From a bacterium (GTDB taxonomy: Bacteria; Bacillota_I; Bacilli_A; RF39; UBA660): DNA of 36,504 nucleotides. Both the position numbers and the translations under genes were made by a program. Below the pieces are notes generated by a model. That model did no database searches and had not been told where the DNA came from. It saw only the letters and a program-made list of their open reading frames with translations. The DNA lies in NCBI GenBank assembly GCA_030531425.1, contig JAUNNO010000008.1, positions 1 to 36,504 of the forward strand. Reading direction: 5' to 3'. Shown here piece after piece: positions 1 through 36,504 of the stretch (within the stretch, counting starts at the first letter, position 1; every line of letters begins with the position of its first letter).

Positions 1-192
1 CATTCTCATAAAGTTTTTTATTTTTAATACTGATGTTCCAGTAATTCCTTCATCAATATATCTTTCATACAATTCCCAATCTGGATGTTTCGCTAATTCG
101 TTATCGTAATACTGAATTTGATTTTCTAAAGCTGATAACTGTGCTTCATGTTCAGTAGATACCCTAGCATATATTGCAACTTTCCTGCTCAT
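1..192 (-). CDS. Large serine recombinase (integrase), N-terminal part, cut by window edge
   Basis: This is the first 64 codons of a gene that continues past the left edge. The N-terminus reads MSRKVAIYARVSTEHEAQ and has the resolvase signature YARVST with the nucleophilic serine, followed by SALENQ and a GITGTS motif. In the large serine recombinase family these belong to the catalytic resolvase domain. Such enzymes integrate and excise many Bacillota ICEs and phages by cutting att sites. It lies at the downstream end of a small-gene operon (leader ORF, regulator, three small proteins), a usual place for an ICE integrase. The zinc-ribbon and DNA-binding parts are outside the window. Whether the full gene is intact cannot be seen. 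Confidence 0.93.
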   Translation of the reverse strand, partial: MSRKVAIYARVSTEHEAQLSALENQIQYYDNELAKHPDWELYERYIDEGITGTSVLKIKNFMRM

Positions 193-233
193 TAGCTTCA
201 CTTTCCCTTCTTGATATGAATTTATCAAAATAA

Positions 234-401
234 TTAATTAATGTTAAACTTGCGATTTAATGCACAAATTAATGAATCATATTCTTTTTTTGTTATTTGT
301 TGTTTTTCTAATAACATTTGAAATAATATTTCAATAAAACCTTTATCAAATTTATTCTTAGAGGCTTCATTTAGTTTTATTTTATTATTAAGGATTTCCA
401 T
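234..401 (-). CDS. Small 55-aa SHOCT-like protein
   Basis: A 55-codon frame starts at the ATG at 401 with a GAGGTGGAA ribosome site inside the end of the upstream gene, and ends in TAA at 234. The C-terminal half, around LLEKQQITKKEYDSLI, resembles the SHOCT-type helical motif (length x-I-x-EEY-L). Such short proteins are often found next to serine integrases in Bacillota ICEs and prophages. The function is unknown. It sits 41 bp upstream of the recombinase start and is probably co-transcribed with it. Confidence 0.6.
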   Translation of the reverse strand: MEILNNKIKLNEASKNKFDKGFIEILFQMLLEKQQITKKEYDSLICALNRKFNIN

Positions 402-402
402 A

Positions 403-606
403 TTATTCCACCTCTATATACTCACCATCAATATAAACAACTTGCTTTAAATATATTTCAAATTTTCTAAAGTCTTTAATTTGATTTGTTTTCATAAAAA
501 AATCAATTAATTGTTTTTTAACTGATGGTTTATTGTATCCCCCAACTAACATTACTGAAGTATGACCATTATTAATTATGGTTGCTCTATAAGTCTTTCT
601 TTTCAT
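403..606 (-). CDS. Hypothetical 67-aa protein
   Basis: A small basic protein (starts MKRKTYRATI) with no domain I recognise. Its start overlaps the end of the 47-aa membrane gene by 20 bp and its stop lies 1 bp before the next ATG, so it is translationally packed into the integration operon. A role as a small accessory or excision factor would be a guess from position only. Confidence 0.6.
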   Translation of the reverse strand: MKRKTYRATIINNGHTSVMLVGGYNKPSVKKQLIDFFMKTNQIKDFRKFEIYLKQVVYIDGEYIEVE

Positions 607-730
607 CTTGATCCTTCTTTCTCAATTCTTCTTCCATTTCTTGATCTGCCCATGAAGCAACTTTACAAGAGCAAATACTAAATAACCCAATAAATACTAA
701 TAAAATAATTCCTAAAATCTTTCCAAACAT
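587..730 (-). CDS. Small 47-aa membrane or lipoprotein-like peptide
   Basis: A 47-codon frame begins at ATG 730 behind a perfect AGGAGG (about 7 bp spacing) and ends in TAG at 587. Residues 4-19 form one hydrophobic helix (GKILGIILLVFIGLFS). It is followed by CSC and a charged tail rich in E, K and D. The helix plus Cys could be a minimal lipoprotein signal or just a single-pass anchor. Short proteins of this build occur in Bacillota mobile elements. Function unknown. The overlap with the next gene supports it being real. Confidence 0.65.
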   Translation of the reverse strand: MFGKILGIILLVFIGLFSICSCKVASWADQEMEEELRKKDQDEKKDL

Positions 731-753
731 ATTAAACCTCCTATTTTTAACCA

Positions 754-781
754 TAAAAAAACACACCTTAAAAGATGTGTT
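754..781 (-). terminator. Probable intrinsic terminator in the integration operon
   Basis: The 6-bp stem AACACA/TGTGTT (760-765 with 776-781) is flanked by an A-run on the left, giving a U-tract for minus-strand RNA, and by T-rich DNA on the right. It follows the regulator gene that ends at 809. Expression of the downstream small genes and integrase would need readthrough. Confidence 0.55.
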
Positions 782-808
782 ATAAAGTTTTTTGGTTCTA
801 TATCGTTA

Positions 809-1240
809 TTATTTAGTAACAGCTATATTCATAGCTAATGCAAATTTAATAATACAACTCTTCTTTATATGCCTTACTTTAGTATCAGAACATTGTAATT
901 CATCAAGAATAGTTGATTCATTGTTGCCTAAGAAAAATAACCCTTTAAAATATCTTTGTTCTTCATCATTAAAAGTATATATTATTTTTAATATAATATT
1001 TAACGATTTTAAAAATTCTTCTTCTTTTTCAGACTTATTTATAATATATGATTCTATTGGTGATGTATTATTAAAACTAGTCTGAACTTTTATCTCGCTT
1101 AAATGAGATGTAATACTCGGTGGCAGAACACTTATATATCTATAGTATTCATCTTCAAACTTAGACATATAGTTTCTAACATTTGATTGTGTTTTGACAA
1201 AATCATATTTGTCGATTACTTCACTACTTAATAACTTCAT
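809..1240 (-). CDS. ArpU/sigma-region-4-like transcriptional regulator (143 aa)
   Basis: The start is set at ATG 1240, which has GGAGGT 5-10 bp upstream. A longer frame back to 1282 would begin inside the terminator-like hairpin and lacks a ribosome site. The C-terminus, around LDELQCSDTKVRHIKKSCI, has the spacing of a helix-turn-helix like sigma region 4 or the ArpU/RinA-type late regulators of phages (TV-x-RH-K-x-A-I-x-KFALAL). The first 100 residues are helical and charged. Such proteins often control excision or late genes in mobile elements. Its position just upstream of the recombinase cluster suggests control of integration/excision genes. The family call is by pattern only. Confidence 0.6.
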   Translation of the reverse strand: MKLLSSEVIDKYDFVKTQSNVRNYMSKFEDEYYRYISVLPPSITSHLSEIKVQTSFNNTSPIESYIINKSEKEEEFLKSLNIILKIIYTFNDEEQRYFKGLFFLGNNESTILDELQCSDTKVRHIKKSCIIKFALAMNIAVTK

Positions 1241-1267
1241 ATAGACCTCCAAACTTTTTATAAATAA

Positions 1268-1310
1268 AAGAAGAGCAGACAATTTACTAAGAAATGATAC
1301 TGCTCTTCTT
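1268..1310 (-). terminator. Terminator-like attenuator hairpin before the regulator gene
   Basis: The perfect 11-bp inverted repeat AAGAAGAGCAG/CTGCTCTTCTT (1268-1278 and 1300-1310) has a 21-nt loop. For minus-strand RNA it is followed by UUUUAUUUA. It lies 27 bp upstream of the regulator start codon and is overlapped by the last codons of the leader ORF, a layout typical of transcription attenuation. Confidence 0.65.
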
Positions 1311-1412
1311 ATATTCCAATTTTAAATTTTTAGTGTCTAAGTCCCCATGTAATTTTTTAAATCGACTTGTATATAACGATGATTGTAAAACTCCGAGTTG
1401 ATCGAATCTCAT
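1287..1412 (-). CDS. 41-aa leader ORF of the integration operon
   Basis: A 41-codon frame starts at ATG 1412, with GGGTGG about 6 bp upstream and about 36 nt below the predicted transcription start of the consensus promoter at 1455-1482. It begins MRFDQLGVLQ and ends in TAG at 1287. The last codons (KKSSIIS) run through the 5' arm and into the loop of the 1268-1310 hairpin, so ribosomes on this ORF would disturb the hairpin. I do not recognise the peptide family. It may be a leader peptide, a small excisionase-like product, or both. Confidence 0.55.
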   Translation of the reverse strand: MRFDQLGVLQSSLYTSRFKKLHGDLDTKNLKLEYKKSSIIS

Positions 1413-1454
1413 AAGGACCACCCACAATTCCAATTAAATCATTAATTGCTGTCT

Positions 1455-1482
1455 ATAATATCACTTTTTTTGTGAATGTCAA
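1455..1482 (-). promoter_or_regulatory. Sigma-A promoter of the integration operon
   Basis: On the minus strand, TTGACA (1482-1477) and TATTAT (1460-1455) are separated by 16 bp. The spacer carries the dyad TTCAC-aaaaaa-GTGA, which could be an operator. Predicted RNA starts near 1448. Confidence 0.75.
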
Positions 1483-1496
1483 TATTTTCAGCAAAT

Positions 1497-1528
1497 AAAA
1501 AAATAATTAACTTGGTTAGCTAATTATT
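1497..1528 (-). terminator. Terminator after the 103-aa gene
   Basis: The 8-bp stem AATAATTA/TAATTATT (1502-1509 and 1521-1528) is followed, for minus-strand RNA, by seven U residues (A-run at 1497-1503). It insulates the integration operon from transcription coming from the right. Confidence 0.65.
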
Positions 1529-1606
1529 CATTTAACTATATTTTACCAGAGGGAATTTTAAATGCAAGGTTTTTTCGTGTTTTTTTTATGTTTTTTTCGT
1601 TCTTTT

Positions 1607-1918
1607 TTAAAGACCAGATATGCAGAAACCCTTTAAAACATTATAATCTTGAGAATCTATGATATTTACTAAAATGTTATAATATTTAATTGCACTCTCT
1701 TCTTTATCTGTTTTCCAATAAAGTAATGGTGAAGCAATTTTATCTTTATTTTTTATATAGGTATAAATTTCAAATTTATTGTCAAAACTATTTATAATTA
1801 CTCCACCTATTCCATCTAAGTATTCTGTTTGATAAGATTTATATATTTTTTTATCTTCACTTACATCTGATTTTTTTACATAATCTTTTAATAATTCTAT
1901 TAATGCATCTATTTGCAT
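1607..1918 (-). CDS. Hypothetical 103-aa protein
   Basis: I place the start at ATG 1918 (MQIDALIELLKDYV), which has AGAGGTGAG directly upstream. A longer frame back to 1990 would begin before the predicted transcription start of the promoter at 1991-2019 and has no ribosome site. The protein is small, with an acidic/helical N-terminus and a central beta-rich stretch (GIGGVIINSFDNKFEIYTYI). I recognise no family. It is transcribed divergently from the XRE regulator at 2113, and the shared 23-bp motif lies between them, so the regulator probably controls it. Confidence 0.55.
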   Translation of the reverse strand: MQIDALIELLKDYVKKSDVSEDKKIYKSYQTEYLDGIGGVIINSFDNKFEIYTYIKNKDKIASPLLYWKTDKEESAIKYYNILVNIIDSQDYNVLKGFCISGL

Positions 1919-1990
1919 AATCTCACCTCTAAATTGATTCAACAAGAATTTGATAAAACGAAGCATGAAGTTGAATTTAATTACATACAT

Positions 1991-2019
1991 ATAATAGACT
2001 ATTTAATTCAATTTGTAAA
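1991..2019 (-). promoter_or_regulatory. Promoter of the 103-aa gene
   Basis: On the minus strand, TTTACA (2019-2014), a 17-bp spacer and TATTAT (1996-1991). The 23-bp motif lies just upstream at 2034-2056. Confidence 0.65.
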
Positions 2020-2033
2020 TAGTTATACCGATA

Positions 2034-2070
2034 TTTCCTTTCGTATTAGTTATAAAGACATTCCTTTCGT
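2034..2070. repeat. Copy 1 of a 23-bp regulatory motif, with a tandem half copy
   Basis: TTTCCTTTCGTATTAGTTAT plus AAA occupies 2034-2056. Its core TTCCTTTCGT recurs at 2061-2070, 26 bp away, in the same direction. An identical 23-mer lies at 12808-12830 and a 21/23 match at 20255-20277. Copy 1 is in the divergent region between the 103-aa gene and the XRE regulator gene, a natural operator location. Confidence 0.7.
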
Positions 2071-2112
2071 GAAAGTATAAAATTTTATTGTAGAAGAAAT
2101 GGAGGTGTAATG

Positions 2113-2385
2113 ATGAAAATTCGTGATGTTTTAGCTATAAATCTAAAATATTATAGAAAGAAACTTAATCTACCACAAGAGAAGTTTGCAGAAGTCATTG
2201 GAACATCTCTATCATATTTAAATCAAATAGAAAATAAAAAAGTTGATGTTAGATCTTCAACAATAGATAAATTTGCTGATAATCTAAATAAATATGATAA
2301 AAAAAATAAAATTACATCTATTGATTTAGTAGTTTATGATGAACATAGAATTACAAATTATTCTAGAATAGATGAAAAGAAGTAG
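2113..2385 (+). CDS. XRE-family HTH regulator (only clear plus-strand gene)
   Basis: This 90-aa protein has a helix-turn-helix of the Cro/CI (HTH_3) type at about residues 5-60, with the recognisable run LPQEKFAEVIGTSLSYLNQI followed by EN. Two adjacent ATGs (2110 and 2113) fit; the second is 7 bp behind GGAGG and is preferred. The C-terminal 30 residues are charged and lack an obvious effector domain. It faces the restriction-modification operon tail to tail and shares a divergent intergenic region with the 103-aa gene. Tandem copies of the 23-bp motif in that region suggest autoregulation and control of distant genes bearing the motif. It may act as a controller (C-protein-like) for the cargo region, but this is inference. 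Confidence 0.85.
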   Translation: MKIRDVLAINLKYYRKKLNLPQEKFAEVIGTSLSYLNQIENKKVDVRSSTIDKFADNLNKYDKKNKITSIDLVVYDEHRITNYSRIDEKK

Positions 2386-2403
2386 TTTCCTACTTCTTTT
2401 TTT
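2375..2403. terminator. Bidirectional terminator between XRE gene and Res
   Basis: The perfect 11-bp stem AAAAGAAGTAG/CTACTTCTTTT has a 4-nt loop TTTC, and T-runs or A-runs on both sides. The stem includes the stop codon of the XRE gene and touches the stop codon of Res, so it serves both convergent genes. Confidence 0.85.
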
Positions 2404-5400
2404 ATGCAGTTAATAAATTAATTAATGATTCATAACTATCTACTACATCATATTTTACTTCATCATTACTTATACATTTAAAATGCTTTTTAGCACATTC
2501 AATTTTAGCTTTCTCTACATCTCTTAATTCAAGCGAATCCATACTACCTTTAGTTTCAGCTATAAAGTAAATATATTTAAATGATGGATTATCAAATACT
2601 ATAGCCCAATCTGGATTATAGTTTCCAACTGGAGTTGGTATCTTAAATCCATTTGGTAATTTAGCATAGACAGTTACTTCACCAGATTCTAACTTCTTAG
2701 CAAATTCTCTTTCATTCTTTGAATCAGTTACTAAGAAATCATAAATATGTTTCTTAACATCAATAGCATTTTCACCTAATTCACCACGAACATTATTAAT
2801 AGTAAATATATCATTATCAAATTTATTTTCAGTTTTATGATATGTTATACCATCAATAATTGTAGTAGCTTTCTCTTGATTTATTAAATTACATACTTTT
2901 CTGATAAATTCTTCTGGATTAAATTGATAATAATTAAATTTTTCTGGAGTAATCTTTGTAAGAATATCAATAACTGTTTTTCTTGTTAATCCAGTATCTT
3001 TAGTTATTTCACCAATAAGATCATATTCAACCATTGATGGAGAGAAATCTTCAACTGTTTCGGTTTTAGTCTTTCCTTCTGTCATCGAACTACCACTATT
3101 AACTGATACAGAAGACATTTTATCTTTTTGCTCACCTTCAGTTATCTTAACTTGCATTTTAGCAATATTAAGTTTTCCATTTATTGATTGAACAGCTTTA
3201 TCAATTAATTCATTAGTATCAAAATCAACTTCATATATAGTTTTAATATTTATCTTATTCCATAAATCTTGGAATTCTTTTTTCATAAAGTTAGCATTTG
3301 GAACAAGATTCTTAATATTTTCTCTTCTTTCATCACTAACAAGTTTGGTGTTATTAGTAGAATATAATCTCTTCATTAATTGTCCTATTTGTTCTTCAAA
3401 TCCAACTAAATCAGGCATTACTTCTAACTTACCATTTTCCATGTCTTCAACAAACTTATCAGTTATTTTATAATTGTCTTTTTGATCAACATATCCATTC
3501 GTTACATTGAATATTAATAAATCTTGGAAATGTTCTGGAGTAAATTCATAATGTTCTCCAGCTTCGTTAGTAAGAATTTTGCCAATAAATGATTCTTGAG
3601 TAAAATTCTTTGGTCTCTCTGATAAACTTTCTGATATTTCTGTTTGTAGTGCTTTAGCAAAGCTATCATAAGATTCACTAGCGACAACAGTTAAAGTATT
3701 GATTGAATGGAAATTATTTTCTAATACACTATAATCCATTCTTTCACCATCATTATTTACACAAATACGAAGTCCACGACCAATTTCTTGTCTTTTACTA
3801 ATTTCTGAATTACTATGTTTTAATGTGCATATTTGGAAAATGTTTGGATTATCCCAACCTTCTCTTAATGCAGAGTGTGAAAAAATAAATCTTACAGGTT
3901 CTTCTAAAGATAACAATCTTTCTTTATCTTTCATAATTAGATCATAAGCATCTTCATCAAAACTTAAATATTCTTTCTTATCATTAATACTAGGATCAAC
4001 TTCGTGACCTTTTTTATCTATAGAGAAATACCCAGCATGAATCTTTCCAGTATCAAATGAATCTAAATATTTAACATAATCCTCATCAAATAAAGTTCTA
4101 TAATCGATTAATGCTTTATTATATTCTTCTTCAAATATTTTTGCATATTCACCTTTTAAAGCAGAACCATCTTCATAATATTTATATTTAGCTACTTCAT
4201 CTATAAAGAATAAAGATAATACTTTAATACCTAATTTATGAAGTTCTTTTTCTTTTTCAAAATGTGATCTTATAGTTTCTCTTATTTGAATTCTTATAAT
4301 ATGTGATTCATCAACATCACCAACAGCTTGACCAACTTGTATCTCTACTCCATTTGTAAAAAACACTTTATCATATTGATCATATCTACCATCTATTTCA
4401 CTAACAACATAACCTTTGTATTGTTGTAGTTCACCAGATTTAGTATATAAATCATCTCCAGCTTTAATTTTCATTAATCTTCGATTTACTCCATTTGATG
4501 ACTTAACTTCAATTTCCATAATTGCTTCTGGATCATGCTTTTGACTAATATTTACACTATCTAGGAATAAATATGTATCTTCAGATTTATTATGTAATAC
4601 CTCAATACCTTTAACATTAATCTTTTTTACAAGCTTTTGATTATATGCATCAATTGCATCCAATCTATAAATTTTATTGTATTCTTTTCCTCTTTTATGA
4701 GTAGCAGAATACCTTACTTTAAATAATGGTTTAAATTCATCAAACAGTTCTTCGGTCTTATCACCAAATTTTTGTGGCTCATCTACAATTAATATTGGAT
4801 GAACAGATTTTATTACATCTATTGGTCTTCTAGACTGTAATTCATCTAATTCTTCATATATTCTTCTATTAGCTGTTCCCTTTGCATTAAATGCTTGATA
4901 ATTAATAATCATTACTTGAATTGAATCATCTGAAGCAAAAGTATTAATGTTTGCTATATTAGAACTATTTGAAGAATTATAAACAAAGTATCTTATTTTT
5001 TTATGATACAATTCTTGAAAATAATCTTGAGTAATATCAAATGATTTTTGTACTCCTTCACGAATCGCAATAGATGGAACCATAACTATAAATTTACTCC
5101 AACCATATTCTTTATTAAGTTCGTACATAGATTTTATATATGTAAAAGTTTTACCTGTTCCTGTTTCCATTTCAATAGAAAATTCATCTAAAGGTTGATT
5201 ATCTGAATAATTAATATCATTTAATCTTTGAACCTCTCTTATATTTTTTATTCGCTCTGATTCAGTAAGTGTAATTGATTGGTTTCCAAAAGAAATAATC
5301 TCAACTTCTTCATCATGTGCAAATAAACCTGTATCAACTGTATGTTTATATCTTGCAAGTAAATCTCTTCTAGAACCCTTCTTTTGTCCTAAAAAGCAAT

Positions 5401-5458
5401 TTACTAGAGAACGAACTGCATCATCTTGATATGATTGATGTTTAAATTTTAATTTCAT
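2402..5458 (-). CDS. res: Type III restriction enzyme subunit (Res), DEAD-like helicase-nuclease
   Basis: About 1018 aa, the usual length of type III Res. The start is ATG 5458, 8 bp behind AGGAGG; an in-frame TTG lies just before it. Motifs in order: Walker A METGTGKT (about 97-104), a DEPQ box in place of DEAD (LIVDEPQKF), SATHKR, SHSALREGWDNP, and motif VI QEIGRGLR. Near the C-terminus NPDWAIVF is followed by AETKGS, a PD-(D/E)xK nuclease signature. Res translocates on DNA and, together with Mod, cleaves near inversely oriented unmethylated sites. It lies 14 bp below mod and ends at the bidirectional terminator. All catalytic motifs appear intact, so the enzyme is probably active. Confidence 0.95.
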   Translation of the reverse strand: MKLKFKHQSYQDDAVRSLVNCFLGQKKGSRRDLLARYKHTVDTGLFAHDEEVEIISFGNQSITLTESERIKNIREVQRLNDINYSDNQPLDEFSIEMETGTGKTFTYIKSMYELNKEYGWSKFIVMVPSIAIREGVQKSFDITQDYFQELYHKKIRYFVYNSSNSSNIANINTFASDDSIQVMIINYQAFNAKGTANRRIYEELDELQSRRPIDVIKSVHPILIVDEPQKFGDKTEELFDEFKPLFKVRYSATHKRGKEYNKIYRLDAIDAYNQKLVKKINVKGIEVLHNKSEDTYLFLDSVNISQKHDPEAIMEIEVKSSNGVNRRLMKIKAGDDLYTKSGELQQYKGYVVSEIDGRYDQYDKVFFTNGVEIQVGQAVGDVDESHIIRIQIRETIRSHFEKEKELHKLGIKVLSLFFIDEVAKYKYYEDGSALKGEYAKIFEEEYNKALIDYRTLFDEDYVKYLDSFDTGKIHAGYFSIDKKGHEVDPSINDKKEYLSFDEDAYDLIMKDKERLLSLEEPVRFIFSHSALREGWDNPNIFQICTLKHSNSEISKRQEIGRGLRICVNNDGERMDYSVLENNFHSINTLTVVASESYDSFAKALQTEISESLSERPKNFTQESFIGKILTNEAGEHYEFTPEHFQDLLIFNVTNGYVDQKDNYKITDKFVEDMENGKLEVMPDLVGFEEQIGQLMKRLYSTNNTKLVSDERRENIKNLVPNANFMKKEFQDLWNKINIKTIYEVDFDTNELIDKAVQSINGKLNIAKMQVKITEGEQKDKMSSVSVNSGSSMTEGKTKTETVEDFSPSMVEYDLIGEITKDTGLTRKTVIDILTKITPEKFNYYQFNPEEFIRKVCNLINQEKATTIIDGITYHKTENKFDNDIFTINNVRGELGENAIDVKKHIYDFLVTDSKNEREFAKKLESGEVTVYAKLPNGFKIPTPVGNYNPDWAIVFDNPSFKYIYFIAETKGSMDSLELRDVEKAKIECAKKHFKCISNDEVKYDVVDSYESLINLLTA

Positions 5459-5472
5459 CAATTACACCTCCT

Positions 5473-7503
5473 TTATATAATACTTACCTCCGTATCAGGA
5501 GAAAGCTTTTTAATTTTTTCTTCTAAATTAATTTTATCTTTATCAGTTTTAAATGAAACATCTTTGAAAACAACTTTTAACGGTTCACTTTTGCATATCT
5601 CATCAATTATATTAATGTCAATTTGTTCATCAAAACATGCAACTAATGAATTATTTTCAACATAAAAAACTTTATTATTCAATATATTCTTTTTATCAAT
5701 TTTTAAATCTAAAGTTAATCCTAAGTCTAACATTACTTGAGTTAATAAATCTTCTGGAGTTCTATCTTCTTTAATATTTGATAGATAATCCAACAAATTC
5801 ATTTGTGACATGTCTGATGGTTTGTAATATACATCTTTCATATTAGAAGAATCAACTTTAAAAACCCTAAATCCATAGTCTATATTTGCATTTGTATCTT
5901 CTTTTATCTTTTTAGCTGATCTTTTCAATCTTTCAATTCCAAGTCTAGAAAGAATATGTTCTTCACCGATTGAATCTAAAAAATCAATTGCTTCTTTAAT
6001 AGTTTTTTTGTTATCTCCTACTGCAACATTAAGAGATTCATCTAAATTTTCATTAATTTGAACAAGAATAAATTTTCTATTCTTTAAATCTTTAGAGTTT
6101 AAATCTAAAACTGAATGTCCAGTTGTTCCACTTCCTGAAAAGAAATCTAAGATAATATCATTTTCATTTGTAACTAATGATAATACTCTATTAATAAGTT
6201 TAAGTGGTTTTTTACCATTGTTATATGAAACCATTCCTTCTTGATCTAATCTTGTTGTCTTAATATCAACCCATAAATCACATGGATTAACCATTAAATA
6301 ATCACAAGCAAATAACAATTTGATATTTGGATCTGGTGTTTGTCTATTATAATGATTTTTTATAAAATACAATTTCCCTTGAGATGTCCTAATACCAAAG
6401 AAATTGTCATCACAAACATCTGATTTGGCATCTGCTAAAGGTTTAGCCGAACTACTTGCAACTTCACGAACAATTCTGTATGCATTATCATATTTCCAAG
6501 ATAATCTTTCTTCTTCAGTCATTGACTTCCAATTAGGTTCAGCTTCATCAAATGAAACCATTCTCAAATCTTTGACTAATTCATCAAATTTTTTAACATC
6601 ATTATCATCAACTGTATCTTGATTCATTAATTCTCTTATTTGCTCTAATTGTTGTTTATCAGCACCTAATAATACATTTTTATAATTTACTCCCCATGTT
6701 TCAATTGGAATAAGAATATCATTATATTTTAAATTTAAATTTTCGGATTTTTTATACATTAATATGTATTCTTTTAATTTAGGAAGTTTTTTTTCTGCAT
6801 GAGCCATTTTTACTCCAGTTGGTTCACTACTTTTTACAACTATACAATTGACAAAACTATTTTCACCAAATATTTCGTCACATAACTTTTTTAAATTATA
6901 TAATTCATTATCATCAATTGATATAAATATAACTCCATCTTTTGTTAATAAATTTCTCGCTAATTTAAGTCTTGAATACATAATTGATAACCAATCACTA
7001 TGAAATTTACCGTTTGTATCTGTATTAGTTACTAATCTATTACCATCTTCATCTTTTTGACCTGAATTAATCAATTCATCACTAGCAGAACCATGATAAT
7101 TATCTTTATAAATCAAGTCACTACCTCTATTATAAGGAGGATCAATATAAATGCACTTAATTTTATTAAGATATGATTCTTGTAGTATTTTTAAAACATC
7201 AATATTATCACCTTCAATATAAATATTACTTGTATTTTCAAAATCCACAGATTTATCATATAAAGGTCTCAATGTTTTGTTTGTAGGAGTATTTGCGATT
7301 ACAATTGATTCCTTTTTCCCAGGCCAAGTTAATTGAAATTTTTCCTTATTATCAGACAATATAACATCTGAAAACTCCTGCTTCAATGCTTCAAAATCAA
7401 CTTGTTCACCTTCTGATGTTGTAACAACAACATTTGGAAATAATTCTTTAATTTTTTCTATATTATTTGAAAGATTATTATTTTGCATTTTTAATTTTTC
7501 CAT
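5473..7503 (-). CDS. mod: Type III site-specific DNA methyltransferase (Mod)
   Basis: A 676-aa protein of the beta class of N6-adenine methyltransferases. The catalytic motif DPPYN (from about residue 121) comes before the AdoMet-binding motif DFFSGSGTT (about 453-461), the order expected for Mod. The variable region of about 220-440 should set the target specificity. Mod methylates one strand of an asymmetric site and also guides Res. The start ATG has AGGAGG 7 bp upstream. It overlaps nothing but lies 4 bp below the EVE-like gene, in a clear operon. Both key motifs are complete. The recognition site cannot be read from the sequence. Confidence 0.95.
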   Translation of the reverse strand: MEKLKMQNNNLSNNIEKIKELFPNVVVTTSEGEQVDFEALKQEFSDVILSDNKEKFQLTWPGKKESIVIANTPTNKTLRPLYDKSVDFENTSNIYIEGDNIDVLKILQESYLNKIKCIYIDPPYNRGSDLIYKDNYHGSASDELINSGQKDEDGNRLVTNTDTNGKFHSDWLSIMYSRLKLARNLLTKDGVIFISIDDNELYNLKKLCDEIFGENSFVNCIVVKSSEPTGVKMAHAEKKLPKLKEYILMYKKSENLNLKYNDILIPIETWGVNYKNVLLGADKQQLEQIRELMNQDTVDDNDVKKFDELVKDLRMVSFDEAEPNWKSMTEEERLSWKYDNAYRIVREVASSSAKPLADAKSDVCDDNFFGIRTSQGKLYFIKNHYNRQTPDPNIKLLFACDYLMVNPCDLWVDIKTTRLDQEGMVSYNNGKKPLKLINRVLSLVTNENDIILDFFSGSGTTGHSVLDLNSKDLKNRKFILVQINENLDESLNVAVGDNKKTIKEAIDFLDSIGEEHILSRLGIERLKRSAKKIKEDTNANIDYGFRVFKVDSSNMKDVYYKPSDMSQMNLLDYLSNIKEDRTPEDLLTQVMLDLGLTLDLKIDKKNILNNKVFYVENNSLVACFDEQIDINIIDEICKSEPLKVVFKDVSFKTDKDKINLEEKIKKLSPDTEVSII

Positions 7504-7506
7504 TAC

Positions 7507-7989
7507 TTACCCTCCTATACTTATATCACTCTCAGACTTTATAATCATTTGAGTTGTCATTGTTTTATTTATAATTTCATACAAATTTTTTCCAGATTTC
7601 AAAATCACAAACTTTTTTAATAAATCAGGATTTATTTCTTTTATTGAACATAAAGCATAATACATTGATGGTTTAAACAATTCATATCCACATTCATCCT
7701 TTGAATCCATTAATCTTTTATAATAATTTGGTATGTTTTTTGTTTGAGTCTCATAAGATATATCTTTTAATTCACAAATGTATGTACCTGCTCTAGAATA
7801 AAGAATTATTTTTGGATTATCTTGTGATAATATATTTTCAGCATTCACTTTTCTAATAACATTACCACATTTTCCAAACCAAACAAAGCCTTCTTTGTTA
7901 ATCACTTCTTGATGTTTTTGAATGCAGTCACTCTCATACTTATTTGAGTATCTTACCACTATTAAATTTTCGTTAGCTTTAATTTTCAT
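7507..7989 (-). CDS. EVE/PUA-like 160-aa protein in the restriction operon
   Basis: The N-terminal 40 residues (LIVVRYSNKYESDCIQKHQ, then a GFVWFGKCGN stretch) look like a compact beta-barrel of the EVE/YTH/PUA type. These read modified bases and are often fused to or placed beside restriction nucleases. The rest (IILYSRAGTYICEL and a helical tail) has no motif I can name. The start overlaps the end of the DUF4391 gene by 11 bp and the stop is 4 bp before mod, so it is produced together with the methyltransferase. A role in sensing modified DNA or choosing targets is inference; the domain call is based on pattern alone. Confidence 0.5.
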   Translation of the reverse strand: MKIKANENLIVVRYSNKYESDCIQKHQEVINKEGFVWFGKCGNVIRKVNAENILSQDNPKIILYSRAGTYICELKDISYETQTKNIPNYYKRLMDSKDECGYELFKPSMYYALCSIKEINPDLLKKFVILKSGKNLYEIINKTMTTQMIIKSESDISIGG

Positions 7990-8584
7990 TCAATTCACCT
8001 AATTCCTTTTTTAATTGTTGAAGTTTCTGATTTAATTCTACTTTTTTATTGAACTGTTTTTCAGTTTTAATTTTTTGTTCTAACTTACGAATTTTCGATT
8101 CTAATTCATTCTTTATATTTACATCATTTAATATTTTCTCAAAATTTTCATTACAGTTTTCAACTTTTATAATAGATTTAACAATATTTTCATAAACTAT
8201 TTCTAAGTTAATTGCATTAAAATCAAATTTTATATTTTCATTCCATTCTGTAGTAAAAATATCATCCGCTTTAATTGAATAACAAAATTCTTCATTATAT
8301 TTAATTAGAAACAATATTTTATATTGAACTCCTTTTGTTATTGTTTTAATAACTGACATAGGAACTTTCTTTTCCTTAACATCAATTTGAAATATTTGAA
8401 TTTCTTCAATATTTTCAGTTTTAGTTATTCCTATTGTATCTGGTGATAATTTATATAACCATGTTATTCTATCTACTTGGTTAACGAATTCATCTTTTAC
8501 TCCAGAAGATACTCCAACTTTTTCATAAAATATCTTCTTTGGTAAAAACTTATTTACATAACAATCTTTTGGTAGTTCAAACAT
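7979..8584 (-). CDS. DUF4391 protein
   Basis: A 201-aa protein whose opening (FELPKDCYVNKFLPKKIFYE) and overall layout match the DUF4391 family, which is repeatedly found between a large helicase and a type III mod gene. The N-terminal two thirds are alpha/beta. The last 50 residues form a strongly charged coiled coil (ESKIRKLEQKIK onward). It starts 2 bp after the helicase stop, with GGTGGTGAT as ribosome site, and overlaps the next gene. Function not established; the coiled coil and fixed gene order suggest a structural bridge between helicase and Mod/Res (inference). Confidence 0.75.
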   Translation of the reverse strand: MFELPKDCYVNKFLPKKIFYEKVGVSSGVKDEFVNQVDRITWLYKLSPDTIGITKTENIEEIQIFQIDVKEKKVPMSVIKTITKGVQYKILFLIKYNEEFCYSIKADDIFTTEWNENIKFDFNAINLEIVYENIVKSIIKVENCNENFEKILNDVNIKNELESKIRKLEQKIKTEKQFNKKVELNQKLQQLKKELGELNEN

Positions 8585-8585
8585 A

Positions 8586-11500
8586 TTAAATCACCACCAT
8601 AAATGTTATTAATTCAAAATCTTCTAAACCTTTAATATCATTTTTTAACATTGTAGTTCCACCAGTTCTAAATAAACTATCAATATCATTTTCTTCTTTG
8701 ATATTAATTATTGATTCAATACTTTGACTTAATAATTCAGAATATACTTTCATATCTCTACCATCATTTGTAAATTCATTAAAAATATTATAAGCTGTCT
8801 TATCAGGTTCGTTTTTACCTTTAGACATTATTCTTAATAAATCTAATGTATTTTTTACATTTAAATGATTTGAAAGTATTTCTCCATCTTCTTTTATATA
8901 AACTAAATAAAAAGGATGTAATTGATTCATACTATCAATATTTACTTCGTTATTTATATTCTTTAAAACATAAATAACTCCTTTTTCTATTCCTAATGAT
9001 TTATTTTCATGAACAACTGAGTGTAATCCAAATGGTATTCCATCTAAGTTACCATTTTCTTTAACATATTCAACTAAATCCATTCTAAAATCATTTAATC
9101 CTAAATCAGTAATTGAAATACCAGTATTCATATCTTCAAGATCAACTACTTCTTCTTTTAATTTTTGTAATTGAGCTTTTCTATATTCAATATCGCTTGA
9201 TTTATTTGTTAATACATTGTCTTCACCGGTTCCTGAAATATCTAACATTAACATTCTATTTTCAACCCTGTTTTTAAGATTGATATAATCATCTAATGAA
9301 ATGTTAGGCCAAAAATTAACTAGTTGAATAACATCATTATCAGAACCAATTCTATCTACACGGCCAAATCTTTGAATAATTCTAACTGGATTCCAATGTA
9401 TATCATAGTTAATTAAATAATCACAATCTTGTAAGTTTTGACCTTCAGAAATACAATCTGTTGCTATTAAAATATCTATATCACTATTTGATTGTGGATC
9501 TAACATATCTCTATGTTTTGACTTTGGTGAAAAATTTAATAATAAGTTATTAAATTCTTTATTCATATCAATTGTGCATTCGTTAGTTCCAGAACCAGTT
9601 ATTTTACAAGTTTGTAAATTATAATGATTCTTTAAATTACCAGCAATACTTTTATAAATATAGTCAGCTGTATCTGCAAATGCACTAAAGATAATGACTT
9701 TCTTATTATCAGCATTTATTGGATGATTTACTTTATTAATAATCATATCAACTAATTCATTTAGTTTAGTATCATGTTCCGGAGTAACCTTATCCATTTC
9801 AAATAATAATTGTTTTAATATTTTATAATCTAAAAGTAAATCTTCTCTCCAACCAATTGTATTCATATCCTCTAAATTAATTTTTACTTTTTTACCAATG
9901 CTGAATTGATCATCTAATAAATCTTCAACATCTTCATCTGGATTATAATTTGTTACTTCTATATTTTCAAATGACTTATTAACTCCTCTATTTTCAAAAT
10001 CTTCTATAGCTTGAAGTGTTGCCGTAATTTGATCTAACACTTTATTTAAAGTTATTCTAAATGAGGATACAGAACTTTCTAATCTTTTCAAGAAGTTAAT
10101 TCTCATTAAAATTTGTAAACTTTTTTCTCTATCAGCTTGATGGAAACTTGATTGTCCACCTTTAACTTCAATATCATATTTATCTTCGTATTCAGCTAAT
10201 TTATTTGGAAGAATATAATCAAATGGTGCATAAATACACATATTTAATTTATTCAATTCTTCTGCAATATCTTTGATAGACATAAATCCTTCTATATCGG
10301 TAAGTTCTGGTGATTTGCTAATAGGTTTTAATCTAGTTGGAAACTTACCTATTGAATTCATATCATAATATTTTTCAATATGTTTTCTAGATCTTGCTAT
10401 AGTTACACTATCTAATAGCTTAAAGAAATCAAAATTAGAATTTAATCTATTTAACAATTCTTGACTAGTTCTTTCACTAGGATCAAGTTTACTCCACTCA
10501 TTAAAAACGGTTTGAGCATTTTTTAAAATAGTATCAATAGATTTAGTATTACTGATTTTTTCATCAATCTTATCTGTATGACCTTCATAAGCTAAAGCTA
10601 ATTGATTTTTTAAATCATTAAATTTATTATTTACAGGAGTAGCTGATAACATTAATACTTTTGTCTTAACTCCCGCTTTCATAACTTCATTCATTAATCT
10701 ATCATATCTTGTTTCTCTATCATTTCGTGCTTGATTATTTCTAAAGTTATGTGATTCATCTATAACTACTAAATCATAATTTCCCCAATTAACTCTTGAT
10801 AAATCCATTCCATTTGACTCACCATGAGTTCTTGATAAATCTGTATGAAATAAAACATCATAATTAAATCTATCTTCTTGTAGAGGATTATCTTTATAAT
10901 TTTTAATAAATGTATTCCAGTTTTCACTTAACTTTTTAGGACATAAAACTAATATGCTTTTATTTCTTTCTTGATAATATTTAATAACTGCTAATGCTGT
11001 ATATGTTTTACCTAAACCAACACTATCAGCTAAAATGCAACCATTAAATCTTTCAAGTTTATTAATGATACCCAAAACTGCATCTTTTTGAAATTCATAT
11101 AATGAATTCCATATTTTAGATTCTTTAAATCCAGTTTTTTCATTTGCTAATTCATCTTCAGAAATATCTTCCAAAAATTCAGTAAAAATATTATATAAAG
11201 TAATATAGTAAATAAATTCTGGAGAATTTTCTTTATATAAATCAGACATAAAGTCTATAACTTCATTTGTAACATCTTTTAAATATTTTTCATCATTCCA
11301 TATTTGTTCAAATGAATCTAAATAGTTCTTTGTAAATTCATAATTATCATCTATTTTTGTAATAGGCATATAAATAGCATTATCTTTTTCATAACCTAAA
11401 CCAATTGTTGAAAATTCTTCCATATTCGTATATGTAATATTAGAAGAATTGTTTTGTAAAAGCATAAATCTTTGTATAGCTTCTCCGCCAATATTAGATT

Positions 11501-11846
11501 TAAATTTTGCTTTTCTTTTTATCCATTCACCACATTCTTGAGCGATACTTTTTCCGTTTAATTCATTTTTTAATTTAACTTCAAATGGAGAACCACTCAA
11601 ACTCTTTTCTCTATTTTTACTATTGATTTCAAATAGTCTTTGTTCTTTCTTGCTTGTAGCTTTTTCTACAAATGTTGGATCAGTAAAAATAAATTTAAAT
11701 TCATCTATCTTAGAAAGTTCTTTTTTTAATGCTTCATAACCATACATAGAGAATATAGATGCACAAATTCTTATCTTGGAATTATCAGTTATATTTTCTT
11801 TAAGATCATCGCCTAATTTTTCAATGTGATTATCTATTAATTTCAT
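8586..11846 (-). CDS. SNF2-type helicase with PLD-like N-terminus
   Basis: A 1086-aa superfamily 2 ATPase. Motifs: Walker A DSVGLGKTYTAL, DEAH-type box VIDESHNFRNN, motif III LSATPVNN, and motif VI QRFGRVDRIGS, giving a HepA/SNF2-like double RecA core in roughly residues 250-830. The first 100 residues (KIRICASIFSMYGYEALKK and then FIFTDPTF) resemble the phospholipase D-like N-terminal domain seen in helicases of defence loci. No clear HKD motif is visible, so any nuclease activity is doubtful. It is the first gene of the five-gene operon, with its own promoter and a terminator just upstream. Such helicases accompany DUF4391 and type III R-M genes in many genomes; their job there is not known. 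Confidence 0.88.
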   Translation of the reverse strand: MKLIDNHIEKLGDDLKENITDNSKIRICASIFSMYGYEALKKELSKIDEFKFIFTDPTFVEKATSKKEQRLFEINSKNREKSLSGSPFEVKLKNELNGKSIAQECGEWIKRKAKFKSNIGGEAIQRFMLLQNNSSNITYTNMEEFSTIGLGYEKDNAIYMPITKIDDNYEFTKNYLDSFEQIWNDEKYLKDVTNEVIDFMSDLYKENSPEFIYYITLYNIFTEFLEDISEDELANEKTGFKESKIWNSLYEFQKDAVLGIINKLERFNGCILADSVGLGKTYTALAVIKYYQERNKSILVLCPKKLSENWNTFIKNYKDNPLQEDRFNYDVLFHTDLSRTHGESNGMDLSRVNWGNYDLVVIDESHNFRNNQARNDRETRYDRLMNEVMKAGVKTKVLMLSATPVNNKFNDLKNQLALAYEGHTDKIDEKISNTKSIDTILKNAQTVFNEWSKLDPSERTSQELLNRLNSNFDFFKLLDSVTIARSRKHIEKYYDMNSIGKFPTRLKPISKSPELTDIEGFMSIKDIAEELNKLNMCIYAPFDYILPNKLAEYEDKYDIEVKGGQSSFHQADREKSLQILMRINFLKRLESSVSSFRITLNKVLDQITATLQAIEDFENRGVNKSFENIEVTNYNPDEDVEDLLDDQFSIGKKVKINLEDMNTIGWREDLLLDYKILKQLLFEMDKVTPEHDTKLNELVDMIINKVNHPINADNKKVIIFSAFADTADYIYKSIAGNLKNHYNLQTCKITGSGTNECTIDMNKEFNNLLLNFSPKSKHRDMLDPQSNSDIDILIATDCISEGQNLQDCDYLINYDIHWNPVRIIQRFGRVDRIGSDNDVIQLVNFWPNISLDDYINLKNRVENRMLMLDISGTGEDNVLTNKSSDIEYRKAQLQKLKEEVVDLEDMNTGISITDLGLNDFRMDLVEYVKENGNLDGIPFGLHSVVHENKSLGIEKGVIYVLKNINNEVNIDSMNQLHPFYLVYIKEDGEILSNHLNVKNTLDLLRIMSKGKNEPDKTAYNIFNEFTNDGRDMKVYSELLSQSIESIINIKEENDIDSLFRTGGTTMLKNDIKGLEDFELITFMVVI

Positions 11847-11868
11847 TTGTTCACCTCTATTCTCGCCT

Positions 11869-11897
11869 CATATACAATTATATCATAGATTTGTCAA
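11869..11897 (-). promoter_or_regulatory. Promoter region of the type III R-M operon
   Basis: TTGACA (11897-11892) is followed after 17 bp by TATATG (11874-11869). A better -10, TATAAT (11882-11877), lies only 9 bp below TTGACA and would have to use a weak -35. One of the two should start RNA 20-45 bp before the helicase ATG. Confidence 0.55.
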
Positions 11898-11914
11898 ATT
11901 ACACAGAATAACGA

Positions 11915-11954
11915 AAGAAAAAAAGCAATAATTTTTAATATCAATTACTGCTTT
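11915..11954 (-). terminator. Terminator between the acidic 80-aa gene and the R-M operon
   Basis: A 12-bp stem with one G-U pair (AAAGCAATAATT at 11922-11933 and AATTACTGCTTT at 11943-11954) is followed by seven U residues in minus-strand RNA. It separates the upstream cargo from the restriction operon. Confidence 0.8.
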
Positions 11955-11959
11955 ACTAA

Positions 11960-12202
11960 CTATTCATCATCATCATAATAATAATCATCTTCCTCAAGTT
12001 CTTCCTCCTCAAAGTTCCATGGATCATAATTACCTTTTTTTACTTCTTCTTTTTGCCAATCCTCTAAACCATAATTATCAAGTTCTTCATCTGTATATTC
12101 ACTATTATTATCATTTTGTTGTTCATTCATAAATGAAAATAATCCAAATGCTTGTTGGCTCTTTTTTTTGTCATTTCCAAATAAATCATCAAATAATCCC
12201 AC
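11960..12202 (-). CDS. Very acidic 80-aa protein
   Basis: The only start that fits is GTG 12202, 6 bp behind GAGGTG. The N-terminus is MGLFDDLFGNDKKK. The second half is dominated by D and E and ends in EEEELEEDDYYYDDDE, giving a very low predicted pI. No known domain is visible. It has its own promoter (12232-12261) inside the end of the upstream gene and its own terminator. Acidic proteins of this size sometimes mimic DNA and inhibit restriction enzymes, and this one lies directly upstream of a restriction operon; that role is only a suggestion. Confidence 0.6.
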   Translation of the reverse strand: MGLFDDLFGNDKKKSQQAFGLFSFMNEQQNDNNSEYTDEELDNYGLEDWQKEEVKKGNYDPWNFEEEELEEDDYYYDDDE

Positions 12203-12231
12203 TCAAATCACCTCAATAATTAAACAATCAT

Positions 12232-12261
12232 ATTATATCATAAATGTTAAATTCTTGTTAA
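12232..12261 (-). promoter_or_regulatory. Promoter of the acidic 80-aa gene
   Basis: TTAACA (12261-12256), an 18-bp spacer and TATAAT (12237-12232) preceded by TGA. It overlaps the last codons of the 172-aa gene. Confidence 0.65.
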
Positions 12262-12765
12262 TTCACATATATTAGTAGATTTTAATTTATAACCTAGTTG
12301 TTTTAATTCTTGTTCTAATAACATAACTATACATTCCCAATCAACTGAATCGTTGTGAAATTTAACATATTTTTTAGCTAGTTTAGGAATTAATGAATAT
12401 AATGATTCATTATTATATTTTTCTTTATTTTTTATAATATCTTCAGCTATCGTATGTGTAGCTTCAAATAAATCTTCATCATTCATATCTTTTCTTCCAT
12501 TAATAACTTTAAGATGATGATCTATAGTCTGTTTGAAATCAATTTGATCATTTAAATAATCTTTACCCTCATTTTTCATAATACATAATCCAGGTAACAT
12601 CAAATGAAAATTCACTTCAAAATCTTTATATCTGCTTTTTAAATTGTCATGTAATAATTCAAACGAACAATTTAATAAATCATTATCATCATAACATATT
12701 GGAACAAGTCTTTTAGCTTCATCATATAATTCATTTCTAAATAATTCTAATAACCTATATTTCAA
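12247..12765 (-). CDS. Hypothetical 172-aa protein with motif-bearing promoter
   Basis: The frame begins with TTG at 12765 behind GGTGTGAT; no ATG fits the ribosome site. The protein is alpha-helical and hydrophilic, with a central stretch DHHLKVINGRKD and no catalytic motif I recognise. It is preceded by an extended -10 promoter whose -35 area is occupied by the 23-bp motif (copy 2), so it probably belongs to the same regulon as the genes flanking 2034 and 20255. Function unknown. Confidence 0.65.
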   Translation of the reverse strand: MKYRLLELFRNELYDEAKRLVPICYDDNDLLNCSFELLHDNLKSRYKDFEVNFHLMLPGLCIMKNEGKDYLNDQIDFKQTIDHHLKVINGRKDMNDEDLFEATHTIAEDIIKNKEKYNNESLYSLIPKLAKKYVKFHNDSVDWECIVMLLEQELKQLGYKLKSTNICELTRI

Positions 12766-12788
12766 TTACATCACACCATTCTTAAAAT

Positions 12789-12797
12789 ATTATACCA
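12789..12797 (-). promoter_or_regulatory. Extended -10 promoter of the 172-aa gene
   Basis: TGG-TATAAT (12797-12789). There is no TTGACA-like -35; instead the 23-bp motif begins 13 bp upstream, as if an activator or repressor contacts the -35 area. Confidence 0.6.
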
Positions 12798-12807
12798 TAT
12801 TTTTTCA

Positions 12808-12830
12808 TTTCCTTTCGTATTAGTTATAAA
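12808..12830. repeat. Copy 2 of the 23-bp regulatory motif
   Basis: Identical over 23 bp to 2034-2056. It abuts the U-tract side of the terminator at 12828-12849 and overlaps the -35 position of the 172-aa gene promoter. Confidence 0.75.
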
Positions 12831-12849
12831 AAAACAGCATAATTGCTGT
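12828..12849 (-). terminator. Terminator of the nuclease/ADP-ribosylglycohydrolase operon
   Basis: The stem ACAGCA/TGCTGT (12834-12839 and 12844-12849) has a 4-nt loop and is followed by seven U residues in minus-strand RNA. It lies 10 bp after the 194-aa gene. Confidence 0.8.
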
Positions 12850-12858
12850 CTTGTAATA

Positions 12859-13443
12859 TTAATAGTATTTTTTAGGAAAATATTCCTTGCCTAATTGCCA
12901 TAAATATCTATCAATATCTTTTAATCCATATTTATCGATATTATAAAAGTTTTTGAAACTAATGAGGATATTCTTAAATTTTGAATAATCTTTTAGGTCA
13001 GAAGAATTGAATTGCTCAAACTTATCTATCTTTTTAAAATGCAACAATACCTTTTCAACAAAACTATCGTAAATTGGAAAATCATCCGCATTATGATGAC
13101 TACAATATTTTGTTGCAAATGAATAGAAATGTTTATTTATACCACCTATAGTTACATTAGCTATATCATTAACTAATGTAGTATCTCCACTCTTTAATCT
13201 TTTATCTATATCTAATTCTAATATATGTTTTGCTACAGGAAATATTGAAAAAATATTTGTGCTATAAAAATCATTTAAAGAACTAGCTTTAATTAAAATA
13301 TCATTAATATCATTATTATTTGGATAAGTCTTATGGAATAGTTTATATAAACTGCTTTCTTGTAAAACATAGTTTTCTAAAGAATCCCATCGATTTAGAT
13401 ACTTTTCTACTTCTGATTTGCATGGTCTTGGAATATTTTTCAT
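12859..13443 (-). CDS. Unknown 194-aa protein, last gene of the nuclease/DraG operon
   Basis: A mostly helical protein. The best conserved-looking parts are LNDFYSTNIFSIFPVAKHI, FYSFATKYCSHHN and DFPIYDSFVEKVL. The Y-C-S-H-H-N-x-D-x-F-P-I-Y-D-S pattern looks like a family signature, and the helical layout reminds me of helix-hairpin-helix DNA glycosylase-like folds, but I cannot confirm that. It begins on the base next to the DraG stop codon (GAGGTGATATAA ribosome site), so the two are coupled. Its job is therefore probably linked to ADP-ribose removal or to the nuclease upstream. The His/Cys pairs (about residues 118-121) would be the first residues to test. Confidence 0.6.
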   Translation of the reverse strand: MKNIPRPCKSEVEKYLNRWDSLENYVLQESSLYKLFHKTYPNNNDINDILIKASSLNDFYSTNIFSIFPVAKHILELDIDKRLKSGDTTLVNDIANVTIGGINKHFYSFATKYCSHHNADDFPIYDSFVEKVLLHFKKIDKFEQFNSSDLKDYSKFKNILISFKNFYNIDKYGLKDIDRYLWQLGKEYFPKKYY

Positions 13444-15183
13444 TTATATCACCTCATATTTTTCATTAAATTGATCGTGTATTTTAATTAAATACTCATC
13501 CAAATAAGTCAATGCTTTTTCAATTAACTCCTTTGGAATGCCATAATATGCGGATGCTATACTTCCTGTTATCGCACCAATTGTATCACTGTCTCCTCCA
13601 AGTGCAATTGCATTTCTTATTGCATCTTCAAAGTCATATGAATCAAAAAATGCACTTAAAGATTGTTTAACAGTTTCAACACAATTAATATGAAAATATT
13701 GTGGTTTCATAGTATCAATTTTTAAATCATCTACTTTAAAATAGTTAGATTCAATATATTGTTTAATACTACCTTTATTTTCACCATTTAATGCCATACG
13801 AATAGCAACTGATATTGCTTCAGCACCATTTATACTATCTGGATGATTATGAGATACATTAGTAATTGTTGCAGATACTTCTTTTATCTTATCAATACTA
13901 TTAATTGCAACACCTACTGGACTTATCCTCATTGCAGCACCATTACCAAAACTTCCATATGGTTTATGTTCTTCAGAAATAATCCATTGATAAAAACTTG
14001 GTCCATAACCACAATCTGGATATTTTCTTCCTAATTCGGTCATTGATTTAATTGCTTTATCTTCTATATCACTAAAGTTATCATTTGAATCAAGCAATGC
14101 TTTTGCTACAGCTAATGTCATTACTGAATCATCAGTATATCTACAATTCTTATGAAGTAATTCAAAATTTTTACCATTTTTATTATTTACAAGTTCAAAT
14201 CTTGATCCTGAAATATCACCAATAATTGTTCCTAGAATAACATCCCTTTTTAGAATAGATGATTTATGTTCAAATTCTATTGCTAAATTAATTAAATAAT
14301 CCTTTTTTGCTAATACATTTAACCACTCTTCTGGAATATTATTATATCCATAAATTATTCCTGCCATTGATCCAGTTATAGCACCAACAGTATCAGTATC
14401 ATCACCAAGATTGATTGCACCAATTATTGCCTCTTTAAAACTTTTACATTGTAAAATCACCCAAATAGATGCCTCTAATGTATCTACAACATAACCAGAT
14501 GACTTAATCTCATTTACTGATAATTTAGATAAATCATCTTTTAATACTCGTTTATATGCTTCAATAGATTCATTAGAATAAAAATCATAGTTAAGCTTTT
14601 TTAACTCATTATATGCATCAAATTTATCCAATCCAGATAATAAGAACATAACATATCTTACATATATATAACATCCAAGCTTGCTTATTTCATGTCCATG
14701 AGTTAATGATGAAATATCATTAGTTAATTTAACTATTTCACTATCTTTTAAAGCTTTACTATAAGAATATAATGCAACCGGTAATATTCTCATTAATGAA
14801 CCATTACCATTAGAATACAAATCTTTTTGACCACACTCATTAAGTTCATATCCTTTTGAAAAATTTATAATAGATTGAATACAAGTATGTCCTGCATCAA
14901 ATACTACTCCAGTTGGTGTAAATCTATTTTCTTTTAACCAATAATAAAAGTTCATCATTATATCTTTACAATCAAAGCTTCCTTTATTAATAAATGAGTC
15001 TATTGTTGCTATTTCCATTGATGTATCATCAGACCAAGTTCCAGCTGGAACATCGTGTGAACCATATCCAACCATTTTTGTAATTGGATGCTCTAATAAT
15101 TTATTTCTAGGTTCAAACTCTATTGGCACACCCATAGCATCACCAATTGCATGACCTATTATACTATCAACATATTTGGACAT
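13444..15183 (-). CDS. Tandem ADP-ribosylglycohydrolase (two DraG/ADPRH domains fused)
   Basis: A 579-aa protein with two complete DraG-type domains. Domain 1 (about 1-300) has GHAIGDAMGVPIEF, the metal site TWSDDTSMEIA, NGSLMRILP and GDDTDTVGAITGSMAG. Domain 2 (about 312-579) repeats the series: GTIIGDISGSRFE, YTDDSVMTLAVA, GNGAAMRISPVG, HNHPDSINGAEA and GGDSDTIGAITGSIAS. DraG-type enzymes hydrolyse ADP-ribose from arginine or other acceptors using two Mg ions bound by these Asp/Thr residues, and both sites look intact. Most family members have one domain of about 300 aa, so the fusion is unusual. It lies 12 bp below the AbaSI-like nuclease gene behind AGGAGG, and next to the 194-aa gene. 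The likely role is reversal of ADP-ribosylation, by a phage or by the island itself. Confidence 0.9.
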   Translation of the reverse strand: MSKYVDSIIGHAIGDAMGVPIEFEPRNKLLEHPITKMVGYGSHDVPAGTWSDDTSMEIATIDSFINKGSFDCKDIMMNFYYWLKENRFTPTGVVFDAGHTCIQSIINFSKGYELNECGQKDLYSNGNGSLMRILPVALYSYSKALKDSEIVKLTNDISSLTHGHEISKLGCYIYVRYVMFLLSGLDKFDAYNELKKLNYDFYSNESIEAYKRVLKDDLSKLSVNEIKSSGYVVDTLEASIWVILQCKSFKEAIIGAINLGDDTDTVGAITGSMAGIIYGYNNIPEEWLNVLAKKDYLINLAIEFEHKSSILKRDVILGTIIGDISGSRFELVNNKNGKNFELLHKNCRYTDDSVMTLAVAKALLDSNDNFSDIEDKAIKSMTELGRKYPDCGYGPSFYQWIISEEHKPYGSFGNGAAMRISPVGVAINSIDKIKEVSATITNVSHNHPDSINGAEAISVAIRMALNGENKGSIKQYIESNYFKVDDLKIDTMKPQYFHINCVETVKQSLSAFFDSYDFEDAIRNAIALGGDSDTIGAITGSIASAYYGIPKELIEKALTYLDEYLIKIHDQFNEKYEVI

Positions 15184-15195
15184 ACTAACCTCCTT

Positions 15196-16149
15196 TTAAA
15201 AGAATTTGCTTAAATCTATTTCAGTTGAAACTCTTTTCCAAATTCTAATATTTCTATCTTTTGATTGTTCTTCATCCAATTCAAAAACACCTTTAAATTT
15301 ATAAATCATTATTCCAGTTTCATCTTTATATTTTGTGAATATATATCTAATAGGTTTCTCTTGAATAACACTTTCTAAATATCCATTTTTTCTTTCTTTT
15401 TGGTTTTCAAATATATATAACCCGTCATCACTTATTTCGTTTTCCCAAGAGTTATCATTACATTCATCACCATTAATCTTAACAGTTGGACACCAAAAAT
15501 ATTCATTATTTCTTATGTTTATATATCCATGCAACTTTTGATTGAATGGAACTTTATCAAAATTAAATAATTTACCAATATCATCTATTGTTCTAAATTT
15601 TGCATTATCTTGAACTGAAATAATTCCTTTTTTAATAAATTCATCTGGTGAACTATTTACTTTATCCCAAGGAATAAAATTTTGACCTAATTTTTCAATT
15701 CTACTTTTGATTTCATTTACAATATCATCTATTTGATTATTAATATCTTCTAAACTTCTATTATAAACAACAATTCTAAATGGTTCTTCCAATTCAACAT
15801 TGATTACTTCTTCTAAAGCATCATATTTCTTTTTAGCTTCTATCGAAACCTTATTTTCTTCGATTACTTCATTAGTTCTCTTTAAATCAGATTCTTCTTG
15901 AATAAAATGATGCCCTTCATCTATTTCTACCCAAACATTTACTTGAGGTAAATATAAATCTGCTAATGCTATCTTTTTACCTTTCCTCTTGAATAATTGT
16001 TGAGTAACTATTTTTACATCATTTCTATTAATTAGTGAATAAATACGATTTATACAGTAGTTTTCGTATTTCTTTCCAAAAGTTTTCTTCATTTGATTTG
16101 TTATGTAATCAATTTTTTCAGTATTAGAATTATTATCAATAAATCCCAT
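15196..16149 (-). CDS. AbaSI/PvuRts1I-like modification-dependent restriction endonuclease (probable)
   Basis: A 317-aa protein. Residues about 60-85 hold a Vsr-like PD-(D/E)xK core: ADLYLPQVNVWVEIDEGHH, where the Asp, the second acidic pair and the HH fit a catalytic centre. The C-terminal half (from about 165) contains HGYINIRN, NEYFWCPTVKINGDE and an aromatic/beta-rich tail (YIFTKYKDETGIMIYKFKGV), the layout of the SRA-like domain that binds hydroxymethyl- or glucosyl-hydroxymethylcytosine in PvuRts1I/AbaSI enzymes. These enzymes cut phage DNA with modified cytosine and need no methyltransferase. None accompanies this gene in its operon. It starts behind GTGGTGATA, with an extended -10 promoter just upstream. 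The family assignment is from pattern memory; a different PD-(D/E)xK enzyme with a PUA-like reader is possible. Confidence 0.6.
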   Translation of the reverse strand: MGFIDNNSNTEKIDYITNQMKKTFGKKYENYCINRIYSLINRNDVKIVTQQLFKRKGKKIALADLYLPQVNVWVEIDEGHHFIQEESDLKRTNEVIEENKVSIEAKKKYDALEEVINVELEEPFRIVVYNRSLEDINNQIDDIVNEIKSRIEKLGQNFIPWDKVNSSPDEFIKKGIISVQDNAKFRTIDDIGKLFNFDKVPFNQKLHGYINIRNNEYFWCPTVKINGDECNDNSWENEISDDGLYIFENQKERKNGYLESVIQEKPIRYIFTKYKDETGIMIYKFKGVFELDEEQSKDRNIRIWKRVSTEIDLSKFF

Positions 16150-16168
16150 ATTATCACCACTCTATATT

Positions 16169-16177
16169 ATTATACCA
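16169..16177 (-). promoter_or_regulatory. Extended -10 promoter of the nuclease/DraG operon
   Basis: ATGG-TATAAT-AATATAGAGTGG, with TGG-TATAAT at 16177-16169. About 30 bp here are nearly identical to the region before the macro-domain gene (17275-17283). No clear -35 is seen. Confidence 0.65.
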
Positions 16178-16200
16178 TGAATTCCGCCATTTTTAGGCAT

Positions 16201-16230
16201 AAAAAAAGACATCCCTATACTAGCGGATGT
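16201..16230 (-). terminator. Terminator of the AGUA-repeat RNA
   Basis: The 6-bp stem ACATCC/GGATGT (16209-16214 and 16225-16230) has a 10-nt loop and is followed by seven U residues in minus-strand RNA. Confidence 0.8.
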
Positions 16231-16375
16231 TTTACTACATGTTGTTAGATATTTACTACTATACTTCCATACTACATTACTGCACTACTTCTACTACAAT
16301 ACTTCATAAAGCTCTACTACATAACAACTATTTACTGCTAAATACTTCTTACTTCATACTACTTTATCTAACAAC
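16201..16375 (-). ncRNA. Apparent ~175-nt noncoding RNA with AGUA repeats and almost no C
   Basis: A perfect consensus promoter (TTGACA-17-TATAAT, 16382-16410) fires toward a stretch without any usable ORF and ends at a terminator with seven U residues (16201-16230). The predicted RNA begins with GUUGUUAGAUA near 16375, which is one arm of a 13-bp perfect closing stem (16239-16251 with 16365-16377). The 113 nt in between are built from about 15 irregularly spaced AGUA units (GUAGUA, GAAGUA, GCAGUA) and contain only three C residues. Every ATG in it meets a stop within a few codons, because GUAGUA brings UAG. It lies between the zinc-ribbon gene and the AbaSI-like nuclease gene. I know no RNA family like this; a regulatory, decoy or guide-like RNA of the adjacent defence genes is inference. 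Confidence 0.7.
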
Positions 16376-16377
16376 AT
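16239..16377. repeat. 13-bp inverted repeat enclosing the AGUA-rich tract
   Basis: ATGTTGTTAGATA (16239-16251) and TATCTAACAACAT (16365-16377) are perfect complements, 113 bp apart. In RNA they would close the molecule into one large loop. Confidence 0.85.
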
Positions 16378-16381
16378 AATC

Positions 16382-16410
16382 ATTATACAAAATATGTCAT
16401 TTATTGTCAA
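16382..16410 (-). promoter_or_regulatory. Perfect consensus sigma-A promoter of the AGUA-repeat RNA
   Basis: TTGACA (16410-16405), exactly 17 bp, TATAAT (16387-16382). This is the strongest-looking promoter in the window, and no protein-coding frame follows it before the terminator. Confidence 0.85.
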
Positions 16411-16428
16411 TCGATAATTTTTGATTAA

Positions 16429-16686
16429 TTAATCTTTATTCTCTTCTTTTGTTGCATAATAATCATCAAAGATATCGTTTGCCTCTTCTATATAATCCTT
16501 TAAATTTTTAAAATAGCTTCTTCTACAATTATAACAATGATATATTGGATCATTATCTGATATCATACACCCACCGATAAATACTTTTTTCTTCTTTAAA
16601 GCTTCCCCTGGATCAGGAACTAACCCATATATTATTTTTGCTAAATTTTCTCCACAATTAGGACATTTAATTTCTTTTTCTTTCAT
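16429..16686 (-). CDS. 85-aa zinc-ribbon protein
   Basis: Two CxxC pairs, CPNCG at residues 8-12 and CYNCR near 51-55, make a zinc ribbon. Between them lie GLVPDPGEA and FIGGCMISDNDP, a pattern shared by a family of small bacterial proteins of unknown function. The tail is acidic and helical. The start (ATG 16686, AGGATGGTG ribosome site) is 15 bp after the macro-domain gene, so the two form one operon. Nothing in the sequence says what it binds. Confidence 0.75.
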   Translation of the reverse strand: MKEKEIKCPNCGENLAKIIYGLVPDPGEALKKKKVFIGGCMISDNDPIYHCYNCRRSYFKNLKDYIEEANDIFDDYYATKEENKD

Positions 16687-16701
16687 ACTTTCACCATCCT
16701 A

Positions 16702-17253
16702 CTATAATTCAAAAACACCTTTATTTATTCCATTAAGATAGTTTAAATATAATTTATAATCTAATTCTTCATAGCATACAAATTTAACCTCAAAATTTTT
16801 AGAAATACATTCTCTAATTGTATCTATTGCTATTTTGCAAGCTTCATCTTTTGGATAACCATATATACCAGTAGAAATACAAGGAAAACCAATACTAATT
16901 TTATCTAATCCATTATCTATTCTATATTGTTCTGCTAATTCAATGCATTTTTTATAACATTCTTTCAACTTTATTGGTGCTTCTTCTCTATTTCCATAAT
17001 ACATTGGCCCACAAGCATGAATGATTTTTTTACAAGGAAGATTATATGCATTAGTCATTTTAGCAGAACCTATTTCACAGCCATTTAATTTTTTACATTC
17101 TTCTAATAACTCTGGTCCAGCTTTATAATGAATAACACCATCAATACCTCCGCCACCAAGTAAAGTATGGTTAGCAGCATTAACTATAATATCTAAATTC
17201 ATTGAAGTTAAATCCCCTTGAACTACTTCTATATTATCAATTTTAGTTTTCAT
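16702..17253 (-). CDS. Macro-domain ADP-ribose hydrolase (YmdB/MacroD-like)
   Basis: The 183-aa protein is one macro domain. It has the GDLT start strand, the catalytic/binding loop VNAANHTLLGGGGIDGVIH and the second loop PCISTGIYGYP, both diagnostic of MacroD/YmdB hydrolases. These release O-acetyl groups or ADP-ribose from acidic residues. It has its own extended -10 promoter and begins the cargo region just after the VirD4 terminator. Together with the double DraG protein 1.5 kb away it gives the element three ADP-ribose-cleaving domains. Removal of ADP-ribose marks made by phage or by rival toxins is a reasonable inference; DarG-like antitoxin use is less likely because no DarT-like toxin is visible. 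Confidence 0.92.
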   Translation of the reverse strand: MKTKIDNIEVVQGDLTSMNLDIIVNAANHTLLGGGGIDGVIHYKAGPELLEECKKLNGCEIGSAKMTNAYNLPCKKIIHACGPMYYGNREEAPIKLKECYKKCIELAEQYRIDNGLDKISIGFPCISTGIYGYPKDEACKIAIDTIRECISKNFEVKFVCYEELDYKLYLNYLNGINKGVFEL

Positions 17254-17274
17254 ACCATCACCACTCTATGTATT

Positions 17275-17283
17275 ATTATACCA
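17275..17283 (-). promoter_or_regulatory. Extended -10 promoter of the macro/zinc-ribbon operon
   Basis: CATGG-TATAAT-AATAC-ATAGAGTGGTGAT, with TGG-TATAAT at 17283-17275. The sequence from CATGG to the ribosome site nearly repeats that of the nuclease gene. Confidence 0.65.
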
Positions 17284-17305
17284 TGTTTTTAACTTTTTCA
17301 GACAC

Positions 17306-17335
17306 AAAAAAAGAGGTAGTCATTTCCGACTACCT
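17306..17335 (-). terminator. Terminator after VirD4, end of the transfer region
   Basis: The 8-bp stem AGGTAGTC/GACTACCT (17314-17321 and 17328-17335) has a 6-nt loop and a run of U residues. It closes the conjugation gene block and isolates the cargo genes. Confidence 0.88.
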
Positions 17336-19320
17336 TACTTTCTTAATGATAAATCTTTTAATGGATTTTCATTATAAATATTAATAATTGTTTTTTCTTC
17401 TTTTTCAGATACTTCAGTGTGATATAATTCTGGTTTAATTTTGTTTGTTAATAAAGACTTTTCTACTTGCTTTAATGGTCGATTTATTTTAACAGAAATA
17501 TGAACCCTGTGATTAGCTTCTATATTGTATTTAATATCATAATCTTGTTTAAATATTTTTTCAATTATCAATTCTAATGGTTTTAAGTTTTCTTTATCTG
17601 ATAACTCTAAAGCTTCATAATATTCTTTGGCTTCTTTGTTTTCTCTTACTCTGCCATTAGATACTTGATGATTTATACTTTCTACTGTGAAATATGTATA
17701 AGATAAATCTTTTAATGGTTTAGATTCTCTTTCAACTATCCCAGATTTATAACAAGAAAATTTGTTATATAAAACTGTATCTCTAAAAATTGGAAATCCA
17801 ATTATTGGAAAGATAATAGTTTTATAATGCAATTGTTTAACTTCTTCTGGAGTCATTAAATCTCTTCCGATTAAGTTAGTCGATCTATCTCCATTATAGT
17901 TTAATAAAGACATTGATTGTCTTACACTATTTGATTCTATTGTCTTCTTACCTAATCGTTTTGAAATTGCTTCAGCGGTATCCTGAGTATTTGTTTTTAA
18001 ATAAATTAAGCCACAGTTATCAAGGATAATTTGTGCAACTTCTTTTCCATACACATTATCTAATTGAGAAAATGATTGTATAAAAAAATGAAAATGCATT
18101 CCTCTTGATCTTGCTACTGAAACAATTGCTTCAATATCTGCAAGTGGTGGACAGTTTGCAAATTCATCTAAAATAAAATCTATCTCATAAGGTAATTTCT
18201 TTTTTTCTGTGCTATTAGCAAGTTTAACTAAATCTCTATACAATAAACCAACAATAATTGTAACTAATGTAAAATATGTTTTATCTTCATCTGGAACTAT
18301 AACATATAAAGCTGTAGGTTCTTTTCCTAAAATATTAAATTCAAAATCACTTGAGCATGTAACATTTGCTACATTAATATCATCAAATAAATTCATCTTT
18401 TCACCAAATACCGCTGTAATAGACTTGTATGTATTATCACTTGCACTAAGAATACTTACTAGAGCATCTTTTGATTTACTTCCATATTCTCTTTTATTGA
18501 TATAATCTTTAAATTTCTTAAAGTTATTTTCCTCCATTGAACTATTTTGAAATTTTCTAATAGATGTCATAGTTATTTTTTCTCTAGTAATATTACCAAG
18601 TTTATATTCTTCTAAAAAGAATCCAATTAATCCTTCTAAAAGATTTTTGGCAGAATTATTCCAAAATGGATCTTTTTGTTCAACTTTTTCCTGCATTACC
18701 ATTGTTGATAAAGATGATATAAGTCTATTCGTTTCAGCAAGTGAACTCATAGATAAATTATTGTAATTAAGTTTTTCTTCTTCAGTTTTAGATTCAATAG
18801 ATAACTTTTCATATTTAATATATTCTTCATATTCCACTATTATAGGTTCAAGTATATTTATCTTATTCGATTTTTCTGGATTTCTAAAATCTATTGTTAA
18901 AATCCTATATCCATTATCTTGAAACATTTTTGATGTTGTTTGATATATTTCTCCTTTAGGATCTGTTATAAATACACTTCGTTTTTTCTTTGCATTAGCA
19001 ATAAATGCACAACTAGGAATAACAGCAGTAACAGATTTACCAGATCCTGTTGAACCTAAATAAACATAATGAGGCGTTTCTCGATCAAAATAAATCGTTC
19101 TCAAATCTTTACTAAAAGAAACTGGAAAACCAGCTTCTTTTATATTATTAATTTTTTCTTTTTTAAAATTTTGTTTAATCTCTTTATCAGAACTAAATCT
19201 AGCTGAACCATATTCATTATCATTTTTTACTTTATGCTTCATTAAAATTGGTTCAATATACATAAATCCTAATAAAAAGAAAACGGTAATAACTAGTAAA
19301 ATAATTAAAGTTACATTCAT
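17335..19320 (-). CDS. virD4: VirD4/TraG-type conjugative coupling protein
   Basis: A 661-aa membrane ATPase with one N-terminal transmembrane helix (about 3-24) and then the TraG/VirD4 core. Walker A is GSTGSGKS (89-96), followed by FITDPKGEIYQTTSKM. Walker B is IDFILDEFANCP with the downstream ARSRGMHFHFFIQSFSQLD. Coupling proteins dock the relaxase-DNA complex to the type IV channel and help pump DNA. The C-terminal 150 residues are charged and may contact the relaxosome. It starts behind GGAGTTATAGT, 2 bp from the upstream gene, and ends within its terminator. It is separated from the other channel genes by the mob operon, as in several Bacillota ICEs. Confidence 0.95.
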   Translation of the reverse strand: MNVTLIILLVITVFFLLGFMYIEPILMKHKVKNDNEYGSARFSSDKEIKQNFKKEKINNIKEAGFPVSFSKDLRTIYFDRETPHYVYLGSTGSGKSVTAVIPSCAFIANAKKKRSVFITDPKGEIYQTTSKMFQDNGYRILTIDFRNPEKSNKINILEPIIVEYEEYIKYEKLSIESKTEEEKLNYNNLSMSSLAETNRLISSLSTMVMQEKVEQKDPFWNNSAKNLLEGLIGFFLEEYKLGNITREKITMTSIRKFQNSSMEENNFKKFKDYINKREYGSKSKDALVSILSASDNTYKSITAVFGEKMNLFDDINVANVTCSSDFEFNILGKEPTALYVIVPDEDKTYFTLVTIIVGLLYRDLVKLANSTEKKKLPYEIDFILDEFANCPPLADIEAIVSVARSRGMHFHFFIQSFSQLDNVYGKEVAQIILDNCGLIYLKTNTQDTAEAISKRLGKKTIESNSVRQSMSLLNYNGDRSTNLIGRDLMTPEEVKQLHYKTIIFPIIGFPIFRDTVLYNKFSCYKSGIVERESKPLKDLSYTYFTVESINHQVSNGRVRENKEAKEYYEALELSDKENLKPLELIIEKIFKQDYDIKYNIEANHRVHISVKINRPLKQVEKSLLTNKIKPELYHTEVSEKEEKTIINIYNENPLKDLSLRK

Positions 19321-19321
19321 A

Positions 19322-19909
19322 CTATAACTCCATATTCGAATCTTTTATTTCGTTGAGGTAATCTCCATACTCTATTTCACCATTTAACCATTTATTAGCA
19401 TATTCATAATCCTTCATTGGGAATTCTTCACACCAATATTTATCAGAACCACTTGCTGTTGTATCAAAGCATATTATTGTATTATCTTTAAACAAATAAA
19501 AATAATTATCTTTTTGTTTAGAAAGATAATCATCATATAATTCTTCAAAATCTTCATATCGTTCCATCGTTCTAGGATAAATTCTACTATGATTTAATGC
19601 TAAGCATCTATTTGCTTTATATTCTAACAAATCATCTTTTGTTACATTAAAATGTGTTTTAAGCATATCCTCATCTAAACTATCAATATCATCTGGATCA
19701 ATATTACTATCATATACATGAGAAGTTCCATCTGTAAAACATCTCTTACTATCATTTAAATGTTCCTTAACAGAAAAATAAATATTAGAATATCTTTCTC
19801 TTTCTGAACCTTCACTTCCATAAATACAATCTTCAAAAAAATCCATTACATCTTTTTTAGAATCATATTGATATAACGAACCACCACAATTAACAAATAT
19901 TTTATTCAT
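19322..19909 (-). CDS. Hypothetical 195-aa ICE protein
   Basis: An acidic, tyrosine-rich protein. Its YGSEGSERERYSNIY stretch resembles a motif I associate with proteins encoded near VirD4 in Bacillota ICEs, but I cannot name the family. It ends in DSNMEL, one of several similar acidic tails in this element. The gene starts behind GGAGGATAAT and just after a terminator-like hairpin (19926-19951). It runs into virD4 with 1 bp spacing, so coupling-protein expression depends on it. Confidence 0.65.
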   Translation of the reverse strand: MNKIFVNCGGSLYQYDSKKDVMDFFEDCIYGSEGSERERYSNIYFSVKEHLNDSKRCFTDGTSHVYDSNIDPDDIDSLDEDMLKTHFNVTKDDLLEYKANRCLALNHSRIYPRTMERYEDFEELYDDYLSKQKDNYFYLFKDNTIICFDTTASGSDKYWCEEFPMKDYEYANKWLNGEIEYGDYLNEIKDSNMEL

Positions 19910-19925
19910 ATTATCCTCCTTCCAT

Positions 19926-19951
19926 AAAAAAAGAATAGCTTAACTATTCTT
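19926..19951 (-). terminator. Terminator-like hairpin between the 88-aa gene and the VirD4 pair
   Basis: The 8-bp stem AAGAATAG/CTATTCTT (19931-19938 and 19944-19951) has a 5-nt loop, and U residues follow in minus-strand RNA. It overlaps the stop codon of the upstream gene. No promoter fits between it and the 195-aa gene, so it likely acts as a partial terminator. Confidence 0.7.
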
Positions 19952-20213
19952 ATTTTTTATCTAGTAAAAATTCTACTCTTTCAAATAATTCACATTCCCC
20001 AATATCAACTCTAGGAATGTAATCTTTGGTTGTTTCAGCTAAAAATTTGTCATAAGTATCTTTTAAAGCATCTTTTAATTCATCTGGCAATGAAAATCTA
20101 TAATGTTCCCAAACACATTCTAAAAGATTGCAGATAGTCATAACAGCTTCATTCTGTTTTATTTCTAAGGTTGTTCTTCTTGAACTAGATTTATTCTTTT
20201 TATGCCTTAGCAT
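19950..20213 (-). CDS. Hypothetical 87-aa protein with motif-bearing promoter
   Basis: The start is placed at ATG 20213 (MLRHKKNKSS), directly behind GGTGAGGAG; an upstream GTG at 20225 is less well placed. The protein is basic at the N-terminus and helical/acidic after that (LLECVWEHYRFSLPDELKDA). I recognise no domain. It has an extended -10 promoter with copy 3 of the 23-bp motif over the -35 position, so it can be switched separately from the mob operon upstream. Confidence 0.6.
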   Translation of the reverse strand: MLRHKKNKSSSRRTTLEIKQNEAVMTICNLLECVWEHYRFSLPDELKDALKDTYDKFLAETTKDYIPRVDIGECELFERVEFLLDKK

Positions 20214-20234
20214 ATTTCTCCTCACCTAGAAATA

Positions 20235-20243
20235 ATTATATCA
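20235..20243 (-). promoter_or_regulatory. Extended -10 promoter of the 87-aa gene
   Basis: TGA-TATAAT (20243-20235), with the 23-bp motif starting 14 bp upstream and no TTGACA-like -35, the same layout as at 12789. Confidence 0.6.
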
Positions 20244-20254
20244 CAGATTTTTAT

Positions 20255-20277
20255 TTTCCTTTCGTATTAATTACAAA
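20255..20277. repeat. Copy 3 of the 23-bp regulatory motif (21/23 match)
   Basis: TTTCCTTTCGTATTAATTAC plus AAA, differing from the other copies at two positions. It lies between the DUF4313 stop codon and the promoter of the 87-aa gene. Confidence 0.7.
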
Positions 20278-20279
20278 AA

Positions 20280-20642
20280 TTATAATTCCATATCATTGTC
20301 TTTATTTTTATTAAATTCTTTAAATCCTTCTGGATCATATTCTTTTAATAAATCAAAATCAACTTCAACCATGTCATATCTGCCCATATTATATTGATAT
20401 GTTTCAATTGTTTCACCAATTATTTTATTTTTTTCTAAAAATGTTCTTAATTCCTTAGTCATATCTCCATTTACAAATATATAATTATCATCTGGTATCA
20501 TCATATCAGATAAATTTATTGTAATATCAGCATATAAATCTTCATCAGTTTCAACAGCTAAATAAATTCTATTGTTATTTCTATAACTTGCTATAGTTAA
20601 ATAAAGATTATCTCCATTATAATTTCCTATTTCTTTTTTCAT
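20280..20642 (-). CDS. DUF4313 protein (120 aa)
   Basis: The arrangement LAVETDEDLYADITINLSD, then a DDNYIFVNGDM stretch and a final aromatic MGRYDMVEV, matches DUF4313, a small family common in conjugative elements of Bacillota. The function is unknown. It follows the relaxase gene by 29 bp (AGAGGTGAGATT ribosome site) and ends in DNDMEL, similar to SSB and ParB of this element. Probably a transfer accessory protein. Confidence 0.7.
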   Translation of the reverse strand: MKKEIGNYNGDNLYLTIASYRNNNRIYLAVETDEDLYADITINLSDMMIPDDNYIFVNGDMTKELRTFLEKNKIIGETIETYQYNMGRYDMVEVDFDLLKEYDPEGFKEFNKNKDNDMEL

Positions 20643-20671
20643 AATCTCACCTCTTTCATTATATCATACTT

Positions 20672-21946
20672 TTATGAGTATTCTTTATCGACTTGGAATA
20701 ATTTATCAAAGTCTTTTTGTGCTTCCTCTAGTTCATCATTAATATTTCTTACTGCCTGTCTTATTTGATATTTATTTTTAAATTTTAAACAATTACTAGT
20801 ATTTGATAATATATTTCTAACAATATCATATTTCGACATAGATCTATTCTTTTTATATTCCTTATGAATCACTTCCCTTAATAATTCATCTTCAGTAAAC
20901 TTCGGATTCTTATATTTATAATTCGCATGATTTACTATTGCATTTAAAATATAATTATCTAAATATTTCTGTTTGTTTTTTATTAAAGAAGTATCTACAG
21001 TATCAGAATGATTACTTTCTGCAATGCTTTTAAAATAATTATTAATGTTATTTAAATTATTTTTGAATTCATTATGTAATTCCTTAAATTCATTATTATC
21101 CTTACTAAATATATATTTTTTAATATCTTTAGTTAAAGCAATTATTTCTTTATCTTTAATTGAATTAAATTTAATTTTTTGATTACTATCTCTATATTTA
21201 TTTAATAATTCACCTAACTTCAATATCTTTTCTTCTAACAAAATATCTTCTTTATTATTCAATAAAAAATTTTTATCTTTTGGACTAAAGTATTTTTTTA
21301 ATTCTTCAATATTTTTGTTTGTTTCTTTTAGTAGAGGTGTATATACCTTTTCCCTATTAATTGAATGAATAATTAAATCTTTAAAATATCTTAATTCTTC
21401 TTTTGTTAATTTTCCTTTATTTCTATAATCTATTTTTCCATAAGATTTATAGTTAGGTTGTTTTTCTGCAAAAGATAAGTGAAAATGTAGATGTTTTGTA
21501 TTTGTATGTAATGAAAATTGATAACTCATTTTTTTTATATCTACAAAACCACATTTTTTTAAAAACTGAGGAATTATTTCCTTTGCTAGTTTTTTTTCAA
21601 ATGTTTTTATATCTACATTTTCTTCTAAAAATCCTTCTGGAAAAGATATTACTAATTTATATATATTTGAATTCTCAATATACTTTTCATATTGTCTTTT
21701 TCTTTGCTCAATTTGATCCTTAGTAGCATATTCACCATTTTCAAACATAATATTCATTTCTTTATCTTTACCAATTTTACCACTAAAATAATCTAACATA
21801 AAAAAAGCTTTTTTCTTATTGTCAGCATAATAATCAAACATATTCATTGTAGAATTATGAACTGCTTCTTTTGTTTTGTAATGAAAATTTAAATTATTAT
21901 AACTTGGTGTATATTTATTCATTACAACAACTTTAGGACTAGTCAT
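20672..21946 (-). CDS. mobL: MobL-type relaxase
   Basis: A 424-aa protein starting at ATG 21946, 7 bp behind AAGGAT (a TTG just before it is less likely). The metal-binding three-histidine motif is HLHFHLSFAEKQP (His about 152, 154 and 156), preceded by FSLHTNT. An early tyrosine-rich segment (MNMFDYYADNKKKAFF) resembles the region around the catalytic Tyr in MobL/MobP relaxases. Relaxases nick oriT, stay bound to the 5' end and lead the strand into the recipient. The second half is a long helical, lysine-rich region. It is the last gene of a four-gene mob operon whose upstream region holds the oriT-like repeats. Confidence 0.88.
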   Translation of the reverse strand: MTSPKVVVMNKYTPSYNNLNFHYKTKEAVHNSTMNMFDYYADNKKKAFFMLDYFSGKIGKDKEMNIMFENGEYATKDQIEQRKRQYEKYIENSNIYKLVISFPEGFLEENVDIKTFEKKLAKEIIPQFLKKCGFVDIKKMSYQFSLHTNTKHLHFHLSFAEKQPNYKSYGKIDYRNKGKLTKEELRYFKDLIIHSINREKVYTPLLKETNKNIEELKKYFSPKDKNFLLNNKEDILLEEKILKLGELLNKYRDSNQKIKFNSIKDKEIIALTKDIKKYIFSKDNNEFKELHNEFKNNLNNINNYFKSIAESNHSDTVDTSLIKNKQKYLDNYILNAIVNHANYKYKNPKFTEDELLREVIHKEYKKNRSMSKYDIVRNILSNTSNCLKFKNKYQIRQAVRNINDELEEAQKDFDKLFQVDKEYS

Positions 21947-22253
21947 CAAACTTATCCTTATATCTGTTCATCTTAAATTCTTGTAATACTTTATTATCCT
22001 TTGGATTTGAATTATTAGATATTTCTAAATCAGAGTATAATTTTTCTACTAAATCAATCGTATATATTGTTTTTGAATAAATCTTAGACAATAAAGCACT
22101 ATTAAATTCATTATTCTTATTTAATTCTGAATTATATAATCCTAATTCAATTAGATTACGAATACCTTGAGATTTTGTTAATCCATTTGATAAGTAATAT
22201 TGCTTTATACGATCATTTAACTCTTTTGTAATTTGAACATGAAAATCAGCCAT
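21939..22253 (-). CDS. MobC-like relaxosome accessory protein
   Basis: The start is ATG 22253, sharing a base with the upstream stop (TAATG) behind GGGAGAG. The 104-aa protein begins MADFHVQITKELNDRIKQYY and continues with LTKSQGIRNLIELGL, a ribbon-helix-helix fold. Such small proteins bind oriT and help the relaxase nick. It overlaps the relaxase start by 8 bp, confirming translational coupling. Confidence 0.72.
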   Translation of the reverse strand: MADFHVQITKELNDRIKQYYLSNGLTKSQGIRNLIELGLYNSELNKNNEFNSALLSKIYSKTIYTIDLVEKLYSDLEISNNSNPKDNKVLQEFKMNRYKDKFDD

Positions 22254-22675
22254 TATAATTCTCTCCCACAAGTTTTAAATTTATCATTAATATGTGATTT
22301 TACTAATTCATTATATTCATTAGAATTTTCTATATCGTAAGAAATTTGCCATACATCTTCTGGTTCAAAATCAATTCCCATTTCTTGTGAATCATTATAT
22401 ATTTTTTTCTCTAACTTATTAAACAATCCATCAAAATAAAAAACCATATCAAATTCTTGTCTTTTCTCATCGTAATCTAATTGTGCAACATTTTCATTTT
22501 GATGAACTGCATCTATTATTTCATTAATATGAGATTTAATATAATCTCTAGACTCATCATCATAGTCATCTAAAAAATCATTAAGACTTACAACATAATT
22601 AAAACTTGTTGTTTTATCCATTCCATAATTAACAATATCATTAGCTATTAATTTGTTTAGATTCAACTTCTCCAT
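22253..22675 (-). CDS. Hypothetical 140-aa protein of the mob operon
   Basis: A very acidic helical protein (LNDFLDDYDDESRDYIK) with no domain I recognise. It starts behind GAGGAGGTAGAAT inside the end of the RHH gene and ends at the TAATG junction with the MobC-like gene. Position alone suggests a relaxosome or regulatory role. Confidence 0.65.
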   Translation of the reverse strand: MEKLNLNKLIANDIVNYGMDKTTSFNYVVSLNDFLDDYDDESRDYIKSHINEIIDAVHQNENVAQLDYDEKRQEFDMVFYFDGLFNKLEKKIYNDSQEMGIDFEPEDVWQISYDIENSNEYNELVKSHINDKFKTCGREL

Positions 22676-22823
22676 ATTCTACCTCCTCTTCAAACATTTT
22701 ATATAATCCATCTTCTAATAATAAATTAACTAATTTATTCATACTAATACCTTTTTCTTCAGCTATCATTCTAATTCTATTTTTAAGCCTTGCTGGAACA
22801 TAAGCTTTCAATTCTACTCTCAT
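22641..22823 (-). CDS. 60-aa ribbon-helix-helix protein
   Basis: VELKAYVPARLKNRIRMIA, then EEKGISMNKLVNLLLEDGL, is a standard CopG/Arc-like ribbon-helix-helix. It is the first gene of the mob operon (AGGAGGTGAATAA ribosome site) and lies next to the oriT-like repeats at 22840-23068. It could bind these repeats, both to organise the relaxosome and to repress the operon. Confidence 0.78.
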   Translation of the reverse strand: MRVELKAYVPARLKNRIRMIAEEKGISMNKLVNLLLEDGLYKMFEEEVEYGEVESKQINS

Positions 22824-22839
22824 TTATTCACCTCCTTAC

Positions 22840-23068
22840 ACTTGGTTGATTTTGGTTCAATATCGACCATAATTACTATAAATTTTGATACAAAATTTTT
22901 AAGAGCATAAGAGATTGTCCCTCAAAACTATTCAAACCTAGATAAATACTAGGTTATTCATAGGGACAAACTTATTTTGCACTTGCAAAATTAAACCAAA
23001 AACTTGGTCGATATTGAACTTAATTTCCTTATTTTATAAGCAAAAATCTTGGTTGTAATTATGGTCGA
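22840..23068. other. Candidate origin of transfer (oriT) with five inverted repeats
   Basis: This gene-free stretch between the M23 gene and the mob operon holds: a 15-bp repeat (22855-22869 with 23005-23019); a 14-bp repeat (22863-22876 with 23055-23068) that shares its left arm with the first; an 8-bp repeat (22915-22922 with 22962-22969) enclosing AACCTAG/CTAGGTT (22935-22941 with 22949-22955); and an 8-bp palindrome around 22974-22991. CTTGGT(T/C)G also recurs near 22841, 23003 and 23049. The location next to the relaxase operon and the density of dyads fit an oriT. No nic site could be recognised. Confidence 0.6.
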
Positions 23069-24003
23069 GTTGGAAAATTCGGATTTGGATTATATGGTGT
23101 TAATCCTCCAGGATTATAACCTGGATTGTATCCTGGATTAAATGGTGGTTTCTTATCAGAAAAGTCAATAAGACTCATTCCATCTACATTTTCACCATTA
23201 ACTTGAACTTGATAATGAAGATGAGGACCTGTTGAATATCCTGTCGTTCCTATTCCAGCTAATTCATCTCCAGCTTTAACAGAATCACCTTCTTTAACTT
23301 TTGATGTTCCTGGATAAAGATGAGCATATATAACTGTATAAGTTAGATCTTCATCTATTGGACATTCAAGATATATTTGATTTCCTCCACCGCCATTTTT
23401 ATCAGTTACATTTTCACTATATTTAAAACTAACTTTTTTTATAGTTCCATCGCAAACAGATTTAACTGGAGTTTTATTACCAGCTGCTAAATCCCATGCA
23501 GAGTGAACTCCAGGTGTTCCAAATACAATTCTTTCTTCCATAAAAAAAGAAGTAATAGTTACTTTAGAAAAATCTACTGGTGGAGAAAAAGGTTTATTTT
23601 GAATTTCATCAATTTGATCTTCATCTATCTCTTTACATCCATCATAAATCTTATATTTTGGTAAAGTGCATACTTCACTAATTTCTTTTAATCTATTATC
23701 TTCTAAATCTATATTATCTTTATATATTTCTAAAAATGTTAATTTTTCATCTTCTAAATAAAAATATAAAATTCTGTTTAAAGGAACATATCCATATCCA
23801 CCTTTAATTGCACTATTTAAAGTTTCTCTATACATATCAGCATAATCCATATTATTTTCAACATAATTATCTGTAATGTTTGCACCAAAGAAATCTAATA
23901 CCATTAAAACAGGAATGATAATAATTAAAGACATCACTATCATTCCTACACTACTTCCCATAACAACTTTTAAGACTTTACTCTTTTTCTTTTTGTTTTT
24001 CAT
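23059..24003 (-). CDS. Membrane-anchored M23 peptidoglycan endopeptidase (VirB1 role)
   Basis: A 314-aa protein with a basic N-terminus and one membrane helix (about 17-38). An extracytoplasmic segment follows, then an M23/LytM domain (about 150-285). All zinc and catalytic positions are present: H167 and D171 in GVHSAWDLAAG, H228 in IYAHLYPG, and H261/H263 in PHLHYQV. The tail is a low-complexity run of NPGYNPGY-type repeats ending in FPTRP. In Gram-positive conjugation such enzymes open the cell wall for the channel. Its last codons lie inside the right arm of an oriT-like repeat. Confidence 0.9.
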   Translation of the reverse strand: MKNKKKKSKVLKVVMGSSVGMIVMSLIIIIPVLMVLDFFGANITDNYVENNMDYADMYRETLNSAIKGGYGYVPLNRILYFYLEDEKLTFLEIYKDNIDLEDNRLKEISEVCTLPKYKIYDGCKEIDEDQIDEIQNKPFSPPVDFSKVTITSFFMEERIVFGTPGVHSAWDLAAGNKTPVKSVCDGTIKKVSFKYSENVTDKNGGGGNQIYLECPIDEDLTYTVIYAHLYPGTSKVKEGDSVKAGDELAGIGTTGYSTGPHLHYQVQVNGENVDGMSLIDFSDKKPPFNPGYNPGYNPGGLTPYNPNPNFPTRP

Positions 24004-24005
24004 AT

Positions 24006-24749
24006 TTATACTTCCATTTCAGGTTCTAAATTAAAGAATTCTTTTACTTCTGCAATATTAACTGTCATTCTATCTTTTAGATCAAGATCATCTGTAGTTT
24101 CTTTATAAGAATTTAAACCACTTATATAGTCATCAAATTTCTTTTCATCAAACATTTTTTTAATTTCAAAATATGCATCAGAATCAGAATTATAACAATC
24201 CATAAATTCATAATAATCAGAATCTTTCATTAACTCTATACCATCAAAGATTATATAATCTTCTTTTAATGAATCATCCATCTCAAAATTATTAGATTCT
24301 AATTCACTCTTTAAACTGGTAAAATTCATCTCTCCAGCTTTTCCCCAAGGGATTGGTGAGAATAGCCATTTTTGATTATTTTCATCAAATAAATATGCAT
24401 ATTCACAATCGCTATTCTTACAATCAATTATAAATCTATTTAAATTTTTTGATGTTTTAGGACAAGTATATTTCCAATCCTCATCTCTTTCACGATTATA
24501 AAATACACAAACATCTTCTTGATGATCTTCAATAGCACCAAACTTATGAGGTATATCAGGAACAGGAAATATATGTTCATTTAAAACTGACATATCGCCA
24601 AGCTTTATAAGTTGATTCATTTTATTAATATTACTATATTCATTAAATAATAATGAGCCATTATGTTCTGGATAACCATCCCAATGACAATATACATGAT
24701 CTACAGAACCATCTTTTCTTAAAATACCAATTTTACTTCGTGTTCCCAT
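24006..24749 (-). CDS. Conserved mobile-element protein with GTRS...YCHWDGYP motif
   Basis: The N-terminus MGTRSKIGILRKDGSV, then VYCHWDGYPEHNG, is a signature I know from proteins of phages and conjugative elements; their function has not been defined as far as I know. The rest of the 247 aa is acidic with several YY/DY clusters, and it ends in EPEMEV. It overlaps the VirB4 gene by 17 bp and runs to within 3 bp of the M23 gene, so it is embedded in the channel operon. Confidence 0.7.
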   Translation of the reverse strand: MGTRSKIGILRKDGSVDHVYCHWDGYPEHNGSLLFNEYSNINKMNQLIKLGDMSVLNEHIFPVPDIPHKFGAIEDHQEDVCVFYNRERDEDWKYTCPKTSKNLNRFIIDCKNSDCEYAYLFDENNQKWLFSPIPWGKAGEMNFTSLKSELESNNFEMDDSLKEDYIIFDGIELMKDSDYYEFMDCYNSDSDAYFEIKKMFDEKKFDDYISGLNSYKETTDDLDLKDRMTVNIAEVKEFFNLEPEMEV

Positions 24750-27207
24750 TTACTTCACCTTCTCCCATCATTTCTCTTTCTAATTCGGTTGCTCTAATCC
24801 ATATTCTTAATCTATTTTTAGAATCTACACTTAATAAAAATTCTCCTCTTTTTGCTTCAAGTAAGAAATTTTTTTGTGTTTCAGTTAATGGATTTTGTTT
24901 AAACAACTCCAAATATGCCAATAAATCATCTTCCTTTAACATTCCAATCATTTGATACTGACAGTTATTAAATACAGCTGTTGAATGTCTTAATATTGCT
25001 TGACTACCAACAAAATCTTTAACAGATTGAGTTGCTACAACTAAAGCACCAGAATACTTTCTAATTCTTCTAGCTAGTTGTCCAAAGTTTCTTAATACTT
25101 CAAAATTATTTTCATCAATAAATAAGTGGAATTCATCTGCAATAATCATTACATGTTTTCTATCTTCTAATTTTAATCTATCATTGTTAATTTTATTAGC
25201 AACTATACTATTATTTAAATAAGTTAATAAATTTAAAGTTTGTGTATTAATTAATCTTTGATTTCCACTATATAATAATTCTTGTAAATTAAAAGCAATT
25301 AGATCATTATCTAAATTAATTGTAGTATGACCATCAAATAAATATGAGTCAGTTCCAGTTAAAAATCTAGATAATAAAATATCTAATTGCTCTATTATTT
25401 TTTCTTTTTCTTTACTCTTAATATCTTTCTTATATTCTGGTAAGAATTCATATAATTCAGAGAATACAGGATATTCTTCTGGTTTCATATTTTGTAATGT
25501 ATTTATAGAAGTGTTCTTATAAATACCTTTCTTGTTATATAAACTTTCAACTATTGCTAATAACATAACAAGTTCTTTTTCTGTTATACTTTCAAATGCT
25601 GTTTTAAAGAAAGCTTCCAAAAATCCTAAATGTTTTGCTAAAGGACAATCTGTTTCTTTTGTGTCATGATTTTCATCATCTGAAGGTATATATCTAATTT
25701 GAAGTGGATTAATAATTCCACCAGTTTTTGAATATAAATCAATATATTCCCCACCATTTGATTCAACTATTTTCTTATATTCATTTTCAGCATCAAATAT
25801 AAATATTTTTGTTCCTCTACTATATTCATTAACTATCATTTTCTTCATAGTAAATGATTTACCACCACCTGTTGAAGAAATAATAGCCATGTTATGAGAA
25901 GTTCTAGAATTATTTAATGTGAACTGATCATAAAAAATTGGTAATGCTGTGTTTATATCAACACCAAACATATATCCATTTGAATCATTAAAAGATGACA
26001 TAGTAAATGGAAAACTTGCACTTAGAGTTAATGTTGGTAAATAAAATGAATAATCTTCTAATGTTTTAGGATTAATATCATAACTTTGCCATGTTTCCAT
26101 CTGTCTTAATCTTGGAATATCTAATTTAATCATGTGTTCTTTTGCTAACATTTTTAAATCTCTAAATACTTTTTCACGATTCTTCTTATCACCTTCAATA
26201 ATTAATATTAGTGATACTTCTTTAATAGTTTCATTTCCATTTTTAATATCTTGCATTAAAGCTTGAAATGTTTCTGATGTTTTATCTAATTCAGTAATAT
26301 CACTTAATTTTTTTGAAGTATAACGATCTGCTAAAACAAATTGAAATTGTGAATTAACAAATCTTATTAATTCATCTTGTGTTAGACAATCCTTGATATT
26401 AAGAACAACTCTAATACCTGGATAATTAAATAATTTTTCTAAAAATAATGATGGAACATTACGATGAATTGATTTAACAGTAACAAGCTGTATTTCTTCT
26501 CCATCAATTACAAGTTTATCTGTTTTTTCAGATAAATTCATAGGACTAATTAAACTAGGTAAATCACTCCACATTAATTCATCTAATGAATTTGAAGTTA
26601 GATACAAATTTGATAAAACTTTATATATTTGAAGTTTATTAGTAATACTTTCAATATATAATCTTGGAACTAAATTAAAAGTAATATCCTCTACTTCATC
26701 AATTTGTTTATTTAACATAGCTGTATCTTTTGCTATTAATACCCAATAATAAATACTAGAAATAGTAAAGTTCTTTTCTTCTAATTCATCTATTAAACTT
26801 CTTGATTCTTCAAGCAATAATCTCTTGCTTTCATCATCTTTATATTTTTCTATTCTATTATCTAAATTCAATTTATTAGCATTTAAATTTAATTTTTCAT
26901 TCAGCTTATAACATTTTAAATTAATGTTAGGAACCTGATATAAAGCTTTTAACATTGAATAAAAAATATTTTTTTCATGATCCCCTGTTAAAGATAAATC
27001 AATAGCTTTTACTTCTATTAATGTTGCTACTTCACCAGTTTTTAAATGAATTAATCCTTCATCATCTATTTCCTTTATATTAGTAAATGACTTAGAATTC
27101 TTTACTCGCTTTTTCATTTGAAATATAGATGAATACTTTCTATTTGTTTTAGAATCTGTTTTTGTTATCTTTTTTAGATTTTTTTCATCTTTAGTTTTTC
27201 TTTCCAA
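24733..27207 (-). CDS. virB4: VirB4-type conjugation ATPase
   Basis: An 824-aa protein with the VirB4/TraE layout. The N-terminal 400 residues are CagE/TrbE-like. They are followed by Walker A SSTGGGKS (444-451), FIFDAENEYKKI, Walker B VMIIADEFH (686-694) and ATQSVKDF. VirB4 proteins energise assembly of the type IV channel and DNA transfer. The start appears to be TTG 27207, 9 bp behind GGAGA, overlapping the VirB3-like gene by 34 bp; the next Met in frame is residue 31. All ATPase motifs are intact. Confidence 0.94.
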   Translation of the reverse strand: MERKTKDEKNLKKITKTDSKTNRKYSSIFQMKKRVKNSKSFTNIKEIDDEGLIHLKTGEVATLIEVKAIDLSLTGDHEKNIFYSMLKALYQVPNINLKCYKLNEKLNLNANKLNLDNRIEKYKDDESKRLLLEESRSLIDELEEKNFTISSIYYWVLIAKDTAMLNKQIDEVEDITFNLVPRLYIESITNKLQIYKVLSNLYLTSNSLDELMWSDLPSLISPMNLSEKTDKLVIDGEEIQLVTVKSIHRNVPSLFLEKLFNYPGIRVVLNIKDCLTQDELIRFVNSQFQFVLADRYTSKKLSDITELDKTSETFQALMQDIKNGNETIKEVSLILIIEGDKKNREKVFRDLKMLAKEHMIKLDIPRLRQMETWQSYDINPKTLEDYSFYLPTLTLSASFPFTMSSFNDSNGYMFGVDINTALPIFYDQFTLNNSRTSHNMAIISSTGGGKSFTMKKMIVNEYSRGTKIFIFDAENEYKKIVESNGGEYIDLYSKTGGIINPLQIRYIPSDDENHDTKETDCPLAKHLGFLEAFFKTAFESITEKELVMLLAIVESLYNKKGIYKNTSINTLQNMKPEEYPVFSELYEFLPEYKKDIKSKEKEKIIEQLDILLSRFLTGTDSYLFDGHTTINLDNDLIAFNLQELLYSGNQRLINTQTLNLLTYLNNSIVANKINNDRLKLEDRKHVMIIADEFHLFIDENNFEVLRNFGQLARRIRKYSGALVVATQSVKDFVGSQAILRHSTAVFNNCQYQMIGMLKEDDLLAYLELFKQNPLTETQKNFLLEAKRGEFLLSVDSKNRLRIWIRATELEREMMGEGEVNGNTK

Positions 27208-27485
27208 TTAATATCATCTCCATTCTTTTTGTATATATATTCTTTACAATTAAAAATATATTTAACAAATAATATTACTACTTTATACATTCTATTTTTT
27301 TTGGATACATTAACAGGTAGCATTAAAAAAACACATATTGTTAAATAAACAAGTGAAAAAATTTTATGACTAGAAAAGGAAAATAATAATAAAAATGAAA
27401 TAAGCATAGGTAAACCAATGTATAAATCTTTCATTTCAATAAATTTTCCTAAAGTCTTTTTAATACTTGGTATAACTATATACAT
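27174..27485 (-). CDS. VirB3/PrgI-like membrane protein
   Basis: A 103-aa protein starting YIVIPSIKKTLGKFI, with two hydrophobic helices (about 24-42 and 43-58) and a basic tail. This is the usual build of VirB3/PrgI-like proteins that sit directly before VirB4. It shares one base with the VirB6-like stop (TAATG) and overlaps VirB4, so the three are translated in series. Confidence 0.75.
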   Translation of the reverse strand: MYIVIPSIKKTLGKFIEMKDLYIGLPMLISFLLLFSFSSHKIFSLVYLTICVFLMLPVNVSKKNRMYKVVILFVKYIFNCKEYIYKKNGDDINWKEKLKMKKI

Positions 27486-28882
27486 TAATCATCTCTCCCT
27501 CTATATCTTCTACGATACATACTTCTTGCTGGAACTACATTTGACATAGCAGAAGCCATTGATTCTCTACCAGCATTCATCATTCCAGAACCAAATCGTG
27601 ATAATCTTCCGCCACCATTATTTTTGTTATTCATAGCTCGTATATTAGATGAAGCTTGCATATAATCTCCAACCATTTTTAAATTGCTTCCTATTCCTCC
27701 AGATGAATAATCTCCACCCATCTTAGAGCCAAATGATGAAATTGCCTTACCAGCTTTTCCTACAGCACTATTTCCAGCACCTCCAACTTTTGAAGCACCT
27801 TTAGCAACAGCACCAGCACCCATAAGACCTGCTCCACCTATTCCTAAAGCTCCAGTTGTAGCAACAGCACCCATACTTTGACCAAATCCCATCATAGCCA
27901 TTAATTGCTCTCTACCAGAATTAGCAGATACATTTCCGCCTATGAATCTATTAACTACTTGTGATCCAGTTAATAAGAATGAACCACAGCCAATATATAA
28001 AATACATTTAATAACAATGTCTTTAAATCCATTACTAAAGAATGTAGTTTCATTGATTTGTCCCATAACAATTGCAGTTAAGGAAATAATAAGCATTATT
28101 ACTGCACCTTGTAGCATTAAAGAAACTAACTGTTGAATAACAGCACTTCTTCGTTCTTTATTTCCGATTGATGTTGCAAATATAACTGGACTAATTACAA
28201 ATAAAAATAAGAATTCAATCTGTCTTCTTGCTAACATCATTCCACTAAAGAATAAAGAATATAAGAAAAAGCCACCAACAATGATAGCTAATATCCAATT
28301 AATTTTATATTTATAATCTTTTTTATCTGGTAATATCCATCTATGAGAAGTAACATATTTATCGTTATACATTTCTTTTCCATTGAAATTACCATTTTGA
28401 ACATTTTTAGCAATATTTTCACCTTTAAATTCATCACTATCTTTGTATCCATCTGAATAATCAATAAACATAGTAAGCATTGAATCTGATATGGTTACTT
28501 TATTACTTGAAAATATATTTGAGGTGAATCCAGCTAATTTAATTGAGAATGTAGAAGCTTGGACAAATAAAAAAGTGCTTAATAAAACCATTATTCCACA
28601 CTTAACTATTTCCTTAACTATACCTTCAGAACTTAATCCTTCATCTGGATCTATTATTTTTTTTGCAAATTTAGTTATTGCAAATAAACCTAACAAAGTC
28701 AGAGCAATTGCAATTACACCTTTTTGAAATGTTACAAAATTATTATCACCAGAAACAGAATTAATAATATCAAAAGCATTTAATCCTTTTAAAATATCAA
28801 ATAGAGAATCAATTAAATCATATATGAAGTGGATTACACCCCAACCTAATGTTCTTAATAAATCTAATGCTTTTAATAACAT
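27485..28882 (-). CDS. VirB6/TrbL-like polytopic protein (Mbov_0396/CD1107-neighbour type)
   Basis: A 465-aa membrane protein with about six or seven hydrophobic helices (for example 55-70, 92-112, 195-215, 222-240, 255-275 and 285-305). A soluble Gly/Ala/Ser-rich tail (GALGIGGAGLMGAGAVAKG) follows and ends very basic (ARSMYRRRYRGRDD). This matches the VirB6/TrbL-like channel subunits of Bacillota and Mollicutes ICEs. It starts behind GGAGGTGAGTAG, 11 bp after the VirB2-like gene. Confidence 0.85.
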   Translation of the reverse strand: MLLKALDLLRTLGWGVIHFIYDLIDSLFDILKGLNAFDIINSVSGDNNFVTFQKGVIAIALTLLGLFAITKFAKKIIDPDEGLSSEGIVKEIVKCGIMVLLSTFLFVQASTFSIKLAGFTSNIFSSNKVTISDSMLTMFIDYSDGYKDSDEFKGENIAKNVQNGNFNGKEMYNDKYVTSHRWILPDKKDYKYKINWILAIIVGGFFLYSLFFSGMMLARRQIEFLFLFVISPVIFATSIGNKERRSAVIQQLVSLMLQGAVIMLIISLTAIVMGQINETTFFSNGFKDIVIKCILYIGCGSFLLTGSQVVNRFIGGNVSANSGREQLMAMMGFGQSMGAVATTGALGIGGAGLMGAGAVAKGASKVGGAGNSAVGKAGKAISSFGSKMGGDYSSGGIGSNLKMVGDYMQASSNIRAMNNKNNGGGRLSRFGSGMMNAGRESMASAMSNVVPARSMYRRRYRGRDD

Positions 28883-28893
28883 CTACTCACCTC

Positions 28894-29172
28894 CTAGAAT
28901 AAGTCTATGATTAGATTTACGATTGATATTGCTAAAATGATTCCAACAATACCAAACATAGTTTGAATTATTCTTTGTTTTACTCTTGGTTTTTGATCTA
29001 CATCAACCACAGCATATAATATAAATCCAACTATAAGTGATACACCTGCAGCTGCAATTCCTACTCTTAAAGCCCAAGTAGAAAATGTTTGGATTGCTTT
29101 AATGATTGAATCTACATTATAACTTCCACCTTCAAGGTGTTCTATTTTTAATAAATTTAAATAATTATTCAC
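28894..29172 (-). CDS. VirB2-like small membrane protein
   Basis: A 92-aa protein with two hydrophobic helices (about 35-57 and 70-91) separated by a short basic loop (DQKPRVKQR). This is the plan of VirB2/TrbC-like or Maff2-type proteins at the start of ICE secretion operons. The start is GTG 29172, 8 bp behind GGAGG; the only nearby ATG stops at once. It is the first gene after the structured element at 29191-29273. Confidence 0.78.
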   Translation of the reverse strand: MNNYLNLLKIEHLEGGSYNVDSIIKAIQTFSTWALRVGIAAAGVSLIVGFILYAVVDVDQKPRVKQRIIQTMFGIVGIILAISIVNLIIDLF

Positions 29173-29190
29173 TTTCCATTCCTCCTTAAA

Positions 29191-29273
29191 AAATAGTAAG
29201 AAAAAAGCAAAGAATGATATAATATCCCTAGAGTTATTTTGCTGTCGGCGATTTAACTCTTTTTCTTTGCTTT
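29191..29273 (-). promoter_or_regulatory. Nested hairpin with U-tract upstream of the secretion operon
   Basis: In minus-strand RNA an 11-bp outer stem AAAGCAAAGAA/TTCTTTGCTTT (29263-29273 with 29204-29214) encloses a 7-bp inner stem AGAGTTA/TAACTCT (29254-29260 with 29230-29236). The inner loop contains AAUCGCCGACAGC. The outer stem ends in UUUUUUCUU, then comes the ribosome site of the VirB2-like gene. The layout is that of a regulated terminator or a structured leader element. Confidence 0.65.
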
Positions 29274-29287
29274 AATCTTTTCATATA

Positions 29288-29659
29288 TTACATATCTAAA
29301 TCGCCATCTGATACTTTTACATTTTCATCTTCTTTAATTTTTGCACTTGATAAAAATGATATTCTATCAGCAATTATTTGTGTAGATTTTTTCTTTTCAC
29401 CAGCTTCATTTTCATAAACTGATGTTTCAACACGACCTTTTATTCCAATTAGGTCTCCTTTTTTACAATATTCAGATGTTGTTTCTGCCATTGGTCCAAA
29501 TGTAACTACATCAATAAAATCTGTCTCATATTCTCCATCAGCATTTTTATAGCTTCTAGGAACTGCAACTGTAAAATTTAAATATGATTTTCCATTTTCT
29601 GATGTTTTTTTCTCTGGTTCAGCAACAAGTCTTCCTACTCCCCAAAATTGATTCATCAT
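29288..29659 (-). CDS. ssb: Single-stranded DNA-binding protein (SSB)
   Basis: The start is ATG 29659 (or the next ATG), behind AGGAGGTGAAATA. The 123-aa protein has the OB-fold pattern NQFWGVGRLVAEPE, then SYLNFTVAVPRSYKN, DFIDVVTFGPMAE and GDLIGIKGRV. SSBs protect the transferred strand and assist replication. The usual DDDIPF tip is replaced by DGDLDM, so binding to host replication partners may differ. Confidence 0.92.
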   Translation of the reverse strand: MMNQFWGVGRLVAEPEKKTSENGKSYLNFTVAVPRSYKNADGEYETDFIDVVTFGPMAETTSEYCKKGDLIGIKGRVETSVYENEAGEKKKSTQIIADRISFLSSAKIKEDENVKVSDGDLDM

Positions 29660-29731
29660 TATTTCACCTCCTCTCAAATTTTAATAAAACTATTTTTAAT
29701 CTATAAAACCACCACCTTTCATGTATAGAAA

Positions 29732-29971
29732 TTATTTTTTTATAATGTCTTTTAAATATCTTTTATCACCATTACATAATTCTTCTATACTTTTTTCTAT
29801 TTCCTCCCAAATTTCATATAAAGTGTCATAGCACTTTTTATATTTTTTCTTCTTGTTTTTTGGAACATATTCTTCATATTCATTCATATCTCCAATTACT
29901 GCTCCAATGTGATCTTGAAATTCAGCAAGTTCTTCTATTTCAAAAAGGGTTAGTTTATCTAACTTTTTCAT
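29732..29971 (-). CDS. Hypothetical 79-aa helical protein
   Basis: A small charged, helical protein (KLTLFEIEELAEFQDHIGAV, then YEEYVPKNKKKKYKK). Its ATG overlaps the TGA of the initiator-like gene (ATGA), so it is coupled to it. No family recognised. It may be a partner of the initiator or of SSB. Confidence 0.6.
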   Translation of the reverse strand: MKKLDKLTLFEIEELAEFQDHIGAVIGDMNEYEEYVPKNKKKKYKKCYDTLYEIWEEIEKSIEELCNGDKRYLKDIIKK

Positions 29972-30801
29972 AATTCAAAATCTTCCTCCTCATCATTTAA
30001 CCAATCATATTCATCTGGATTAAATAAATCTTCAGAATCAATTGGATTATTTAATTTATTAATATTTGAATTAATTGCATTTTTAAAGTAACCAAATTTA
30101 TTTTTGATTTCATTACCTTCTTCATCAATGAAGTTTCTTTCAATTACTCTTGAGATTACATAATTAACCATTACAACTAAATTTTTATATGTATATCCTT
30201 CTTTTAATAAAGATTCAAAAAAGTCATCATATAAAAAAGAACTACAATCATTTTCAGATATATAGTTCTTATAAATTAGCTCATAAGTTAAAATATTATG
30301 TTTTATTTCTTCTTCACCTTTAATAAGGCCTTGATGTTTATCGATTTTATCTTTTATTATTTCTTTATTTTTTTTATTATTATTTTGTTGTGTCGGATTC
30401 TCCATATCTGGAACTTCCATACCTGGAAAATCCGTATCTGGAGAAGAATCCTCCAGTGTGGAATTTCCGTATGTGGTTAAATCTTGCATTTTAAGCCATT
30501 TAGGATAAGGTAAATAATAAATCCTATATTTATACCTAAACCTTCCTTTTTCGGCTTTAAACTTGTCTATAATAAGATATTCGGCCTGTTTTAATTCATC
30601 TAAACATGATCGTATTGAATCTCTACCATCTTTAGATAAAGTTGCTAATCCATTTATCGAATAATCCCAATTTTTAGGTAAACTTAACATTAAACCTAAA
30701 AGACCTTTTGCTTTTAATGTAAGATTCTTATCTTGAAAATGATAATTACACATGGTTGTATATCCAGTAGCACCAAATATTTCAAAATCTTTTTGATTCA
30801 T
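29968..30801 (-). CDS. RepA-like replication initiator (HTH plus linker, DUF6017-like)
   Basis: A 277-aa protein with an N-terminal winged-helix region (about 15-105: LTLKAKGLLGLMLSLP, LATLSKDGRDSIRSCLDEL). A linker follows with degenerate repeats (DTDFPGMEVPDMENPTQQNN) and then a helical C-terminal domain (YKNLVVMVNYVISRVI). The ENPTQ-type linker is typical of RepA-like initiators found in ICEs. It ends in EEDFEL. It probably starts rolling-circle or theta replication of the excised element; the mode cannot be read from the sequence. Confidence 0.75.
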   Translation of the reverse strand: MNQKDFEIFGATGYTTMCNYHFQDKNLTLKAKGLLGLMLSLPKNWDYSINGLATLSKDGRDSIRSCLDELKQAEYLIIDKFKAEKGRFRYKYRIYYLPYPKWLKMQDLTTYGNSTLEDSSPDTDFPGMEVPDMENPTQQNNNKKNKEIIKDKIDKHQGLIKGEEEIKHNILTYELIYKNYISENDCSSFLYDDFFESLLKEGYTYKNLVVMVNYVISRVIERNFIDEEGNEIKNKFGYFKNAINSNINKLNNPIDSEDLFNPDEYDWLNDEEEDFEL

Positions 30802-30807
30802 ATTTAA

Positions 30808-31416
30808 TTACACCATTTCACATATAATAACAATTTGCTTATTTGTATTATGCCTGCAAGTTATTAATGTTAAAGTAGTTGTATTTTTATTCTTTATTAT
30901 TTCAGCTGTTCCGGTTTTTTCTATATCATAAATATCTACAACTTTATAATTATAAGTTTTATTCTTATAATCTATTGATACAGAATCACCAATAACTAAC
31001 TGATCTAATTTTCTAAAATACGAAACTCTAGCACTTCCTGAATGACCTGCAATTATAACATTTCCATTTACTTGATCTGGCATTGAAGAACCATCTATCC
31101 ATTGAAGATTGTATTTAACATTATTTAAATAACTACTCGGTTCAACTAGACCTCTCTCTAATTTAATTTTAGGAATTTTAAGTATAGCAATATAATTAAC
31201 TTTAGTTTGCTCTTCAACTTCTTCTATTTTCTGAGGTTCTTCTATTGAATCAGTAATTTTTTCTTCTTCATAAAATTCTTCTATTGCTTCTTGCTCTTGC
31301 ATATTTATTTTTTGTTCTGAATAATAATCATAAAAAATTAAACCTGCACCACATAGGAAAATTAAAGAGCCGATTATATATAACCAGCTCTTATTTTTTC
31401 TTTTTCTTCTTTCCAT
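30808..31416 (-). CDS. Sortase (active His and Cys, usual Arg not seen)
   Basis: A 202-aa protein with an N-terminal membrane anchor (about 11-30), an acidic spacer and the sortase barrel (about 73-200). Catalytic His125 is in IIAGHSGSARVS and Cys187 in LTLITCRHNTNK. In most sortases an Arg lies 7-13 residues after the Cys; here KQIVIICEMV has Gln at the nearest matching place, and only Arg188 is close. The gene overlaps the end of the adhesin gene by 26 bp, so the adhesin is its likely substrate. The exact class is uncertain. Confidence 0.85.
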   Translation of the reverse strand: MERRKRKNKSWLYIIGSLIFLCGAGLIFYDYYSEQKINMQEQEAIEEFYEEEKITDSIEEPQKIEEVEEQTKVNYIAILKIPKIKLERGLVEPSSYLNNVKYNLQWIDGSSMPDQVNGNVIIAGHSGSARVSYFRKLDQLVIGDSVSIDYKNKTYNYKVVDIYDIEKTGTAEIIKNKNTTTLTLITCRHNTNKQIVIICEMV

Positions 31417-34171
31417 AAATAATCACACCTGTTCCGATAATCATCAATGATATTCCACTAATTAATAAGTCTTTATAATCATTAACTTCAGTATTTGGAA
31501 CTCTCACTATTTGATGATCTTTCATAACTGATTTAATAATTTCACCATCTTCTTTAATTTCAAAATACATTCTATCTGGATTTAATTCATATCCTTCTGG
31601 TGCTTCTTTTTCAAGAATATAATACTTACCATACTTAATTTTTTCTATAGTAATTATTCCTTCTTCATTAGTTCTACCAGAGAATACTAATTCATCTGTT
31701 TCAGCATTATATATTTCAATTAAAGTGTTTGGTAATGGATTATCATTTGAAAAATCTAATTTAGTAAATTCTAATGTTCCAGTTATATCTTCATCTTTCA
31801 TTGTAGATTTAATTACTTCACCATTTTCTTTTATTTCAAATGGCATTTTTTCTTCATTTAGTTTATATCCTTCTGGTGCTTCTTTTTCAAGAATATAATA
31901 TTTTCCTTTAGGTAATCTATCAATAGTTATTTTACCTTCAGAATCTGTTCTACCAGAGAATACTAATTCATCATTTTCTGTATAAATTTCTATCAATGTA
32001 TTTGGTAAAGTTTTAGATTCAGATATATCAGTTTTTGTAAATTCTAATTTACCTGTCTTTAATACATTTAATATCGATTCTGAATAAAAAATAGTTGGTG
32101 TATATTGATCTATATATACTAACTCAGTTTCATATTGTTTTTCATCTAAAACATAGTTATCTAATGTTTCAATTTCTTTAACATAATACTTTCCTAAATA
32201 TAAATTATCAAACACTATTTTACCTTCACTATCAGTTGTTTTTTTAATTATTAATGTATCTTTTGTATAAATTGTTTTACCATTCCATACAATATCATCT
32301 AAAGCATATAATCCAAACTTAACTCCTTCAAGTTTAGCAGTTTTAAATTCAAAACCATTCTCTGTTAATTCTGCTACTTCTCCAGTTTTTTCAATTTGAA
32401 TTTCACCTTTAACTCTTTGATTTTCAAAATCAGTATCAAAAATAATTCCATAATCAGAATCAGTTCTTAGATTTGATTCATCATCAATAGTGAATTCATG
32501 AGATTGACTATTCCATAAATAACCATCAATTACTTGATCTACTTCTTCAAGTCTATAAGTTCCTGTCATTAATGGATAAGCTGTAGTAAACTCACCTTCA
32601 GAATCTGTTTCCCATTCACATATTGTTGCTTTGTTAGGATATGTAATTGTTTGACATACATATTCATTATTCTTTACATCAAATATTTTAAATTTGATAT
32701 TACTTCTTTTAATAACTTCTTTTGTTTCAGCATCAATTTTTACAACTCTTAATTTAGCTGTAATTGGTGCATTTGAAATAACCTTTTGAACTACTTCACC
32801 AACATTCTTAACTTCAACATTAAAATCACCTATTTTTTCATGTCCTTTAGTTGTTGTAAGTTGTTTAATTGTATATGTTCCGTAAGGTAAAGTAAATCTA
32901 AATATTCCTTGAGAATCTGTAGTTACTTCTTTAACAAGTTCTCCTTTATTATTATAGATTCCAAATTTTATACCTACTTCTGGCTCCATTATTTGAGTAT
33001 CAGCACTAGCATAAACTTTAGTGAATTCAAAATCTAATTTAATAACTTGTTCAAATACTTGAACTGTAGGATTTAAATTATCTTCTGTTATTTCAAAATA
33101 ATATTTATTACTATCTAATAAATATCCTTCTGAAGCTTTTTCTTCTAATAAATAAAATCTACCTATTTCTGGTAGATAATCTGAAGTATTTGTTCCATCT
33201 TCTTTAGTTGTAACAGAACCTATTCTTGTTCCATCAACTTTATAGATTCCATAAACTGCTCCACCAAGTTTTGCTTCACCTTGAGGAGTATTAGTTCTTG
33301 TTTCAACATCAACTTTAGAAGGTGTAACTCTTCCTCCTATTACTTTTAATGTAAATTTAGCTTTAACTGGATCATAACTCCCAACTCTCATAACATTTTG
33401 TGAATGATCACTAAAATATACAATTGGAGGTAATTCATATTTTGTTGCTTTCTTTTCAAAAGTTACACTTCCTTCACCTATGCTATTAGCTGTAACTGAT
33501 AAAGTATTTCCATTGATAGAAGCTGTTACATTATTTGAACCAGTTATTTTATATTCATTTAAAACATTATTTGAATCATTTAATTCAACTGTTTGTCCAA
33601 TTGGTAACACTACTCCACTTTGTAAACTAGGTTGTTTATAATGATTTGCTACCAATCTTTCCATTTCTGCAATTTCAGAATCGAATTTAGATATTCTATT
33701 ACCGTTTAATGAATCAGTAAAGAATATATCTGATTCTGGATTTGTAGTTCTCCATATCATTACTTGAGTAATAACATACCATTTTTGAGCTGTGTGATCA
33801 TATCCGTTTTGATTATAATCATATCCATAATATGCAAGTAAAGATATTCTTTCCCATTGTTCTTCACTAAATCCTAAAACTCTTGCATAATCCTCTCTTA
33901 TTACATCATAATAAGGTAAATTATTATCAATATCTGTATATGGTTGTAAACAATAAACAAACTTATTATCTTCACTTCTTCTAATAAATCTAGCTTGTTG
34001 ATATTTAGTATAACCATCTGGCTTTACCTTTTTAATATAAATATTGCTGATATATTCACTTGGCCATATTGCTTGTCCAGTATATTTTTCAGCATGAACT
34101 GTTTGCACAGTAAAAATTGACAATAAAAAAAGTATGCTCATAAAAGCACACTTCAAAAGTTTTTTCTTCAT
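31391..34171 (-). CDS. Cell-wall adhesin with thioester domain and Cna-B repeats
   Basis: A 926-aa surface protein. It has a signal peptide (1-27, cut near VHA-EK) and a thioester domain in which Cys74 (FVYCLQP) and Gln136 (VITQVMIW) should form the reactive bond that links covalently to host or partner amines. Several SpaA/Cna-B domains follow from about 285, with paired Lys (LEFTKTD-like) and Glu (LEKEAPEGY) for isopeptide bonds. The end has VPNTE at 891-895, a hydrophobic helix and KKKKKK, a variant of the LPxTG sorting signal. Such proteins on ICEs promote mating contact or colonisation. The sortase gene overlaps its 3' end. Confidence 0.9.
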   Translation of the reverse strand: MKKKLLKCAFMSILFLLSIFTVQTVHAEKYTGQAIWPSEYISNIYIKKVKPDGYTKYQQARFIRRSEDNKFVYCLQPYTDIDNNLPYYDVIREDYARVLGFSEEQWERISLLAYYGYDYNQNGYDHTAQKWYVITQVMIWRTTNPESDIFFTDSLNGNRISKFDSEIAEMERLVANHYKQPSLQSGVVLPIGQTVELNDSNNVLNEYKITGSNNVTASINGNTLSVTANSIGEGSVTFEKKATKYELPPIVYFSDHSQNVMRVGSYDPVKAKFTLKVIGGRVTPSKVDVETRTNTPQGEAKLGGAVYGIYKVDGTRIGSVTTKEDGTNTSDYLPEIGRFYLLEEKASEGYLLDSNKYYFEITEDNLNPTVQVFEQVIKLDFEFTKVYASADTQIMEPEVGIKFGIYNNKGELVKEVTTDSQGIFRFTLPYGTYTIKQLTTTKGHEKIGDFNVEVKNVGEVVQKVISNAPITAKLRVVKIDAETKEVIKRSNIKFKIFDVKNNEYVCQTITYPNKATICEWETDSEGEFTTAYPLMTGTYRLEEVDQVIDGYLWNSQSHEFTIDDESNLRTDSDYGIIFDTDFENQRVKGEIQIEKTGEVAELTENGFEFKTAKLEGVKFGLYALDDIVWNGKTIYTKDTLIIKKTTDSEGKIVFDNLYLGKYYVKEIETLDNYVLDEKQYETELVYIDQYTPTIFYSESILNVLKTGKLEFTKTDISESKTLPNTLIEIYTENDELVFSGRTDSEGKITIDRLPKGKYYILEKEAPEGYKLNEEKMPFEIKENGEVIKSTMKDEDITGTLEFTKLDFSNDNPLPNTLIEIYNAETDELVFSGRTNEEGIITIEKIKYGKYYILEKEAPEGYELNPDRMYFEIKEDGEIIKSVMKDHQIVRVPNTEVNDYKDLLISGISLMIIGTGVIIYGKKKKKK
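31502..32047 (-). repeat. Two tandem 273-bp repeats coding for Cna-B modules
   Basis: Codons 709-799 and 800-890 of the adhesin are near duplicates of 91 residues. Both contain LPNTLIEIY, ELVFSGRT, KYYILEKEAPEGY and EIKE-GE-IKS-MKD. They are recent duplications and could change copy number by recombination. Confidence 0.85.
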
Positions 34172-34186
34172 ATTTTTTTCCTTTCC

Positions 34187-34804
34187 TTATTTTTTGACTC
34201 TGAGCATATCTCCTAAATAATCACCTGAATAACTATTAATATTATCACAAGAAAAGCTAATTATATCATCTAATTCATTTCCAGCATCAATACAAGCTTG
34301 ATGTGTTTGCTCAAGAGTTCCATAAGTTTTAACAGAATAATCAACTCTAGCCCATGACCACATAGGTTTATTATAATAATCATATTCACTTATACCTAAA
34401 CTTTCCCATGGTGTTGGTTCTTTTTTAGGTTCTGGTATTGGTTGTTGAACTACAGTTTCTTTAACTGTTTCGTGCTTTTCTTCTTTTGCTTGTGTAACAT
34501 TATCATTTTTATTATTTATGACATTAGAGTTACTTGAAGAATTGCTCTCCATATTACTCTTATTAGTATTAACATCATTATTAGTGATGTTTTTATTATC
34601 ATTATTGTTATCTTTAATATCTTCTGAAATAGGTTCATTTTCTATATCCTCCTTTTTTTCATCAATATCCTTAATAACTTCATTCGATGTTCCACTTTGA
34701 TCCAATAATTTACTTTCTTTATTTCTATTATTGATGTATAAACATGAAATGATTCCGATAGAAATAAGAACTAAAACTACAAATATAATTATAATTTTTT
34801 TCAT
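34187..34804 (-). CDS. Membrane-anchored secreted protein with Asn/Asp-rich linker
   Basis: A 205-aa protein with one N-terminal membrane helix (about 3-25), a low-complexity linker of N, D, S and K (about 45-125), and a proline-rich turn. A compact C-terminal domain follows (about 130-205; WESLGISEYDYYNKPMWSW, QACIDAGNELDDIISFSC) with two Cys that could form a disulfide. It is exported but has no known domain. It lies between parB and the adhesin gene and may help surface assembly. Confidence 0.7.
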   Translation of the reverse strand: MKKIIIIFVVLVLISIGIISCLYINNRNKESKLLDQSGTSNEVIKDIDEKKEDIENEPISEDIKDNNNDNKNITNNDVNTNKSNMESNSSSNSNVINNKNDNVTQAKEEKHETVKETVVQQPIPEPKKEPTPWESLGISEYDYYNKPMWSWARVDYSVKTYGTLEQTHQACIDAGNELDDIISFSCDNINSYSGDYLGDMLRVKK

Positions 34805-34859
34805 TCCATTTCACCTCTTACTATTACTTTACCATAAATAACAATTTTGTTATAGGGTG

Positions 34860-35744
34860 CTACATATCTAGATCATAAGCATCACCCCTTTCAAGTTCAA
34901 TTGATTTATATTTCTCAATTGCTTTGATTATATATTGTTCTATATATCTTTTATCTCTTTTTAATAATTCTTTAGGTAATACATTTTCTATCTTTTCTTT
35001 ATTAAAAGATATTTTCTCATTTTGATTGCCTTTACTTTGACACATTATTTCTTCCAATGAATCAAAATTTAATTTCTTTTCTTTACTTAATTCTCTAATT
35101 TTTATTGTCTGTGCATGACTTGGAGTTAAGTCTTCATATTCAATAGATGCATATACTAGATTTTGTTCATCCTTATTTAAATATGATAATTCTACAGCTG
35201 GTTTGATTCCCATAGTTAAAGTTGTTCTACCATCATATTTAACTGTATTATCAACCAATTCCATTAATTCTGGAATTAAGTATGTTAATCTAACATATTT
35301 TCTTACAGTTTCCCCAGATTCTCCCAAATCTTTTCCAACAGTATCTCTAGATTTTGACTTGTGCAACTCAGTTGCAGATGTTTTTCCTTGATGTTTTATT
35401 GCATCTAATTTCATTTTATATGCAAAAGCTTTTTCAGAAGGAAGAACTTTTTCTCTATGCATATTAGAATCAACCATATAAATAATTGCTTCATCATCAG
35501 TTAATTCTTTTACATTTGCTTCAACCTCTGTTTCACCATTTAACTCCAAAGCTAGTTTCCTTCTGTGACCAGATATTAATTCATATCTACCATTTTCTTT
35601 TTTTCTAACAATTAATGGATTAATTAATCCATTTTCTCTTATACTTTTTGCTAATTCTTTAATAGAGTCATCATTTTCCACTTTATATGGATGATTTTTA
35701 AATTGATCAATATCAGATATTTTTATTTTTATCAATTTATTCAT
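34860..35744 (-). CDS. parB: ParB-family partition protein
   Basis: The start is ATG 35744, 9 bp behind AAGGAG, which lies in the end of the upstream gene; longer frames lack a ribosome site. The 294-aa protein has the ParB N-terminal CTPase-like domain (SIKELAKSIRENGLINPLIV, YELISGHRRKLALE) and a helix-turn-helix (TVGKDLGESGETVRKYVRL). It ends in YDLDM. No ParA is seen nearby, which is common in ICEs, where ParB acts in maintenance or regulation. Confidence 0.92.
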   Translation of the reverse strand: MNKLIKIKISDIDQFKNHPYKVENDDSIKELAKSIRENGLINPLIVRKKENGRYELISGHRRKLALELNGETEVEANVKELTDDEAIIYMVDSNMHREKVLPSEKAFAYKMKLDAIKHQGKTSATELHKSKSRDTVGKDLGESGETVRKYVRLTYLIPELMELVDNTVKYDGRTTLTMGIKPAVELSYLNKDEQNLVYASIEYEDLTPSHAQTIKIRELSKEKKLNFDSLEEIMCQSKGNQNEKISFNKEKIENVLPKELLKRDKRYIEQYIIKAIEKYKSIELERGDAYDLDM

Positions 35745-35745
35745 A

Positions 35746-36222
35746 TTAATCATCTCCTTCTTTAATTGAATAATTGAATTTCCAATTAATATATTCTTCA
35801 TAGGAAATGATTTTTTTATTTCTTTTTTTCTTCATAAAGTCCCATTCTTTTAAAAACAAATCTATACCTTGAATATTTTTTAAACTTAATAATGGAACAG
35901 AAGATAAATCCAGAACATAATTTGGAATAAGCTCTTCTAACCATAATAAAGTATAGAATAAATCAACGGGATCTTTATAATCATATTTTTTTATTGCATT
36001 GTAATTAACTCCTAAAATATTTGCAATTTCTTTAGTTCTATTATCTTTAGGATTTCTATCACCTTTTTCATATCTTGTTATGGTTCTTCTTTTGTTATCA
36101 TGTTGTAGTCCTAATTTATCAGCAACAATGTGTTGACTTAATGATTTAAATTGTCTGATAAATGCTATTCTAGAACCTTGAGATAAATCTCTTAACTTTG
36201 GTTTTGTATATAATAATCGCAT
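35746..36222 (-). CDS. XRE-like HTH regulator, first gene of the ICE operon
   Basis: The start is ATG 36222, 7 bp behind GGAGG. A frame starting 15 bp earlier would place that ribosome site inside the coding region. The 158-aa protein has an HTH at about 10-75 (GSRIAFIRQFKSLSQHIVAD, ITRYEKGDRNPKDNRTKEIA) and a C-terminal domain of unknown role (LIPNYVLDLSSVPLLSLKNI). It ends 1 bp before the parB start. It is probably a regulator of the maintenance/transfer genes. Confidence 0.8.
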   Translation of the reverse strand: MRLLYTKPKLRDLSQGSRIAFIRQFKSLSQHIVADKLGLQHDNKRRTITRYEKGDRNPKDNRTKEIANILGVNYNAIKKYDYKDPVDLFYTLLWLEELIPNYVLDLSSVPLLSLKNIQGIDLFLKEWDFMKKKRNKKIISYEEYINWKFNYSIKEGDD

Positions 36223-36244
36223 TAAAATTACCTCCATTTCTCTA

Positions 36245-36278
36245 TCGCATATTACATAAAAAAGACTAAGATATGCGA
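36245..36278 (-). promoter_or_regulatory. 8-bp dyad overlapping the terminator (possible antiterminator or operator)
   Basis: TCGCATAT (36245-36252) and ATATGCGA (36271-36278) are perfect complements 18 bp apart. The right arm overlaps the loop and stem edge of the terminator at 36261-36300, so the two hairpins cannot form together. The dyad lies 20-50 bp before the XRE-like gene. Confidence 0.5.
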
Positions 36279-36300
36279 CATCAAAGTCATCTTAGTCTTT
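36261..36300 (-). terminator. Strong intrinsic terminator upstream of the XRE-like gene
   Basis: The perfect 12-bp stem AAAGACTAAGAT/ATCTTAGTCTTT (36261-36272 and 36289-36300) has a 16-nt loop and is followed by U residues in minus-strand RNA. It ends the transcript of the partial gene at the right edge. Confidence 0.85.
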
Positions 36301-36302
36301 GT

Positions 36303-36434
36303 TTAAATGTAAATGTCAACGAGTATTGGCTCAATCATATTAACTTTATAATATTCTGGTTTAGTTTCTAAAAACCTTAGAATATCATCTTTTGTAATAA
36401 TAACACGAGTTAATAATACTCTACTATTTGTTAT
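36303..36434 (-). CDS. Possible 43-codon frame without a normal start (-1 relative to the partial gene)
   Basis: The minus-strand frame reads ITNSRVLLTRVIITKDD, ILRFLETKPEYYKVN and further, ending in TAA at 36303, just before the terminator. Its composition looks protein-like, but no ATG, GTG or TTG opens it at a useful place. The first codon after GGGAGG is ATA. It is in the -1 frame relative to the partial gene at 36431, whose stop follows an A-run (ACAAAATAA). It could be reached by frameshift, be the tail of a damaged gene, or start at ATA. Confidence 0.3.
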   Translation of the reverse strand: MTNSRVLLTRVIITKDDILRFLETKPEYYKVNMIEPILVDIYI

Positions 36435-36504
36435 TTTGTCCTCCCAGACTTGATTGCGGCTTGTGCAGCAGCAAGACGTGCAATTGGTACTCTAAATGGT
36501 GAAC
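36431..36504 (-). CDS. C-terminal end of a gene cut by the right edge
   Basis: The last 24 codons of a frame (PFRVPIARLAAAQAAIKSG and further, stop TAA at 36431) enter from the right. It is Ala-rich and clearly less AT-rich than the rest of the window. I do not recognise the family from this fragment. It may be another ICE gene or the chromosomal neighbour of the insertion. Confidence 0.45.
   Translation of the reverse strand, partial: SPFRVPIARLAAAQAAIKSGRTK

Follow-up and report, generated by a model that had tools for sequence, protein, structure and literature searches.

A family of small RNAs with repeated AGUA motifs in conjugative elements of Bacilli and its possible function as a multivalent decoy

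CsrB/CsrC and RsmX/Y/Z are decoy small RNAs, which carry many GGA motifs in their loops and linkers and thereby bind the protein CsrA. Regularly repeated short motifs are also found in the targets of TRAP and HutP, which are RNAs with NAG repeats, in case of TRAP about 11 (G/U)AG triplets at a spacing of 2-3 nt. The locus described here is located on the minus strand of a 36,504-nucleotide stretch of bacterial DNA, which is referred to as the window. Its RNA belongs to a family that, like CsrB and RsmZ, consists of terminated small RNAs in which one short motif is presented in many copies of varying number, both by hairpin loops and by the linkers that join variable stems. It differs from them in its motif, which is AGUA instead of GGA, in its carriage by conjugative elements and in a host genome that contains no match to CsrA. 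The RNA most likely works like CsrB/RsmZ, but it is not a member of their family, since the tests for the GGA motif and for CsrA both gave a negative result. The resemblance to TRAP and HutP targets is confined to regularly spaced NAG-like triplets. The commonest spacing between AGUA motifs is 8 nt and not the 2-3 nt of TRAP triplets, the period of about 8 nt is built around an AGUA core, the RNA would be a free small RNA instead of an mRNA leader, and HutP (PF09021) was not found in the host genome. Finally, type III toxin-antitoxin and abiF RNAs similarly combine repeats with a following terminator on mobile DNA (PMC12373285), whereas the family described here lacks a constant toxin neighbour and has a repeat unit of 8 nt; neither the window nor nine family loci match the abiF RNA model (RF03085). 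The locus comprises the following features:

16405-16410, minus strand: -35 box TTGACA, exact sequence
16382-16387, minus strand: -10 box TATAAT, exact sequence, with a 17-nt spacer to TTGACA
16365-16377, minus strand: 5' arm of the 13-bp closing stem, an inverted repeat with compensatory A-U to C-G changes in homologues
16252-16364, minus strand: interior of 113 nt with 14 AGUA, the second half in units of about 8 nt (AGUA plus 4 nt)
16239-16251, minus strand: 3' arm of the closing stem, from the inverted repeat and the comparison with homologues
16231-16238, minus strand: single-stranded linker GUAGUAAA, common to the whole family
16201-16230, minus strand: intrinsic terminator ACATCC-GCTAGTATAG-GGATGT-C-TTTTTTT, with a loop common to the family

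In its account of the locus architecture, a first-pass annotation of the sequence has proven accurate. The perfect TTGACA-17-TATAAT promoter that it described is found exactly at 16410-16382, and the inverted repeat of the closing stem is perfect over 13 bp (ATGTTGTTAGATA/TATCTAACAACAT, pairing 16377-16365 with 16251-16239), compared to a longest inverted repeat of 10 bp in 100 dinucleotide shuffles. The proposed terminator with seven U residues is a canonical intrinsic terminator, consisting of a hairpin with a 10-nt loop followed by seven T, and the tract is devoid of an ORF as stops break all frames. The predicted RNA of about 175 nt would extend from 16377 to 16201 on the minus strand, with a transcript start predicted at the first bases of the closing-stem 5' arm on the 16377 side. 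Its fold has a minimum free energy of -46.6 kcal/mol, equivalent to a z-score of -5.35 with respect to shuffled sequences. The spacer of the promoter (16388-16404) contains a YGACA element 11 nt past the start of TTGACA, which is found at the same position in homologues, among them most members of the long type defined below, and which may serve a common regulator as operator.

The composition of the interior had been described as about 15 AGUA units and three C residues within 113 nt, of which the length and the number of C are correct, whereas we count 14 AGUA, or 16 when the entire RNA is considered. Dinucleotide shuffles of this RNA contain on average 8.0 AGUA and at most 14 in 1000 sequences. 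Within the window, 170-nt segments of the plus strand never contain more than four AGUA, and the highest counts on the minus strand (15-16) all fall on this RNA. Conversely, the scarcity of C, which had been regarded as special, is a common property of the minus strand, a coding strand with G in excess of C, where several coding stretches of 113 nt hold as few as 1-3 C. We have thus discarded low C content as a signal, which instead resides in the density of AGUA.

Homologues of the RNA were identified in other gut Bacilli and within the host genome, for which 1.3 Mb on 98 contigs were searched at a completeness of 94%. A second copy on host contig G000:C22 is 82% identical and resides in a second element, and a homologue in G023, a genome of another genus, is 79% identical; both are located 3' of a virD4 gene and its terminator and are preceded by their own promoter. 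Together with the window RNA, G387, two copies in G187, L048, L072, L078/G526 and L117, they constitute the long type A. In an alignment of these ten sequences, both helices are kept with compensatory changes and 99% of the cells are paired, compared to 39-54% in a control with slid pairing partners. In three of the ten members, an A-U pair of the closing stem is replaced by C-G on both sides, and two further pairs with double changes are found in the terminator stem. Between members, the interior is longer or shorter by whole units, frequently of 8 nt, so that a peptide frame would not be kept. In light of the stops in all frames and the 8-nt insertions and deletions we have dismissed an encoded peptide, whose conservation in relatives the annotation had named as evidence against its proposal. 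The conservation of the helices combined with the unit-wise variation of the interior also argues against a chance origin. The locus is a conserved gene, in agreement with the proposal that a noncoding RNA has an independent gene here; its strong promoter and its terminator are both conserved in homologues. Among the long-type members, the interior of L078 forms a nearly regular 8-nt series of AGUA plus four nucleotides, and in L048 several AGUA units have turned into WGUA. No long-type homologues were found in a plasmid and a phage collection.

A wider family was defined by scanning 84,980 species genomes for a sequence pattern and with a covariance model of 37 positions. Its recurring module consists of the terminator loop GCUAGUAYAG and the preceding linker GUAGUA, and loci sharing both differ in their 5' stems. 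Besides the long type, we distinguish type B with two hairpins (G070:C67, G515, G489, G523 and L102), the compact type C (G083, twice in G410, G558 and a degenerate copy in G514) and the multi-hairpin type D (G000:C87 and G070:C6); no homologues of type B were found in the plasmid collection and none of type D in the phage collection. Whereas stems and length differ among members, AGUA is kept in linkers and in the loops of both hairpins and terminator, in up to 19 copies per RNA. Compact members contain just 2-4 AGUA in loops or linkers of the folded RNA and retain a promoter-like sequence and the terminator. Loci with several AGUA motifs are almost all from metagenome assemblies labelled as Bacilli. 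In the host family, the covariance model of the 3' module matches 34 of 385 genomes in 28 genera, a number that includes type E RNAs (see below) and mRNA ends with the same terminator, so that true AGUA RNAs are fewer. This patchy occurrence is as expected of a mobile trait. In a class-wide sample of 394 genomes, matches were found in the host family only, the listed part of the sample being drawn from that family. Rfam 15 gave no hit at the gathering threshold in the window, and nine family loci were without a match up to E = 1, consistent with the suspected absence from known Rfam families, and in a limited check of the literature we met no description of these RNAs. They define an undescribed and patchily distributed RNA family that is not listed in Rfam.

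In predicted folds, AGUA is preferentially exposed, with a mean unpaired probability across family members of 0.56 compared to 0.26 for other letters. The respective values are 0.71-1.0 and 0.20-0.32 in types B and C, and the difference amounts to about 0.05 in shuffled sequences. A point against the decoy function proposed below is that the predicted fold pairs part of the long-type interior, with an unpaired probability for AGUA of 0.43 in the window RNA. As read from the sequence, G000:C87 and G070:C6 present an identical loop, GYAGUAAUGUAGUAU, on stems that are unrelated.

The same kind of elements also contains a second class of small RNAs, termed type E (L070 6890-7012, L019 1401-1522, L026, L027, L033, L106 and L194), which consists of a 5' hairpin, an unpaired UUAAACCAUUUUAC, a second hairpin and the GCUAGUAYAG terminator. 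UUAAACCAUUUUAC is conserved and the complement of AGUAAAAUGG, hence start-codon-like. No Rfam match was found for the two members tested.

The genomic context identifies the window as a conjugative element, with VirD4 (T4SS-DNA_transf), a relaxase, SSB, a ParB-like protein and HTH_36 assigned by Pfam, and a VirB4-like and other transfer genes assigned by sequence alone. Two further features of the window are the following:

17335-19320, minus strand: VirD4/TraG coupling protein; in related elements the RNA is directly downstream of virD4
12835-16441, no strand assigned: segment of about 3.6 kb that is missing from G263, with the RNA, a PvuRts1I-like nuclease, an ADP-ribosylglycohydrolase and a 194-aa gene

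Members of type A are mostly located at the end of the transfer module ahead of the cargo, the RNA of G558 is found 3' of a relaxase gene and most members of types B-D adjoin HTH_36 or XRE genes. The cargo of homologues varies and includes acetyltransferase-like, acyl-CoA-synthetase-like, nitroreductase-like and tet-like genes, and no protein gene is common to the family neighbourhoods. In one case (L138, G187:C3, 10279-11583), the type A RNA is followed by the start of a gene that by eye resembles tetracycline-resistance ribosomal protection proteins. Just four of the 30 VirD4 loci that include flanks have the RNA nearby, which makes it a facultative component of the element.

The annotation had suggested that the RNA may be part of a defence or regulatory system, as it is located between a macro-domain and Zn-ribbon operon and a nuclease and ADP-ribosylglycohydrolase operon. 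The latter region (13444-16149) encodes a modification-dependent nuclease (with PvuRts1I-like N-domain and SRA domain according to Pfam) beside a 579-aa ADP-ribosylglycohydrolase with two matched stretches. A role in defence is not supported by comparison with related elements. The element in G263:C7, which is 98.2% identical to the window over 17 kb of backbone, contains the macro and Zn-ribbon genes after virD4 without the RNA in the compared stretch, and the RNA has arrived with the insertion of about 3.6 kb, which has taken the place of the adjoining end of the Zn-ribbon gene (85 aa in the window, 16429-16686, compared to 136 aa in G263). Homologues of the ADP-ribosylglycohydrolase and the 194-aa protein are found beside virD4 in G232, equally without the RNA. 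Homologues of the RNA, for which the annotation had proposed a search next to nuclease, DraG or macro-domain genes, were found beside unrelated cargo. With a near-identical element lacking the RNA and variable neighbours, we have rejected a defence partner, and the RNA is a passenger of element evolution, associated with integrative conjugative elements, and not the RNA half of a defence module. The intergenic strip following the window RNA is 82% like the strip after virD4 in G263, consistent with an exchange of cargo by recombination at a shared promoter strip, which likely serves as recombination site for cargo swapping. Similar promoter strips (...GGTATAATAATA...AGTGGTGAT-ATG) are found at 16140-16207 and 17253-17340 of the window, where they precede both the PvuRts1I-like and the macro-domain genes, and in L230 (2065-2127).

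The small-RNA gene stands alone and belongs to an integrative conjugative element. As most plausible function, with a probability of roughly 0.45, we propose that its product would act in trans as a multivalent decoy, equivalent to CsrB/RsmZ with AGUA in place of GGA. The RNA would be strongly transcribed from its sigma-70-type promoter and its exposed AGUA sites, in the long type about one per 8 nt, would bind several copies of a host RNA-binding protein, whose titration would lower the free protein and shift the mRNAs under its control. We prefer a protein over an RNA as partner since the conserved unit is a short one that recurs at even distances and has moved from stem to stem, and since scans for pairing failed, and a protein of the host over one of the element since no gene is common to the neighbourhoods. 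Of four RNA-binding protein families sought, CsrA (PF02599), Hfq and HutP were not found in the 94%-complete host genome, where positive controls were detected. KH_KhpA-B is represented by two proteins (frames of 83 and 204 aa), which makes KhpA/KhpB the first candidate. KhpB binds small RNAs in other Bacillota, in a study that does not state a binding motif (PMC10117718), and we thus regard the pair as candidate only.

In the rest of the host genome, tandem AGUA is no more frequent than the control (20 hits outside of the RNAs compared to 23), and it is not enriched before start codons either (31 of 994 compared to 63 for the reversed motif). No target set has thus emerged, and we have rejected tandem AGUA as a mark of host targets. 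The start region of khpB (AAAAGGAGUAAGUAAU-AUG) is a weak lead, with counts not above chance. The same applies to a possible target on G000:C39 (L245, 1486-1530, minus strand), where the leader UAGUAGAGUAGUGUAGUAUAAGGAGG of a 139-aa gene of unknown function places three AGUA directly before the ribosome-binding site.

The host is known from a metagenome-style draft of a small genome with neither CsrA nor Hfq found, and a mobile RNA that displays AGUA up to 19 times offers a ready-made bait for a protein or RNA reading this motif. If the decoy function was true, conjugative elements would have a trans-acting RNA among their possible means of influencing the host. A wider proposal, which we consider rather doubtful, is that this mobile-element RNA family titrates an unrecognised global AGUA-reading RNA-binding protein, possibly KhpA/KhpB, in Bacilli without detectable CsrA or Hfq, and would thus represent the CsrA-CsrB principle invented independently a second time and employed by conjugative elements to reset host gene expression.

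Among other explanations, we regard as unlikely a base-pairing regulator, acting as activator, repressor or sponge, whose AGUA or GUAGUA seeds would pair with UACU-containing mRNAs or another small RNA. Short conserved motifs in unpaired loops are typical of seeds, and type E RNAs contain UACU in their unpaired UUAAACCAUUUUAC, end with the same terminator and occur together with the AGUA class in G558. However, duplexes with type E have no better energies than shuffles do, a comparative duplex scan of start regions of shared element genes did not reveal a consistent target, there is no conservation of the UACUAC seen in one HTH_36 leader, and the conserved unit comprises just 4-6 nt with free flanks. 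These results equally weaken the earlier suggestion of an antisense to UACUAC-rich RNA.

An insulator against read-through, in which a promoter-terminator unit without partner separates transfer genes from cargo, would account for the position of a terminator at this boundary, but leaves unexplained the conserved loops on changing stems and the copies beside regulatory genes, and we regard it as improbable. Still less probable is a role as antitoxin or guide RNA in a system for defence or addiction, working with a neighbouring protein as in type III toxin-antitoxin systems. Its repeats and terminator and the proximity of nuclease and ADP-ribose genes fit such a role, which conflicts with neighbourhoods that have no protein gene in common, the lack of Rfam matches including abiF RNA and the presence of the defence genes elsewhere without the RNA. 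We assign the lowest probability to a DNA-level repeat array of iteron or centromere-like sites that is incidentally transcribed: the 8-bp units with changing copy number in the long type would agree with it, but not the compact members, whose few AGUA are placed in loops and linkers of a folded RNA with retained promoter-like sequence and terminator.

Finally, the terminator loop was found in other contexts. A mimicry of the sarcin-ricin loop, with which the RNA shares CUAGUAC, was considered and discarded since the remainder of the ricin loop is missing from the RNA. Protein-coding transcripts of mobile elements (L021, L022, L024, L025, L058, L088 and L100) likewise end with the loop GCUAGUAYA, which is also part of clean terminators in the unrelated phage contigs L128, L129 and L133, so that the motif may in part be just a good terminator.
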